This document shows, piece after piece, positions 1 through 64,000 of a DNA stretch of 64,000 bases. The notes under the pieces were generated by a model. It saw only the letters and a program-made list of their open reading frames with translations, did no database searches and was not told the origin of the DNA. The stretch comes from Gemmatimonadota bacterium (lineage in GTDB: Bacteria > Gemmatimonadota > Gemmatimonadetes > Longimicrobiales > Gaopeijiaceae), in assembly GCA_022823225.1 (NCBI GenBank), contig JAJDXM010000064.1, positions 1 through 64,000 of the forward strand. Direction: 5' to 3'. A program made the position numbers and the translations under genes. Every line of letters starts with the position of its first letter. The first letter of the stretch is position 1.

Positions 1-893
<893 letters not shown>

Positions 894-1287
894 ATTCAGA
901 TTGCTTGAAATAGCTCTCTTGAACACTGAATCCTGCCGGATTCCCTGTTCGGAATCTGCGTTAATCGAACCCCTCGCCCCACCACGGCCTTCCGGCCGGC
1001 GGCGGCGCGAAGACCAGGGAGACACAGTGCTCCCCGGCTGAAGGGCCCGCCCGCTTCTCATGACCTCGATTGTCAATAATCCTCCGGGCTCGAAACGCAC
1101 CCCCGAGCGGAGGTGCTCCGCGCCGGACCGGCCCGGGTCCCGCGAGGGCCCCGGAGCGTGCCGAACCGGGAAGGCCCGGCGGCAACACGGTAGACCTTTA
1201 TCGTAGAAGGAGTGCGCCGCGGTGTCAACCAGTCCGAGAATTTCCGCCAGGTCCGGCAGCGGACGGCCGAGGGCCCGCGACCCCGAG
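894..1287. other. rRNA leader and upstream spacer, no gene seen
   Basis: This stretch of nearly 400 bases lies between tRNA-His and the 16S 5' end, both on the minus strand, so it should hold the rRNA promoter and leader. Reading the minus strand, a perfect TTGACA occurs at plus positions 1071-1076, but I see no convincing -10 hexamer at 16-18 bases, so I do not call a promoter. Short open frames here have no recognisable protein features. Confidence 0.5.
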
Positions 1288-1362
1288 GGTGGGCGACCGG
1301 GATCGAACCGGCGACCTCCGGAACCACAATCCGGCGCTCTGACCGACTGAGCTACGCCCACC
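1288..1362 (-). tRNA. tRNA-His (GTG)
   Basis: A full cloverleaf is visible on the minus strand: a 7-bp acceptor stem GTGGGCG/CGCCCAC, D arm with AGCTCAG, anticodon loop TTGTGGT giving anticodon GTG, and T loop TTCGATC. An additional G at position -1 faces C at position 73, the hallmark of tRNA-His recognised by histidyl-tRNA synthetase. The 3' CCA is not encoded. It lies about 400 bases upstream of 16S in the same direction. Confidence 0.97.
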
Positions 1363-1574
1363 ATCGACCGCCTGCGAGAGGCGGCCCGAAAGGTACTCGA
1401 ATCGGGGACGGCCGTAAACCGCCGGGCTTTGCGGGCAGGCGCGGGCAGTCATATCCTGTCCGTTGGCCCCAGTTGGCTGCGCGCGGGAGGATCGCCACTC
1501 GAAGTGCCTGGGCGATCCCGGGGTTGACCGCCCCCCGCCCGCGCAGAGCGTCCACTCTCTTCGCGGAGTACGAA

Positions 1575-3092
<1,518 letters not shown>

Positions 3093-3128
3093 GACCCCGG
3101 GGGGCGGCCGTTGGCCGGACAACCGCAA

Positions 3129-3202
3129 CACGCCCGCCAGGACTCGAACCTGGGACCCTCGGCTTAGAAGGCCGATGCTCTATCCAGCTGAGCTACGGGC
3201 GC
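3129..3202 (-). tRNA. tRNA-Arg (TCT)
   Basis: Minus-strand cloverleaf with acceptor GCGCCCG/CGGGCGT (one G-U pair), D arm AGCTCAGC, anticodon stem TCGGC/GCCGA around loop CTTCTAA (anticodon TCT, reading AGA), and T loop TTCGAGT. CCA is not encoded. It reads toward the stop of the serine hydrolase, 36 bases away. Confidence 0.96.
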
Positions 3203-3354
3203 TCGGGGACGCTTGGCGTCCGCGTCTCGGGGGAAGGTAACGGCGGACGGGCCGGGGCTCCAGAGGCGACGCGCGCGCCTTCGGACGGCCGGGTGAGGCG
3301 CGGCTGGCGGCGAGCAACGCTGGTGCGGGCGGCGCGGACGCACCAGATTGGTCC

Positions 3355-3588
3355 ATGGCGACAACGAAGGGCAATTCAACGGGCCGCGGAATGAGCAACC
3401 GAACGTCCCACTGGGAGGACACCGCCTTCTTCGTCGGAACGCTGCTGCTGACAGCGGGCGGCGGGCTGATCATTCAGGCTGCCCTGGAGCTTCCGCTGGT
3501 CTACGCCAAACTGCTCTGGGGAGGCGTTGGAATGATCTGGGGTGCCGTGCTGATCCGGGTCTGGCTCTTCCGCGAACGCGGGAGGTAG
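3355..3588 (+). CDS. Small hypothetical membrane protein
   Basis: 77 residues with two hydrophobic segments (about residues 24-45 and 49-68) separated by a short loop and ending in a basic tail, the layout of a small two-helix inner-membrane protein. An internal ATG at 3391 would shorten it by 12 residues. No Shine-Dalgarno sequence is obvious before either start. It faces ku tail-to-tail, with a hairpin between them. I recognise no family. Expression is not assured; support comes from the hydrophobic pattern and lack of a competing gene. Confidence 0.5.
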   Translation: MATTKGNSTGRGMSNRTSHWEDTAFFVGTLLLTAGGGLIIQAALELPLVYAKLLWGGVGMIWGAVLIRVWLFRERGR

Positions 3589-3613
3589 GCGAGACGAAGG
3601 CGCAACAACGCCT

Positions 3614-3630
3614 GGCGGCTTCGGGCCGCC
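3614..3630. terminator. Hairpin between convergent genes (possible terminator)
   Basis: GGCGGC-TTCGG-GCCGCC forms a perfect 6-bp stem with a 5-base loop between the small membrane gene (+) and ku (-). There is no T-tract, so intrinsic termination is only a possibility. Confidence 0.4.
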
Positions 3631-3660
3631 GGCCCCGGGCATCCGTCCGGCGGAAGTCCG

Positions 3661-4476
3661 CTACCCGCCTGCCGCCGCCCTCGCCGACTGATCCTTCTCC
3701 GCACCGCCCTTGTCGAGGCTCGCCTTCAGCGCCTCCATCAGGTCGATGATCTTCGTCTCGGGCTCCTCCTGGGGGGCGAGCGTGATCTGTTCGCCCTCGA
3801 TCTTCCGGTCGATCAGCTCCTGGACGCGCTCCTTGACCTCGTCCCGGTAGCGGGCGGGGTCGAAGGACTCGCTGGCGGCCTGCTCGATGAATTGCCTGGC
3901 AAGCGCCAGCTCCGCGTCGCTCACTTCCCCCTCCTCGAGCGGCACTTCGTCGAAGGAGCGCACCTCGTCCGGGTAGAAGAGCTGCTCGAGGATCAGGCCG
4001 TCGCCGTGCGGGCGGATCATCACCAGCCGCTGCTTGCCGCGCGCGGAATACCTCGCGATCGCCACCCGCTCCATCTCGCGCAGGGCGGCGGAGAGCAGCC
4101 GATATGCGCGTGCCCCGCCCCGCGCGGGCCCGAGGTAGTAGGCCCGTTCCAGAAAGATCCGTTCGATGTCCGCCGCCGGGACGAATTCGGTGATCTCGAT
4201 CGCTTCCGTGGACTGGGCCTCGATGGCCTTCAGCTCGTCGGCCTCGAAGGTGACATATTGGTTCTTCGCGAACTCGTAGCCCTTCACCAGGTTGTCGCGC
4301 TCCACACTCTCCCCGCTCTGGCTGTCCACGTATTGGTACTTGACGCGCGCGCCGGTATCGCGGTTGATCCAGTTGAAGCGCACCTTGGCGGAGGACTGCC
4401 CGGTCGAGTACAGCTTGACCGGCAGCGAAACCAGACCGAAGGAGACGGTCGACGTGGAAATGGGGCGAGCAGCCAT
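3661..4476 (-). CDS. ku: Non-homologous end-joining protein Ku
   Basis: 271-residue bacterial Ku, the homodimeric ring that binds DNA double-strand ends and recruits LigD. The start at 4476 gives the typical N-terminus MAARPISTSTVSFGLVSLPV; an upstream in-frame start would add 12 unrelated residues. The core beta-barrel Ku domain covers about residues 5-190 (KYQYVDS, VKGYE and the YYLGP-like segments are recognisable), followed by a helical region and a low-complexity charged/alanine tail, the part known in the family to contact DNA and LigD. It is divergent from ligD with only 35 bases between the start codons, so the two promoters must overlap or share control. Confidence 0.95.
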   Translation of the reverse strand: MAARPISTSTVSFGLVSLPVKLYSTGQSSAKVRFNWINRDTGARVKYQYVDSQSGESVERDNLVKGYEFAKNQYVTFEADELKAIEAQSTEAIEITEFVPAADIERIFLERAYYLGPARGGARAYRLLSAALREMERVAIARYSARGKQRLVMIRPHGDGLILEQLFYPDEVRSFDEVPLEEGEVSDAELALARQFIEQAASESFDPARYRDEVKERVQELIDRKIEGEQITLAPQEEPETKIIDLMEALKASLDKGGAEKDQSARAAAGG

Positions 4477-4511
4477 GAGGGAAACGTACAAACATATGAT
4501 TCGCGTGGCCA

Positions 4512-7079
4512 ATGGCGGGTGAGGGCGGGCGCGAAGGGGCTGCGAACGCGCCTGGCGGGCGCGAAGAGCCGGCGAACCCGACCGGCGACCGCCTGGAGCG
4601 GTATCGCGCCAAACGGACAGCCTCCGGAACGAGCGAGCCGTTCGGCGGCGGCAGGCCGGGCGGTGGCCGGCTCTTCGTCATGCAGAAGCACCGGGCCTCG
4701 TCGCTCCACTGGGACCTGCGCCTGGAGATGGACGGGGTCCTGGTATCGTGGGCGGTACCGCGGGGGCCTTCGCCCAACCAGGCCGACAAGCGCCTGGCGG
4801 TGCACGTCGAAGACCACCCGCTGGAGTATGCCGACTTCGAGGGCGTGATTCCGGAGGGCAACTACGGCGCGGGGCCGTCGATCGTGTGGGACCGGGGGTT
4901 GTGGACGGCGGTCGAGGACCCGGCTGAGGGGATGAGGAAGGGGAAGCTCCTCTTCGACCTGAAGGGGTACAAGCTGCGCGGACGCTGGACCCTGGTGAAG
5001 ACGAAGGGCGGCGAGGACAACCACTGGCTGCTGATCAAGGAGCGCGACGCGTACGAGGATCCGGAGGGGGGGACGGGGGACTACCCGGACGAGTCGATTC
5101 TCTCGGGGTTGACGGTCGACCAGTTGGGCGCGGGGGGCGACTTCGGGGCGCGGATCCGCGAGCGCTGCGAGGCGGCCGGGGCGGTAGCGGGCGAGGTGAA
5201 GGCCGAAGCGGTCAAGGTGATGAATGCGGAGCCGCGCGACGAGCCCTTCTCCAGGCCCGGATGGGTCTTCGAGATCAAGTACGACGGATACCGGCTGGTG
5301 GGTGAGGTGGGGGACGGCACGGCCACGCTGATCTCGCGAAACGGCAACGACCTCACCCGCGTCTTCCCCGAAGTCGCGCTGGTGCTGGCGAAGCTGCCGT
5401 ACCGGGCGGCGGTGCTCGACGGCGAGGTCGTCGTGAACGACGCGGGCGGCATCCCCTCCTTCCAGCTCATCCAGAAGCGCGGCCGCCTGCAGCGCGAAGG
5501 AGACATCGCGCGGGCAGCCGTCGCCCTCCCCGCGACGTACTACGCCTTCGACCTGCTCGCCTTCGAGGGCTACGACCTGCGGGGACTGCCGCTCCTCGAA
5601 CGCAAGGCGCTGCTGCGCGAGGTCCTGCCGCCCACGGGTCCGATCCGCTACTCCGACCACATCCCCGAGAAGGGGGAGGAGATGTACCGGCACCTGGTGG
5701 GCCTGGGGCTGGAGGGGGTGGTGGCGAAGCGCGCCGACTCGATCTACGTGGGGGGGCGGAGCCGCTCGTGGCTGAAGGTGCGGGTTGCGCACACCGCCGA
5801 TTTCGCGATTCACGGCTTCACCGAGCCCGACGCCGGGAGGACGGGGTTCGGGGCGCTTCATCTGGCCCTTCGGGAGGATGATGGCTTCGTGTATGCGGGC
5901 CGGGTGGGGACGGGGTTTTCGGCACGGCTGCTTGGTGAGTTGGGGGAGCAGCTGCGCGGTCTTTCCGAGGCTGCCCCACCGGCGTGCGCGGAGGTGGCCG
6001 GAAGCGGGCGGCATCGCTGGGTGTCGCCGGAGCTGGTCGCGGAGGTCCGCTACAGGGAGATCACCGAGGCGGGGGTCCTGCGGCACCCGTCGTTCCTGCG
6101 GCTGCGCGACGACAAGCCGCCCGGGGAGTGCCTGCCGCCCGACTCGGGACGACGGCTTGAGGAGCCGGATGTGCCGCTCGAGTCGGGCCCGGAGCGGGTC
6201 GTCCACTTCACCAACCTCGACAAGCCATTCTGGCCCGAAGACGGCTACGTCAAGGGCGATCTGGTCGACTACTACCGCGCGATCGCGCCGTGGATCCTGC
6301 CGTACCTGGCGGACCGGCCCGTCGTGCTGACGCGCTTCCCCGACGGTATAGACGGCAAGTCGTTCTTCCAGAAGAACGCGCCGGAGTTCGCGCCCTCCTG
6401 GATCCGGCGCGTGCGGCTCTACAGTGAAGGCTCGGAGCGCGATCTGGACTACTTCGTTGCCGACGACCTCGAGTCGCTCCTCTACGTGGCCAACAGCGCC
6501 AGCATTCCGCTTCACATATGGCAGAGCCGGGTGGCGGAAATCTCGCGGCCGGACTTCTGCGTGCTCGACCTGGACCCGAAGGAGGCGCCCTTCGCCGACG
6601 TTGTGAAGATTGCGCGATTCCTCAGGGAGCTCTGCGACGACCTCGAACTGCCGTCGTTCGTGAAGACGAGCGGCTCGACCGGGCTCCATGTCCTGATCCC
6701 GCTGGGCCGGCAGGTCACCTACGAACAGTCTCGCAACATCGGCAACCTTCTCGCGCTGATGGCGGTGCGCGAGCTGGAGGGGATCGCGACCGTCGCCCGG
6801 CTGCCGTCGCAGCGCGAGGGGAAGGTCTACGTCGACTTCCTGCAGAACGGGCACGGGCGGCTGATCGTGGCGCCGCTGTGCGTGCGGCCGCTCCCGGGCG
6901 CGCCCGTGTCTGCGCCGCTGGAGTGGGACGAGGTGGACGACGGGCTGGCGATCGCGGACCACACGATCGGGACGGTGCCGGGGCGGATGGCGGCGCGCGG
7001 GGACCCGATGCGCGAGGTGCTGGAGTTGCGGCCGGATCTGGGGTACAGTCTGGGGCGGTTGGGGGGATTGATGGGGTAG
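4512..7079 (+). CDS. ligD: ATP-dependent DNA ligase LigD (phosphoesterase-ligase-polymerase)
   Basis: 855-residue multifunctional end-joining enzyme. Domain order, read from sequence: 3'-phosphoesterase at about 50-170 (MQKHRASSLHWDLRLEMDG, then PEGNYGAG), adenylating ligase at about 225-530 (KYDG motif with Lys256 as the probable AMP acceptor), and primase-polymerase at about 565-855 (DKPFWPEDG, PDGIDGKSFFQKN and the CVLDLDP acidic catalytic segment). This PE-LIG-POL order is that described for Pseudomonas LigD, not the POL-PE-LIG order of mycobacteria. It partners with the divergently encoded Ku. All three catalytic modules look intact. The first ~45 residues are low-complexity and charged. 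The stop faces a minus-strand gene 28 bases away. Confidence 0.96.
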   Translation: MAGEGGREGAANAPGGREEPANPTGDRLERYRAKRTASGTSEPFGGGRPGGGRLFVMQKHRASSLHWDLRLEMDGVLVSWAVPRGPSPNQADKRLAVHVEDHPLEYADFEGVIPEGNYGAGPSIVWDRGLWTAVEDPAEGMRKGKLLFDLKGYKLRGRWTLVKTKGGEDNHWLLIKERDAYEDPEGGTGDYPDESILSGLTVDQLGAGGDFGARIRERCEAAGAVAGEVKAEAVKVMNAEPRDEPFSRPGWVFEIKYDGYRLVGEVGDGTATLISRNGNDLTRVFPEVALVLAKLPYRAAVLDGEVVVNDAGGIPSFQLIQKRGRLQREGDIARAAVALPATYYAFDLLAFEGYDLRGLPLLERKALLREVLPPTGPIRYSDHIPEKGEEMYRHLVGLGLEGVVAKRADSIYVGGRSRSWLKVRVAHTADFAIHGFTEPDAGRTGFGALHLALREDDGFVYAGRVGTGFSARLLGELGEQLRGLSEAAPPACAEVAGSGRHRWVSPELVAEVRYREITEAGVLRHPSFLRLRDDKPPGECLPPDSGRRLEEPDVPLESGPERVVHFTNLDKPFWPEDGYVKGDLVDYYRAIAPWILPYLADRPVVLTRFPDGIDGKSFFQKNAPEFAPSWIRRVRLYSEGSERDLDYFVADDLESLLYVANSASIPLHIWQSRVAEISRPDFCVLDLDPKEAPFADVVKIARFLRELCDDLELPSFVKTSGSTGLHVLIPLGRQVTYEQSRNIGNLLALMAVRELEGIATVARLPSQREGKVYVDFLQNGHGRLIVAPLCVRPLPGAPVSAPLEWDEVDDGLAIADHTIGTVPGRMAARGDPMREVLELRPDLGYSLGRLGGLMG

Positions 7080-7107
7080 CGCAGCGCCGCCCGGATGCAG
7101 CGGGGAC

Positions 7108-8137
7108 TTATTCTGCGAGCCGTTTGCCCTGCGGCCGGTGGCGATCGACGAAGCTGGACGCACTCTCCGGCAGCAGCAGATCATCGGCGATCGCCGCGAT
7201 CTCCTCCGCCTCGCGCCAGGCCTGTTCCAGCCTCCACAGTTCGCCTTCCAGCGCTCGGCGCTCCTCCTCCTCGTGCAGCGCCATCTCAAAGGCCAGACGG
7301 GTGTGATGAGGCATGCGACTCAGCAAGCCGGACCTGCCCCGGTGGCGATACTCCCGCCACTTCTCCGCGGTCTGGCGCACGAGTCGCTCCGGATGCCCGT
7401 GGGTCTCGATCTCGGAAACCGCTGCCTGGACCATCTTCAAGCTTCCGCCTGCGCTGTTGACCGCGGGCAGAATGGCGTTGATGGCGCGGCGGGCGTCTTG
7501 ACCCGCAAACCACTCCGAGGCAAAGGGCTTGAACACGCCCGCAGAAACTGCCCCCACCTGGAACCCGACCTCGTCGTCGTCCGGCCGGATCAGAGTGTGA
7601 TAGGCAACGACCGGACTCATCCGGCGCAACTGGCCATCGGAAGGGCGGAAACGCACCGAGCGACGGAAGGTCTTCCACATGTTGGCGTAGCCCGCGACCT
7701 GAAGTCCCAGAAGGCCAGCGATGCCCCCGACGGTACCCATCACCACCCACCCTCCGGCAGCCGCCGCAACCAGGCCGGTCGAGTACACGATCGCGCGTCT
7801 CCGCCTCCGCCCGAACTGGTCGCCGTACCGCCACGCGGCGAACTCGGGCCTCAGCGGCTTCCCGATCCGCACGAGCTCCAGCCCCTCGGCGTGGCGTGCC
7901 AGCCCGATGTTCTCGGACGAGGTGCGTACGCGCGTCGCGCCAAACAGCTTCTCACACGCCTCGACCGCCTCCCAGCGCTCTTCAAGCGGCGTCAGGTTCC
8001 AGCGCTGACAGACTGCGACACACGACCCAGAGGCGACCCCTGGCCGCGTCGAAGGCCAGGCGCCGTCCGACCGGAAACGCCTCGACCACTTCATTGGCGC
8101 CGAGGGAAGCCTTGCAGAACATGCAGGTCTGATACAC
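7108..8137 (-). CDS. Zinc-ribbon membrane protein of unknown function, apparent frameshift
   Basis: The continuous frame (7108-8094) starts out of register: homology-like sequence upstream is in another frame. Starting from GTG at 8137 (preceded by GGAG) the protein reads MYQTCMFCKASLGANEVVEA and onward to WVVC; dropping one extra base at about 8014 restores WVVCRVCQRWNL and then the long frame. This gives two CxxC pairs (CMFC and CRVC), a classical four-cysteine zinc ribbon at the N-terminus. Further on are a basic stretch and one or two hydrophobic segments (about residues 115-160), then a soluble helical C-terminal half rich in Arg/Glu. The total would be about 340 residues. Either a pseudogene or an assembly error. 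It follows the M3 peptidase with a 77-base gap. Function not recognised. Confidence 0.7.
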
Positions 8138-8214
8138 GGAGGCTCCAGATCGCTCCAGCTCCCGCCGGAGCGGGCTTTTGGACGGGATGCAACGTTAAGG
8201 TAACCCGGCCACAG

Positions 8215-10233
8215 CTACTCCCCCAGATTCCGCCGGATCAGCGCAGCCGGGTCCGGATCCCGGCCCATGAAGTCGCGGAACAGCTCCTCCGGATCGCGGC
8301 GGTCGCCCTGCGCGAGCACGCAATCGCGGAAGGCGCGGCCGACCTCGCCGTTCAGCACCCCGCCGGCGGCGAAGCGCGAGAAGGCGTCCGCCTCCAGGGT
8401 CTCCGACCAGATGTAGGAGTAGTAGGCCGACGCGTAGCCGCCCGCGAAGAGGTGGGCGAAGGTGGGGAGGATGTGCCGCTCGGTGAAGGCGTCGGAGGGG
8501 ACGAATGGGCGAAGCTGCGCGGCCGCATAGTCCATGACGGGGACGCCGCCGTCGTAGGTGCGGTGGAGCTCCAGGTCGAGGTTGGCGAAGGAGAGCTGCC
8601 GCATCTGCATCCAGCCGCCCATGAAGCGGCGCGCGGCGAGGAGGCGTTCCAGCATGGCGTCGGGGAGCGGCTCGCCGGTCTCGTGGTGGCGCGCGAAGAG
8701 GTCGAGGGCCTCCCGCTCCCAGCACCAGTTTTCCATGATCTGCGAGGGGACCTCGACCCAGTCCCAGGCGACGTTGACGCCTCCGCGGGCGGGGATCTCG
8801 ACGCGCGACGCGGTGTGGTGGAGGAGGTGGCCGAATTCGTGGAAGAGGGTGCAGACCTCGCGGTGGGTGAGCAGGGCGGGACGGGTGGGGGTGGGCGGGG
8901 TGAAGTTGCCGCCGATGAAGGCAAGATGGGGGCGAAATGCGCCGTCGGGGGTGGGACCTCCGGAGACAAGGCTGTCCATCCACGCGCCCTGCCGCTTGGT
9001 CTCGCGGGGGAACCAGTCCGTGTAGAAGGAGCCGAGGTGGAGCCCGGATTCGTCGCGCACCTCGAAGTAGCCGACGTCGGGGTGCCACACGGCGGGGTTG
9101 TCCACGCGCCGCACCGAGAGGCCGAAGAGGCGCGTCGCGATCTCGAAGAGCCCGGCCTGGACCTCTTCCAGCGGGAACCAGGGCCGCAGCATTTCGTCGT
9201 CAACGTCGAAGCGCTCCCTGCGCAGCTTCTCCATCAGCCAGGCCGCGTCCCAGGGCCGGAGGGAGCCGAGGCCGGAGCGGGTGGCGTGCGCTTCCAGCTC
9301 GCGTGTGTCGCGCTCCTGGAAGGGGCGCGTGCCGTCGATGAGTTCGTCCAGGAAGGAGCGGACTTGCGAGCCCGAGCGGGCCATCAGCGTTTCGAGGCGG
9401 TAGTCGGGGAAGTCGGGGTAGCCGAGCAGCCCGGCGAGCTGGCGCCGCACCTCGAGGATGCGCGTGATGAGGGGCCGGTTGTCGCGCTCGCCCGCCGTAC
9501 AGCGGTCCAGGTAGGCCGTGTGGATCTCGCGCCGGAGCGCGCGGTCGTCGGCGTGCTGCAGGACCGCCTGCACGCTGGGCATGTCGAGGGTGATCAGCCA
9601 GCCCTCCTCGTCCCGGTCGGCCGCGAGCTGCGCCGCGCGTTCCAGCGCCGTCTCCGGGAGGCCGGCCAAAGCCGCGCGTTCGGTGACGAGCTTGCCGTAG
9701 GCGGCGGTTTCCTCCAGGAGGTGCTCCTCGAAACTGCGGCTGAGTTCGGAGAGTTCGAGGCGCAGGTCTTCCAGCGTCTTCTTCCGGGCTGGATCCAGCG
9801 CGGCGCCGGCGCGGCGGAAGTCGCGCAGCGTGCGGTCCAGGTGGCGGCGGCGCAGGCCCGTGAGCGAAGCGGCTTCGTCAGACGCCGCGAAGGCCCGCAC
9901 CCGAGCGAAGAGCCCTTCATGGTGATGGAGGCGGCTCGCGAACCGGGTGACACCGGGGAGCGCCGCCGCGTAGGCTTCGCGCAGCTCCGGGGTGGCGTCC
10001 ACGTTGTGCAGGTGCGAGACGGGCGACCAGGTGCGCTCGACCTCCTCGGTGAGGGCGTCCAGCGCCCCGAGGACGTCGTCGTATGAACCGCCCGAGCCCG
10101 CGCCGAGCTCGTCGATGCGCCCGGTGGCGCGCGCGAGGACCTCGGTGAGGGCGGGGGCCACGTCGGCGGGCCCGATGCGGTCGAAGGGCACCGGGAAGGT
10201 GCGGTCGAGGAGCGGGTTGGCGGTTTCGTTCAC
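8215..10233 (-). CDS. M3 family oligopeptidase (oligopeptidase A / peptidyl-dipeptidase type)
   Basis: 672-residue zinc metallopeptidase of the thimet oligopeptidase family, matching the usual 670-700 residue length. The HExxH motif is HEFGH at residues 465-469, followed by LHH and, 20-30 residues on, the Glu-containing WDWVEVPSQIMENW segment that supplies the third zinc ligand. N-terminal helical lid region is typical. No signal peptide, so it should act in the cytoplasm on short peptides. Its start overlaps the stop of the upstream alpha/beta hydrolase by 4 bases, indicating translational coupling. The exact subtype (PrlC versus Dcp) cannot be fixed by eye. Confidence 0.93.
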   Translation of the reverse strand: MNETANPLLDRTFPVPFDRIGPADVAPALTEVLARATGRIDELGAGSGGSYDDVLGALDALTEEVERTWSPVSHLHNVDATPELREAYAAALPGVTRFASRLHHHEGLFARVRAFAASDEAASLTGLRRRHLDRTLRDFRRAGAALDPARKKTLEDLRLELSELSRSFEEHLLEETAAYGKLVTERAALAGLPETALERAAQLAADRDEEGWLITLDMPSVQAVLQHADDRALRREIHTAYLDRCTAGERDNRPLITRILEVRRQLAGLLGYPDFPDYRLETLMARSGSQVRSFLDELIDGTRPFQERDTRELEAHATRSGLGSLRPWDAAWLMEKLRRERFDVDDEMLRPWFPLEEVQAGLFEIATRLFGLSVRRVDNPAVWHPDVGYFEVRDESGLHLGSFYTDWFPRETKRQGAWMDSLVSGGPTPDGAFRPHLAFIGGNFTPPTPTRPALLTHREVCTLFHEFGHLLHHTASRVEIPARGGVNVAWDWVEVPSQIMENWCWEREALDLFARHHETGEPLPDAMLERLLAARRFMGGWMQMRQLSFANLDLELHRTYDGGVPVMDYAAAQLRPFVPSDAFTERHILPTFAHLFAGGYASAYYSYIWSETLEADAFSRFAAGGVLNGEVGRAFRDCVLAQGDRRDPEELFRDFMGRDPDPAALIRRNLGE

Positions 10234-10949
10234 GGCGCCTGGTCCGTGCGTGCCAACAGGCCATCCGCCCAGCGCCGCGTTATGCCCGCCACCTCGGCGA
10301 GAACTTCGTCCTGGGTGCGGCCCGAGCGCTTCAGCATGCCGAGGGAATGGTCACCCCCCTCCACGACGTGCAGCGTGGCGCGCGGGCCGATGAGTTCCAG
10401 GAGGGGACGGAGCAGTTCCAGGTCGGCCAGGCGGTCGCGCGTGCCCTGGTGGAAGAGCATGGGACAGGGGACGTGCGCGAGGTGGTCGCCGCGCACACTC
10501 TCGCGGCGACCCGGTGCGTGGAGGGGGAAGCCGAAGAATACGAGGCCGCGCACGTCCCGGGCACCAGCTCCTCCAGCGTCCTGGGCCTGCTCCGCCACCA
10601 GCGTCGACGTCATCCGTCCCCCCATCGACTTGCCGCCCGCAAGGAGCGGCAGCCCCGCGGCGCACTCCCGCCCCGCAACCAGCGCAGAGCGCACCACCGC
10701 GAGCAGCCGCCGGATGTAATCGGGCCGCTTCCTCCCCGCTTCCATGTAAGCGAAGTTGTAGCGGAGCGTGGAGATCCCCTTCCCCGCCAGCGCCGCCGCA
10801 AGCCGCTCCATGAACGGATGGGTCATCGGCGCCCCCGCCCCGTGCCCGAGCACGAGAAGCGCCACCGCTTCCGCCGCCTCCACCAGGATACCCGAAACGG
10901 GCGGATGCCCCTCGCCCTCGATCGTGATGTGGTGCCCGGTCGCTGTCAC
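10230..10949 (-). CDS. Alpha/beta hydrolase, KANL3/Tex30 (dienelactone-hydrolase-like) family
   Basis: 239-residue cytoplasmic alpha/beta hydrolase. GTG at 10949 is preferred because the longer frame adds only 30 Gly/Arg-rich residues. Visible elements: the oxyanion strand-turn LVLGHGAGAPMTHPFM, nucleophile elbow GGKSMGGRM (Ser), FFGFPLHAPG after the next strand, an Asp in the GTRDRLAD segment, and the catalytic His in VEGGDHSLG. This set is characteristic of the small KANL3/Tex30-type hydrolases of unknown substrate. It overlaps the M3 peptidase by 4 bases and probably shares its transcript; the gap to the upstream gamma-glutamyltransferase-like gene is 61 bases. Confidence 0.85.
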   Translation of the reverse strand: MTATGHHITIEGEGHPPVSGILVEAAEAVALLVLGHGAGAPMTHPFMERLAAALAGKGISTLRYNFAYMEAGRKRPDYIRRLLAVVRSALVAGRECAAGLPLLAGGKSMGGRMTSTLVAEQAQDAGGAGARDVRGLVFFGFPLHAPGRRESVRGDHLAHVPCPMLFHQGTRDRLADLELLRPLLELIGPRATLHVVEGGDHSLGMLKRSGRTQDEVLAEVAGITRRWADGLLARTDQAP

Positions 10950-11010
10950 GTCGCCACCGCGCCCCGCGGGGCGTTCGCCGTCGGCACGGCGCCCCCTTCC
11001 CCGCCCCCCG

Positions 11011-12861
11011 TCACCATGCGATCCCGTAGTCCTCCCCATGATTGCTGGAACCGCCCCACATCGTCCCGGTCGCCGCGTCGAAGAAGATCGCGTTGATGGG
11101 GCCGGAGGTGCGCGCGGCGAAGGTCAGGTCGTACCCCATCTCCTGCAGCTCGGCGCGCACCCACGCGGGCACCCCCTCATTCAGGAGAAGACGTCCCGGC
11201 TGCGATTCGTGCGTGCCGAAGGAGCTCCGCATCTGGTAGCTGTTGAAGTTGGCCGCCTCGGCCGCCTGCTGAACGTTCATCCCGAACTCGACCACGTTGA
11301 GGAAGAACTGGAGCAGATTCTGGTCCTGCCCGTCGCCGCCCTGGACCGCGAAAGAGAGGAACGGCCGCCCGTCCTTGAGCGCCAGCGACGGCGTGAGCGT
11401 GGCGCGCGGCCGCTTCCCCGGCTCCACCACGTTGTACGGGCCCGCCCGCTCGTCCAGCACGAAGCTCTGCATGCGCTGGCTCATGCCGATCCCCGTCCTG
11501 CCCGCGATGACCGCCGGAATCCAGGCCCCGGACGGCGTCACCGACACCACCCAGCCGTCGGCGTCGGCGGCCTGGATCGAGGTCGTGCCGGCCTGGAAGG
11601 CCTCTTCGAAGTCCATGTCCGCCGACTCGGGCGATGCCACCGGCTCCGCGTTCCACGACTCGATGAGGTGCAGGAACGGGTTGGTGCCGCCCTGGAACGG
11701 GTACGGGTCGCCCGGCACCACCTCGGGGTCGTTCCTGTCCCAGTTGATCCCGGCTGCGCGCGAGGCCGCGTATTCCTTCGAGAGCAGCCCCGCGATCGGC
11801 TCCTCCGGCGGGTAGTAGGGGTCGCCGTAGTAGAAGTCGCGGTCGGCGAACGCCAGGTTCATGGCCTGGTAGAGCGCGTGGATGTAGCGGGTCGAATTGT
11901 ACCCCATCGACGCCACGTCGAGCCCCTCCAGGATGTTGAGCGCCTGCAGGAGGACGGGTCCCTGCACCCAGGTCGTCAGCTTGTAGACGTCGATCCCCTT
12001 GTAGGAGGTCGTGACGGGTTCTTCCAGGTAGACCTGCCAGTTGGCGAGATCCTCCATGGTGTGAAGGCCGCCGACTTCGTTCGACGAGCGAACAAACTCC
12101 TCGGCGATGTCGCCGCGGTAGAAGCGGTTGTAGGCGGCCATGATCGCGTCCCGGCGCGAGGCTCCCGCCGCCAGCGCCTCCGCCTCGGCCTCGACGAGCT
12201 TCTCCAGGGTGCGGGCGAGATCCTCCTGGACGAAGATCTCGCCGGGCGAGGGGGCGGCGCGCTCCTCCCCGTAGTGGGGCAGGAAGACCTCCTTCGAGTA
12301 CGGCCACCCCGCGATCCGCTCCTTCTCGCGCTCGATCGCGTCGGCGGCCTGGGCCTCGATCGGGTAGCCATGCGCCATGTCGATCGCGGGCGCCAGCACC
12401 TCGGCCAGGCTCAGGCGCCCGTACTCCGCGAGCATCACCATGAGGCCGCCGGGGGTGCCGGGCGTCACCGCGGCGAGGGGCCCGTAGGCCGGGGGGATCT
12501 CCATACCCTGTTGGCGGAAGAACGCGGGCGTGGCTCCGGTGGGCGCGGCCCCCAGCGCGTTGATCCCGATCACCTTGCCGGTTTCGGGATTATGGATCAG
12601 CGCCTGAGTCTCGCCGCCCCAGCCCAGCACGTCCCACATCGTGGCGGTCGCGCCCAGCATTGCGCACGCCGCGTCGACCGCGTTGCCTCCGCGCAGGAAC
12701 ATCATCGCGCCGGCGGTCGCGCCCAGCGGCTTGCCGGTGATCGCCATCCAGTCCTTGCCGTGGAGGACGGGCTTCTGGGTGGGCTGGGCGGTGGCGGCGA
12801 CGGGAGCCGCGGTGGCGGCAGCCAGGGCGACGGCGCACGCCAGGATCGATCTGCGGGGCAT
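11011..12861 (-). CDS. Gamma-glutamyltransferase-like exported Ntn hydrolase
   Basis: 616 residues. Start at 12861 gives a signal peptide (MPRRSILACAVALAAATAAP..., Ala-rich, cleavage near AATA). The fold follows gamma-glutamyltranspeptidase: GGNAVDAACAM near the N-terminus, VTPGTPGGL, the long linker and then the autoprocessing site GTTSI with Thr426 as the predicted new N-terminal nucleophile, followed by DADGWVVSVTPS. The THYSVVD context of true Ggt is replaced by TTSIQAADADG, so the substrate may differ (glutathione, gamma-glutamyl or acylated compounds). It probably acts in the periplasm. Compare with the canonical ggt at 18719-20446. Confidence 0.88.
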   Translation of the reverse strand: MPRRSILACAVALAAATAAPVAATAQPTQKPVLHGKDWMAITGKPLGATAGAMMFLRGGNAVDAACAMLGATATMWDVLGWGGETQALIHNPETGKVIGINALGAAPTGATPAFFRQQGMEIPPAYGPLAAVTPGTPGGLMVMLAEYGRLSLAEVLAPAIDMAHGYPIEAQAADAIEREKERIAGWPYSKEVFLPHYGEERAAPSPGEIFVQEDLARTLEKLVEAEAEALAAGASRRDAIMAAYNRFYRGDIAEEFVRSSNEVGGLHTMEDLANWQVYLEEPVTTSYKGIDVYKLTTWVQGPVLLQALNILEGLDVASMGYNSTRYIHALYQAMNLAFADRDFYYGDPYYPPEEPIAGLLSKEYAASRAAGINWDRNDPEVVPGDPYPFQGGTNPFLHLIESWNAEPVASPESADMDFEEAFQAGTTSIQAADADGWVVSVTPSGAWIPAVIAGRTGIGMSQRMQSFVLDERAGPYNVVEPGKRPRATLTPSLALKDGRPFLSFAVQGGDGQDQNLLQFFLNVVEFGMNVQQAAEAANFNSYQMRSSFGTHESQPGRLLLNEGVPAWVRAELQEMGYDLTFAARTSGPINAIFFDAATGTMWGGSSNHGEDYGIAW

Positions 12862-13054
12862 GGTTTTCGACTCCGTGCAGGATTGCCAGGCGAGCCCGAT
12901 CAGTGATGGAGGGCCCGCTGCGGGAACGGCCCCTAGCCTAATCTGGCGTCCCCGGCCTGCGCCAGTCTCGCGAGCCTGCATCCCCGTACGGCAGCCCGCG
13001 GAGGGTCCCCGCGTCATACCGAGGGCGGCGAGCACTCACCCGCCACCCATGCCC

Positions 13055-15760
13055 TCAGAGCCGTCGAATCAACTCGAGCAGCTTGTCGACCTCGTCATCG
13101 ATCAACTGCCCCCAAAACTCTACTTCGTCGTCCGCATCCAGATCCCGAATCTGTTGTTCCAGCCGCGCGACCTCGTCCAGCCTCGCGACCTCGGCGTCCT
13201 GGCCGGTGGACCCGGCGATCTCCTGCCCGGTGTCCCGGATCCGCGAGTCCCGCGCCCTGATCGCCTGCTCGGCACGACGGGTCACATCGTCGAGGCGCGC
13301 GGTCTCTTCCGCGATCGCGGCTTCGATCTGCCGAAACCCCGCGTTCTGCTCATAGGCCGAGATCTGCCGCTCGAAGGACTGGACTTTGGCACCCAGGCCG
13401 TAGTCCCTGATCCAGGCCTCGATCTTTCCGACTTTGCCCTGCAGTCCGTACGCCTCGATCTGCCGCTCGATCTCCTTGATGCGCTCCTCCCAGTTCTTGA
13501 TGCTCCGATCGATGGCCTCCCTGGTGGTCGAGTCCGCGGTCTTCAGCCGCGGAATGAGCGCGGTGATCTGGGCCTCGTAGCTGGACTTCACTTCCTGAAA
13601 GGCCGCTACCCGGCCGCGGTGCATGGCGATCTCGTCGCGCTTGCCGGACACCACGCTACGGTGATAGGCGATTTCGTCGCGCGTCGCCGCCAGTACTTCC
13701 TGGTGGTACGAGATCTCGTCCAACAGGCCCGCGACAACACTCTGGCGGTACGCAACCTGTCTCTGGAGGCCCGCGACGATGCCGCCGCCATCGGCAGCCT
13801 GGCTCCCTGTTGCCGACCCCCGGTCCAGGAGACCGGATATCCGGTGCTCGAGCTCCGACTCCTCGCCACGGATCCGATCGATCTCAACCTTCCCTCTCAG
13901 GACGGAGAGCATCCCGTCCCGCCACTCCCGCGCCACCTCGTCGAAGGGTCGGCTCTCGCCTCCCACGGTCCACTCGTGTTCCAGACCGGCCTCGCCCGGC
14001 CGCAAGGTCAGCCGATGGAGCTTCTCGCCCTCGGATTCAAGGAGGATCCACCCGTCCGCGGCGATGCTCCGGACCCCGCCGGGGCCGAGCTCCACTTCGC
14101 CGTGCAAGCGCATGCAGAGGCGCACGTCGTCGACGCCCACCCCGGCGAACCGGTCCTCACCCTGCCGCACGATGCCGATAGGCACCAAACGGACCCTGAA
14201 AGCGGGGGCGCTCCCCGGGACCGGGTCTCCAGAGTCCTCCCGGGCGTCGGAAGGCGGATAGCAATTCACTTCCTGCGGATCCGCCCGCCGGGGCGCGCCG
14301 AGGTCGCCTCCGGCCGTGACGATATCCGGCGAGTCGGAGACCGTGTCTCGTCCACGGTCCGACACTCCGGTGAGCGGAACCCCATCGCCGATGTCCGGCG
14401 CCGACGCAGCATTCCCGGTATCCCCGATCCCCGTTTTGGCGGCTCCCCGGCCGGGGCCTTCTTCGGTCTCCACGGGCGTGGAGGGGATGCCGGGCTCTTC
14501 CCGCGGAACCGGATGCGCAATGGCCGCGGACAGTCCCAGCAGCCCGGTCACCGTCAGGACCGCTCCGGAGACGAGTGCGCTGGTGCGCGGGCGGCGAGGT
14601 CTCAGTATGGCCATGATTCGTCTCTCCAGTCGGGAACGGGATTGCCGCGCCATCGACAGAGCGGCGACGGGAAGGCGGGCGGAGGTGGTTCCCGCGGCCA
14701 GGGACACGAGATGTCGAGCATAATCCGAAGGCCGCGAGCCGAGTTCCAGAACCCGCTCGTCGCATGCCTCCTCGCGGCACGCCGCCGCCAGCCTGCACGC
14801 GATCCAGCCGAGCGGGTGGAACCAGTAGAGCGCGAGCACGACCCCGCTCAGCAGCTGCCGGAGCGCATCGCGCCGGCGAACGTGCACCAGTTCGTGCATC
14901 AGCACCACCCTCCTCCGCTCGGGTCCCCACGCCGCCGAGGATGCCGGAAGCAGGATCACCGGCTTCCGAAAACCCCCGGTCATCGGAGTTCCGGCGGCCT
15001 CGCTCACGAGCAGCCGCACATCTCGGCGGAGGCCCAGCCGGGATCCGACGGCACGCATGTCGCCGACCCAGAGGGGGTCCTCCAGCAGCCGCGCCCGGCG
15101 AACCAGGGTGTGGAAGCGGAGGTGCCCGGCGGCAAGGGACACCAGCCCGCCCAGGCATCCGATCGCCCAGAACAGCAGGAGTTGCGCGCGTGGTCCCGAA
15201 GCGGCGAGGAGCCTTCCGCCACTCCGGGCGGCGGGCACCGAAGCGGGCACCGTCGCCGGGCCCGGGCCGCGCTCGAGCGCCGTGCCTCGCGCCCCGGCGG
15301 ACTTCGCGTCCGGCTCCGTGGCCGGTCTCTCACCCGGTCCCGAGGCTGGCCACGCCCCGACGTCGCGCGGCGGCGCGACCCGGGCCTCCCCGTCCAGGTC
15401 CGGAGACTCCAACGCGGTGAGTGCGATGTCGGAACCCTGAAGCGCAGTCCTGGCGGCTCCGGACACCGGTGCCGCCGCAAGCTCCGCCGGCGGGGGGCCC
15501 GGCAACCCGATGGCTTCCGCCTCGGCAGCCGGACGCGCCGCCACGGGAAGCAGCGGCATCTCCCACTGCGGAGCCCAGAGTGCCAGGCCCGGCAGCAGCA
15601 GGACGACGAGCAGGGTCGCGGTCCAGAGGCGGTGGCGGATCTGCGCCGACCGCTTGCGCATGAGCCAGGCAAGGGCGATTCCCAGCGCCAGCACGACCGT
15701 GGCCCGGATCACGAAGCCGGGGAGCGGAGCCGACTCGGCCACCCACTGGAAGCCGGTCAT
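13055..15760 (-). CDS. M56 (BlaR1/MecR1-type) membrane metallopeptidase with long coiled-coil extension
   Basis: 901-residue sensor-protease. Hydrophobic segments near the N-terminus (about 12-35, 42-60) and again around 240-260 frame the M56 domain, whose zinc motif is HELVH at residues 289-293, followed by YWFHPLGW and the EEACDERVL segment that supplies the third ligand. Another membrane segment lies near residue 390. In BlaR1/MecR1 this protease cleaves the cognate BlaI/MecI repressor after ligand sensing. In place of a penicillin-binding domain there is a >400-residue C-terminal part: Pro/Gly-rich linker, a beta-rich stretch, then helical repeats (residues 661-730 as five 14-residue units; separate repeat feature) and a long charged coiled coil. 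Its ATG overlaps the blaI stop (ATGA), so the two are coupled. Confidence 0.9.
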   Translation of the reverse strand: MTGFQWVAESAPLPGFVIRATVVLALGIALAWLMRKRSAQIRHRLWTATLLVVLLLPGLALWAPQWEMPLLPVAARPAAEAEAIGLPGPPPAELAAAPVSGAARTALQGSDIALTALESPDLDGEARVAPPRDVGAWPASGPGERPATEPDAKSAGARGTALERGPGPATVPASVPAARSGGRLLAASGPRAQLLLFWAIGCLGGLVSLAAGHLRFHTLVRRARLLEDPLWVGDMRAVGSRLGLRRDVRLLVSEAAGTPMTGGFRKPVILLPASSAAWGPERRRVVLMHELVHVRRRDALRQLLSGVVLALYWFHPLGWIACRLAAACREEACDERVLELGSRPSDYARHLVSLAAGTTSARLPVAALSMARQSRSRLERRIMAILRPRRPRTSALVSGAVLTVTGLLGLSAAIAHPVPREEPGIPSTPVETEEGPGRGAAKTGIGDTGNAASAPDIGDGVPLTGVSDRGRDTVSDSPDIVTAGGDLGAPRRADPQEVNCYPPSDAREDSGDPVPGSAPAFRVRLVPIGIVRQGEDRFAGVGVDDVRLCMRLHGEVELGPGGVRSIAADGWILLESEGEKLHRLTLRPGEAGLEHEWTVGGESRPFDEVAREWRDGMLSVLRGKVEIDRIRGEESELEHRISGLLDRGSATGSQAADGGGIVAGLQRQVAYRQSVVAGLLDEISYHQEVLAATRDEIAYHRSVVSGKRDEIAMHRGRVAAFQEVKSSYEAQITALIPRLKTADSTTREAIDRSIKNWEERIKEIERQIEAYGLQGKVGKIEAWIRDYGLGAKVQSFERQISAYEQNAGFRQIEAAIAEETARLDDVTRRAEQAIRARDSRIRDTGQEIAGSTGQDAEVARLDEVARLEQQIRDLDADDEVEFWGQLIDDEVDKLLELIRRL
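13571..13780 (-). repeat. Five tandem 14-residue (42-bp) coding repeats in M56 protein
   Basis: Residues 661-730 of the M56 protein read as five aligned units: IVAGLQRQVAYRQS, VVAGLLDEISYHQE, VLAATRDEIAYHRS, VVSGKRDEIAMHRG, RVAAFQEVKSSYEA. The consensus is V-V-x-G-x-R-D-E-I-A-Y-H-R-S. The 14-residue period equals two heptads. Immediately downstream a second, looser repeat (EAYGLQGKVGKIE / RDYGLGAKVQSFE) is visible. Confidence 0.85.
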
Positions 15761-16140
15761 CGTCCTTCCTCCGAGGCCTCTTCGATCATCGCCATGATGC
15801 GTTCACGCTCGTCCGCGTCGAGTGCGCCGTCCTCAAGTGCGATGAGCGTTGCGACGGCTCCTTCGACCGAACCTCCGAAGAAAGTCTTGAGGACGTGCCT
15901 CATCGCGCTGCGGCGGGCCGCCCGGGCGGGCATGCGCGGCGAGTAGACATACCGCGGGCCGTCGTACTCCTTCGACAGGTGACCCTTCCGGACAAGAATC
16001 CGCAGCACGGAACGCACGGCGGAGTCCGTGGGCGGATCGGACATGCGCTCGCGGATCTGCAACGCAGTCGCTCCACCCAGCTCGTGGACGATATCCATGA
16101 CCTGTCGCTCTCGCCGGCTGAGCGGAGGCATCTCGGCCAT
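15757..16140 (-). CDS. blaI: BlaI/MecI/CopY family transcriptional repressor
   Basis: 127-residue winged-helix repressor. The start at 16140 is supported by a good ribosome-binding site (GGGGAGAGAG) and the family N-terminus MAEMPPLSRRERQVMDIVHE. The DNA-binding wing follows (ATALQIRERMSDPPTDSAVRSVLRILVRKGHL), then the dimerisation half with the family hallmark KGHLSKEYDGPRYVYSP. It should repress its own operon and be inactivated by cleavage by the coupled M56 peptidase. In the BlaI family cleavage occurs in the dimerisation helix region; the exact site cannot be predicted here. Confidence 0.95.
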   Translation of the reverse strand: MAEMPPLSRRERQVMDIVHELGGATALQIRERMSDPPTDSAVRSVLRILVRKGHLSKEYDGPRYVYSPRMPARAARRSAMRHVLKTFFGGSVEGAVATLIALEDGALDADERERIMAMIEEASEEGR

Positions 16141-16180
16141 TGCTCTCTCCCCTGTCAGGCTCGACTTCCGTCTCTGCTTC

Positions 16181-16209
16181 AAGATATGCATTGGAAGGTG
16201 AAAAATCAA
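16181..16209 (-). promoter_or_regulatory. Predicted sigma70 promoter of blaI-M56 operon
   Basis: On the minus strand TTGATT (plus 16204-16209) and TATCTT (plus 16181-16186) are separated by exactly 17 bases in an unusually AT-rich patch. Transcription would start near 16174, about 34 bases before the blaI ATG. An autoregulatory BlaI operator would be expected here, but no clean TACA-TGTA dyad is visible. Confidence 0.5.
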
Positions 16210-16385
16210 CACCCCTGTGAGTTGCCGCCTTCGCAAGCGCCGCCTCCCACCAGCTGCCGCCACGCTCCGGCGGCTCCGCACGCCCATCCGGTGGCCCGGG
16301 ACCGATCGGGCCTGCGGGACTCCGCCCGGTTCGATTATCTTTCGCCGCGTTCCCGGGGGCGTTCCGAATCCGACCAGGCACAACG

Positions 16386-18677
16386 ATGGACTTCATCAGG
16401 CAGGTGATTTCGCGGGATCTCAAGACCGGCAAGTACGGCGGCCGCGTCGTCACCCGGTTTCCGCCGGAACCCAACGGATTCCTGCACATCGGCCACGCCA
16501 AGGCGATCTGTCTCAACTTCGGAATCGCCGCCGAGCACCCGGGCGGACGCTGTCATCTGCGGCTGGACGACACCAACCCCGACACCGAGAAGTCGGAGTT
16601 CGTCGAGGCCATGAAGGAGGACATCCGCTGGCTCGGCTATGACTGGGGAGAGCACCTCTACCACGCGTCGGACTACTTCGAGGCCCTGTACCGCTACGCG
16701 CTGGCCCTGATCGACAAGGGTCTCGCCTACGTCGACTCCTCCACCGAAGCCGAGATCCGGGAGCGGCGCGGCAACGTGACCACCCCGGGCACGGACAGTC
16801 CATTCCGGGACCGCGCGGTGAAAGTGAACCGCGACCTCTTCGAGCGGATGCGAGCCGGCGAGTTCCCCGACGGCAGCCACGTGCTCCGCGCGAAGATCGA
16901 CATGGCGCACCCGAACATGGTCATGCGCGATCCCCTGCTGTACAGGATCCGCCACTCGCACCACTACCGGCAGGGAGACGACTGGCCGATCTACCCCATG
17001 TACGACTTCGCCCACTGCCTCTCGGACTCGCTGGAGCGGGTCACCCATTCGCTCTGCACGCTCGAGTTCGAGAACAACCGCGAGATCTATGACTGGCTGC
17101 TGGAGCACGTCGACGCGCCCGCCCCGCGGCCCGAGCAGACGGAGTTCGCTCCCCTCGTGCTCGATTATGTCGTCACGAGCAAGCGCAGGCTGAAGGAACT
17201 CGTCCGGGCGGGACGGGTCCGGGGCTGGGACGATCCGCGCATGCCCACGCTGGCAGGGCTCCGGCGGCGCGGTGTCACGCCTGAGGCGATCCGCACCCTT
17301 TGCGACATGGTCGGTGTGGCGCGCGCACAGTCGCGGATCGACGCCGGCAAGTTCGAGTACGCCGTGCGCGACGATCTGAACCGCCGTGCGCCGCGCGCGT
17401 TCTGCGTCCTCGACCCGCTGCGCGTGGTGCTGACAACCTACCCCGAGGGGGCCGAGGAAACATTCACGGCGCCCGCCCTGCCCGGCGGCGGCGACGGTCA
17501 TCCGGTGCGCAATCTTCCCTTCGGCCGCGACATCCTGATGGAACGTGAGGACTTCGCCGAGAATCCCCCGCCGGGGTTCCGGCGCCTTGTGCCGGGGGGC
17601 GAAGTGCGGCTCAAGTACGCCTACGTCATCCGTTGCGACGAGGTCGTCAGGGACGCCGACGGACGAGTCGCCGAGCTGCGCTGCTCCGTCGACCACGCGA
17701 CGCGCGGCGGCGTCGCCCCGACCGGCCGGCGCGTGCGTGCAGCCGTGCACTGGGTCGCGGCGGATCATGCGGTGAGTGCCGAGGTGCGCCTCATCGACCG
17801 CCTGTTCCTGGAGCCGGAGCCGCCCCCTGACGATTTCATGCGCGCGTTCAACCCGGAGTCGGAACGGGTCGTGCCGGGTGCGCTGGCCGAGCCCGGGCTG
17901 GCGGACGCGGCGCCCGGGGTCCACTACCAGTTCGAGCGGCTGGGCTACTTCTTCTCGGACCCGGTGGACTGCGTGGACGGGCGCCTCGTCTTCAACCGCA
18001 CGGTGACGCTGCGCGACAGCTGGGCCGCGCGTTCGGGCGGAAACCCCTCGTCCGGGGCGGCGGCTGGTGCGTCACGAAGGAAAGTGCGCCCCCGGGAAAC
18101 GGGGCAGCCGGCCCCGGGGCAGTCGCTGCACACGGACACGGAGAGACGCCGCTTCCGCGAGGCCGTGTCCCTTGGGGCAACGGAGGCCGCGGCTGCCAGC
18201 CTGGCGAGGTCTCAGCCCCTGCTCGAGATCTTCGGCGCGGCCCGCGGGACCTACCCGGAAGGGTCGGCGTCAATCGCCGCCTGGCTTGTGAACGAAATCA
18301 CAAGGTTGACCGGAAGCGACCCGGAGGCGCGGCTGGAACGGCTGGATCCGGCCGCGCTGGCCGACTTTGCGCGGGCCGTTGACGGTGGCGTCGTATCGCA
18401 CCGCCAGGGACGGACGATCATCGCGGAGCTGTTGCGCCGGGGCGGCTCGTTCGAAGAGGCGAGGGCCGGCCTGGACCTCTCCGAAATCGCAGACGAGGCC
18501 ACGCTGCGCGCGCTCCTCGAGGAGATCCTGGCCGAGTACCCGGACAAGGCGGCCGCCTACCGGAACGGGCAGAAGGGCCTGCTGGGCTTCTTCGTCGGCG
18601 AGGTCATGAAACGGAGCCGGGGGAAGGCGGATCCCCGCAAGACCAGCCGGATCGCAGCCGGAATGCTGGAGGGCTGA
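16386..18677 (+). CDS. glnS: Glutaminyl-tRNA synthetase with C-terminal YqeY/GatB-like domain
   Basis: 763-residue class I synthetase charging tRNA-Gln directly. Catalytic core: PPEPNGFLHIGHAKA with HIGH at 34-37, the RLDDTNP segment, and TSK at 264-266 as the KMSKS-type loop (VVTSKRRL). The anticodon-binding beta-barrels run to about residue 540. Beyond a basic, low-complexity linker (~545-575) the protein carries an extra ~190 residues related to the YqeY/GatB tail, ending in RNGQKGLLGFFVGEVMKRSRGKADP. Such a fusion is known in Deinococcus GlnRS, where the tail helps bind tRNA. Canonical bacterial GlnRS is about 550 residues, so the extension explains the length. It is divergent from blaI. 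Confidence 0.96.
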   Translation: MDFIRQVISRDLKTGKYGGRVVTRFPPEPNGFLHIGHAKAICLNFGIAAEHPGGRCHLRLDDTNPDTEKSEFVEAMKEDIRWLGYDWGEHLYHASDYFEALYRYALALIDKGLAYVDSSTEAEIRERRGNVTTPGTDSPFRDRAVKVNRDLFERMRAGEFPDGSHVLRAKIDMAHPNMVMRDPLLYRIRHSHHYRQGDDWPIYPMYDFAHCLSDSLERVTHSLCTLEFENNREIYDWLLEHVDAPAPRPEQTEFAPLVLDYVVTSKRRLKELVRAGRVRGWDDPRMPTLAGLRRRGVTPEAIRTLCDMVGVARAQSRIDAGKFEYAVRDDLNRRAPRAFCVLDPLRVVLTTYPEGAEETFTAPALPGGGDGHPVRNLPFGRDILMEREDFAENPPPGFRRLVPGGEVRLKYAYVIRCDEVVRDADGRVAELRCSVDHATRGGVAPTGRRVRAAVHWVAADHAVSAEVRLIDRLFLEPEPPPDDFMRAFNPESERVVPGALAEPGLADAAPGVHYQFERLGYFFSDPVDCVDGRLVFNRTVTLRDSWAARSGGNPSSGAAAGASRRKVRPRETGQPAPGQSLHTDTERRRFREAVSLGATEAAAASLARSQPLLEIFGAARGTYPEGSASIAAWLVNEITRLTGSDPEARLERLDPAALADFARAVDGGVVSHRQGRTIIAELLRRGGSFEEARAGLDLSEIADEATLRALLEEILAEYPDKAAAYRNGQKGLLGFFVGEVMKRSRGKADPRKTSRIAAGMLEG

Positions 18678-18684
18678 CAGCCCG

Positions 18685-18701
18685 CCGGGCCGTGTGCCCG
18701 G
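18685..18701. terminator. Hairpin between convergent glnS and ggt
   Basis: CCGGGC-CGTGT-GCCCGG forms a perfect 6-bp stem in the 41-base gap, with further partial pairing outside (ACAGC ... GCTGT). It could serve both strands. No T-tract. Confidence 0.5.
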
Positions 18702-18718
18702 ACCGGCCCGCTGTCCCG

Positions 18719-20446
18719 TCAATACCCCGCCGCGGCCCCGTCCGAGTCCCGCGGGTCGGGCACCCCGACCAGTTCACCGGTGGCACTGTCTACGAAGATG
18801 CAGTGCGCGATGCCCTGTCCGCGCCCCCACCCCACCTCATGCCCCATCGCCCCGAGCAGCGCCGCGTCGGCCTCGCTCATGAATCCCTCTTCCATCCGGA
18901 CCGCGTTGGGAAGCCACTGGTGGTGGAGCCGCTTCGCCGCCACCACCGACGCCGGATCTCCGCCAAAATCGACCAGATTCACGACCAGTTGCAGCACGGT
19001 GTTGATGATCGTGCGTCCTCCCGGGCTGCCGATCACGGCGACCAGTTCCCCATCCCGTGCCACGATCGTGGGGGTCATCGACGAGAGCATGCGTTTTTCC
19101 GGGCGCGCCAGGTTCGCCTGGGTCCCGATGAGGCCGTTCTCGCTGGTGAGCCCCGGGCGTCCGTTGAAGTCGCCCATCTCGTTGTTCAGCAGGAACCCGG
19201 CGCCCGGAACGGTGATGTAGGAGCCGTATCCCCCCTCGAGCGTGTAGGTGACCGAAACCGCCATCCCTTCCGCATCCACCACCGAATAGTGCGTCGTCTC
19301 GGAACTCTCCCACTCGGCCGGGGCGGTGACGTCGGTCGTGCTGGAGGCGCTCGCCGCGCCCGCCTCGATGGTGGCGCGGATCTCGTCCGCGTACTCCTTG
19401 CTGGTCAGGCGCGCAACGGGAATGTCCTCGAAGTCGGGGTCGGCCAGGAACATCGCGCGGTCGCGGAAGGCCCGGCGCATCGCCTCGATCAGGTGATGCG
19501 CATACTCCGGACTGCCGGCGCCCATGGCCGCCACGTCGAAGCCCTCCAGCACGTTCAGCATCTGGACCAGCGCGGTACCTCCCGACGAGGGCGGCGGCAT
19601 GCTGATCACTTCGTACCCGCGGTAGCTGCCGCGAACCGGCTCGCGCTCCCTCGCCTCGTAGCGCGCCATGTCCTCCTCGGTTATCCAGCCGCCGCCGCGC
19701 TCCATCTCCTCGGCGACGAGGCGGGCCGTGGTTCCCTTGTAGAATCCGTCCCTGCCCTCGTCGCGGATCCGCGCCAGCGTTCCCGCCAGGTCCGCCTGCA
19801 CGAGGGTCTCGCCGGCGGCGTAGGGTTCGCCGTCCTTCGAGAACTGGGCGAAGCTCGCGGGGTAGCTGCGGAACGCCTCGAGCCTGCCTGCCAGAGACCG
19901 CGCCAGCCTTTCGCTGACCACGAAGCCGTCGCGCGCGAGCCCGACCGAGGGCTCGACCAGGTCGCTCCACTCCGCCGTTCCGTACTTTTCGTGGGCCAGG
20001 GCAAAACCCGCCACCGTGCCCGGAACGCCCACCGCGAGGTGGCTGCGGTGGTGAATCTGGTAGGAGTATTCGCCGTCCTCGTCCAGGAACATCTCCGGGT
20101 GTGCCCTGAGGGGCGCCTTCTCGCGAAAGTCCAGCGCGGTGGCGCTCCCGTCGGGGAAGCGGATCACCATGAATCCGCCTCCTCCGATGTTCCCCGCCGC
20201 CGGGTGGGTCACGGCGAGGGCGAAGCCGGTCGCGATCGCGGCGTCCACGGCATTGCCGCCCGCCCTCAGCACCTCCGCGCCCGCGCGGCTCGCTTCCGGA
20301 TAGGCCGAAACGACCATGCCCGAGCCCGAGGCCATCGCATCGCGGGCCAGTGCAAGCTCCTGGGCCGGCTGGCGGCACGCGCCGGCCGAGAGGGCCGCGG
20401 CCGCCGAGAGGACCGTGAGGACGAGGAACGAACGGCGGCGGATCAT
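18719..20446 (-). CDS. ggt: Gamma-glutamyltranspeptidase
   Basis: 575-residue canonical Ggt, which hydrolyses glutathione and other gamma-glutamyl compounds in the periplasm. The N-terminus is a lipoprotein-like signal (LSAGAC). Markers in order: GGNAVDAAIATGFAL, HPAAGNIGGGGFMV, DFREKAP, then the autoprocessing site with Thr384 in SSETTHYSVVDAEG, followed by SYTLEGGYGS-type sequence and SSMTPTIV, and GSPGGRTIINTV. The precursor should split before Thr384 into large and small subunits. It begins 18 bases after the RND transporter stop, so it is probably the last gene of the efflux operon. A divergent paralogue is at 11011-12861. Confidence 0.95.
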   Translation of the reverse strand: MIRRRSFLVLTVLSAAAALSAGACRQPAQELALARDAMASGSGMVVSAYPEASRAGAEVLRAGGNAVDAAIATGFALAVTHPAAGNIGGGGFMVIRFPDGSATALDFREKAPLRAHPEMFLDEDGEYSYQIHHRSHLAVGVPGTVAGFALAHEKYGTAEWSDLVEPSVGLARDGFVVSERLARSLAGRLEAFRSYPASFAQFSKDGEPYAAGETLVQADLAGTLARIRDEGRDGFYKGTTARLVAEEMERGGGWITEEDMARYEAREREPVRGSYRGYEVISMPPPSSGGTALVQMLNVLEGFDVAAMGAGSPEYAHHLIEAMRRAFRDRAMFLADPDFEDIPVARLTSKEYADEIRATIEAGAASASSTTDVTAPAEWESSETTHYSVVDAEGMAVSVTYTLEGGYGSYITVPGAGFLLNNEMGDFNGRPGLTSENGLIGTQANLARPEKRMLSSMTPTIVARDGELVAVIGSPGGRTIINTVLQLVVNLVDFGGDPASVVAAKRLHHQWLPNAVRMEEGFMSEADAALLGAMGHEVGWGRGQGIAHCIFVDSATGELVGVPDPRDSDGAAAGY

Positions 20447-20464
20447 CGGGGGTAACCTCCTGCT

Positions 20465-23400
20465 TCAGCGACTGACGAGTGCCGCCACCTCCGGCTCGGA
20501 CTCCGGCCTCGGGTGGAGGGGAGACACAACAATGGAGAATCCGGGTTCCTCGCGCGAGTCCTCGTCGACCTCGCCCGGCTCGGCGCGCCGGAAGATGCGT
20601 ACCAGATCGTCGACCAGGCTGTACATGACCGGGACCAGGATCAGGGTCAGGAAGGTGGCGAAGATGATCCCCACGATCACCGCCACCGCCATCGGGCCCC
20701 ACCACGCCGCCTGCTCCCCGCCCCAGTAGAACTCGGGGGCGAGGCCGGTGAAGAGTCCGAAGAAGTCGAAGTTGAGTCCGATCGCCAGCGGCACGAGTCC
20801 CAGCGCGGTGGTGATCGCGGTCAGCAGCACCGGCCGCAGCCGCGTCTTGCCCCCCTGCACCAGCGCCTCGTGGGTACTCAGGCCGTCGCGCTTGCGCAGC
20901 ACGTCGATGTAGTCCATCAGGACGATCGCGTTGTTGACCACGATGCCCGCCAGCGAGATCACACCGACCCCCGTCATGATGATCACGAAGGGCATCCGGA
21001 ATACCATCAATCCGATCAGCACGCCTATGGTGGACATGATCACGGAGGACAGGATGATCAGGGGCTTCACGACCGAGTTGAACTGCGTCACCAGAATCAG
21101 GGCGATCAGCATCAGCGCCGCCAGGAAGGCGCTGGTGAGGAAGGCGAAGGCCTCCTGCTGCTCCTGCTGCTCTCCGGTGAATTCGAGGGAGTAGCCGGGC
21201 GGGAGCGCCGCCGCGAAGTCTTCGAGCACCGCCTCGACCTCGATGCGGACGGCATTGCTGTTGTAGCCGGCCACCACCTCGGCGCTGACGGTGGCCATGC
21301 GGTCCATATCCTTGCGCCGGATCGAGCCGTAGCCCTCGTCGACCGTCCATCCGGCCACCGACAGCAGCGGGATCTGGCGCCCTTCCGTGAACACCGTCAG
21401 GTCGGCGAGCTGGGTAAGTTCCTCCCGGTCCTCCTCGCGAAGCCGCACGACAATGTCGTATTCCTCGTTGCCGGTCCGGTACTTCGCCGCTTCAAGTCCG
21501 TTGATCGCGCTCCTCACCAGGAAACCCACGTCGTTCGTGGAAAGCCCATAGAGGCTTGCCTTCTCCCGGTCCACCTGGACGCGCAACTCGGGCCGGGCGT
21601 CGTCCATGTCGCTCTTGAGCCCGACGAGCCGCGGATAGACGGGGGACGCTTCGATCAGTGCGATGGCCTGACCGGCGAGCTCTTCAAGAAGAAGCGGGTC
21701 CTCGCCCGCAATCTCGATGTTCACGGGCGCTCCCGTCGGCGGCCCTTCCGTGGCCTGGTCCACACGCACCTCGGCGCCGGCGACATCGGTGCCGACCTGC
21801 TCCTGCATGGTAGCGAGCGTCTCGAAGACATCGAACTGCCGTTCCTGGTAGTCGGCCATGCTCAGGGTGATGCGGGCAGACTCGGGACCGGATGGCCCGC
21901 CACCCTCCATGGGACCGCCGCCGCCGCTGGCGCCCACGGTCGTGACGATCGTCTCGGCGTCGGAGCTGCCGCCGATCAGCCCCACCTGCGCCTGCAGCGC
22001 TCTGGCGTATTCGTTCGTGACCTCCGCGGAGGTGCCCACGGGCGCCTCGACCGACACGTAGAGAACGGCAGGAGGAATATTCTCGGGGAAATACTCGACC
22101 GGGGCCGCGAACGTGAGGTACAGGCCGATGGTCCCGAGGAGGGCCACGATCGAACCGGCCAGCACAATGGCCCGGTTGTTCAGCGCCCACCGCAGCCGCC
22201 GCTCGTACCAGGCGACCAGCCGCGGCAGCCCCTTCGCCATGAAGACGCGGCTGATCCGGTCCAGCAGCGCTCTGTGCAGCAGCCAGACGAGGGCGGCGGT
22301 CACAACCAGGAGGCCGGCCGTCAGCGGATTCGCCGCGGCGATCACGACCAGTGCGATCGCGGCCACGACTCCGAGGAGGATTCGACCGTTTCGGTTGAGT
22401 TTGCGCGGGCGGCCGCTGTCCGGGTTGAGAAAGATCGAGCAGAGCGTGGGAACGATGACCAGCGCGACGAAGAGCGAACTCGACAGCGTGACGATGAGCG
22501 TCAGCGGCAGGTACTTCATGAACTCGCCCGCCATGCCCGGCCAGAAGAGCAGCGGCGTGAAGGCGGCCAGCGTCGTCGCGGTGGCCGCGATCACGGGGAT
22601 CGCGACCTCTCCGGTGGCCTTCTTGCACGCCTCCCTGCGCGTCCAGCCCTCCTCGATGAAGCGGTAGATGTTCTCGACGATGACGATCGCGTTGTCGACG
22701 AGCATTCCCAGCGCAAGGATGAGGGAGAAGAGCACAACCATGTTCATCGAGACGCCGAGCAGCTGGATCACGATGAAGGAAAGAAACATCGAGGTGGGGA
22801 TCGAGATGGCCACGAAGATCGAGGTCCTCAGCCCCAGAACGAAGAGCAGCACCCCCACGATCAGGATCAGGCCCGAGATGATGTTGTTCTGCAGGCTGTT
22901 GACCATCATGCCGATGTCGTCGGACATGTCGGAGGTTACGGAGACCACCGTCGACGGAGGGAACTGGGGGCGCATCGCGTCGATTTCGGCCCGCACCGCG
23001 GCGGCCGTCGCGATGATGTTTTCGCCCGACCGCTTCACCACGTCCAGGGTGACGACCGGCTCGTCGCCAAGGCGCGCATAGGTCTCCCGCTCGGCGAAGC
23101 CGAACTCGACGGTGGCGAGGTCGCGGACGTAGATGGGGCGGCCCGCCGCCGTGGTCACCACCAGGTCCCTGATCACCGTGGGGTCGTCGAACTCGCCGTC
23201 CACGCGCACCAGGTAGTTGATCCCGTTGACGTCGATTGCACCGCCCGGGATGTTCACGTTCTCCTGCCGGATCGCGCTGATCACGTCGTCGAAGGAGACG
23301 TTGTAGTACTGGAGGCGGGCCAGGTCGACATCGACCTTGACCTGGCGTTCAAGGCCGCCCCGCAACCCGACCCGCAGGATGGCCGGAATCGATTCGATCC

Positions 23401-23941
23401 GCTCCTGCAGCTCCTCGCCCAGCTCCTTCAGCCGGACGAGGCCGTAGCCCCCCGACAGGTTCACCTGCATGACCGGGACCTCGCTCATGTCGAACTCCAT
23501 GATGAACGGGTCCTCGGCGTCGGACGGGAGTTCGGGGCGCGCCAGGTCGACCTTCTCGCGCACCTGCTGGAGCGCCTCGTTCAGGTCGGTCGCGGTCTCG
23601 AATTCCACCACCACGGAGGAATAGCCCTCGACCGAGGTCGACGTGAGCTCCCTCACATCCGAAATGCTGTTCAGCTCCTCCTCGATCTTGCGGGTAACCA
23701 GGCTCTCGACATCGGACGGCGACACCCCGGGATAGATGGTGTTCACCGCGACGATCGGCATTTCGAACTCCGGAAACGACTCCTTCGGGATCGACCGGTA
23801 GGCGAGCAGGCCGGCGATCGTGACGAAGAGAAACAGGACCAGCACGGAGGTCGAATGCTCGACCGCCATCGACGTCAGCCGGAACTCCTTGAAGGTCCGG
23901 CGCGCGCCGCGGACCGGGCCCCCGTCGGTGCCTTCGCTCAT
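20465..23941 (-). CDS. RND multidrug/heavy-metal efflux transporter, inner-membrane subunit
   Basis: 1158-residue AcrB/MexB-type (HAE-1-like) proton-driven pump. The usual duplicated organisation is visible: a transmembrane helix after MAVEHSTSVL, periplasmic porter domain (FPEFEMPIVAVNTIYPGVSP), first helix bundle with LALGMLVDNAIVIVENIYR (the conserved acidic residue of the proton relay), a second periplasmic half, and a closing bundle with LAGIVVNNAIVLMDYID. An unusual hydrophobic insertion around residues 505-560 between the halves adds length over the typical ~1030-1050. Its start overlaps the stop of the periplasmic adaptor by 4 bases. Substrate cannot be inferred. Confidence 0.95.
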   Translation of the reverse strand: MSEGTDGGPVRGARRTFKEFRLTSMAVEHSTSVLVLFLFVTIAGLLAYRSIPKESFPEFEMPIVAVNTIYPGVSPSDVESLVTRKIEEELNSISDVRELTSTSVEGYSSVVVEFETATDLNEALQQVREKVDLARPELPSDAEDPFIMEFDMSEVPVMQVNLSGGYGLVRLKELGEELQERIESIPAILRVGLRGGLERQVKVDVDLARLQYYNVSFDDVISAIRQENVNIPGGAIDVNGINYLVRVDGEFDDPTVIRDLVVTTAAGRPIYVRDLATVEFGFAERETYARLGDEPVVTLDVVKRSGENIIATAAAVRAEIDAMRPQFPPSTVVSVTSDMSDDIGMMVNSLQNNIISGLILIVGVLLFVLGLRTSIFVAISIPTSMFLSFIVIQLLGVSMNMVVLFSLILALGMLVDNAIVIVENIYRFIEEGWTRREACKKATGEVAIPVIAATATTLAAFTPLLFWPGMAGEFMKYLPLTLIVTLSSSLFVALVIVPTLCSIFLNPDSGRPRKLNRNGRILLGVVAAIALVVIAAANPLTAGLLVVTAALVWLLHRALLDRISRVFMAKGLPRLVAWYERRLRWALNNRAIVLAGSIVALLGTIGLYLTFAAPVEYFPENIPPAVLYVSVEAPVGTSAEVTNEYARALQAQVGLIGGSSDAETIVTTVGASGGGGPMEGGGPSGPESARITLSMADYQERQFDVFETLATMQEQVGTDVAGAEVRVDQATEGPPTGAPVNIEIAGEDPLLLEELAGQAIALIEASPVYPRLVGLKSDMDDARPELRVQVDREKASLYGLSTNDVGFLVRSAINGLEAAKYRTGNEEYDIVVRLREEDREELTQLADLTVFTEGRQIPLLSVAGWTVDEGYGSIRRKDMDRMATVSAEVVAGYNSNAVRIEVEAVLEDFAAALPPGYSLEFTGEQQEQQEAFAFLTSAFLAALMLIALILVTQFNSVVKPLIILSSVIMSTIGVLIGLMVFRMPFVIIMTGVGVISLAGIVVNNAIVLMDYIDVLRKRDGLSTHEALVQGGKTRLRPVLLTAITTALGLVPLAIGLNFDFFGLFTGLAPEFYWGGEQAAWWGPMAVAVIVGIIFATFLTLILVPVMYSLVDDLVRIFRRAEPGEVDEDSREEPGFSIVVSPLHPRPESEPEVAALVSR

Positions 23942-25044
23942 TCTTCCCCACCTCCCTGCGTCATCCGTCCGTCCACGACCCGCACCCGGTCGCCGTCGGT
24001 CAACCCCTGCTGCCCGACGACCACGAGAAGGGTTCCCTCATCCAATCCGGAAGCGACCACCACCTCGTTGCCCTGGCTCATGGACACCTCCACGCTGCGG
24101 GCAACGGCGCGCGCGTCGGCCGCGTTGCCTTCAACCACGAACACCACGTTCCCGTCTTCCATCGAAACGAGGGCCTGTTGCGGCACTACGATGGCCTCGC
24201 CGACCTCCTGGAGTACGAGCTCGATATCGGCAATCATCTCCGGCTTGATCCGCCCGCCCGGGTTGGTGAGCACCAGCTCCACGGCGAAGGTGCGGCTTTC
24301 CGGATCGACGGTCGCGCCGGCGTAGGCGATCGAACTTTCGAACTGCTCGCCGGGCATCACGCTGAAGGAAACGCTGGCCCGAGCGCCGGCCGCCACCTTC
24401 AGGGCATGGCGCTCCGGCACCCCGGCCAGGATCTTGATCGTGTCGGTCTGCACGATCCTCGCGACCGGCGTCCCGGGAGACACCATGGTGCCCACTTCGA
24501 CCAGCCGCTCATCGAGGTGCCCGCCAATCGGCGCTCGCACCGTCGTGCGCGCCAGCCGCTCCTGCAGCGCCTCGAGGCTGCCTCGTGCCTGCTCGGCGGC
24601 GTATTTCGCCTCCAGGTAGGAGAGTTCCGAACCGATCCCGTCCTCCTCGTACAGCTTCCTCCGGCGCTGCCACACTTCGTCGGCGAGCGCGGCCTGGGCC
24701 ATCGCCGTGACCACCTGAGCCCGGAGGATCGCGTCGTCCAGTTCCAGGATCGGCTCCCCGGCACGGATCGCCTGCCCCTTGTCGCGGACCAGGCGGCGTA
24801 CCACCCCGCCCTCCTCGGCGGACACCACAACGTCTCTCATGGCCCTGGCGACCCCCGTCAGGCGGGCCACCTGGGCGAAGGGCCGCACTCTTACGGTGTC
24901 GACCTCCACGTTGACGATCCGCTCGAAGACCTCGGCCGGCTCTTCCGCCTGGCCCTGGTCCCCGGCGTCGCACGCCGACAGCGCGCTGGCGGCCGCGGCC
25001 ATGCCGGCAAGCATCCATCCATTCGACATCCGGTACTTCCTCAT
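23938..25044 (-). CDS. RND efflux periplasmic adaptor (membrane fusion protein)
   Basis: 368-residue MFP linking the RND pump to the TolC channel. It starts with a lipoprotein signal (MAAAASALSAC). The characteristic order follows: barrel-sandwich half (LVRDKGQAIRAGEPILELDD), a helical hairpin (LADEVWQRRRKLYEEDGIG), the second lipoyl half (RAPIGGHLDERLVEVGTMVS), then the beta-barrel and membrane-proximal domains. Four-base overlaps with both neighbours show an operon. Confidence 0.94.
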   Translation of the reverse strand: MRKYRMSNGWMLAGMAAAASALSACDAGDQGQAEEPAEVFERIVNVEVDTVRVRPFAQVARLTGVARAMRDVVVSAEEGGVVRRLVRDKGQAIRAGEPILELDDAILRAQVVTAMAQAALADEVWQRRRKLYEEDGIGSELSYLEAKYAAEQARGSLEALQERLARTTVRAPIGGHLDERLVEVGTMVSPGTPVARIVQTDTIKILAGVPERHALKVAAGARASVSFSVMPGEQFESSIAYAGATVDPESRTFAVELVLTNPGGRIKPEMIADIELVLQEVGEAIVVPQQALVSMEDGNVVFVVEGNAADARAVARSVEVSMSQGNEVVVASGLDEGTLLVVVGQQGLTDGDRVRVVDGRMTQGGGEE

Positions 25045-26594
25045 CCTTTCCCGTTCCCCGCTGAAGGATCGCGTCCGACGGGGACATCCACCAGTGGCAC
25101 CATTCCGGCAGCTTCATCCAGACGGGCCCGCGTAGCAAGATAGTCATACACCGCCTGGGCGTAGTTGAACTCGCTCTGCCGCAGCGCCACCTCGGCGTCC
25201 GTAAGCTCCAGCTGGCTGGCCAGACCCTCCCGGTAGCGGGCGCTGGCAATCTCGTAGCCCCGCCGGGCCTGTGAGACCGCAAGACCCTGTGCCGCGGTTC
25301 GGGAACGGGCCGCGCGCGCGTCGTCGACCAGGTTGCTCAACTGCACGGCCGCCTGATCGGTCGCGGCGCGGGTCTGGATCTCGGCCTGCCGCAGCGCGGC
25401 CTGCCGCTGCGCGATCAGGGAGTTTTCGCGAAACCCCGAGAAGAGGGGCATGCTGACCCGGAACCCGAGCTGCTTGGAGGTGCCGCGCTGGTTGCTGGTG
25501 CCGAAGAAGACCGGCGGGCCGTTCTGCTGGGCGGCCAGGCCGTAGGTCCCGAAGACGCTGGCAGTAGGCAGGTAGCCGGTCTGCTCGATTCGGAGTTCCG
25601 CCTTCCGCAGGGACTCGGTGGATCGCAACTGCCGCAGATCCGAGCGTTCGGCGGTGCCGCGCCGGATGAGGTCCGAGACATCGAAGTGCTCGTCGACGAC
25701 AATCCCGTTGAAGGCCAGGATATCCCGGTTCGCGGCGGAATTGCCCTCGAAATCGTCCAGGTCGATCAGGGCGAGTTCACCAGCCACCTCGATCTCCTGC
25801 CCGGGATCCAGGTCCAGCTCGGCGGCTATCGTGCGCTGCGCCGCCCGGCGGCGATTCTCCGCGCGTCTCAGGTTGGGCTCCAGGTTGGCCACCTCGACCT
25901 CGAGGCGCAGCACGTCGTAGGCTTCCGCCACCCCCGCCTCCTGCATGGCTCTGGTCTCGTCGAGGGACTGCCGCACCCGTTTCAGGGAATTCTCGGTGAG
26001 GCGCACCTCCTCCTGCGCGAGCAGCAGGTCGTAGAAGGCGATCCGCACGCGTGTAACGACCTCCTGCGACCGGCCGCGAAGAATCTCCCGCTGCAATCCG
26101 CGGAACCGCGACGCGGCGCCCAGGCCGACAAATACCCGGGGGTCGAGCACGGTCTGCTCGAGGTTGACGGAGAGATTCCAGATGTTGTCCGCTCCGAACT
26201 GCACGGGAATGAAATCGCCCTCGGCGGCGGAGGGATCGAAGATCTGCGCCGGAAGAAAGCTCACCTGCGGCGCAACGTTGCGCGTGTAGCTGCTCGAGAA
26301 GTCGACGTTGGGGTACACGTCGCTCCAGGCCTCCGAGACCCGCCCGTTGGCCACCGCGAGCTCGTACTCCGCGCCGATCACGTCCCGGTTCCGCTCGAGT
26401 GCGGCCCTGGCGACCGTGCTCAGGCGTGCCGGACCCCCGCCCAGGCCCGCGTCGGAAAGGGGGCGCTGGGCCAGGGCTTCCTCGGCGGACAACCAGCTGC
26501 AGACAAGCAGGGCGGCGGCGGGACCGACCGCCCCGGCCATCACCCGCGCGATACTGGAGCGCAAATCGCCTTTTTCGTTTCGTGATGTATGCAT
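25041..26594 (-). CDS. TolC family outer-membrane efflux channel
   Basis: 517 residues. The ATG at 26594 is chosen because it has a perfect ribosome-binding site (GGAGGTGG) directly upstream and opens into a signal peptide (VMAGAVGPAAALLVCSWLSAEEALAQ). Two structurally repeated halves of the outer-membrane efflux protein family are visible, each with long Ala/Glu/Arg-rich helices and a beta segment (VDFSSSYTRNVAP, ASVFGTYGLAAQQNG). First gene of the efflux operon, transcribed toward the adaptor, pump and ggt. Confidence 0.93.
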   Translation of the reverse strand: MHTSRNEKGDLRSSIARVMAGAVGPAAALLVCSWLSAEEALAQRPLSDAGLGGGPARLSTVARAALERNRDVIGAEYELAVANGRVSEAWSDVYPNVDFSSSYTRNVAPQVSFLPAQIFDPSAAEGDFIPVQFGADNIWNLSVNLEQTVLDPRVFVGLGAASRFRGLQREILRGRSQEVVTRVRIAFYDLLLAQEEVRLTENSLKRVRQSLDETRAMQEAGVAEAYDVLRLEVEVANLEPNLRRAENRRRAAQRTIAAELDLDPGQEIEVAGELALIDLDDFEGNSAANRDILAFNGIVVDEHFDVSDLIRRGTAERSDLRQLRSTESLRKAELRIEQTGYLPTASVFGTYGLAAQQNGPPVFFGTSNQRGTSKQLGFRVSMPLFSGFRENSLIAQRQAALRQAEIQTRAATDQAAVQLSNLVDDARAARSRTAAQGLAVSQARRGYEIASARYREGLASQLELTDAEVALRQSEFNYAQAVYDYLATRARLDEAAGMVPLVDVPVGRDPSAGNGKG

Positions 26595-26759
26595 TCCACC
26601 TCCACTGAGTAGCCCCTGGCAGTCGCGAGACGAGGACCAGCCGAAGGAAGCCGGTCTCTTCGCACCAGGAGTCAAGACACTCGGCATCCGTTCTCCGTTG
26701 GCCCCGCCGGCACGGTCGCACCGGACCGAGCCCGCCGTAACCCGCGTTCGAGTCCGCTA

Positions 26760-26788
26760 TTGACGGATTCCGCACAAAGGGGTAGCCT
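26760..26788 (+). promoter_or_regulatory. Candidate promoter of cold-shock gene
   Basis: TTGACG and TAGCCT are separated by 17 bases. The -35 is strong and the -10 weak. Transcription from here would give a ~60-base 5' untranslated region; cold-shock genes often have long structured leaders. Confidence 0.35.
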
Positions 26789-26854
26789 GTTCAGCGTAGA
26801 ACGGCACAAGGGTTGCCGCACAGGAACCAACAGACGAATTGAAGGAGCACGAGG

Positions 26855-27073
26855 ATGCGGACCACGGGAACCGTGAAGTGGTTCAACGACGCGAAGGGAT
26901 TCGGATTCATCAGCCCGGAGGCCGGAGAAAGGGACTGCTTTGTCCACTACTCCGCCATCGAGGGCGAGGGGTTCCGGAGCCTCTCGGAAGGCGACCAGGT
27001 CGAGTTCGACATGGTCAACGGTCCGAAGGGACCAGCTGCGGAAAACGTGATCCGCGTTGAAGGGATGGCCTGA
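26855..27073 (+). CDS. Cold-shock protein (CspA family)
   Basis: 72-residue single-domain OB-fold protein that binds single-stranded nucleic acids and acts as an RNA chaperone. It has both RNA-binding motifs, KGFGFI (RNP1) and CFVHYSAI (RNP2), and the family start [16 protein letters not shown] strong ribosome-binding site (AAGGAG) precedes the ATG. It is a monocistronic gene closed by the perfect hairpin at 27110-27137. Known family members are induced by cold or constitutive; nothing here decides which. Confidence 0.97.
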
Positions 27074-27109
27074 CTCCCAACCTTCGAGATTCACACAGTT
27101 CACGGACGC

Positions 27110-27137
27110 GAGGCCGGCGGGACGACCCGCCGGCCTC
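27110..27137 (+). terminator. Intrinsic terminator after cold-shock gene
   Basis: GAGGCCGGCGGG-ACGA-CCCGCCGGCCTC is a perfect 12-bp stem with a 4-base loop, followed by GTTCATTT on the plus strand. It lies between convergent genes and ends 2 bases before the stop of the minus-strand gene, so it may serve both. Confidence 0.85.
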
Positions 27138-27139
27138 GT

Positions 27140-27685
27140 TCATTTGGCGGCTGCGCGTGCGCTGCGCGGGTTGCCGGCTCGTGCGGACGGGGGCGCGAAC
27201 AGCGCGGCGTGCCACCGCTCGGCCGCCGGTCCCTCCCAGCGGCCCCCGCGCAGCTGCTGCAGAGCCGTGAGCGAATTGTCGAAAACGACCGACTCGGGGG
27301 TCACTTCGCCCCTCCCGGCCAACGCCCGGAATTCGGGGCGCGTCGCCCGGCGTATCCGTCCCGCCACATCCCGGTACCACACCGCCTCGTTGCCGAGAAA
27401 CCGCGCGTGGAGCCGCGCCTCCATCTCCCGGAACACGTTCGTGAGCGCGTCGATCGAGCACCCGGACGGCAACTCGGTCTCCGTGTCCGCGCAGATGATC
27501 AGGAAGCGGTCGTAGCGCCACGCCCGGGTCGCCCGCAGGGGCAGCCCGTGCGCCTTCCACGAGTCGAGGAAGTCGTCGACGGAGGCCAGCAGCAACTCGG
27601 TCTCGCCGTCCTTCAACCCGCGCTCGGCCCCGAAGATCCAGATCCGGGCACCGTCCGGATAGCCCTCGAACTCGGGCAGCTTCAC
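27140..27685 (-). CDS. Conserved hypothetical protein coupled to AI-2E permease gene
   Basis: 181-residue soluble protein. GTG at 27685 overlaps the permease stop as GTGA, which selects this start over an in-frame one further upstream. The sequence opens VKLPEFEGYPDGARIWIFGAE and contains an alpha/beta pattern without obvious catalytic motifs, signal peptide or membrane helices; the last ~20 residues are Ala/Arg-rich. Translation is likely coupled to the permease. I do not recognise the family. Confidence 0.8.
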   Translation of the reverse strand: MKLPEFEGYPDGARIWIFGAERGLKDGETELLLASVDDFLDSWKAHGLPLRATRAWRYDRFLIICADTETELPSGCSIDALTNVFREMEARLHARFLGNEAVWYRDVAGRIRRATRPEFRALAGRGEVTPESVVFDNSLTALQQLRGGRWEGPAAERWHAALFAPPSARAGNPRSARAAAK

Positions 27686-28812
27686 GCCGGACTCCCTTCC
27701 TCGGGGGGGGAATCCGGCTCCCCCGGGGCCGGCTCCGGCGGCGGCGTCTTGCCGAGAAGCACAGCCATCCATCGGAGGTCAGGGGTGTTCTCCAGCATGA
27801 TCTTGACCACCATGGTGAGAGGGACGGACAGCAGCGCGCCGAGCGGCCCCCAGAGCCACCCCCAGAAGAACAGGGACACCACCACGATCAGGGTCGAAAG
27901 CCCCAGATGCCTGCCCAGCAGCGTGGGTTCGAGCCAGTTCCCGAAGAAGACGTTCACCGTCAGATAGCCCAGGCCCACGATTGCAGCGTGCTGAAAGTCC
28001 ATCCCCGCGAACTCCAGGGTGACCGGGTCGATGTCGATCCCGGCCAGAATCAGCGCCGGGACGGAGGCGATGATCGATCCGATCGTCGGAATGTAGTTGA
28101 GCAGGAAGGCAAAGAGCCCTAGCAGGATCGGAAGGTCGAGCCCCATGAACCACGCCCACAACCCCAGCAGAACGCCCGTCGCGATGCTGATCAGCGTCTT
28201 GATGACGAGGTAGCCCTGCACCTCCGCGATGATCTTGCGGAAACGCTCGTCCAGCGGCACCCCGCCACCGGCGATCAGCTGAAGCTTCCGTGGGAGGACC
28301 GCGGCCTCGCCCAGCGCAAACACGAGAATCAGGACCACCAGGAAGGTGCTGGTGAGGAACGACAGCGCCCAGGTGGTCAGATCCGTCACCCATCCAGTGA
28401 GAAACTCCGCGTTCACCTCTCCCTCGATGAACGCGCGGAGCTCCCCTTCGTCCAGCAGCGGCACCCAGTCCTCGATCTGCGCCGTCCAGGGGCCGAGCTG
28501 GGGGAGGGCGGCCTCGATCAGCGTAACAAGCCGGTCCCGCAGTTCGGGCGTCTGCTGGCTGCCCACCAGGATCAGCAGGCCGAACCCGCCCGCGACGGCC
28601 AGCACGGTGATCACGACCGAAATCGCGAGCGGGACCCGGCGGCTCGACAGCCAGAGCACGATCGGCAGACAGATGACGGCCAGGAAGGTCGCCGTCGCGA
28701 CCGGAAGCAGCACCGGCTGGGTGAAGCGCAGTCCGTGGATGAGAATGAATCCGACCGCAACAGTGAAGAGAATCCGGAGTCCCGGGTTTCGGTCGAACTG
28801 GTCGTAGATCAT
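27682..28812 (-). CDS. AI-2E family transporter (TqsA/PerM-like permease)
   Basis: 376-residue polytopic membrane protein with the AI-2E exporter layout: helices at the N-terminus (about 15-80), a central soluble loop with amphipathic helix (residues ~85-150), and a bundle of closely spaced helices with LFAFLLNYIPTIGSIIASVP, the best-known family signature, and LGPLGALLSVPLTMVVK near the end. The C-terminal ~30 residues are Pro/Glu-rich. The ATG at 28812 is preceded by a divergent spacer of about 150 bases toward the release-factor-like gene. Substrate unknown; the family name reflects one member and does not prove quorum-signal export. Confidence 0.9.
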   Translation of the reverse strand: MIYDQFDRNPGLRILFTVAVGFILIHGLRFTQPVLLPVATATFLAVICLPIVLWLSSRRVPLAISVVITVLAVAGGFGLLILVGSQQTPELRDRLVTLIEAALPQLGPWTAQIEDWVPLLDEGELRAFIEGEVNAEFLTGWVTDLTTWALSFLTSTFLVVLILVFALGEAAVLPRKLQLIAGGGVPLDERFRKIIAEVQGYLVIKTLISIATGVLLGLWAWFMGLDLPILLGLFAFLLNYIPTIGSIIASVPALILAGIDIDPVTLEFAGMDFQHAAIVGLGYLTVNVFFGNWLEPTLLGRHLGLSTLIVVVSLFFWGWLWGPLGALLSVPLTMVVKIMLENTPDLRWMAVLLGKTPPPEPAPGEPDSPPEEGSPA

Positions 28813-28961
28813 GTTGGATTCTATGGACAGGCGCACATCCCGAAAAGCCCCGGACCCAAAGGCCGGCGACCCGGAGACCCGAGGGCGGGCCGCAGGCCGA
28901 CACCGGTCGGCCACGTGCGCCCGGCAACCGGTCGCCCGAGCAGCTGCTGGCCGAGTGCCGG

Positions 28962-29261
28962 GTGGACACGTTTCGCGCCGGGGGTCCCGGAGGGCAGCAC
29001 CAGAACAAGGTGGAATCCGGGGTTCGGCTGATCCACCTCCCCACCGGGGTCGTGGCGACCTCCCGCAAGCACCGGTCCCAGGTGCGCAACCGTGCGGAGG
29101 CTCTGCGAAGGCTGGCGGCCGAACTCGAAGCGATGCAGCGCCGTGCGAAGCCACGGATCCCCACTTCGGTGCCGGAACGGGAAAAGCGGCGCCGGCTCGA
29201 GGAAAAGAAGCGCCGGTCACGGCTGAAGAAGCTGCGCGGAAAGCCGGATACCGACCCCTAG
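28962..29261 (+). CDS. Peptide chain release factor-like GGQ domain protein, probable 5' frameshift
   Basis: 99 residues from GTG at 28962. The domain is clear: FRAGGPGGQHQNKVESGVRL contains the GGQ peptidyl-tRNA hydrolysis motif, followed by HLPTGVVATSRKHRSQVRNR and a basic tail. This resembles ArfB/YaeJ- or PrfH-type proteins that rescue stalled ribosomes, without the codon-recognition domain. The family usually carries LLAEC before the GGQ segment; that sequence is present in frame upstream (28944-28958) but no standard start precedes it. Removing one G near 28932 would join it to the frame starting at ATG 28811 or 28823, whose codon use looks coding. So the true protein is probably ~145 residues and frameshifted here. 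Confidence 0.75.
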   Translation: MDTFRAGGPGGQHQNKVESGVRLIHLPTGVVATSRKHRSQVRNRAEALRRLAAELEAMQRRAKPRIPTSVPEREKRRRLEEKKRRSRLKKLRGKPDTDP

Positions 29262-29636
29262 TGTCGTGTCCCGGAGATAGATGTACATGGTCTCTGGATC
29301 TTCTGAAGGATGGAGTCGGCGGTGGCAGTCCACATGAAGGGCTGCGTGCCCGAGTCGTTGTAGTGGTCGGTGAAGCGGAGGATCTTCTCCTTGAGTTGGC
29401 TGACGGAGGAGAAGGAGCGCCTTGCACTGGGCGAGGACCTGGCCGGTGGCGACGTCCAGGGCGAGCGTCCTTTGCAGCACTACCATGAGTTCGTCGTCTT
29501 CGATGGAGCGCGGCCTTCCCGGCTTGCGTTCGTCGTACAGGCCCGTCAGGCCCTGGGTTCGGAAGCGCTCACGCCACTTGCCGACGGTCTGGCGGCTGCG
29601 CGAGCGGACCAGCGTCCGGAGTACCTCGCGGGCACC
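29259..29636 (-). mobile_element. IS630-family transposase remnant
   Basis: The minus strand encodes pieces of an IS630-type transposase. The upstream piece has helix-turn-helix sequence RSRQTVGKWRERFRTQGLTG and the linker DERKPGRPRSIEDDEL. After a junction near 29420 another frame encodes the extreme C-terminus, FTDHYNDSGTQPFMWTATAD with SILQKIQRP. The whole catalytic DDE middle is missing and the N-terminus is cut, so it is inactive. Terminal inverted repeats were not identified. It abuts the stop codon of the next minus-strand gene (29637). Confidence 0.8.
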
Positions 29637-30440
29637 CTAGCAGATGATCGGGAGCAGCGGGAGGCCCCGCGCCGCGGTGCCCTCGACGTAGCTGTTGGTG
29701 TAGACCCGTATCTGTGCGCACCCCCGAATCACCTCGACCCGGTACATCTCCATCGTCGGGAGCGTGGCGAGCTCGCGCACGCCGCCCATGGCCGGCGCGT
29801 CGTCGATGAAGATGCGGGGACGCTGCGGCGTGGTTCCGCGCGTGCGGATGCAGTCGCGCCGCCGGGTGAAGGGCCCGGTCGGCGAGCCCCCCGTGAAGCA
29901 GGGAACGAACTCGAAGCCCGGCTGGCTGTCGAGGTACCGTGCGACGTTCAGGGTGGGCGACAGCTTGAGCATGATCTCGTCGAAGACGTTGGCCGTGAAG
30001 GGCAATCCGCGCAGTCGCGATTCCAGTCTGTCCACATACACCTCGATGCCCTCGAGCACGACGGGCTTGGGGATAACGGCCACCTCCACGAACTGTCCCG
30101 CCTGGATGTCCAGGACCTGGACCAGATCGGCGTATCCGATCCTCGCGACCAGGACCCGGCTGCGCCCCGGCGGCACGTTCTCGATGCTGAATCGGCCCCG
30201 GGCGTCGGTGACTCCGGCAATCGACGATCCGTTCGCCCGGACGGTGCCGGTCAGCCTCACGATCGCGCCTTCCACGGGTTCGCCCAGAAAGGTGTCGAAG
30301 ACCTGCCCGGCAAACGTGACCGGCGCCCCGCCCGCCTGCGCCCGGGCCGAGTCCACCCCGCCGGCCAGCGCGGCAGCGGCACAAAACGCGAGGCCGGCGA
30401 GCGCGCGACCCAATCCGCGGCGGCGTTCGCGGAACGACAT
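29637..30440 (-). CDS. Exported CarboxypepD-regulatory-like / plug-domain protein
   Basis: 267 residues with a signal peptide (LAGLAFCAAAALAGGVDSARAQ). Residues ~40-120 form a carboxypeptidase-regulatory-like beta-sandwich (FAGQVFDTFLGEPVEGAIVR, then ITDARGRFSIENVPPG-type turn), as found at the N-terminus of TonB receptors. The second half resembles a TonB receptor plug (RPRIFIDDAPAMGG, then MEMYRVEVIRGCAQIRVYTN) but there is no beta-barrel, so the protein ends where a receptor would begin its pore. It follows the peroxiredoxin by 8 bases. The C-terminal end directly adjoins the IS630 remnant, so truncation by insertion is possible, though the stop codon is in frame and homologues of this length exist to my recollection. 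Confidence 0.8.
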   Translation of the reverse strand: MSFRERRRGLGRALAGLAFCAAAALAGGVDSARAQAGGAPVTFAGQVFDTFLGEPVEGAIVRLTGTVRANGSSIAGVTDARGRFSIENVPPGRSRVLVARIGYADLVQVLDIQAGQFVEVAVIPKPVVLEGIEVYVDRLESRLRGLPFTANVFDEIMLKLSPTLNVARYLDSQPGFEFVPCFTGGSPTGPFTRRRDCIRTRGTTPQRPRIFIDDAPAMGGVRELATLPTMEMYRVEVIRGCAQIRVYTNSYVEGTAARGLPLLPIIC

Positions 30441-30448
30441 CGTGCGCG

Positions 30449-30922
30449 TCAGCCCAGGGCCCGGACCGCGCCCAGGATTTCGTCGAAGCGAGGGAGCACT
30501 CCGGGATCGTCGCTCACCCAGGCGTAGCTGACGATCCCCTCCCGGTCGACCACGAACACCGACCGCTTGGCGATGCCGCGCAGCCCCGCCAGCTCCTCGT
30601 GGAGAACCCCGTAGGCGGTCGCCGCCTCCTTGTTGAAGTCGGACAGAACCGGGAATGGCACGCCCATGTCCTCCGCCCACCTCGCGTTCACGAACGGCGA
30701 ATCGATGCTGATTCCGTACAGGGCGGCACCCAGGGCACCCCACACCGCCCAGTTCTCGCCGACGTGGCATAATTCCTCCGTGCACACCCCGCTGAACGCG
30801 AGCGGCACGAACATCAGCACCACGGGCTCCCCGCGATGTTGCGACAGGGTCACCGGATCCTCCTTGAGGTCTCGCAGCAGCGAGAAGTCCGGTGCTTCGG
30901 ATCCGACCGAGAGTTCCTTCAC
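30449..30922 (-). CDS. Peroxiredoxin (AhpC/TSA, AhpE-like)
   Basis: 157-residue thiol peroxidase reducing H2O2 and organic hydroperoxides. GTG at 30922 gives the family start MKELSVGSEAPDFSL; a longer frame from 30988 adds 22 unlike residues. The active-site loop is PLAFSGVCTEELC with Cys47 as peroxidatic cysteine and Cys52 as a possible resolving partner, followed by GISIDSPF and RSVFVVDREG. No signal peptide: cytoplasmic. An AGGAG sits 11 bases before the start. It lies divergent from the DUF1592 gene and upstream of the plug-domain gene in the same direction. Confidence 0.92.
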   Translation of the reverse strand: MKELSVGSEAPDFSLLRDLKEDPVTLSQHRGEPVVLMFVPLAFSGVCTEELCHVGENWAVWGALGAALYGISIDSPFVNARWAEDMGVPFPVLSDFNKEAATAYGVLHEELAGLRGIAKRSVFVVDREGIVSYAWVSDDPGVLPRFDEILGAVRALG

Positions 30923-31059
30923 TTGGGTGTTTCTCCTGTTTTCGGGCTGCAGGGGCGTGTTCAGGTGTTTCGTCCCGGAAAGTAACACCTCCCGGGTGTG
31001 TCCCCGGACGCGGACCTGAGGGTGGCGCCATCCGACCCTCGCACTATATCTTAAGGACT

Positions 31060-33528
31060 ATGAACAGAATCGCCATAATCCTGCTGTCGGCGGGGGTGGT
31101 CGGCGTAGCCGCGTCCGCCCCGGTGGAGGTCCCCGCATACGATTGGCACGTTGCCGGGGTTGCGCCCAAGGAGGCACGGCCCGCCGCGGTCAGCGGCCCC
31201 AACGAGGTCGTGGCCGAATACTGCGTTCGCTGCCACAGCGAGCAGCGGCAGGTCGGCGGTCTCGTGCTGGAGGGCTTCGACATCGCCGACGCCCGGCAGC
31301 GCCGTCCCACCGTCGAGAAGATGATCCGCAAGCTCCGGGCCGGGATGATGCCCCCGAACGGGCAGCCGCGCCCCGAGGCGGATGTGATCGGCGCGATGGC
31401 CGCGGAGCTCGAGGACGCGATGGACGAGATCGCGGCCCGCGATCCGGATCCCGGGCGCCGCACCTTCCAGCGCCTCAACCGGGAGGAGTACAGGCGGGCG
31501 GTCAGGGACCTGCTCGGGATCGACATAGATGTGGCGATGTTCCTTCCCCTGGACACGAAGAGCGCGAACTTCGACAACATCGCGGACGTGCAGATGCCTT
31601 CCGCCACGGTCATGGAGGGCTATCTGCGTGCGGCCGGCCAGGTCAGCCGGACGGCGCTGGGGGATCCGGACGCGGAGGTCGCCTCCACGATCTACCGGAT
31701 ACCGCGGGTTCAGTCGCAGAAGGAACGGGTCGAGGGCGCGCCGATCGGAACGCGCGGCGGCCTTTCGGTGATGCACAACTTCCCGGCCGACGGGAAGTAC
31801 GTGTTCCATATCATGCCCTATGCCGCCGTCGAGGGCGAGGTCTTCGGACGGACCTTCGGAGCCGAGCAGATGGAGGTCTCGATCGACGGAAGGCGTGTCG
31901 CGCTCCTGGACATCGACCGGTGGATGAGCGAATCGGAGCCGAGCGGGCTGAATGTCCGGACGGATTCGATCTACGTCACCGCTGGCGAGAAGCGCGTGTC
32001 GGTGGCCTTCATCCGCCTCTTCGAGGGTGTCGTCGACGACCTCATTCGTCCCATCGACCACACGCTGGCGGACGGGCAGATCGGGATCGGCCTCGGCGTG
32101 ACGACCCAGCAGCACCTGCAGCGCGTCACGGTCCTCGGCCCCTACGACATCACGGGCGTCTCCGAGACCCCCGCGCGAAAGAGGGTCTTTACCTGCCGTC
32201 CCACGCTCGCGGAAGAGGAGTTGCCCTGCGCCCGCGACATCGTCACCCGTCTGGCCACCCGCGCCTACAGGCGCCCCGCGCAGGAACGCGACGTGGACGG
32301 GCTTCTCGCCTTCTACGAGCAGGGTGCGGCAAGCGGCGGCTTCGAGAAGGGCATTCGCACGGCGCTGCAGGCGATCCTGGCCAGTCCCCACTTCATCTTC
32401 CGCCTGGAAGGGCGGCCCGCGGACGTCACGGCCGAGGGCATCTATGCGATCGACAACATGGACCTGGCGTCGCGCCTTTCCTTCTTCCTGTGGGGTTCCC
32501 CGCCCGACGATCCGCTGCTGGAGGCGGCACGGTCGGGCGCGCTCTCCTCGCTGGAGGAGCTGGAGCGTCAGGCCCGCCGCATGCTCGCGGACCCCCGCGC
32601 CGAGGCTTTGGCCACGCGCTTCGCGTCGCAGTGGCTGCGGCTTCAGGATCTCGATCTCATCCATCCCGACGCGCTGACCTTCCCGTATTTCGACCAGACG
32701 CTCGCCGATGCGATGCTTCGCGAAACCGAACTCTTCTTCGACCATCTGGTGCAGGAAGACCGCCCGGTCCTCGATCTGCTCACGGCGGACTACACCTTTG
32801 TCAACGAGCGCCTGGCCCGGCACTACGGGATCACTGGAGTCCTGGGGCCTTCGTTCCGGAAGGTCGACTACCCGACCGAACGCCGTCGCGGACTGCTCGG
32901 GCACGGCAGCATCCTGACCCTCACCTCCCATCCCGACCGCACCTCCCCGGTGCTGCGCGGCAAGTGGGTGCTCGAGGTTCTGCTCGGCGCACCCCCACCG
33001 CCTCCGCCACCCGATATCCCGGCCTTCGAGGAGACGGAGGCCGCCGAGGAAGGCCGTTTCCTCACCGTGCGTGAGCGGATGGAGCAGCACAGTTCCAATC
33101 CCAACTGCAATTCCTGCCACAACGTGATCGACCCGCTCGGGCTGGCGCTGGAAAACTTCGACGTGACCGGCAGCTGGCGGATTCGCGACGGGGGCAACCC
33201 GGTGGACCCGGTCGGCGAGATGTACAACGGCAGGGAGCTGGCCGGGCCGGAGGATCTGCGCGATGCCTTGCTGGAAATCCCCGACGTGATTCTCAGCACC
33301 TTCACCGAGAACCTGATGGCCTACGCGCTGGGCCGCCGGGTCGAGTACTACGACATGCCGACCATCCGGACCATCAACCGGGAGGCGGCCGGACACGGCT
33401 ACCGGATGTCGTCGTTCATCATGGGGGTCGTTCGCAGCCCGGCCTTCCGGATGGCAAGAGCCGGAACCGTCGCCGAGGAGCAGCCTGTAAGCGGAAGCGG
33501 CGCTCCCCCGGCGACGCCGATCAACTAG
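31060..33528 (+). CDS. Exported DUF1592/DUF1588/DUF1585 c-type cytochrome protein
   Basis: 822 residues with an N-terminal signal (MNRIAIILLSAGVVGVAASA). A first haem-c site is CVRCH at 55-59. Then come the planctomycete-type domain series: RLNREEYRRAVRDLLGIDID (DUF1587), a carbohydrate-binding-like beta region (~240-350), DUF1592 (AILASPHFIFRLEG, LASRLSFFLWGSPPDD), DUF1588 (RRRGLLGHGSILTLTSHPDR) with a second haem site CNSCH at 683-687, and DUF1585 at the C-terminus (LMAYALGRRVEYYD). The protein is expected in the periplasm or outside the cell as a large redox enzyme; the reaction is unknown. AAGGA precedes the start. It is followed 31 bases on by the DUF1552 gene, its usual partner. Confidence 0.93.
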   Translation: MNRIAIILLSAGVVGVAASAPVEVPAYDWHVAGVAPKEARPAAVSGPNEVVAEYCVRCHSEQRQVGGLVLEGFDIADARQRRPTVEKMIRKLRAGMMPPNGQPRPEADVIGAMAAELEDAMDEIAARDPDPGRRTFQRLNREEYRRAVRDLLGIDIDVAMFLPLDTKSANFDNIADVQMPSATVMEGYLRAAGQVSRTALGDPDAEVASTIYRIPRVQSQKERVEGAPIGTRGGLSVMHNFPADGKYVFHIMPYAAVEGEVFGRTFGAEQMEVSIDGRRVALLDIDRWMSESEPSGLNVRTDSIYVTAGEKRVSVAFIRLFEGVVDDLIRPIDHTLADGQIGIGLGVTTQQHLQRVTVLGPYDITGVSETPARKRVFTCRPTLAEEELPCARDIVTRLATRAYRRPAQERDVDGLLAFYEQGAASGGFEKGIRTALQAILASPHFIFRLEGRPADVTAEGIYAIDNMDLASRLSFFLWGSPPDDPLLEAARSGALSSLEELERQARRMLADPRAEALATRFASQWLRLQDLDLIHPDALTFPYFDQTLADAMLRETELFFDHLVQEDRPVLDLLTADYTFVNERLARHYGITGVLGPSFRKVDYPTERRRGLLGHGSILTLTSHPDRTSPVLRGKWVLEVLLGAPPPPPPPDIPAFEETEAAEEGRFLTVRERMEQHSSNPNCNSCHNVIDPLGLALENFDVTGSWRIRDGGNPVDPVGEMYNGRELAGPEDLRDALLEIPDVILSTFTENLMAYALGRRVEYYDMPTIRTINREAAGHGYRMSSFIMGVVRSPAFRMARAGTVAEEQPVSGSGAPPATPIN

Positions 33529-33559
33529 ACATTTCCACCAGACAAGCGAGGGCACACCG

Positions 33560-34948
33560 ATGCGTTACCTCAGCGGCTCACACATTTCGCGCCGGGCCAT
33601 GCTCAAGGGAGCCGGTGCGGCGATAGGACTGCCTCTGCTGGACGCGATGATCCCGGCAGGCCGGGCATTCGCATCCACCGCCACCGGAAAGGCCGCCGAC
33701 AAGACCAGGCTGGTGTGCATCGAGCAGGTGCACGGAGCCGCCGGGTGCAACGCCTGGGGGGCTTCGCAGAACCTGTGGTCTCCCGCGGAGACGGGACGCG
33801 ACTTCGATCTGTCGCCCGGCAGTCTGCGTCCCCTCGAGCCGTTCCGGAAATACCTCACGATCGTCAGCGACACCGACTCGCGGATGGCGGATGCGCACGC
33901 TCCGGCCGAAATCGGTGGCGACCACTTCCGGACCAGCGCGGTCTTCCTCACGCAGGCCCGTCCGAAGCAGACGCAGGGCTCCGATGTCCGCGTGGGCACT
34001 TCGATGGACCAGCTCTACGTGCAGCGGTTCGGGCAGGATACGCCGATCCCGTCGCTGCAGCTGTCAATCGAGAACGTGGACCAGGCCGGCGGGTGCGCCT
34101 ACGGGTACGCCTGCGTCTACACGGACACGATCAGCTGGGCGTCGCCCACGCAGCCGCTCCCCATGATCCGGGACCCGCGCGCCGTCTTCGAGCAGTTGTT
34201 CGGGGCCGGCGGGACGCCCGAGCAGCGGGCCGAGCGGCTCCTCACCGACCGCAGCATCCTGGACTGGGTGATCGGCGAGATGTCGTCTCTCAGGCGCCAG
34301 CTCGATCCGTCGGATCTCCACCGCCTGGACCAGTACGCGCAGAACATCCGCGAACTGGAACAGCGCATCGGCCGGATCGAGGCCCAGAACACGAGCGGCG
34401 AGAAGCGACAGATTCCGGAGGCTCCGGCGGGGGTCCCCGACTCTTTCGAAGAGCATGTGAAGCTGATGTTCGATCTCCAGGTGCTGGCCTTCCTGTCCGA
34501 CACCACCAGGGTTTTCTCCTTCAAGCTCGGCCGCGACGCTTCGCCCCGGGTGTACCCGGAGTCGGGCGTCGAGGCACCCTTCCACGCGTCGTCGCACCAT
34601 GGGGGCCGGGAGGACCGGGTCAAGGCGTTCGCGAAGATCAACGAGTACCACGTGTCGATGGTTCCCTATTTCCTCGAGCGCCTGCAGGCCGCGACCGAAG
34701 GCGATGGGAACCTGCTGGACAAGACCATGGTCGTCTACGGGTCGGCGATGGCCGACGGCAACCTGCACAACCACGCCCGTTGCCCGCTCTTCCTGGTCGG
34801 CGGCGCCAACGGCGCGCTGGAGGGGGAGCAGCACATCAGGGCCCGGGCGGGCACGCCGATGGCCAACGTCATGCTGAGCCTTCTGCACAAGCTCGGCGCC
34901 GAGGACATCGACACGTTCGGGGACAGCACCGGCCACTTCGCGATCTAG
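33560..34948 (+). CDS. DUF1552 protein with Tat signal
   Basis: 462 residues. The N-terminus SRRAMLKGAGAAIGLPLLDA has the twin-arginine motif (Arg11-Arg12), so it is exported folded, which suggests a cofactor or complex with the preceding cytochrome. The family features IEQVHGAAGCNAWG, RTSAVFLTQARPK and SSHHGGREDRVKAFAKINEYH are visible; the last contains paired histidines that could bind metal. The family is distantly related to sulfatase-like/alkaline-phosphatase folds by structure prediction in my recollection, not by anything seen here. The stop lies at the beginning of a partial dispersed repeat. Confidence 0.93.
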   Translation: MRYLSGSHISRRAMLKGAGAAIGLPLLDAMIPAGRAFASTATGKAADKTRLVCIEQVHGAAGCNAWGASQNLWSPAETGRDFDLSPGSLRPLEPFRKYLTIVSDTDSRMADAHAPAEIGGDHFRTSAVFLTQARPKQTQGSDVRVGTSMDQLYVQRFGQDTPIPSLQLSIENVDQAGGCAYGYACVYTDTISWASPTQPLPMIRDPRAVFEQLFGAGGTPEQRAERLLTDRSILDWVIGEMSSLRRQLDPSDLHRLDQYAQNIRELEQRIGRIEAQNTSGEKRQIPEAPAGVPDSFEEHVKLMFDLQVLAFLSDTTRVFSFKLGRDASPRVYPESGVEAPFHASSHHGGREDRVKAFAKINEYHVSMVPYFLERLQAATEGDGNLLDKTMVVYGSAMADGNLHNHARCPLFLVGGANGALEGEQHIRARAGTPMANVMLSLLHKLGAEDIDTFGDSTGHFAI

Positions 34949-35015
34949 CGGTCCGTGGTTGGTCTCCGCGTAGCACGGGGGGCGACGAGGCGCCGGGCTG
35001 GCCAGGCACGGCGGA
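34946..35015 (+). repeat. Partial copy C of dispersed structured repeat
   Basis: Begins TAGCGGTCCGTGG directly at the DUF1552 stop codon and continues to GGCGACGAGGCGCCGGGCTG. This parallels the head of copies A (42486) and B (61646) but lacks the central AATAGC stem and the tail. Confidence 0.6.
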
Positions 35016-35041
35016 CGCCAACACCTGCCAAGGGGGGTGAA

Positions 35042-36910
35042 ATGATGACTGGTCCACGCCGCGGCACTGCCGCGGGCATCGCCATCACCGTCGCTCTGGC
35101 GGCGGCGACCTTCGCGGGCACGCCCGCGGATTCACCGGTGGCCGACGCGGCCGAACGGGGAGACCTGGCGGAGGTGCGCTCGCTGCTCCGGGGCGGCGCC
35201 GACGTCAACGCCGCACAGAACGACGGCATGACCGCGCTCCACTGGGCCGCTGCCGGCGGGCACGCCGAGATGGCCCGAACGCTCCTGTACGCGGGCGCCG
35301 CGGTACGCTCCACCACCCGGCTCGGCGGCTACACGCCGCTCCACCTCGCGGCACGCTCCGGGGACGCCGGAATCGCCGGGATTCTCCTGGACGCCGGCGC
35401 CGACCCCAATGCGTACACGACGACCGGCGTCACGCCGATGCACTTCGCAGCCGACGCCGACGCCGCCGCGGTCGTTGCGGCGCTCGCGGCGATGGGAGGG
35501 GACGCGAACGCGCGGGACACCTTCTCCGAGCGCACTCCGCTCATGTTCGCGGCCGTCCGCGGTGCCAACGGTGCCGTGAAGGCCCTCCTGGAAGCGGGCG
35601 CCGATCCTTCACTCGAGACCGCAATCAAGGATTATGAGGCGGTCTCCAGCGCCCTCCGGGCGGACCAGCGCCAGCGAGCCCGGATAAAGGCCGCCTCGGA
35701 AGAGCCCGAAGAGGAGGAACAGGGCGCGGCCGCGCAGGCACAGCAGGCGCAGGCGCAACAGGCGCAGGCCCGTCAGGCGCAGGCGCAACAGGCGCAACGG
35801 CAAGCGACGCCTCCGCAGGGCCGGACTCCGCCGGCGGCAGGCCAGGGGCCGCCGGAGACGCCGCCGCCCGCGTTGCCCCCGGTCAGGGCCCTGAGCTCCA
35901 CGCAGCAGATCGGGAAGCAGGGCGGCTTTACCGCGCTCCACTACGCCGTGCGCGAAGGTCATCGAGCGACGGCGAGGTTGCTGGTCGACGGCGGGACCGA
36001 TCTCGACCACCCCACGGGGGGCGACGAGTCGACACCGATGCTGGTTGCGGTCATCAATGGTCACTACGATCTCGCGCGCGACCTGCTCGAGCGCGGAGCG
36101 GACCCCAACCTCACCAGCGACGACGGCGCCGCGCCGCTCTTCGCAACTCTGAACATCGAGTGGTCGCTGAGGACCTGGTATCCGCAGCCCGCAGCCTTCA
36201 GGCAGCAGGAAACGAGCTACCTCGAGCTGATGCGCCTGCTCCTGGAAGCCGGCGCGGACCCGAACCAGCGCACGTCCACGCACATCTGGTACGCGGCCTA
36301 CAACGCCGGCCGGATGGGCGTCGACTTCACCGGCGCGACGCCATTCTGGAGAGCCGCCTACGCCGCCGACGTCGACGCGATGCGGCTGCTCGTGGAGTAT
36401 GGGGCGGATCCCGACATCTCGACACTGAAGCTCCCTGGCCGGCGCAGCTTCGCCTTCCCGGGCGCCGCGGCCGAGCAGGAAGAGAGGACCGATCCGTCCG
36501 GCCTTCCACCCGTACCGACGGGCGGCCCGGCCGTCCACCCGCTGCACGCGGCCGCCGGGGTCGGGTTCGGCACCTCAAGGGTCGCGCAGCAGCACCGCAG
36601 CGTGCCCGACGGGTGGTTGCCAGCGGTGCGCTACCTGATCGAGGAACTGGGCGTGGACCCCAACCTGCGCGACCACGACGGATTTAATGCGATCCATCAC
36701 GCCGCCGCGCGGGGCGACAATGCCACGATCCTGTACCTCTACGGCCAGGGCGCGGATGTCCGAGCAATCAGCCGCCGGGGCCAGAATACCGCCGACCTGG
36801 CGAACAGCCCCGAGCAGCGCGCGCAGCCCCATCCGGCGACGGTGGCGCTGCTGGAGAAGCTCGGCTCGAAGAACAACCATCAGTGCCGCTCATGCGGGGG
36901 ACGCCGCTGA
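35042..36910 (+). CDS. Exported ankyrin-repeat protein
   Basis: 622 residues. ATG at 35042 has a GGGGGG ribosome site and opens a signal peptide (IAITVALAAATFAGTPA). Two ankyrin blocks are visible: about residues 30-195 (units such as NDGMTALHWAAAGGHAEMAR and GGYTPLHLAARSGDAGIAGI) and 300-615 (GFTALHYAVREGHRATARLL, later GFNAIHHAAARGDNATILYL). Between them is an acidic stretch and a Gln/Ala tract (residues ~230-258) plus a Pro-rich linker. Ankyrins are protein-interaction modules; here an exported scaffold is inferred. It lies 93 bases after DUF1552 and likely belongs to the same unit. Confidence 0.92.
   Translation: MMTGPRRGTAAGIAITVALAAATFAGTPADSPVADAAERGDLAEVRSLLRGGADVNAAQNDGMTALHWAAAGGHAEMARTLLYAGAAVRSTTRLGGYTPLHLAARSGDAGIAGILLDAGADPNAYTTTGVTPMHFAADADAAAVVAALAAMGGDANARDTFSERTPLMFAAVRGANGAVKALLEAGADPSLETAIKDYEAVSSALRADQRQRARIKAASEEPEEEEQGAAAQAQQAQAQQAQARQAQAQQAQRQATPPQGRTPPAAGQGPPETPPPALPPVRALSSTQQIGKQGGFTALHYAVREGHRATARLLVDGGTDLDHPTGGDESTPMLVAVINGHYDLARDLLERGADPNLTSDDGAAPLFATLNIEWSLRTWYPQPAAFRQQETSYLELMRLLLEAGADPNQRTSTHIWYAAYNAGRMGVDFTGATPFWRAAYAADVDAMRLLVEYGADPDISTLKLPGRRSFAFPGAAAEQEERTDPSGLPPVPTGGPAVHPLHAAAGVGFGTSRVAQQHRSVPDGWLPAVRYLIEELGVDPNLRDHDGFNAIHHAAARGDNATILYLYGQGADVRAISRRGQNTADLANSPEQRAQPHPATVALLEKLGSKNNHQCRSCGGRR
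35744..35796 (+). repeat. 30-bp period coding repeat (Gln/Ala tract)
   Basis: Two identical 23-base units start at 35744 and 35774, encoding QAQAQQAQAR-type decapeptides inside the ankyrin protein linker. Shorter CAGGCG units surround them. Length variation by slippage is likely. Confidence 0.8.
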
Positions 36911-37524
36911 TGGGCATCGGGGCCGCGCCAATGCGCGGCATGGGCCGATACGGTGCGAACGATCGCACGCGCCTGCGGTCACGCTGCCGCCGGCGTGGGT
37001 TGGTCACCGGACTGCTGCTGGCGCCACTGGCGAGCGCCGGCGCCGCGGCCCAGGACACCGAATGGAACCGGTACACCCTCGAAGGGCTCGACGGCGTGTA
37101 CGTCCGGGCCGAGACCAACCAGGCCTGTGAAGGCGCTGGAGTGTCGGCCGAATCGATACGCGCGGCGGCCGAGGCGGCGCTCACGGAAACCGAGGTGCCC
37201 CTGCTGACCGAGCGGGAGATGCTCGGAAGCCCGGGCCTCCCGGAACTGCGGGTGGCCTACGAATGCGGGGGCGGGGTGGCGGGAGTGGTCGGGTACTCGG
37301 TTTCGGTGCGTCTGATGCAGGCCACCCAGATGATCCGCGACACCCAGATTACCTTGTCGGAGGCGGTCACGTGGTATGCCACCACCGTGGGCGTCGCGGA
37401 AGCGGGCGCCACCGCGGAGGCTCTGGACGGGGCACTGCGGGCCAATCTGGCCGAATTCGCGGAGGCCTTCCAGGCGGCCAACGGAGACGAAGGGGGCGGC
37501 CAGGGCAGCGGGCCCGTGGAATAG
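36910..37524 (+). CDS. Small exported hypothetical protein
   Basis: 204 residues from ATG 36910, which overlaps the ankyrin stop as TGATG; ATG 36883 would add nine residues inside the ankyrin gene. A basic region then a hydrophobic stretch (GLVTGLLLAPLASAGAAAQ) make a signal peptide. The mature part has two cysteines (NQACEGA and AYECGGG) about 65 residues apart that could form a disulfide, and a C-terminal acidic/Gly tail. I recognise no family. Translational coupling places it in the DUF1592-DUF1552-ankyrin unit. Confidence 0.75.
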   Translation: MGIGAAPMRGMGRYGANDRTRLRSRCRRRGLVTGLLLAPLASAGAAAQDTEWNRYTLEGLDGVYVRAETNQACEGAGVSAESIRAAAEAALTETEVPLLTEREMLGSPGLPELRVAYECGGGVAGVVGYSVSVRLMQATQMIRDTQITLSEAVTWYATTVGVAEAGATAEALDGALRANLAEFAEAFQAANGDEGGGQGSGPVE

Positions 37525-37556
37525 ACACCCGCTGTATTCCGGCGCCGATGCGTCCG

Positions 37557-37585
37557 GGCCGGCTGCGGTTTCGCGGCTGCCGGCC
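37557..37585. terminator. Hairpin between convergent genes
   Basis: GGCCGGC ... GCCGGCC form a 7-bp stem, extended past a T-T mismatch by GC/GC. It separates the plus-strand cluster from the minus-strand SulP gene. No T-tract. Confidence 0.5.
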
Positions 37586-37592
37586 GGGAGGG

Positions 37593-39245
37593 TCAGACTC
37601 CGGTCGGCGGCGTATCGATCTCCAGCAGCGCAATCGCGACTCGGCGCGCATCGTCGAGAGTCTCCACGATGTGCCCTGCCGGTACGTGGCGAAGGATGTC
37701 GAGTGTATGGAGGGTCTCGGCCACCCTTCCCTTCAAGCCCATCACGATGACCTTCGTTTGTGAACGGCCCGCCACCTCGATGAGCTGTTCGACGAGCATC
37801 GCGGCGCTGTCGTCGAGTAAGGTGGCCCGGGAAAAGTCGAAGATCACGAGTTCGTGTTCGCCGATGTCCGCGCCCACCACCGTCACCAGCTTGTGCGCCG
37901 ACGCGACCGTGAAGCTCCCCCTGAGCGCAACCAGCCCCGACCGGGCCGCGTATTCGTCCGCAGCCGCCATCATCTCCGGGTGTTCCGCGAAGAAGGCCCG
38001 GTCGAGCAGCGGTACCGACACCACGCTGTCCAGCTCCAGCACCTCCATCGCCTGGGCGTGCGCCATCCCCGCGACGATCAGCCCGATCGCCACGGCGGTC
38101 ACCAGGTCGACGAAGACGGTGAGCGCCAGCGTGACCAGCATCACCACCAGGTGGGCCCGACGGATGCGGTGGATGCGCCTCAGCAGCCGCCAGTCGATGA
38201 TGTCCCACCCGACTTTCATCAGGATCCCGGCTAGAACGGCATGAGGGATCGGTTCCACGAACCGGCCCAGGCCGAGCAACAGTCCGAGAACGAGGACGGC
38301 GCGCAGCGCCCCCGACACCCGGGTCGTCCCGCCGGCACGGATGTTCGTCACGGTCCCCATCGTGGCCCCGGCTCCGGGCAGTCCGCCGAAGATCCCGGAA
38401 ACGACGTTGCCGATCCCCTGCCCCACCAGCTCGCGGTTGGGACTGTGTTGCCGGCCCGTGAGCGAGTCGGCCACGAGCGACGTCAGCAGGCTGTCGACCG
38501 AGCCGAGGAGCGCCAGGATCAGCGCGGGCTGTGCGGCGGCGAGCAGAAAGTCGATCGAGGGCATTGTCGCCTGGATTCCGGGAAGACCCCTCGGGACGGG
38601 GCCGATGACCGGGACATTCGTCAGCCACAACACGCCCATCAGCGTGCCTGCCACGAGCGCGACCAGCACCGGAGGCGCGAACTTCGACAGCCGCCGCGGC
38701 CAGAGGACAGTGACCGCCAGAGTGACCGCGGCGATTGCGAGCGCCTGGAAGTTGACCGAGTCGAAAGCCGATGAGAGCGCGCGCACTGCGCCTGGCGCAC
38801 CTCCCGAGGGGGCGGGCGCACCAATGAACGGAAGCGACTGGATCAGCATGATGATGACACCGATCCCGGACATGAAGCCGGAGACCACCACGTGGGGCGT
38901 GTAGACGACGAAACGCCCTATCCTGAGCGTGCCGAGCGCCACTTGAAGCAGTCCGGCGACAATCACGATCGCGAAGGCCTCGCCCAGGGTGGAGGCGTGT
39001 GTGGTCACGATCACCGACATCGCCACCGTCATCGGCGCCGTCGGGCCCGAGATCTGCGAACGGGTGCCGCCGAACACCGACGCGAAGAACCCGACGGCGA
39101 TGACCCCGTACATCCCCGCCGCCGCGCCCAGTCCCGATGCCACGCCGAAGGCGAGCGCCACCGGCAGCGCGACGACCGCCGAGGTCAGCCCGCCGAACAG
39201 GTCGCCGCGGAGGGTCTCCAGGCCGTACCGTTCGGGGTGCTGCAC
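37593..39245 (-). CDS. SulP family anion transporter with STAS domain
   Basis: 550 residues. The GTG at 39245 gives a start shortly before the first helix (YGLETLRGDLFGGLTSAVVALPVALAFG). About a dozen hydrophobic segments follow, with the family signature FASVFGGTRSQISGPTAPMTV and GGLPGAGATMGTVTNIRAGG. The C-terminal ~130 residues form a cytoplasmic STAS domain (LRGSFTVASAHKLV, VIFDFSRATLLDDSAAMLV). Members carry sulfate, bicarbonate or dicarboxylates; the substrate is undetermined. It ends a minus-strand run; the serine hydrolase lies 22 bases upstream, so they may share a transcript. Confidence 0.93.
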   Translation of the reverse strand: MQHPERYGLETLRGDLFGGLTSAVVALPVALAFGVASGLGAAAGMYGVIAVGFFASVFGGTRSQISGPTAPMTVAMSVIVTTHASTLGEAFAIVIVAGLLQVALGTLRIGRFVVYTPHVVVSGFMSGIGVIIMLIQSLPFIGAPAPSGGAPGAVRALSSAFDSVNFQALAIAAVTLAVTVLWPRRLSKFAPPVLVALVAGTLMGVLWLTNVPVIGPVPRGLPGIQATMPSIDFLLAAAQPALILALLGSVDSLLTSLVADSLTGRQHSPNRELVGQGIGNVVSGIFGGLPGAGATMGTVTNIRAGGTTRVSGALRAVLVLGLLLGLGRFVEPIPHAVLAGILMKVGWDIIDWRLLRRIHRIRRAHLVVMLVTLALTVFVDLVTAVAIGLIVAGMAHAQAMEVLELDSVVSVPLLDRAFFAEHPEMMAAADEYAARSGLVALRGSFTVASAHKLVTVVGADIGEHELVIFDFSRATLLDDSAAMLVEQLIEVAGRSQTKVIVMGLKGRVAETLHTLDILRHVPAGHIVETLDDARRVAIALLEIDTPPTGV

Positions 39246-39267
39246 GTCTGCGGCCTCCCCGCGCTTC

Positions 39268-40530
39268 TCAGCGCTCCACTGCGGGGAGAATCCGCTGCTG
39301 CAGCGCCGTCCAGCTCGACATCTCGGCACGCTGGTGCAGCGTCCAGCCGTTGAAGACCGAGATCAGGTCGTACTCCGGCACGACGTGGAGGAACTGTCCG
39401 CCGTATCCGTTGCCCGCAAAGATCGTCGCCCGGCCACCCTCGTGGACTGGCACCCACCACTGGTAGCCATAACCCGTATCGGCCCGGCCGTTGTCCGGGG
39501 CGATGTCGGAAATGACGGGCGAAGTGGACGCGCGCACCCACTCCTCCGAAACGATCCGGCGGCCGTCCCATTCACCGCCCCTGAGCATCAGGTATCCTAC
39601 CCGGGCCAGGTCGTGCGCGGTGAGGTACAGCCCGCCCTCCGTATCCGCTTCCCCGTCCGGGGTCGTCTTCCAGTAGTACTCCTCTATCCCGATGGGGCCG
39701 AAGAGGTGTTCTTCCGCCCACCGGTCCATGCGCTCTCCGGTGGCCTCCCGCAGTATCTTGCCGATGAGCACGCTGACGCCGTCGTTGTAGTCGAAGCGCG
39801 TTCCCGGATCGGTGCCCACGGGCCGCGAGACCGCGTACCGGATCCAGGTGTCGCTCGCTTCCAGTTCCACGGTCGGGTGCGTGCTGTCGGCGTAGGTCTG
39901 ACCGGGGACGGCCCAGTCCATTCCGCTCCGCATGGTGAGGAAGTCCTCGATGGTCGCCGCGGCGCGGCGGGGCTCGGCCAGGTCGGGGCCGTACGCCTCC
40001 AGATAGGGCCACGCAGCCGCCTCCACGCCGGGAATGTGCCCTCCGTCGATCGCGATCCCGAAGGCCACCGACATGACGCTCTTCGTGACCGACTGCAGGG
40101 TGTGCAGGTCCGTGTCACCGAAGTACGGGTGCCAGGCCGGATGATCGTAGTTGTACTGGTGTTCGACCGTGTCGGCCTGCCGTACCAGCAGCTCGCGGTA
40201 TCGACCCGAATGGTCCCAGCTGTGATCGGCGACGACGTGGCCGTTGCGAATCAGGAGAAAGTGGTCGATCAGGCCGTACCTGCCCGCGTCGATGTCGGCG
40301 ACGAGCGCGGCGATCGAGTCGGGATCGAGACCCTCGTCCTCGGGGGTGGAGGTGGGCCACTCGTCGCCGGGCCAGCGATCCTGGCCGGGCATCGCGGAAG
40401 TCCCGGACGAGCAGGCGGCGGCTGCGAGGGCCGCAAGCGCCGCGAGGATCCCCACGGTGGGCAGGTGACCATGGCCGGATGCCCGGTGTCGGCCGCCCCT
40501 CAAGCCCGAATTGTACGGTGGACATGACAT
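39268..40530 (-). CDS. Serine hydrolase (class C beta-lactamase-like), lipoprotein
   Basis: 420 residues. A signal sequence ends in ALAALAAAAC, a lipobox. The active-site motifs are SVTK (Ser147, Lys150) and the YND tyrosine triad, and GNGYGGQ near the C-terminus. The TMRSGMDWAVP segment is typical of the 6-aminohexanoate-dimer/esterase branch of this superfamily. The start codon lies inside hairpin repeat R1, whose AAGGAG (11 bases upstream) serves as ribosome-binding site. Substrate unknown. Confidence 0.9.
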   Translation of the reverse strand: MSCPPYNSGLRGGRHRASGHGHLPTVGILAALAALAAAACSSGTSAMPGQDRWPGDEWPTSTPEDEGLDPDSIAALVADIDAGRYGLIDHFLLIRNGHVVADHSWDHSGRYRELLVRQADTVEHQYNYDHPAWHPYFGDTDLHTLQSVTKSVMSVAFGIAIDGGHIPGVEAAAWPYLEAYGPDLAEPRRAAATIEDFLTMRSGMDWAVPGQTYADSTHPTVELEASDTWIRYAVSRPVGTDPGTRFDYNDGVSVLIGKILREATGERMDRWAEEHLFGPIGIEEYYWKTTPDGEADTEGGLYLTAHDLARVGYLMLRGGEWDGRRIVSEEWVRASTSPVISDIAPDNGRADTGYGYQWWVPVHEGGRATIFAGNGYGGQFLHVVPEYDLISVFNGWTLHQRAEMSSWTALQQRILPAVER

Positions 40531-40563
40531 TGTGTAATGTTCTCCTTACATTCTGTTGATCGG
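40513..40563. repeat. AT-rich hairpin repeat R1 (left of recQ)
   Basis: About 40 of 51 aligned columns match R2 (42615-42663), in the same orientation. It contains TGTAA ... TTACA inverted arms around an 8-base loop. R1 carries both the stop codon of recQ and the start codon of the serine hydrolase. Confidence 0.8.
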
Positions 40564-42420
40564 CACCGGGCGGCCGCGGGCGACCTGCGTCGCCGATTCT
40601 GCGCCCGCGGCGTGCGCGGCGATCACCGCGAGAAAGTCGTCGCCGTAGCGCTTCAGCTTCGTGTCTCCCACGCCGGGCAGTCGCGAGAAATCATCGTGGG
40701 TGGCGGGTCGCCGCGCAACCATTTCGCGCAGCGTGGAGTCGTGGAAGATCACGTACGGCGGGACCTTCTGCTCCGCCGCGAGTTCGGTGCGGCGCGCGCG
40801 CAGGGCCTCCCAGAGCGACTCGTCCCAGGTCGCCGGGTCGGGAGGCGGGGCCGGATCCCCCGCGCGGGACGTTCGCCGCGCCCTCGTCGCGGGCAGATCG
40901 CGGCGCATGTGGACCCGGGTCTCGCCCCGCAGGACCGGCCAGCTCGCCCCGGTCAGGCGGATGGAGCCATACCGCTCGACTTCGACGCTGAGGAGACCAC
41001 CCGCCACGAGCTGGCGGAAGACCGAGCGCCACTGGCGGGCATCGCGGTCGCGGCCCACCCCGTAGGTCGGCAGGCGATCGTGGCGGAAGCGCCTGATCCG
41101 CTCCGTGTCGCGCCCCCTGAGCACGTCGATCAGGTAGGCCACGCCGAATCGCTGGCCGGTCCGGTACGCGCACGACATCGCCATCTGCGCGGCCTCGGTC
41201 GCGTCCCAGGTGTCCACCGGAGCGAGGCAGTTGTCGCAGTTGCCGCAGGGGTCCGCCAACGAGTCGCCGAAGTAGGCGAGCAGCGTTCTGCGCCGGCAGG
41301 TCGCGAGCTCGCAGTACCCGAGCATGGCGTCGAGCTTCCGCACTTCGAGCCGCTTCCTCGCCTCGCCGGCCTCCGAGCCCGCCACCATCTGGCGCAGCGT
41401 CACGACCTCCTGCAGGCCGTAGACCATCCAGGCGTCGGCGGGGAGCCCGTCGCGGCCGGCGCGGCCGGTCTCCTGATAGTAGGATTCGATGCTCTTCGGC
41501 AGGTCCAGGTGGGCGACGAAGCGCACATCCGGCTTGTCGATCCCCATGCCGAAGGCGATCGTTGCAACGATCACCACCCCGTCCTCCCGCAGGAACCGGT
41601 CCTGGTGGCGCTGGCGGGTCCCGGCGTCGAGCCCCGCGTGATACGGCAGCGCGTTCACCCCCGCCTTCTCGCGGAGCCAGGCAGCGGTCGCGTCGACCTT
41701 GCGCCGCGACAGGCAGTACACGATGCCCGCGTGACCGGCGTGGCGCGTCTCCAGAAAGCGCCGCAGCTGCGCCCGCGCGTTGTCCTTCGGCACCACCGCG
41801 TAACCGATGTTCGGCCGGTCGAAACCGCTGACGAACAGCACGGAATCGCGCAGGCGCAACCGGGCGGCGATCTCGCGGCGCGTGGGCTCGTCGGCGGTCG
41901 CGGTCAACGCGATCCTCGGCACCTCCGGAAAACGCTCGCCGAGCACGGAGAGCTGCAGATACTCCGGGCGGAAGTCGTGGCCCCACTGGGAGACGCAGTG
42001 GGCTTCGTCAATCGCGAAGAGCGCCAGGCGGGTGCGCGACAGGAGCTCCAGGGTACGCGGTCCGAGGAGCCGTTCGGGGGCCACGTAGAGCAGATCGAGC
42101 CGCCCCCCGCGAACCGCCGCCTCGACCTCCACGACCTCGCCGGGCGACAGGGTCGAGTTGAGGCACGCAGCCCGCACGCCGGTCTGGCGCAGCCCTTCGA
42201 CCTGGTCGCGCATCAGAGCGATGAGCGGCGAGACGACGACGCCCAGGCCGTCCCGCACGATCGCGGGGATCTGGTAGCAGAGCGACTTGCCGCCCCCGGT
42301 GGGCATCAGGACGAGGCTGTCTCCACCGGCCACCGTATGCTCGATGACGGCTTCCTGCTCGGCCACGAAAGCGGAGTACCCGAAGACGCGGTGGAGGACC
42401 TCGTGGATGTTTTGGGTCAT
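40546..42420 (-). CDS. recQ: ATP-dependent DNA helicase RecQ
   Basis: 624-residue superfamily 2 3'-5' helicase. ATG at 42420 gives the usual start ([18 protein letters not shown]) with Walker [20 protein letters not shown] box [17 protein letters not shown], and second RecA lobe with [12 protein letters not shown]. The zinc-binding subdomain is visible ([18 protein letters not shown], then CGNCDNC). A winged-helix RQC region and a C-terminal HRDC domain (about 525-600, [20 protein letters not shown]) follow. An upstream in-frame extension is not conserved-looking. The last residues PINRM derive from the R1 repeat. Acts in recombination repair and fork restart. Confidence 0.96.
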
Positions 42421-42485
42421 TGGTTGGCGGGAGTTCCGCTCCTTGCGATCCGGAAGCAGCCGGGTGTCTGGTACGACCCATAATC

Positions 42486-42720
42486 TAGCGGTGGACAGAG
42501 CCCCGCGAGCACCGAGAGCGGCGAGGCGCCAAGCTGGCAAGGCGCGACGAAGGGCGAATAGCGGAGCTATTTGCCCAAGGAGCAACGCAGAGCGGTGCTT
42601 TGGGGCCGGCCGACGTATGGTAAACATGACATAATGTAATGTTATCTTTACATTGCGGATCGGTGAAGCACCGCGCCCAGCGCGGATGCATCGCCGCTCG
42701 AATGCCGGGGGGACCTATTC
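42486..42720. repeat. Copy A of dispersed structured repeat, interrupted by R2 insert
   Basis: Aligned with copy B (61646-61821): head TAGCGGTGGACAG, GAGCACCGAGAGCGGCGAGG, a stem GGGCGAATAGC-GGA-GCTATTTGCCC (42552-42576, 11 bp with one G-U), GGAGCAACGCAGAGCGG, and tail GGATGCATCGCCGCTCGAAT with a G-run. The copy is broken at 42592-42674 by an 83-bp insert containing R2 and bounded by GCGGTGCTT / AAGCACCGC inverted repeats. It fills the 320-base gap between recQ and the CDF remnant. Confidence 0.8.
42615..42663. repeat. AT-rich hairpin repeat R2 (right of recQ)
   Basis: Direct copy of R1. AATGTAA (42633-42639) and TTACATT (42648-42654) form a 7-bp stem with an 8-base loop. The ribosome-binding AAGGAG of R1 is AAGATA here, and the ATG is not followed by an open gene. 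Confidence 0.8.
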
Positions 42721-42762
42721 CATTCAAATGGTCCCGCCGGCACCCCCAATTCCTCCAGGGCA

Positions 42763-43429
42763 GGCGCGCGCGGCGTCGTAACGGCGTTGGTCCTCATCAG
42801 CGCATACATGATTGTCGAGGTCGTCACCGGCCTGCTCACCGGCAGCCTGGCACTGCTCGCCCACGCCGGACACATGCTCACCGACACCGTGTTCCTGGTG
42901 CTCGCACTGGCTACCATGCGCCTCTCGGGGCGGTCGACCGTGGAACACACCTACGGCTTCCACCGCACGGAAGTCCTCGCTGCCCTGATCAACGCGCTGA
43001 CGCTTTGGGGCGTCTCCGTCTGGGTGCTTATCGAAGCATACCGCCGTTTCTCGGCGGTGCCGGAGGTTGACGGACAACTCTTCCTGATCGTGAGTTCGAT
43101 CGGACTGGTCGTCAACATCGCGGCCCTGTGGACACTGCACGGTGCGGCTCAGAAGAACTCCACACCCTCGAGGGCACTTTCCAGCACATGGTCACGGACC
43201 TGCTGGGGGCCGTGGCCGTAGTCGTTGCGGGTGTGCTGGTCTGGGCATTCGGCTGGCATGTGGCGGACCCGGTTGTGGGCGTGCTCATCGGTGCGCTGGT
43301 CCTGATGAGCACGTGGCGCCTGCTGTCAACATCCAGCACATCACGGTTCAGTTGGAGTCTACCGCACGCCGATGTCTCGAACGGCATCACGTTGACCATC
43401 TGCTTGCCACCGCGCAGGTACCGAGGTAA
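42763..43429 (+). pseudogene. Cation diffusion facilitator (CzcD/ZitB-like) metal exporter, degraded
   Basis: CDF sequence is recognisable in three frames. Frame one (to ~43160) has LTGSLALLAHAGHMLTDTVF, with the HxxxD metal motif of helix 2, and helices to LWTLHGAA. One missing base near 43155-43161 moves the sequence to a second frame, LHTLEGTFQHMVTDLLGAVA with the second HxxxD motif, continuing to STWRLL. Near 43324 it jumps to a third frame, VNIQHITVQLEST, the extreme C-terminus; roughly 60-80 residues of the cytoplasmic domain are missing. The usual His-rich N-terminus and start codon are also absent. Intact relatives export zinc, cobalt or cadmium. Confidence 0.8.
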
Positions 43430-43490
43430 GAGGGGCGGACTCGAGGGGAGTATTACCTGCTGCCAGGCGCAGATGATCGGTGACGTGACG

Positions 43491-46427
43491 TCATCCAGCA
43501 GGCCCCCCGGACCGGTCCAGCACCACGGGCGTCCCCAGCCCGAGCGCCTCGAGCCGCCCAAGCTGGGTGGCCGCGTCGCCGACGACCAGCCAGACCATGT
43601 CGCCGCCAAGATGCCGCGCTGCCAGTTCCCTCACGCGCCCGATCGTCATTTCGCGCACGGTGCGTTCCTGCTGGAGGACGTAATCAGGCGCGAAGCCATA
43701 GTCGCTCACCGCACGCACCACCCCGAGCTTGGCCCCCAGGGTCTCGAAGGCCCGGGCGTTGGAGCGCAACAGGAAGCCCTGCGTAGCCTCCAGGTCCGAC
43801 TGGTCGAAGGCGGGGCCGTAGGTCTCCAGCATGTCGCGTATGATCTCCAGCGACTCCAGGGTGACGTTGGAGCGGACCGAGGTGTTGATCGAGAACGGGC
43901 CCGGGTAGTGGCCTCCCTGGAACCGGGATCCGACCCCGTAGGTGTAGCCCTTGCCCTCGCGGAGCACCTGGGTCAGGTCCGAGGCGAAGCCGCCGCCGCC
44001 GAGGCGGTAGTTCATGACGGTGGCCGGGTGGTACTCGTCGTCCGTGCGCGCCAGAGCGAGGCGGCCGATGTTGATGACCGACTGGGCGGCGCCGGGAACG
44101 TCGATGAAGTACAGGCCCGCGCGTTGATCGGACCAGACAGGGGGATCGGGGAGGGTGGGCGCGGGGCGGTCCTCCCACCGCGCAGCGAGGGTGGCGAGCG
44201 GGGCGGTCGCCTCGTCCGGCGACACCGCCCCAGCGACAAGGAAGGCCGCCGCGCCGGGTACCAGCGCGGTCGCGTGGTAGGCGCGCAGATCGTCCAGGGT
44301 TAAGGCGGCGACGCTCTCGAGCGTGCCGAAGGGGTTCTCGGCAAGGATGTGGTCGCCGTAGAGGAGGCGGCCGAAGGCCCGCGAGGCGATGGCCGACGGG
44401 TTCGCGTCCAACCGCCGGATGGTGTTCATGACCCTCTGACGGGCCAGCTCGAAGCGCTCGGAGTCGAGGCGGGGCTCCAGCAGGATCTCCTCGACCAGCG
44501 CCATGGTCTCGCTGTAGTTGCGGGCCAGAACACTCCCCGAGATGGTGAAGCCGGTGCTGCCCCCGGAGACGCTCAACGAGGCGCCGAGGAGGTCGATCGC
44601 CTGCTCCAGTTCTTCCGGCGTGCGGTTCGCGGTGCCTTCCAGCATCGTCTCGGCGAGCAGGTTGGCGATGCCGGTACGGCCGGGCGCCTCCAGGAGCATC
44701 CCCCCGCGCAGGTTGAGTTCGAACTGGACCATCGGGGTTTCGTGGGCCTCCACTCCCAGAACGGAGAGGCCGTTCGCGAGCGTTTCACGCCACACCTCGG
44801 GGGCCCGGACGCTCGGAGACGGGCCGTAGGGAGGCTCCACCGAACGATCGAAAGCCCCGCCCGGCGTACGCTCCTCGCCGCGCATCACGGTGAACTCGGC
44901 TTCGGCGCCCTGCACGATCGGTTCGATCACCACCTCGCCGCGTTCGGAGCCCTCCAGGGCCAGCTCCACCTGCCCGCGCGGCACAAAGCTGGTGGCCACG
45001 TGCGGACGGTCCTTCAGGTAGGTCTCGTAGACACGCGTCACATCTTCCGCAGATACCGCGAGGATGCGCCGGAGATCCTCGCCGGCGTACCCCGGATCAC
45101 CGGCGAAGATGGCGTAGTCGGCCAACTGGAATGCCTTGCCGAGCGCGCTCGACAGACCCCGGTAGAAGCCGGTTTCGGTCCCGGCCTTGACGCGCCGCAG
45201 TTCCGCCTCGGGTATACCCTGCTCCTCGAGGCGCCGGAATCCGGTTTGGACGGCCGCGAAAAGGTCGTCGAGATCGGTCCCCGGATATGCGAGCGCCTGG
45301 AAGTTGAACTGGCCCGCGAGCTCCTGTGCGCTGTGGTAGGTCGTGACCTGCGGAGTGAGTGCCTCCTCTTCGACGAGCACCTTGTAGAGCGGCGTCGACT
45401 TGCCGTCAGTCAGGAGGGAGGACAGCACGTCGAGCGCGTAGGCGTCCTCGTGGTAGCGCGGCACGGACGGCCACGAGAGGGTGAGTAGCGGCAGATTGCC
45501 GAAATTGTCCTCGTGGTAGAGGCGCCGCGTTTCGGCGAGCCGGACCTCGGGAGGCTCGGCGACTTCGGGCGTCGGCCGGGCGGGGATCTCGCCGAAGTAC
45601 TTCTCGATCCACTCCATCGTCTGATCGACGTCGATGTCGCCGGCAACGACCAGCGTCGCGTTGTTGGGCCCGTACCAGCGCGCGTGGAATTCCTTCGCGT
45701 CGGCCACGGTGGCCGCATCCAGGTCGGCGAGCGAGCCGATCACCTGCCAGCGGTAGGGGTGGCCCTCCGGGTACATGGCCCGGTCGATCACATACTCGTT
45801 GTGGCCGTATGGGCGATTGTCCACGCCCTGCCGCTTCTCGTTCTTGACGACCTGCTTCTCCTTGGCCACCACGGACTCGGTCACGGTGTTGATGAAGAAA
45901 CCGAGCTTGTCGGCCTCGGCCCACAGCGTCTTCTCCAGCCCGTCGACAGGAACGACCTCGAAGTAGTTGGTGCGGTCGCGGCTCGTGGACCCGTTGGTCG
46001 AGCTGCCGACGCGGGTCATGAGCCTGTCCAGCCCGCCGGGGCCCAGGTTCTCCGAGTCCAGGAAGAAAAGGTGCTCGAAGAGATGGGCGAAGCCGGTCCT
46101 TCCCTCGACCTCGCGGGCGCTGCCCACATGGAAGGTCATGGCGACGGCCGCCAGCGGATCGGAGTCGTCGGTGTGGAGGATGACCTCCAGCCCGTTGTCG
46201 AGCTCGTAGCGCTCGAACGGGACTTCGAATCCGCCGGCCGATGGGGCTCCGGCGTCGCACGCCGCGAGGACGAGGAGAGGGAGCAGTGGCAGACGGGACA
46301 GGGCGCGTGCCGCGGCCGGCCGGACCCGGTGCGGTAGTGGCGAAGGGCGCGCCGGGCCTACTCCCGAAGCCGGCGGGCTCGAGTGCGGCAACCGGTTTCC
46401 GATCGGCGTCGATGATGGTGTTGTCAT
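43491..46427 (-). CDS. M16 family zinc metallopeptidase (two-lobed, exported lipoprotein)
   Basis: 978 residues. ATG at 46427 gives a long N-region and a lipobox (LLPLLVLAAC), implying export. The inverted zinc motif HxxEH is HLFEH at 115-119, followed about 75 residues later by the third ligand region (ESVVAKEKQVVKNEKRQG). The second, inactive M16 half begins near residue 560 (ETLANGLSVLGVEAHETPMV) and lacks HxxEH, as usual in fused M16 proteins. The length is twice a single M16 subunit, so it should form a closed chamber alone. It probably degrades peptides in the periplasm. Divergent from the TonB receptor, 129 bases between starts. Confidence 0.94.
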   Translation of the reverse strand: MTTPSSTPIGNRLPHSSPPASGVGPARPSPLPHRVRPAAARALSRLPLLPLLVLAACDAGAPSAGGFEVPFERYELDNGLEVILHTDDSDPLAAVAMTFHVGSAREVEGRTGFAHLFEHLFFLDSENLGPGGLDRLMTRVGSSTNGSTSRDRTNYFEVVPVDGLEKTLWAEADKLGFFINTVTESVVAKEKQVVKNEKRQGVDNRPYGHNEYVIDRAMYPEGHPYRWQVIGSLADLDAATVADAKEFHARWYGPNNATLVVAGDIDVDQTMEWIEKYFGEIPARPTPEVAEPPEVRLAETRRLYHEDNFGNLPLLTLSWPSVPRYHEDAYALDVLSSLLTDGKSTPLYKVLVEEEALTPQVTTYHSAQELAGQFNFQALAYPGTDLDDLFAAVQTGFRRLEEQGIPEAELRRVKAGTETGFYRGLSSALGKAFQLADYAIFAGDPGYAGEDLRRILAVSAEDVTRVYETYLKDRPHVATSFVPRGQVELALEGSERGEVVIEPIVQGAEAEFTVMRGEERTPGGAFDRSVEPPYGPSPSVRAPEVWRETLANGLSVLGVEAHETPMVQFELNLRGGMLLEAPGRTGIANLLAETMLEGTANRTPEELEQAIDLLGASLSVSGGSTGFTISGSVLARNYSETMALVEEILLEPRLDSERFELARQRVMNTIRRLDANPSAIASRAFGRLLYGDHILAENPFGTLESVAALTLDDLRAYHATALVPGAAAFLVAGAVSPDEATAPLATLAARWEDRPAPTLPDPPVWSDQRAGLYFIDVPGAAQSVINIGRLALARTDDEYHPATVMNYRLGGGGFASDLTQVLREGKGYTYGVGSRFQGGHYPGPFSINTSVRSNVTLESLEIIRDMLETYGPAFDQSDLEATQGFLLRSNARAFETLGAKLGVVRAVSDYGFAPDYVLQQERTVREMTIGRVRELAARHLGGDMVWLVVGDAATQLGRLEALGLGTPVVLDRSGGPAG

Positions 46428-46556
46428 GCTGTTCTTCTTTCCGGTTTGGCGCCCTTCGCCTGGGAGTTGGCGCCCGAGTGCTTGTCGCGGCGGAGCCTTT
46501 TCCGCCATGGTGACAGGGTGGACCCGTCAGGACTACTGACAGACCCGGAGGCAATC

Positions 46557-49067
46557 ATGAACGCAATCCTGTCGCTCGCGCAACCTGGACGCCGAGTCCT
46601 CCACCTGCTCCCTCTCGTGCCGCTGGCACTGCCCGGAACGGCGCCCGTCTCCGCCCAGACCCCGCCGGACACCGTCACGGCCGTCGAAGGGATCGTCGTG
46701 GTCGTGGGATCGCGTGCGGGAATCGTGGACCCTGCCTCCCTTCCCGTCCCGGTCGACATCTACGGCGCCGAGGAGATCGCCCGTCTCGGGGAGGTCGACC
46801 TGGGCGAGGTGCTCGGCCGCATCGCCCCCTCCTTCAACTCGACGCGGCTCTCGGCGGGCGACGGCGGCGCGCTCCACGTGGCCACGCTACGGGGCATGAA
46901 CGGCGATCAGGTGCTGGTCCTCGTGAACGGCAAGCGCCGTCACCCGGTCGCCTTCGCAAAGGTGCTTGCCGCCGCGGGACAGGGCACGACCGGGACCGAT
47001 TTTCGCGCGATCCCCGTCCACGCGATCAAACGCATCGAGGTGCTGCGCGAGGGCGCCGCCTCGCAGTACGGCTCGGACGCGATCGCGGGCGTGATCAACA
47101 TCGTGCTCAAGGACGACGCGGACGGCGTCACGGCCTCGTCGTACCTTGGTCGCACCTCCCGGGGCGACGGCGCGCGGCTCCTCACCTCGGCCAACGCAGG
47201 TGTCGCGCTGGGGGACGGCTTCCTCAACCTCACCGTGGAAGTCGCCGAGCAGGAGGTCGCCAACAGGGCCGGCAGGGCTCCCACCTGTTTCGGTCCGAAT
47301 CCGGACTACGCGCCCTGTGCCGACGGCGGCAAGGTCATCCGGCTGATGCGCAACGGGGAACCGGATTACAAGAGCGCGTCCTTCATGGTGAACGCGTCGG
47401 TGCCCGCGGGGGACTCCTTCGAGTTCTACGCGTTCGGCGGGTACTCCGACCGGGGGGCGGTCTCCGATGGCCTGTACCGCAAGGCGGACTGGGTCCCGCG
47501 GAGCGTGTCCTACGTCTACCCGGACGGGTTCTTTCCCGTGGAGGAGTCCGAAATGACGGACGGTTCGGCAGTCGGCGGCCTTCGCGGACGCCTCGGCGAA
47601 TGGACGACCGACCTGAGTCTCGGCTACGGGAGCGGGACCTTCGCCTTCGGCGCGGCCAACTCGATCAACCCGTCCTACGCGGCCGAATACCTCGCCAGCA
47701 ATCCCGGTGCGGACGGCGCCGCGATCGCCGCGAATGCCGGGCCCCGCGATGTCCACAGCGGCTCCCTGAACGTCCGCCAGTGGACGCTCAACGCCGACGC
47801 CAGGCGTGACCTCGAGTTCGGCTCGACACCAGCGCTCCTGGCGGTGGGAGGCGCCTTTCGGCGGGACTCCTACTGGATGGAAGCCGGCGAGAGGGCGTCG
47901 TGGGCCTGCGGGCCGAGCGACAACCCCGGGAGCTTCCCCGCCGCCCACCATCTGAACACCGGCGGCACGGCCCATGCGAGCTGCGGCGTACAGGGCTACC
48001 CCGGCTACAGCCCCCTTTCGGCGAAGGGGAGCAAGCGCGAGCGCAACAGCTTCGGAGCCTACGCCGACATGGAACTCCGCCCGACCGAGGCCGCGCTTGT
48101 GGGAGCGGCCCTCCGCTTCGAACAGTACAGCGACGCGGGCGCTTCGATCACCGGCAAGCTCGCGGGACGGTTGGAGTTGGGCCAGTCCGGCGCTGCTTTG
48201 CGCGGAGCCCTCTCGACCGGGTTCCGCGCCCCGCGTCTGGCCCAGCGCGGCTTCAACACACTCGGCTTCGTGGGCGGCAGCGACGGGCTGGTCAGCGCCG
48301 GATTCCTGCCCGAGGGAGATCCGGTCGCCTGCGCCGACTTCGACGCATGTTCCCTGAGCCACGAGACCTCGCTGAGCTTAACCGGCGGATTCGTCTACGC
48401 CGGAGCGGATGGCCTGCAACTGTCCGCCGACTTCTACCACGTCTCGGTGAGCGATGCGATCGCGCTAACCCGGTCGCTGACCCAGGCGCACGGCCTGCGG
48501 CCCGGTGCCCGCTTCCAGGGCCGGCCGGTGGACGCGGTGGCCTTCTGGACGAACGCGATCGACACGCGAACGCGAGGCTTTGACGTCGTCGCCAATTGGC
48601 GGGTGCGGGACACGTCCTGGGGAGCGGCCGACCTGTCGGCGAGCTACCACCTGAACGGCACCGAGATCACGGCCAACCGCAACGAGGACTTCATCGGGGA
48701 GACCCAGGCCACCCTGATCGAGCAATCCCAGCCGGGTCGGCGGATCGGCGCGGGCGCGGACGTGCGCTTCGCCGGCGGCGTCGGCGCGCGGCTGAGGTGG
48801 AAGCACATCGGCGAGGTCACGACCCCGTTCATCTTCGAGGAGCCGGTAACGATCGACGCGGCCTCGATTGTGGACACGGAGGTGAGTTTCCGAATCGCCG
48901 GCCGCCTCCGCCTCGGCGTCGGTGCCAACAACCTTCTGGACCGGCTTCCCAACCGCCTCCCCGACGGGGCAGTGGCACAGCTGTGGTCGCTGGACTATCC
49001 GTCGGAGTCGCCGTACGGGATCGCGGGCCGCGTCCTGTACATGCGGGTGGACTTCGTGGGGAACTGA
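46557..49067 (+). CDS. TonB-dependent outer-membrane receptor
   Basis: 836 residues. ATG at 46557 has a CGGAGG ribosome site and a signal peptide ending at PVSAQ. The plug domain is clear: a TonB-box-like acidic/valine stretch (EGIVVVVGSR), ATLRGMNGDQVLVLVNGKRR, and KRIEVLREGAASQYGSDAIA followed by GVINIVLK. The remainder is a beta-barrel with alternating aromatic strands and ends in an aromatic-rich C-terminal strand (VLYMRVDFVGN). Two cysteine pairs (ACGPSDNPG and ASCGVQG; also CADFDAC) may make loop disulfides. No iron-transport neighbours decide the ligand; the divergent M16 peptidase suggests peptide-linked substrates, which is inference. Confidence 0.93.
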   Translation: MNAILSLAQPGRRVLHLLPLVPLALPGTAPVSAQTPPDTVTAVEGIVVVVGSRAGIVDPASLPVPVDIYGAEEIARLGEVDLGEVLGRIAPSFNSTRLSAGDGGALHVATLRGMNGDQVLVLVNGKRRHPVAFAKVLAAAGQGTTGTDFRAIPVHAIKRIEVLREGAASQYGSDAIAGVINIVLKDDADGVTASSYLGRTSRGDGARLLTSANAGVALGDGFLNLTVEVAEQEVANRAGRAPTCFGPNPDYAPCADGGKVIRLMRNGEPDYKSASFMVNASVPAGDSFEFYAFGGYSDRGAVSDGLYRKADWVPRSVSYVYPDGFFPVEESEMTDGSAVGGLRGRLGEWTTDLSLGYGSGTFAFGAANSINPSYAAEYLASNPGADGAAIAANAGPRDVHSGSLNVRQWTLNADARRDLEFGSTPALLAVGGAFRRDSYWMEAGERASWACGPSDNPGSFPAAHHLNTGGTAHASCGVQGYPGYSPLSAKGSKRERNSFGAYADMELRPTEAALVGAALRFEQYSDAGASITGKLAGRLELGQSGAALRGALSTGFRAPRLAQRGFNTLGFVGGSDGLVSAGFLPEGDPVACADFDACSLSHETSLSLTGGFVYAGADGLQLSADFYHVSVSDAIALTRSLTQAHGLRPGARFQGRPVDAVAFWTNAIDTRTRGFDVVANWRVRDTSWGAADLSASYHLNGTEITANRNEDFIGETQATLIEQSQPGRRIGAGADVRFAGGVGARLRWKHIGEVTTPFIFEEPVTIDAASIVDTEVSFRIAGRLRLGVGANNLLDRLPNRLPDGAVAQLWSLDYPSESPYGIAGRVLYMRVDFVGN

Positions 49068-49070
49068 AGG

Positions 49071-49106
49071 GCCGGCGGCGCACGGGGTCGGCAGTGCACC
49101 GCCGGC
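49071..49106. terminator. Hairpin between convergent genes
   Basis: GCCGGCGG ... CCGCCGGC (8 bp) continue after one mismatch with GCAC/GTGC around a 10-base loop. It starts four bases after the receptor stop and lies before the stop of the opposite-strand lipoprotein gene. Confidence 0.6.
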
Positions 49107-49132
49107 ACGATCAGCGCTTCAACAGCGCAGGA

Positions 49133-49603
49133 TCAGCTCCCGTGCACATGCGCGTGGACCGGCAGGGTGATGAAGTCCGCGTGACCGCTCCCGACCTCGC
49201 CATGCATGAGCTTGAAGGTGACTCCGGTTTCGCCTTCCCCAACGCCGTGGAGATGTCCCCCGAACTCGCCCGGTGTGTCCTGTTCGAACTCGGCGATCGA
49301 TTCGTCTTCCACCTCCACCTCCAGATAGAGGTCTTCGTCCAGCGAAATCAGGTCGCCGTCATGGTCCACGAACCGGACGCTGATGTGAGCTGTCTCCTCT
49401 CCCACATCCACCTCCAGCTCACCCACCCAGCGCTGGGTCTCTCCGTCGTACGAGGCGATCACCAGACCGCTGATCACCAGCTCGACGCCCTCGGGCTCCG
49501 CGTGCTCTTCCTCGGGTTCGGTCGTGGACTCGCTGCACGCCGCGGACGTCAGACCGAACACCACGATGCCGGCGGCCAGTGTTCTCATTTTCCATGTGTC
49601 CAT
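49133..49603 (-). CDS. Acidic, histidine-containing lipoprotein (putative metal-related)
   Basis: 156 residues. Lipobox LTSAAC gives a mature start CSESTTEPEEEHAEPE. The body has tandem beta-like segments (VGELEVDVGEETAHISVRFV, then LEVEVEDESIAEFEQDT). Histidines cluster at the C-terminus (GHLHGVG, LMHGEVGSGHADF, VHAHVHGS), which suits zinc or copper binding. It lies 38 bases downstream of a TonB receptor on the same strand, which suggests a cell-surface partner of that receptor. No family recognised; metal binding is inferred from composition. Confidence 0.8.
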   Translation of the reverse strand: MDTWKMRTLAAGIVVFGLTSAACSESTTEPEEEHAEPEGVELVISGLVIASYDGETQRWVGELEVDVGEETAHISVRFVDHDGDLISLDEDLYLEVEVEDESIAEFEQDTPGEFGGHLHGVGEGETGVTFKLMHGEVGSGHADFITLPVHAHVHGS

Positions 49604-49641
49604 TTTCAGTTTCTCCCAGTTGTTCGTTTTGGGGCCGACCG

Positions 49642-51909
49642 CTAGAAGACGACCCTGTAGCTCAAGCTCAGACCCCTCCCGGCTTCCGGCATGATCTCCT
49701 TCACCCGGGAAAGGTGATTCCGGTATTCCTTGTCAGTGATGTTGTCGAGACTCAGGGTCACGACGTTGAGCCGTCCTCCCACGGTCAGGCGGACGCCCGC
49801 ATTCGCATTGAGGACGGCGTATCCGTCGGTAGCCTCCTCGAATGCGCCGATGCGGTCCTGCTCCGCCGCCACCTCCGCGTCCAGGCCCACGAACCACGCG
49901 GTGCGCTCATACTCGACGCCGGTGCGGCCCTGTAGCGGCGGAATCAGCGGGATGGGTCGGTCGGAGCCGATGAGGGTCCCTCGCACGGAAGAGGCGACGG
50001 CCTGCAGCACCAACCCGCCCCCGACGTCCCAGTCCAGGCCGCCTTCGAAGCCCACCAGGAGCGCGTCACTGCTCTGGAACTGGTAGATGGGAAGCAGGAT
50101 CCGGCTGAGGCGTCCCGTTTCCTCACCGTAGATGTAGTCGCTGATCCGGTTGCGAAAGACCGTCAGTTCGGCCTGAACCCGCGACGACTGGAATCGCGCG
50201 AAGATGTCGACGCCGGTTCCCTGTTCGGTCTCCAGCGAGGGATTGCCGACTTCGAAGGTGTAGGCCGCGAGGTGCGGTCCCTCGCTGAAGAGTTCGTTTA
50301 CGTCCGGTGTCCGGAATGCCCGGGCAACGCTTGCACCCAAGATCACACCCGAACCGGCATTGTACAGCAATCCGAGGGAGGCCGACGCGGCGTGGAAGCC
50401 GCGGTCGCGGATGTCACCGATATCCGAAACGGGATCCTTGCGCAACGGACTGATGAACACCCAGTCGTAGCGCAGCCCCGCCTCCATGCGTGCCCGCCCC
50501 AGCTCCACTTCCTCGAAGATATAGGCCGCAACCGTGCTCCGGTTGGTGTCAGGCGTCTGGGATGGCACGCCGCCACCCCCGAACCCGAAGGCCTCCCAAG
50601 CCACCCTTGCCCCGATCGCTCCACCCGAAAAGGGTCCCCACGCCCGGTGCCGGGCCAGCGCATCGCCGCTCAGCGTCTGCAGCCTGAAGAGTGTGCCGAT
50701 GATGTTCGCCGACTCCAGCTCCTTGTGTCTGTACCAGGTGTAGGCACCGTCGAACTCGACCGACCGAAACGCCGCGAAGGGTTCTTCGATCGTCATCCGC
50801 AACCTCGAGGCAGCCCGTTCCATTTCCACACGAACACCCCCCACGTGGCCACCCACGAATCCGCCGGGAATCCCGTAGGAGTTGCGGTAGCCGCGAACGG
50901 AACCACCCGCGTGCCCCCACTCGGCGACGTACGAACCACCCGCAGCCGCGTTGATGGTCTCGCCGTTGGTGTTCGCGAGTGTGCCGGCCGGCGTCCTCAG
51001 GTCTCCCGCGGTCCGCCCCGTCACCTCCACGCGCAACGGAAGCCGGTCCGTCGCGGCGAAGGTGGTAGTGGCACTACCCGCGACTGATCCGCTCACGGTC
51101 CGGACCTGCAGCGACGCCGCGCCGGTCGGGTGGTGGGGCACTGCGGATGGAATCTCGTCCCGAATGACGTTGATGACGCCTCCCAGGGCGTTGCTACCGT
51201 AGAGCAGGGACGCCGGGCCCCGCACCACCTCGATCCGGCGCGCCGACGCGGGATCCACCGCCGTGGCATGGTCGGGCCCCGCGCTGGAGACATCCCCGAC
51301 GCGGCTCCCGTCCTCCAGCATGAGGACCCGGTCGCCGCTCAGGCCCCGGATCACGGGACTGGAGGTGGCTGGTCCCATACTGGTTTCGGCGAGCCCCGGA
51401 ATCGAGGCAAGCGTCTGGGCCACGGTCCCGTTCATGCGGCGCTGCAGTTCGTCCCCGGCCATGACGCTGGCCGGCCTGAGGGCTTCGGCGGCCCCCCGTT
51501 CCGTGATTCCGGCGGTCACCACGATGCCTTGCAGGGGAATCGGCGACGTTTCAAGCTGGACCTCGATGAACTCCCCGTCACCCGCAACCGCGACCTCGAT
51601 GGTGCGGCCGCGGTATCCCGGGCGCTGAATCCGCAGCGTGTAGCTGCCCTCGGCGATTCCCGTCAGGTGAAACGAACCGTCACCGTGGGTGATCGCGGTC
51701 TTTGCCGTCCCCACAACGGATACGAGCGCGCCAGCGAGGGGAATTCCCGTCGCGGTGTCTCGCACCACTCCCTCGATCTCGCCGCTGTGCTCCAGAACCT
51801 GCGCGGCCGCGGGCGAGGGTGGTGTGGCCAATCCCGCCGCCAGAAGGATGAGAACCATCCCGGTCGGTGGAAGTGGTCGTTGGGCTGGCATTGTTGTCAT
51901 AATGGGCAT
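49642..51909 (-). CDS. TonB-dependent receptor with CarboxypepD-like N-terminal domain (ZnuD-like)
   Basis: About 755 residues from ATG 51909 (ATG at 51900 and 51891 are also possible; no clear ribosome site separates them). Signal peptide ends near PSPAAAQ. Residues ~45-120 are a carboxypeptidase-regulatory-like domain (GEIEGVVRDTATGIPLAGAL). The plug has IPGLAETSMGPATSSPVIRG with LSGDRVLMLEDGSRVGDVSS, and RRIEVVRGPASLLYGSNALG. This plug form and the SSAGPDHATAVDP segment resemble the zinc receptor ZnuD; a barrel ends in LSLSYRVVF. Adjacent His-rich lipoprotein and the small Cys/His protein support metal uptake. Ligand not proven. Confidence 0.9.
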   Translation of the reverse strand: MPIMTTMPAQRPLPPTGMVLILLAAGLATPPSPAAAQVLEHSGEIEGVVRDTATGIPLAGALVSVVGTAKTAITHGDGSFHLTGIAEGSYTLRIQRPGYRGRTIEVAVAGDGEFIEVQLETSPIPLQGIVVTAGITERGAAEALRPASVMAGDELQRRMNGTVAQTLASIPGLAETSMGPATSSPVIRGLSGDRVLMLEDGSRVGDVSSAGPDHATAVDPASARRIEVVRGPASLLYGSNALGGVINVIRDEIPSAVPHHPTGAASLQVRTVSGSVAGSATTTFAATDRLPLRVEVTGRTAGDLRTPAGTLANTNGETINAAAGGSYVAEWGHAGGSVRGYRNSYGIPGGFVGGHVGGVRVEMERAASRLRMTIEEPFAAFRSVEFDGAYTWYRHKELESANIIGTLFRLQTLSGDALARHRAWGPFSGGAIGARVAWEAFGFGGGGVPSQTPDTNRSTVAAYIFEEVELGRARMEAGLRYDWVFISPLRKDPVSDIGDIRDRGFHAASASLGLLYNAGSGVILGASVARAFRTPDVNELFSEGPHLAAYTFEVGNPSLETEQGTGVDIFARFQSSRVQAELTVFRNRISDYIYGEETGRLSRILLPIYQFQSSDALLVGFEGGLDWDVGGGLVLQAVASSVRGTLIGSDRPIPLIPPLQGRTGVEYERTAWFVGLDAEVAAEQDRIGAFEEATDGYAVLNANAGVRLTVGGRLNVVTLSLDNITDKEYRNHLSRVKEIMPEAGRGLSLSYRVVF

Positions 51910-52114
51910 GGGCGCGGTTCGCCGCCCGAAAACGGCTTGCGGCGACATCGACTCACGGGAAAGGGATGCAGGGATCTGCCCCGCGTAGAGGTCCTCGGAG
52001 CCATGGTCCAATTCGGCCGTGCGGCATGGAATTCACGCCGACGCGCCGTGACCGGACCCGTTTGCCCGGCCCGGATGTACCCGGGTCGACGCGGCTCGCC
52101 CCGCGGGCCAGCCG

Positions 52115-52471
52115 CTAGGCGCGGTCAGACCATGGCCTCCCGAAGGACGGCGGCCCCCGGGGAATAACAGGGCCGGACGTGATCGGCGCGCTCGCTACGT
52201 GGCTCGACTCGCAGCCCGGGCAGACATGACGAACCACAGGCTCGGCACGCTCCGCCTCGGTGATCGAGCGTGCGACACCCGCGGCGGAAAGCGACCGCAC
52301 CAGCTGGCAGAAGAGATGGCCGTGGTGGGACGGACACTCCGCGGAGCTCCGCGACTCGATATGCACCGGCGTGGCCGCGCGCTCCGCGTCCAGAATCGCG
52401 TCGACGGGTCCGAGCACGGTCGCCACTCCGATATGGGACACGCACACAAACGCAACGCCGGCACGGCGCAT
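52115..52471 (-). CDS. Small Cys/His-containing protein, possibly exported
   Basis: 118 residues from ATG 52471. A short hydrophobic start (RRAGVAFVCVSHIGVATVL) could be a signal or anchor. The mature part has HIESRSSAECPSHHGHLFCQ and VRHVCPGCESSHVASAP: clustered Cys and His that could bind metal. The layout recalls the small DUF2946-like proteins near metal-related TonB receptors; that resemblance is from memory. It is upstream of, and in the same direction as, the ZnuD-like receptor (205 bases). Overlapping frames exist here, so the gene call is tentative. Confidence 0.5.
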   Translation of the reverse strand: MRRAGVAFVCVSHIGVATVLGPVDAILDAERAATPVHIESRSSAECPSHHGHLFCQLVRSLSAAGVARSITEAERAEPVVRHVCPGCESSHVASAPITSGPVIPRGPPSFGRPWSDRA

Positions 52472-52588
52472 CCCCGATGTGTTCGATCCCCAGATGAACA
52501 ACCGTCGGCACCTTGCTTTAGGTGGTCGCGGAAACCTCAAAGGTAAGTGAGAATGGGTGCGGCAACCCGTCAAGGGCCTGGCCCTCAA

Positions 52589-52662
52589 TGGGCCCAGAGG
52601 GACTTGAACCCCCGACCGTCGGATTATGAGTCCGCTGCTCTGACCGCCTGAGCTATGGGCCC
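52589..52662 (-). tRNA. tRNA with CAT anticodon (probably tRNA-Ile2, possibly elongator tRNA-Met)
   Basis: Minus-strand cloverleaf: acceptor GGGCCCA/TGGGCCC, D arm AGCTCAGG, anticodon loop CTCATAA, T loop TTCAAGT. The TTCAAGTCC T-arm and GACTCATAATC anticodon arm match E. coli tRNA-Ile(CAT) closely, in which C34 becomes lysidine. tRNA-Met cannot be excluded by eye. CCA is not encoded. Confidence 0.93.
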
Positions 52663-52700
52663 GCATAAGGGTAACGCCGACGCGCACGGCACTCCAAGGG

Positions 52701-53333
52701 TCAGGTGCCGAACAGGCGGTCTCCGGCGTCGCCCAATCCCGGGACGATGTAGCCGTGCTCGTTGAGTTGGCGATCCAGAGCCGCTGCGTAGACGGGCACG
52801 TCCGGGTGCGCGGCCGCCACATGCCGCACGCCCTCCGGCGCCGCGACCAGGCACATGAAGACGATCTCTCTCACCCCGCGCTCCCTGAGGTCGCCGATCG
52901 CGGCCACGGCCGTGCCGCCGGTCCCGAGCATGGGATCGACGAGGAGGCAGGTGCAATCCTTCACATCGGGGGGGAGATTGCCGTAGTAGCGGACCGGTTG
53001 CAGCGTCTCCTCGTTGCGGTAGAAGCCCAGATGGCCGACCCGGGCTCCGGGGATGAGCCCGAGAACCCCTTCGACCATGCCCAGCCCCGCGCGCAGGACG
53101 GGTACGACGACAATTCGTTCTTCCCGGATGCGGCGGGCGCGGGTGGCCTCGAGCGGCGTCTCGAACGAGACCTCTTCACCCTTCAGCGTCTCGGTTGCCC
53201 TGCATGCGAGGAGCATCGATATCTCCTGGACCAGTTCCCGAAAGCGCCGGCCCGCAGTGTGGACATCGCGAAGCAGGGACAGCTTGTGTTCGATCAGCGG
53301 ATGATCGACGACCGTCAGCGTCGTATCGGGCAT
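52701..53333 (-). CDS. upp: Uracil phosphoribosyltransferase
   Basis: 210-residue salvage enzyme making UMP from uracil and PRPP. The PRPP-binding loop is LLVDPMLGTGGTAVAAI, and the uracil-contacting C-terminus is YIVPGLGDAGDRLFGT. N-terminal DHPLIEHKLSLLRDVHTAGR is typical. Length matches the family. Its ATG overlaps the rluB-type gene stop (TGATG), coupling the two. Confidence 0.97.
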   Translation of the reverse strand: MPDTTLTVVDHPLIEHKLSLLRDVHTAGRRFRELVQEISMLLACRATETLKGEEVSFETPLEATRARRIREERIVVVPVLRAGLGMVEGVLGLIPGARVGHLGFYRNEETLQPVRYYGNLPPDVKDCTCLLVDPMLGTGGTAVAAIGDLRERGVREIVFMCLVAAPEGVRHVAAAHPDVPVYAAALDRQLNEHGYIVPGLGDAGDRLFGT

Positions 53334-54103
53334 CAGGCGCTCCTCTTGTGCACTTGTTTGGCGGGTCGGATCATGCTGCGGGCCTTCTCGAGTTCGGGGA
53401 CGCTTGCGGGCCGCCAGTCCCCGGGCTTGAGCCGGCCGAGACGGAACGGCCCGAACCGTGTGCGCTCCAGCGCGAGCACGGGGTGCCCCACCGATTCGAG
53501 GAGTCGCCTCACCTCGCGCTTTCGCCCCTCGGTAAGCACCAGGGTGACGCCCCATGCGTCGGGACCGAGCTGTACCCGTCGGGCCCGCCTGGGCCGGGCG
53601 AAGCCATCTTCCAGCTCCACGCCCCGCTTGAGCATCCGAAGCCCCCGGGCAGTGATTCGGCCGGCGACCCGCGCCAGGTATTCCCGTTCGACCCTTCCGC
53701 GGGGGTGTGCGAGAGCGGCCGCGAGGTCGCCGTCGTTCGTCATCATCAGGAGTCCCGAAGTCTCCCGGTCCAGGCGACCTACATACCGCAGCCCCCCCGC
53801 CCAGTCCGGCAGCAGATCGTAGACGGTCTCTCCGCCGTGGGGATCGGCCCGCGTGCATAGCACACCGGCGGGCTTGTGAAAGACGATCCAGCGGCGCCGG
53901 GCCGGCACCACGACGCGTCCGTCGACCGCGACGGTGTCGGTCCCGGGGAGCACACGCGCGCCCATCTCGCGCACCGTCTCACCGTTGACCGAGATCCGCC
54001 CCTCCCGCATCAGCCCTTCGGCCTGCCGCCGCGAGGCCAATCCCGACCGGGAGATGTACTTCTGCAGACGGATCGGCTCCGCCGCCGGGCTACTCCTCCT
54101 CAT
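53333..54103 (-). CDS. rluB: 23S rRNA/tRNA pseudouridine synthase, RluB/RsuA family
   Basis: 256 residues. An S4 RNA-binding domain (IRLQKYISRSGLASRRQAEG) precedes the RsuA-type catalytic domain with GRLDRETSGLLMMTNDG, where Asp is the nucleophile, and LTEGRKREVRRLLESVGHPV. Start at 54103. It overlaps scpB by 14 bases and upp by 1 base. In many bacteria rluB follows scpA-scpB, as here. RluB-type enzymes modify helix 80/90 uridines in 23S rRNA; assignment to RluB over RsuA/RluF rests on the scpAB neighbourhood. Confidence 0.93.
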   Translation of the reverse strand: MRRSSPAAEPIRLQKYISRSGLASRRQAEGLMREGRISVNGETVREMGARVLPGTDTVAVDGRVVVPARRRWIVFHKPAGVLCTRADPHGGETVYDLLPDWAGGLRYVGRLDRETSGLLMMTNDGDLAAALAHPRGRVEREYLARVAGRITARGLRMLKRGVELEDGFARPRRARRVQLGPDAWGVTLVLTEGRKREVRRLLESVGHPVLALERTRFGPFRLGRLKPGDWRPASVPELEKARSMIRPAKQVHKRSA

Positions 54104-54839
54104 CGCCGGACTCCAGCCGCCCGGAGGCGTGGGCCAGCACCGCTGCCACGGCGTCCTCGGGCGCGGTGGGTTCGTCGCCATTCGAGGGTGCGTCGCCGGC
54201 CTCGGCCGCGCCGGACCGGCCAGCACCCTCCTCGCCCGTGGCGCCGTCCCCAGCCGCCTGGCCGGCGTCCGTCCCCTCCGCGGCCCCCGGCCCCGCAGGA
54301 CCGTCCAGCGGGACGCCCTCCCGGAGTACGACGGGCAGGTCCTCGGGCCTGGGCAGGTCGTTGAGCGACGCCAGGCCGAAGTGTTCCATGAAGCGGGAGG
54401 TGGTGGCGTACAGCACCGGCCGTCCGACCCCGTCGCCACGCCCCACCCCCGCGATCAGGTCCCGGTCGATGAGGGTGCGCAGCACGCCGACCGAGTTGAC
54501 CCCGCGGATGTACTCCACCTCCAGGCGGCTGATCGGCTGCCGATAGGCCACGATCGCCAGCGCCTCCAGCGCCGGGCCGGAGAGCCTGGTGGACCTCGGC
54601 ACCGTGTCGAATCGCTCAAGGTACGGCGCGAATTCGGGGCGCGTCATGAGCTGAACCCCATCGGCCACGTCACGCAGCTCGAAGGCCCGCCCCGATCGGT
54701 CGTATTCCGCGCGGAGGGAGGTCAGCGCCGCCTCGACTCTGTCCTCGTCCAGCGCTTCGTCGGCACGCGCGATGTCTCCAGGCGACAGCGGCGCCTCGCT
54801 TGCAAACAGGATTGCCTCCACGATACTGGCGTCGTTCAT
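54090..54839 (-). CDS. scpB: Segregation and condensation protein B
   Basis: 249 residues. The tandem winged-helix core covers about 1-170 (VEAILFASEAPLSPGDIARA, ALEALAIVAYRQPISRLEVE, RGVNSVGVLRTLIDRDLIA). It then has a ~75-residue low-complexity Gly/Ala/Glu/Asp tail not needed for the fold. ScpB dimers bind ScpA and load SMC on DNA. It overlaps scpA by 4 bases. Confidence 0.95.
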   Translation of the reverse strand: MNDASIVEAILFASEAPLSPGDIARADEALDEDRVEAALTSLRAEYDRSGRAFELRDVADGVQLMTRPEFAPYLERFDTVPRSTRLSGPALEALAIVAYRQPISRLEVEYIRGVNSVGVLRTLIDRDLIAGVGRGDGVGRPVLYATTSRFMEHFGLASLNDLPRPEDLPVVLREGVPLDGPAGPGAAEGTDAGQAAGDGATGEEGAGRSGAAEAGDAPSNGDEPTAPEDAVAAVLAHASGRLESGDEEE

Positions 54840-55648
54840 TGCATCGCTCCCTCGCCGGCGAGACCGTCCCCGGTTCCCTGTGTCCACGCCCCTCCCTCCG
54901 AGCCGGAACCGCGCCCCGCTTCATCCGTCCCCGGCGCGACGCGCGATCCATAGATCCACAGCGGCGAGAACGGCTTTCTCTGACGGAGGGACACCACCCT
55001 CCTCCTTCCCAGTTCGAGCCCCGCCAGGAGCGTCATCACACCGTGGATGCGCTCCGTCCACGGCGCCACCAGGCTGGAGAACTCGACGCGGCCGATCCGG
55101 CTCACCGCGGCTACGATCAGGTCGACCTTTTCGCGCATCGCCACCCTGCGGGCGAAGACCGTGTGCTCGCGGTCGCGCTCCTCGGGGGGTTCGATCCGGA
55201 GCGCTGCCGCGAGGACATCCTCCCAGGTCACCGTCAACTCCACCTCCGGCGCCACGCGCCGCCGCGGTTCGGCCCAACCCTTTCCGTAGCGCCGGCTGCG
55301 GTCGTTCTCGGCCGTGCGCAAGCGGCTCGCAATCTCGCGCACCTGCTCGTACTCCAGCAGGCGGCGGACAAGCTCCGCGCGCGGATCATGATCCTCTTCA
55401 CCGGTCGGACCAGGCATCAGCATGCGCGCCTTGATCCGCACCAACGCCGCCGCCATCTGCAGGAATTCACCCGCCTCGTCCACGTCGGCTTCCCCGAGAC
55501 CGTCGATGGCGGCCAGAAACTGCCGGGTGATCCGCGAGATCGGGATGTCGAAGATGTCGATATCCTGCGTCCGGATCAGGTGCAGCAGAAGGTCGAGCGG
55601 CCCGTGGAAACGCTCGGTGTCGACGACCAGCAGACCGTCTTCCGTCAT
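54836..55648 (-). CDS. scpA: Segregation and condensation protein A (kleisin)
   Basis: 270 residues with the kleisin ends: N-terminal FHGPLDLLLHLIRTQDIDIFDI binds the SMC neck, and a C-terminal winged helix (FSSLVAPWTERIHGVMTLLAGL) binds the SMC head. The Gly-rich C-terminal tail (~240-270) is loose. Start at 55648 overlaps the site-2 protease stop by 4 bases. Confidence 0.95.
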   Translation of the reverse strand: MTEDGLLVVDTERFHGPLDLLLHLIRTQDIDIFDIPISRITRQFLAAIDGLGEADVDEAGEFLQMAAALVRIKARMLMPGPTGEEDHDPRAELVRRLLEYEQVREIASRLRTAENDRSRRYGKGWAEPRRRVAPEVELTVTWEDVLAAALRIEPPEERDREHTVFARRVAMREKVDLIVAAVSRIGRVEFSSLVAPWTERIHGVMTLLAGLELGRRRVVSLRQRKPFSPLWIYGSRVAPGTDEAGRGSGSEGGAWTQGTGDGLAGEGAMQ

Positions 55649-56292
55649 CCGAGCGTCGCCTCCAGGATCCAGTCGAAGGCAACGAAGACCGGCGACAGCA
55701 GCGTGGCGAACCCCCCCGGAAAGACCAGCAGCATGAGGAAGAGAATCGCGATTCCATACCTTCCCAGCGCCATGTAGCGCGCCCCGAGCGAAGCGGGAAG
55801 CAGGTGTTTGAGGACGTGCGAACCGTCAAGCGGCGGGATCGGAATCAGGTTGAAATAGGCTAGAATCAGGTTTATCAGAACCCCGTAGGTCAATATTGAA
55901 AATAGAGTTGACCCCGCTTGGCCTCCGGGCGAGAGAACGCCCTCAAGGAGGGGGAGCAACGCAAGTGCGGCGGCGAAGAACACCACCAGCCCGAGGTTTG
56001 CGACGATGCCCGCCAGAGACACCCGAATGTCACCGGCCCGTTGGTTCCGGTAGTTGCGGGGGTTGACCGGCACGGGCCTGGCCCAGCCGAACAGGAAGTT
56101 CCCGGGGAGGAAGTGAAGCAGAAGCGGGACGACGATCGAGCCCATCGGGTCGAGGTGGGGCACGGGGTTGAGGGTGATGCGCCCCAGTTCGCGCGCGGTC
56201 GTGTCACCCTCCCTGAGGGCCTGCCACGCGTGCGCCACTTCGTGGACCACGACCGAGAGCAGCAGGACCGGAACAATCAGGAGGAAGTCCAT
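55645..56292 (-). CDS. M50 site-2 protease (YwhC/SREBP-like membrane metalloprotease)
   Basis: 215 residues, mostly transmembrane. The active site HEVAH is in the first helix (VVVHEVAHAWQALREGD), and the third ligand occurs in ILAYFNLIPIPPLDGSHVL (NxxPxxPLDG). Small M50 proteins of this type cleave within membranes, often releasing transcription factors. ATG 56292 is chosen; GTG at 56298 adds two residues. Placement next to scpAB is a common arrangement, with no proven link. Confidence 0.92.
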   Translation of the reverse strand: MDFLLIVPVLLLSVVVHEVAHAWQALREGDTTARELGRITLNPVPHLDPMGSIVVPLLLHFLPGNFLFGWARPVPVNPRNYRNQRAGDIRVSLAGIVANLGLVVFFAAALALLPLLEGVLSPGGQAGSTLFSILTYGVLINLILAYFNLIPIPPLDGSHVLKHLLPASLGARYMALGRYGIAILFLMLLVFPGGFATLLSPVFVAFDWILEATLG

Positions 56293-56295
56293 TGT

Positions 56296-56331
56296 CACTC
56301 GAATGCCGGGGGGGTTCTTTCCACGGGCCGC
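56296..56331 (+). repeat. Partial copy D of dispersed repeat (tail only)
   Basis: CTCGAATGCCGGGGGGG followed by TTCTTTCCACGGGCCGCC matches the copy B tail (CTCGAATGCCGGGGGG ... TCTACGGGCTGCC). It overlaps the possible GTG start of the site-2 protease. Confidence 0.6.
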
Positions 56332-56342
56332 CAGTGGTGCCG

Positions 56343-56371
56343 TTGATCCAGGGAGCCGCCACGCCTAGATT
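56343..56371 (+). promoter_or_regulatory. Candidate promoter of rpsT
   Basis: TTGATC and TAGATT separated by 17 bases, giving a predicted start near 56378 and a ~43-base leader before the S20 ATG. Confidence 0.5.
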
Positions 56372-56420
56372 TCTGCTCCGAATGTAAACACATCCCGAAA
56401 GTTCCGAAAACAGACCTGAG

Positions 56421-56675
56421 ATGCCCAATATCAAGAGCGCCCGCAAACGGATGGAGTTGAGCCGGACCGCACGCAGCCGGAATCGCGAAGCACGTTCCAG
56501 GATCCGCACGGCCCTGCGCCGGGTTCGCGAGGCTTCTTCGCCGGATGAAGCGGACGAGCGACGGCGCGCCGCCGTAGCGCTGATCGACCGGGCCGCCAGG
56601 AGGCGGGTGATTCACCCGAACAAGGCCGGGCGCATCAAGTCACAGCTCGACCGGCTGGTCAGAGCCCGACAGTAG
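56421..56675 (+). CDS. rpsT: 30S ribosomal protein S20
   Basis: 84-residue basic helical-hairpin protein binding 16S rRNA helices 9 and 44. The start MPNIKSARKRMELSRTARSRN and the end VIHPNKAGRIKSQLDRLV are diagnostic. Monocistronic on the plus strand between minus-strand genes; no clear Shine-Dalgarno is seen immediately upstream. Confidence 0.97.
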   Translation: MPNIKSARKRMELSRTARSRNREARSRIRTALRRVREASSPDEADERRRAAVALIDRAARRRVIHPNKAGRIKSQLDRLVRARQ

Positions 56676-56709
56676 GAGCCGGCCGGCAGTTCGCTCCGCC
56701 GGCGTCCGG

Positions 56710-58013
56710 TCACGGCGCGGAAGCTGCCCGCGGACTGCCTGACGCATCCCGGACCGTCCGGCCGCCGACCAGAGTCCGAACCACCTTCCCCGTGACCTGC
56801 TTCCCGGCGAAGGGCGTGTTGCGGCACTTCGACAGGAACGCCCCCGGGTCGATCGTCCACCGCGCCTCCGGATCCAGGAGGACGATATCCGCCGGCTCGC
56901 CCGGCTGCAGTGTACCGCGGGCGAGTCCCAGCGCCGTGCGCGGTCCCGTCGACATCCGTTCGATCAGGGTTGCGAGTTCGAGCTTCCCGGTCACGACCAG
57001 ATGGGTGTGCAGGACCGCGAAGGTGGTTTCGAACCCCACGGCCCCGAAGGGCGCGTCGTCGAAGGCCTGCTCCTTCTCGTCGTAGTGGCGGGGCGCATGG
57101 TCGGTCGCGATGCAGTCGATGGTGCCGTCGGCGAGTGCGGCGCACAATGCCCGCGTGTCGTCGCGGGTCCGCAGCGGGGGGTCGACCTTGAACTCCGTGC
57201 CGTAGCTCGCGACGACCTCGTGGGCAAGGAGGAGGTGGTGGGCGGTCACCTCAGCCGTGACGTTCACACCGCACTCCTTCGCCTGCCGGATCCGCGCCGC
57301 CGCCACCGCCGTGGAGACGCGCTGCAGGTGCAGCCGCCCGCCGGTCGCGGCCGCGAGGGCGAGGTCGCGGGAAGCGCCGATCTCCTCCGCGGCTGACGGC
57401 TTCCCCTTGAGGCCCAGGCGGGTGGACACGACCCCCTCGTGCATGACGCCGTCCCGCGCAAGGTCCGCATCCTCCGGGTGCGAGAGAACGGGAATGTCGA
57501 AGGACCGGGCGTACTCGAGGGCGAGACGCATCAGCTTCGAGGACGCGATGGCTCTTCCGGCGTCGGTCACGGCAATCGCCCCCGCGTCGACCACCTCGCC
57601 GAACTCGGTGAGGTGCTCACCCTTGCGGCCCGCCGAAACGGCGGCTGCCGGGAAGACCCGGGCACCCTTCGCGCGACGTCCCGCCGCCACAATGAAGCCG
57701 ACCGAGGCGGGATCGTCGACGGGCGGGTCGGTATCGGGCATGGCGCAGACGCTGGTGTATCCGCCGGCAGCAGCAGCCGCCGCCCCGGTCGCGATGGTCT
57801 CGCGGTGCTCCCAGCCCGGTTCGCACAGGTGCGCATGCGGGTCGACGAAGCCGGGACATACCACCAGGCCACGGGCATCCAGCACCTCGGCACTGTCCGG
57901 AGCCAGCAGCTGCGCCACCGCGACGATCCGCCCGTCGTCGACGAGAACGTCGCCCTGCAGGTCGACCCCGTGCCCCGGATCGATCACGCGTCCCCCGCGG
58001 ATCAGGAGCCGGC

Positions 58014-58017
<4 letters not shown>
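56710..58017 (-). CDS. pyrC: Dihydroorotase
   Basis: 435-residue amidohydrolase forming dihydroorotate from carbamoyl aspartate. GTG at 58017 overlaps the pyrB stop (GTGA). Metal ligands: [10 protein letters not shown] (HxH), later histidines in LSHPEDADL and EVTAHHLLL, and the catalytic Asp in [19 protein letters not shown]. This is the type I (PyrC of Bacillus/PyrC2) form of ~430 residues. Encoded downstream of pyrB in a pyrR-pyrB-pyrC operon. Confidence 0.95.
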
Positions 58018-58987
<970 letters not shown>

Positions 58988-58991
<4 letters not shown>

Positions 58992-59542
58992 CGGCGCTCC
59001 AGCTGCGAGAGCACGACCGCGAGTTCCCCGTCCAGGCGGGGCACCAGAACGTCCACTCGCCGATCGGTCAGAACCGGGAATTCACGCCCCACGATATCGG
59101 GTTGAATGGGCAGTTCCCGGTCACCCCGGTCGACAAGGACGCAAAGGAGAATCCGCGCGGGCCGGCCCCAGTCCATCAGTTCGTTGAGGGCGGCGCGCGC
59201 CGTGCGGCCGGTGTAGAGCACATCGTCGACGAGCACGACGGCCACGCCGTCCACACCCCCACGGGGAAGCAGGGTCCGGCCGACGACCGGCCGGGGGCCG
59301 AGGGCCATCAGGTCGTCGCGATAGAGCGTGATGTCGAGGGTTCCCGTCTGGACATCCGCCCCCTCGGCATCCGTGATCGCGTCACGGATCATGTCGGCGA
59401 GATCCACCCCCCGCCGCTGAATCCCCATCAGGACCAGGTGCTCGGTGCCGCCCAGCTTTTCGAGGATTTCGTGGGCCATGCGCCCGACCGCGCGCCTCAC
59501 GGCGACGTCGTCCATGAGCACCGTCGAGTCAGCGGCGGTCAC
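58988..59542 (-). CDS. pyrR: Bifunctional pyr operon regulator / uracil phosphoribosyltransferase PyrR
   Basis: 184 residues. The body matches PyrR ([35 protein letters not shown] loop [18 protein letters not shown]). GTG 59542 is chosen because PyrR normally has several residues before [12 protein letters not shown] 59515 would start at MDDVAV. In Bacillus PyrR binds UMP and an RNA hairpin in the leader to promote attenuation. Here the leader is short and no full attenuator was recognised. First gene of pyrRBC, divergent from the NhaC-type antiporter gene. Confidence 0.94.
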
Positions 59543-59553
59543 CTTGTCGTCTC

Positions 59554-59609
59554 GCGCTCCTGCCGGAATCTTGCCGGGTCCTCGAACCCCTCTTTGCGCT
59601 TCCTGCCGG
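59554..59609 (-). other. Direct repeats in the predicted pyr leader
   Basis: GCGCTCCTGCCGG (59554-59566) and GCGCTTCCTGCCGG (59596-59609) are near-identical 13-14 base direct repeats 42 bases apart just upstream of pyrR. They could be PyrR RNA contact elements or leftovers of a duplication. Confidence 0.35.
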
Positions 59610-59686
59610 TCAAAGGTAATTGCACCGCGGGCGGCGAGCCAACATGATGATTGGCGATGTTCCCTCCGACCCGGCAAGGAGCACCC

Positions 59687-61648
59687 ATGTCTCGATCGCA
59701 AGCCCGCAAGCGTCTCCAACGCGCCCTTCGACCCGTGTGCCTGGCCGGGATGCTCTCCCTGCCCACCCTGCTCGGATTTCCCGCGGAGGGCGGTGCCCAG
59801 GAGGTCGTGGGTGCGCCCAGGGTCGTCCTCTCCGCGGTCCCCTTCTCCGTGACGGTCGGCGGAGCGGCGGAGATGTCCACGCTCGTGGAGATCCGGGACG
59901 CCGGGGGCACGCTCCTCGCCTCGGGGCCGGTAGGTGCGGGCGAGACGCGCGAATTCCGCGACCTCGTGGTCCAGTCGCGCGACGCGCTCCCCCTGCAGGT
60001 GCGGGCAAACGGGTCCGTCAGCGAACTCTCGCCCCCGTATGCTCCCGGGTGGGTCTCGATTCTGCCCCCGCTGGTTGCGATCGCTCTCGCGCTCATCTTC
60101 AAAGAGGTCATCACGGCGCTCCTGGCGGGCATCTGGCTGGGGGCCCTGGTGGTGGCGGGATACAACCCCCTGCAGGCCACCTGGAGGCTGATCGACCAGT
60201 ACATCGTGCCCGCGCTGGGCGACACCGACGGCGGCCACACCCAGATCGTGGTCTTCAGTCTGCTGTTGGGCGGCATGGTCGGGATGATCAGCCGCAACGG
60301 CGGGACCATGGGCGTGGTCAATGCCGTGGCCCCGCTTGCGCGCAACCGCCGCCGCGGCAAGATCGCCACGGCGCTGGCCGGACTCGCGATCTTCTTCGAC
60401 GACTACGCGAACACGCTGGTCGTCGGGAACACGATGCGCCCGATCACCGACAAGCTGAAGGTGTCCAGGGAGAAGCTGGCCTACCTCGTGGACTCGACTG
60501 CGGCCCCGGTAGCGGCGCTCGTTCCGGTTTCGACCTGGGTGGGCTACGAGGTGTCGCTGATCGAAGGCGGCCTGAGCGCCGCAGCCGGCGAGGCGACGGG
60601 CGCGGACGTTGGATTCCTGGCAGGGCTCAGTCCCTACACCTTCTTCATCGAGACGATTCCCTACCTCTTCTATCCGCTCCTTGCCATGGCATTCGTGCTG
60701 CTGACCTCCGCGATGAACCGGGACTTCGGGGCCATGGCACGCGCGGAGGCCAGGGCGGCGGCCGGAGGCGGCGTCCTCCGTCCGGGATCCCGTCCGGCGA
60801 CCGACACCTCGGAGAGCTTCGTCCGGTCGAAGGAAGGGGTGCCGCGAAAGTGGTGGAACGCCGGGATTCCCGTCCTGACGGTGGTCCTGGTCGTTCTGGG
60901 CGGCCTGTACGCCTCCGGCAGGGCGTCGGTCGGCCCCGACGCTTCGCTGATGGACATCTTCGGACAGGCCGATCCCTTTGCCACCCTGCTCTGGGGCTCG
61001 CTCGCGGGGTGCCTGGTGGCCGCCGCGATGTCGCTCGGCCAGCGAATCCTGTCGATTCGGGAGTGCATCGACGCATGGATCGGCGGTGTCAAGGCGATGA
61101 TCATCGCAATGGTGATCCTCACCCTGGCCTGGTCGCTCGGCGCCGTGACCAAGGACGTCGGGACCGCCGGGTATCTCTCGGGGTTGCTGAGCGGCAACCT
61201 CCCCCTCTTCCTCCTCCCGGCGCTGGTCTTCGTCACCTCGGGCGCAATGGCGTTCGCAACGGGCACCTCATGGACGACCATGGCGATCCTGATCCCGCTC
61301 GTTATCCCGCTCACGGTTTCCCTGGCCGGGGGCACCGGATTCGCGGACGGCTCCCTCTACGGGATTCTTCTTGCGACCACCAGCTCCGTGCTGGCCGGCG
61401 CGATCTGGGGCGACCACTGCTCGCCAATCTCCGACACCACCGTCCTGTCGTCGACCGCCGCGGCCTGCGACCACGTCGACCATGTCCGAACCCAACTGCC
61501 ATACGCGATTCTGGTCGGGGTTGTGGGACTCCTGCTGGGAAGCCTGGGAACGGCCCTCTTCATCCCCGTCTGGGTCGCGCTTCCCGCCGGGATCGCGGTG
61601 CTGGCGGTGGTGCTGTGGTTCTTCGGCACGCCCATCGAGGACTACTAG
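59687..61648 (+). CDS. nhaC: NhaC family Na+/H+ antiporter with exported N-terminal domain
   Basis: 653 residues. ATG at 59687 has an AAGGAG site 6 bases upstream. The protein starts with a signal peptide (LSLPTLLGFPAEGGAQ), followed by a ~75-residue beta-rich domain (residues ~40-118, RVVLSAVPFSVTVGGAAEMS) that is not part of the classical NhaC. Polytopic NhaC core follows: FKEVITALLAGIWLGALVVA, IFFDDYANTLVVGNTMRPIT, TGTSWTTMAILIPLV and GDHCSPISDTTVLSSTAA. The core signatures point to sodium/proton exchange in the inner membrane. Repeat copy B begins at its stop codon. Confidence 0.92.
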   Translation: MSRSQARKRLQRALRPVCLAGMLSLPTLLGFPAEGGAQEVVGAPRVVLSAVPFSVTVGGAAEMSTLVEIRDAGGTLLASGPVGAGETREFRDLVVQSRDALPLQVRANGSVSELSPPYAPGWVSILPPLVAIALALIFKEVITALLAGIWLGALVVAGYNPLQATWRLIDQYIVPALGDTDGGHTQIVVFSLLLGGMVGMISRNGGTMGVVNAVAPLARNRRRGKIATALAGLAIFFDDYANTLVVGNTMRPITDKLKVSREKLAYLVDSTAAPVAALVPVSTWVGYEVSLIEGGLSAAAGEATGADVGFLAGLSPYTFFIETIPYLFYPLLAMAFVLLTSAMNRDFGAMARAEARAAAGGGVLRPGSRPATDTSESFVRSKEGVPRKWWNAGIPVLTVVLVVLGGLYASGRASVGPDASLMDIFGQADPFATLLWGSLAGCLVAAAMSLGQRILSIRECIDAWIGGVKAMIIAMVILTLAWSLGAVTKDVGTAGYLSGLLSGNLPLFLLPALVFVTSGAMAFATGTSWTTMAILIPLVIPLTVSLAGGTGFADGSLYGILLATTSSVLAGAIWGDHCSPISDTTVLSSTAAACDHVDHVRTQLPYAILVGVVGLLLGSLGTALFIPVWVALPAGIAVLAVVLWFFGTPIEDY

Positions 61649-61876
61649 CAGTCCGTGGACGGAGCCGCCCGAGCACCGAGAGCGGCGAGGCGCCTGGCTG
61701 GCAAGGCGCGAGGACGAGGAATAGCAGCGCTATTCCGAGGAGGAGCAACGCAGAGCGGAGCGGCCCAGCCCGGATGCATCGCCGCTCGAATGCCGGGGGG
61801 ATTGCGTCTACGGGCTGCCCGCAGTCCGTGGACGGAGCCGCCCGAATGCCGGGAAGACTCTGTCTACGGGCTGCCA
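61646..61876 (+). repeat. Copy B of dispersed structured repeat plus deletion derivative
   Basis: Full unit 61646-61821: head GCAGTCCGTGGAC, GAGCACCGAGAGCGGCGAGG, stem GGAATAGC-AGC-GCTATTCC (61717-61735), GGAGCAACGCAGAGCGG, GGATGCATCGCCGCTCGAAT, G-run, and TCTACGGGCTGCC. It is followed directly (61820-61876) by a short version in which the same head (CAGTCCGTGGACGGAGCCGC) is joined straight to the tail (GAATGCCGGG ... TCTACGGGCTGCC). Confidence 0.85.
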
Positions 61877-61892
61877 CCCGGCCAAGCGGCTC

Positions 61893-63057
<1,165 letters not shown>

Positions 63058-63162
63058 GCTCTCCTGGAGGGACGCTGGGGCGGCGAATCGGGACTGGAAG
63101 GATAGAAGCCCGGGGACCGACTTGCAACCCCGCGGGGGCCTGCGGGCCTGTTGCCGGAGGCG

Positions 63163-64000
63163 CTACCCTGCGGGAGTACTGCGCTCCCCCGCCTCGATGT
63201 GGCTCACCGCGCGCTCAATCCGGGCCAGCGACCGCTTCCTGCCCAGGATCAGCAGCACGTCGAAGATCCCCGGCGAGGCCGAAACCCCCGTAAGCGCCAC
63301 CCGCAGCGGCTGGAAGACCTTCCCCGCCCCCACCCCCCGCTCGGCGGCCAGCGCCCGCAGCGAAGACTCCAGCGCCTCCGCCTCCCAACCCGCCCCGGCC
63401 AGACGGTCGCGCACCGCAGCCAACAGTTCGGCCGTGCCCACCCGGTCCCGGTACCAGCCCTTGCGCGCCGCCTTCGGGTCGTAGCCGCCAAGCGGCCCGA
63501 TGTAGGGACGAGCCAGCCGCGCCATCTCGGCGAAGGAGCGGCTGCGCGGTCCCAGCGCGGCGGCCATGCGCCGGAAGGCGTCCTCACCCAGCGCGATCCG
63601 GTCGCTGCCGACACCGTCGCGCGCCAGCGCGGCCCGGAGCGCGGCCACGAGCCTGTCCCCGTCCATCCGCGCGATGTACTGCCCGTTCATCCAGAACAGC
63701 TTGTCCGGGTCGAAGACGGCCCCCTTCCTCAGGACGCGCTCCAGCGAGAACCGCTCCACCAGGCCGGCCCGGGACAGGATCTCCTCGCCGGTCCCGGGCG
63801 ACCAGCCGAGCAGCGCGAGGAAGTTGACCATCGCATCCGGGAGCACCCCCTGCGCCTCGAAGGCGTCCACCGCGCGGGCGCCGTGGCGCTTGGACAGCCG
63901 CTTCCCGTCGGGACCCAGGATCATCGGGAGGTGCCCGAAGGCGGGCACGGGCCTACCGAGCGCCTCATACAGCAGGATCTGCTTGGGCGTGTTGGAGATG
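63163..64000 (-). CDS. gltX: Glutamyl-tRNA synthetase, C-terminal part (truncated by window end)
   Basis: The frame runs off the window at 64000; about 278 residues remain. KMSKS motif is KRLSK in GPDGKRLSKRHGA, preceded by ISNTPKQILLYEALG. Following GWSPGTGEEILSRAGLVERF and FWMNGQYIARMDGDRL mark the anticodon-binding cage domain. It attaches Glu to tRNA-Glu; because glnS is present, a discriminating GluRS is plausible but not proven by this fragment. Confidence 0.95.
   Translation of the reverse strand, partial: ISNTPKQILLYEALGRPVPAFGHLPMILGPDGKRLSKRHGARAVDAFEAQGVLPDAMVNFLALLGWSPGTGEEILSRAGLVERFSLERVLRKGAVFDPDKLFWMNGQYIARMDGDRLVAALRAALARDGVGSDRIALGEDAFRRMAAALGPRSRSFAEMARLARPYIGPLGGYDPKAARKGWYRDRVGTAELLAAVRDRLAGAGWEAEALESSLRALAAERGVGAGKVFQPLRVALTGVSASPGIFDVLLILGRKRSLARIERAVSHIEAGERSTPAG

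Follow-up and report, generated by a model that had tools for sequence, protein, structure and literature searches.

A gene-less MITE family in a Gemmatimonadota genome and a probable single-strand fold that its interior shares with differently ended elements of other bacterial lineages

The repeats of the window and their family in the genome

The window, that is, the whole stretch of 64,000 nucleotides that was analysed, is contig 7 of a 4.19 Mb assembly of 97 contigs, and contains, besides the repeats considered here, a 3'-truncated 16S rRNA gene on the minus strand (1-893) and three tRNA genes (1288-1361, 3129-3202 and 52589-52662). The best preserved repeat, copy B, adjoins a Na+/H+ antiporter gene (ORF 59651-61648, plus strand), the TAG stop codon of which occupies positions 61646-61648, so that the TA at the left of the repeat (61646-61647) is formed by bases 1-2 of the stop within a CTAG target. 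Sequence, alignment and fold z-score identify copy B as a complete short-form element of 171 bp on the plus strand (61648-61818), bounded by GCAGTCCGTGGAC and GTCTACGGGCTGC, with a core at 61703-61751 in which AAGGCGC and GCAACGC enclose the hairpin GGAATAGC/GCTATTCC. Directly 3' of it lies a 54-bp mini palindrome (61821-61874, plus strand) with the ends of copy B and no core, of the same kind as three others of the genome (L149-L151, 54-58 bp). Copy A, also on the plus strand, is found between the recQ and cation-efflux genes, which diverge, and is a long form of approximate limits 42488-42722, the left end of which is eroded (GC--GGTGGACAG) and the right end cut after TTCCA. Its core (42539-42588) reads AAGGCGC-GAC-GA, hairpin GGGCGAATAGC/GCTATTTGCCC, GCAACGC, and is followed by the extra stem-loop of approximately 75 bp typical of the long form (42592-42674), which runs from GCGGTGCT through an AT-rich stretch (ACATGACATAATGTAATGT) to AGCACCGC. 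Three smaller pieces on the plus strand complete the set: a left-end fragment from GCGGTCCGTGG to CTGGCCAGGCACGG (34948-35015), directly after the TAG stop of a DUF1552 gene; a right-end fragment (CACTCGAATGCCGGGGGGGTTCTTTCCACGGGCCGC, 56297-56332), which adjoins the 5' end of an M50 peptidase gene; and an isolated exact terminal sequence, GCAGTCCGTGGA (28728-28739), which came from the count of exact ends and may be a further end fragment.

The original prediction had described copies A and B as members of a dispersed structured family with head, AATAGC/GCTATT hairpin and tail in common, and the alignment bears this out over approximately 107 bp (84.5% identity, window-wide E value 2e-24) and, in the tail, over a further 39 bp (97%). 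The aligned sequences also confirm the double change in the hairpin, where the pair 42555-42573 is C-G in copy A and G-C in copy B, as well as the neighbouring pair, G-U in A and G-C in B. Both repeats are real, with limits that had to be moved to those given above. The partial copy at 34.9 kb was recovered as a 72-74% match over approximately 70 bp, and that at 56.3 kb exists as a right end only. The stated position of the copies, on stop codons or closely behind them, is correct for copy B and for the 34948-35015 fragment and fails for copy A and the 56297-56332 fragment.

An origin by chance, which had been doubted, is contradicted by the abundance of the family: copy B retrieved 71 pieces of its own genome by BLAST, the covariance-model search that had been proposed found 43 cores there and from 3 to 86 per genome across 23 members of the genus, and 103 exact matches to the end GCAGYCCGTGGA were counted in the genome of the window, where the reversed control had 5. 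Many of these ends are truncated single ends, like both partial copies of the window. By reading 29 loci together the full element was defined as (C)TA, GCAGYCCGTGGA, interior, TCCACGGRCTGC, TA(G), with inverted ends of 12 bp or longer and a length of approximately 171 or approximately 247 bp, the long form having the added stem-loop with ACATGACATnnnGTAAnGT in its AT-rich loop, and the minimal form of 54-58 bp consisting of the two ends alone. No gene is borne by any of these forms. A second set in the same genome (L027-L030) combines the same interior with other ends, TGTCCCGTCCCGGAA, and near-identical copies with these ends sit at the ends of contigs C1, C9, C69, C73, C81 and C86, which indicates that the assembly is interrupted at elements amplified recently and that copy numbers are underestimated; since many copies lie at contig ends, the count for this genome is a lower bound. 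The AT-rich insert of all long forms (ACATGACATnnnGTAAnGTnnnTTTACAT, 42592-42674 in copy A) resembles, at the level of sequence, the subterminal TGACATAATG of some IS630 ends (L243, L245), and may be a candidate binding site for a transposase or a regulator.

The repeat is short and gene-less, has terminal inverted repeats, occurs in dispersed copies and is present or absent between relatives; that it is a non-autonomous MITE family, amplified independently in many related genomes, is well supported. Among copies of the genus that were not chosen by pattern, conservation is 98-99% in the core strands, approximately 95% in the ends, 88% in the hairpin and 78% in the AT-rich insert.

Target sites and candidate movers

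The 97 flank pairs available give the consensus C-TA, element, TA-G, and the YA steps of the two sides are associated, their pyrimidines, taken left with right, being TT in 37, TC in 16, CT in 7 and CC in 13 pairs. TA is found at both ends in 23 of the 97, no more often than independence of the two sides predicts; therefore, the TA could partly belong to the ends of the family, and a duplication is unproven by the flank test. Where the element is missing from other species of the genus, as seen at two loci, a single CTA is kept, which belongs to the stop codon of the adjacent gene. At the same loci several relatives have an ordinary hairpin terminator and three others a short palindrome with the same ends. 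In the convergent intergenic region of locus L002 (L219-L241 in relatives), some species carry the hairpin terminator CACCCCCGCG..CGCGGGGGTG and others the MITE or the mini palindrome, as if the element could stand in for the terminator. According to heuristic gene calls, element ends fall within 5 bp of gene 3' ends in 21 of 47 cases and of 5' ends in 4 of 37, with a median distance of 6 bp to the 3' ends. The association with TAG stop codons results from the choice of CTAG/TA targets. A bias in orientation relative to genes, which appeared initially (22:7), was dropped when more loci were considered (29:22, p 0.40).

IS630 and ISY100 insert at TA and duplicate it; for IS630, the literature (PMC2170065 and papers cited there) also gives a preference for CTAG, the target that is seen in the flank consensus and in the single CTA kept by relatives. 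The IS630 transposase domain PF13358 was detected in 7 of the 23 genomes of the genus, in elements flanked by CTAG with ends such as TAGTGTCGTGTCCC; none was detected in the assembly of the window. Draft MAGs often lose copies of insertion sequences. In two other genomes that contain the core the ends of IS630 elements match those of core-bearing MITEs (TAGTGTCCCGTCCCAGT / TAGTGTCCTGTCACAGTGGTTCGTG with TAGTGTCCCGTCCCAGTGGATCGTG in G046; TAGTATCCTGTCCCACAAATAA with TAGTATCCTGTCCCGCAGATAA in G043), and DDE_3 was confirmed in both IS630 proteins. The likeness of the GCAGTCCGTGGA ends to IS630 ends is only partial, as for TAGTGGTCCGTCAC in G047 and TAGTGTAGTGTCCGTGATA in G022. An autonomous element with exact GCAGTCCGTGGA or CCTARAAACC ends was not encountered, nor was one found by pairing of ends at 1-3 kb for GCAGYCCGTGGA or CCTARAAACC. 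At locus L245 an IS630 element (894-2070) has inserted immediately next to a MITE, abutting its right-hand GCAGCCCGTGGAC end, a case of nested insertion. Ends and target resembling those of the IS630/Tc1-mariner family, IS630 transposases provided in trans are the likely movers of the family.

A decayed gene or an IS end, named in the original prediction as what would overturn it, has been rejected: no coding capacity was detected, and the core is absent from the interior of all 9 full-length IS630 elements examined.

The suggested search for target-site duplications gave a clean answer for a different type of core-bearing element only. In elements of the betaproteobacterial type, with ends CCTARAAACCKCAGTTGRAC, a clean 5-bp duplication (ATNAT or TTNAA) flanks 25 of 35 copies, where 3.3 would be expected, and a 6-bp duplication never occurs. 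Such a duplication means that these elements must have a different transposase. This family (G040, G055 and G057; L261-L326) has elements of approximately 235 bp with AT-rich 5-bp duplications, and up to 44 cores per genome.

A core common to elements of different lineages

The interior feature that recurs is the core, with the layout AAGGCGC-N3-GA-hairpin-GA-N3'-GCAACGC, in which the conserved strands lie between two variable helices. A pattern made of the core strands with a free loop gave more than 117 exact loci in one-per-species genomes among the matches listed, and the record titles of these listed matches include Gemmatimonadota, Acidobacteria, Deltaproteobacteria and Myxococcales, Binatia, Eisenbacteria, an actinobacterium, and Beta- and Gammaproteobacteria, the cultured Denitromonas, Pelomonas and Paucibacter among them. 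The core is present in at least 7 phylum-level lineages. Copies were found in all 20 pattern-matched genomes that were checked (1 to 119 each), and, in a survey of the class of Denitromonas with genomes not chosen by pattern, in 13 of 113 other genomes. Denitromonas iodatirespirans has 21 copies. At least 12 different inverted ends were read on its carriers (for example, TGTCCTGTCCCAGAAATAA, TGCCTCACGTCAGAAG, TGCCCTGTATCAGTGATAGG, TGTGCTGAACCACAAATAAG, AGAGCCGAACCGCAT, GGGCCTGTTAACACTCAT and CCTARAAACCKCAGTTGRAC), with the two insertion chemistries described above (TA target and 5-bp duplication), and elements of different lineages do not align outside the core. Gammaproteobacterial elements with ends GGGCCTGTTAACA contain two cores in inverted order; five loci from Gammaproteobacteria (L329, L330, L334, L335 and L342) are approximately 270 bp long, with ends TAGGGCCTGTTAACA and two inverted cores, the second having a hairpin of the GTGTACTTGACGTACAT type.

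Spread by plasmids or phages was considered and rejected, no match to the core having been found in either except for a single viral contig. A known RNA family was rejected as well: neither the window repeats nor 12 loci from other lineages matched Rfam 15 above the gathering threshold, copy B giving only chance-level matches below it. Literature searches with the core sequence returned unrelated results only.

The first cross-phylum set consisted of exact matches to a 29-base pattern, so that conservation of those bases is ascertained by the selection, a bias that only the covariation, the hairpins, the ends and the later survey escape. In 38 diverse cores the hairpin and the outer helix covary, with a score of 0.232 against 0.104 ± 0.012 for shuffled alignments. 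With 42 sequences the score was 0.302, to be compared with 0.111 ± 0.014 after shuffling and at most 0.118 in slid controls, and the 3-bp helix formed by the inner triplets gave 0.291 by itself (0.095 ± 0.028). The triplets after AAGGCGC and before GCAACGC are mostly GAC/GGA, that is, tandem G.A plus a C-G pair, and the others (GAG/CGA, TCT/AGA, TGT/ACA, ATC/GAT, ATT/AAT, AGC/GTT and CTT/AAG) are always complementary save at the G.A positions; TCT/AGA and CTT/AAG also occur in the genome of the window (L025 and L152). Survey sequences show triple compensatory changes inside the conserved strands. AAGGCGC, GCAACGC and both GA steps are near-invariant, and two inner pairs (columns 12-32 and 13-31 of alignment A3) have no compensatory support. 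Further copies were thus found to carry paired changes, the lack of which would have told against the original prediction.

The two strands of the elements are not equivalent. As RNA, the strand on which AAGGCGC comes first has the better fold of the two in 14, 13, 12 and 10 of 14 elements of the four classes, respectively (p values from 1e-4 to 9e-3), and for copy B the fold z-score is -5.98 on the plus strand versus -2.32 on the minus strand. In addition, the interruptions of hairpin stems are G.T more often than A.C (29 versus 10). The asymmetry of the fold and the excess of G.T point to selection on a single-stranded form, be it RNA or ssDNA. Both proposed objects of selection, RNA and transposable palindrome, are supported: the palindrome is a MITE with inverted ends and a target-site signature, and the core strand covaries and folds asymmetrically.

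Interpretation and relation to known systems

By taking into account the covarying helices, the better fold of the core strand, and the persistence of the core where ends, hairpin and mover have changed, selection would act on the single-stranded form of one strand. We consider it likely that these are MITEs of the IS630 type with a conserved fold of RNA or ssDNA that is independent of the type of transposase. The conservation of the fold across differing ends suggests that it has a job of its own, so far undescribed. Transposases would act on the element ends, and the core, as RNA or ssDNA of one polarity, would be bound by a factor common to many bacteria. In the most likely model the transcribed core would be a protein-binding RNA fold for a host factor or an RNase, which would protect or process the element transcript and so make insertions tolerable or useful; alternatively, an ssDNA hairpin could be exposed at replication. 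An unlikely further reading would make the core a novel class of small functional RNAs (protein-binding, processed or even self-cleaving), carried as cargo by unrelated families of MITEs across phyla and deciding which of them succeed. The self-cleaving option would rest on analogy with small ribozymes, in which a conserved internal loop is likewise set between two variable helices.

Among the alternatives, the one to be weighed most seriously, although it too seems unlikely, is that the core is not an RNA at all, being instead an ssDNA hairpin for transposition or replication that is read by several transposases or by a host protein of wide distribution. Two insertion chemistries are found with the same core, DNA parameters likewise give its strand a good fold (z -4.0), and tolerance of G-T above A-C is possible for ssDNA too. 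However, the IS630-family transposase alone is sufficient for ISY100 transposition in vitro (PMC2170065), and full-length IS630 elements of the same genomes do without the core.

Distinctly less probable is an ordinary MITE palindrome, the core of which would be common through recent inter-phylum spread or recombination, with the fold as a by-product of inverted repeats. Stable hairpins are known for MITEs (reviewed in PMC10969869), and the near-identity of some copies of one genome marks them as recent. Between phyla, however, the core strands alone match, while hairpin, outer helix, ends and duplication length differ; the changes in the helices are compensatory; and a by-product palindrome is expected to fold about equally well on both strands, whereas the core strand is the better one in 49 of 56 elements.

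A stationary non-coding RNA or cis-regulator, repeated by happenstance, would agree with the conserved covarying structure and with the short median distance to gene 3' ends, but the clean 5-bp target duplications refute it as the whole explanation, and orthologous loci with species-specific presence or absence, nested and tandem insertions and the lack of an Rfam family make it very improbable; for the core as cargo it could still hold. A palindrome of the REP/REPIN type spread by a Y1 transposase (RAYT), to which the high-copy intergenic palindromes, including the minimal forms of 54-58 bp, might be likened, is scarcely credible and for the genus refuted, since Y1_Tnp (PF01797) was absent from all 23 genomes in a search that detected it in 5 control genomes, and REP sequences do not have inverted ends with TA or 5-bp duplications.

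MITEs are usually viewed as decayed leftovers with an irrelevant interior; here, one interior fold persists across many phyla, which renders a long-standing question testable, namely whether the interiors of bacterial MITEs have a selected function and which host or element factor reads the core. If the fold were RNA, it would represent a sizeable undescribed class of structured RNAs, with up to 119 copies per genome and also present in cultured bacteria such as Denitromonas.

With respect to known systems, RUP and Correia/NEMIS are MITEs of IS630/Tc1-mariner insertion sequences. The present elements resemble IS630/Tc1-mariner elements and their MITEs in having short inverted ends after TA, a CTAG target and TA flanks, and, like such MITEs, they contain no gene; other carriers of the core share genomes (G046, G043) with IS630 elements having matching ends. 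The elements differ from IS630 elements in the structured core, which is also found in MITEs of another mover. ERIC, BOX, RUP and QMITE repeats are similarly intergenic, palindromic and foldable as RNA, but they are not known beyond a few related species, whereas one core here spans phyla and is combined with several kinds of ends. For Correia and ERIC elements, transcript processing by RNase III or RNase E is known (PMC10969869). High-copy intergenic palindromes are also typical of REP/REPIN sequences with RAYT, but these are GTAG-tagged hairpins, in place of which the present elements have inverted ends and, in the betaproteobacterial type, target duplications; Y1 transposase was absent from the 23 genomes of the genus. 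Very similar in size and behaviour is the Chunjie MITE of Geobacter uraniireducens, an intergenic element of 178-235 bp with 37 further copies having conserved ends and direct repeats and 57 partial ones (PMC10969869); it has been described as one family in one genome, and the comparison made here is with that description. The element of the window works like an IS630-type MITE, and what is new is an interior fold common to MITEs of different movers.
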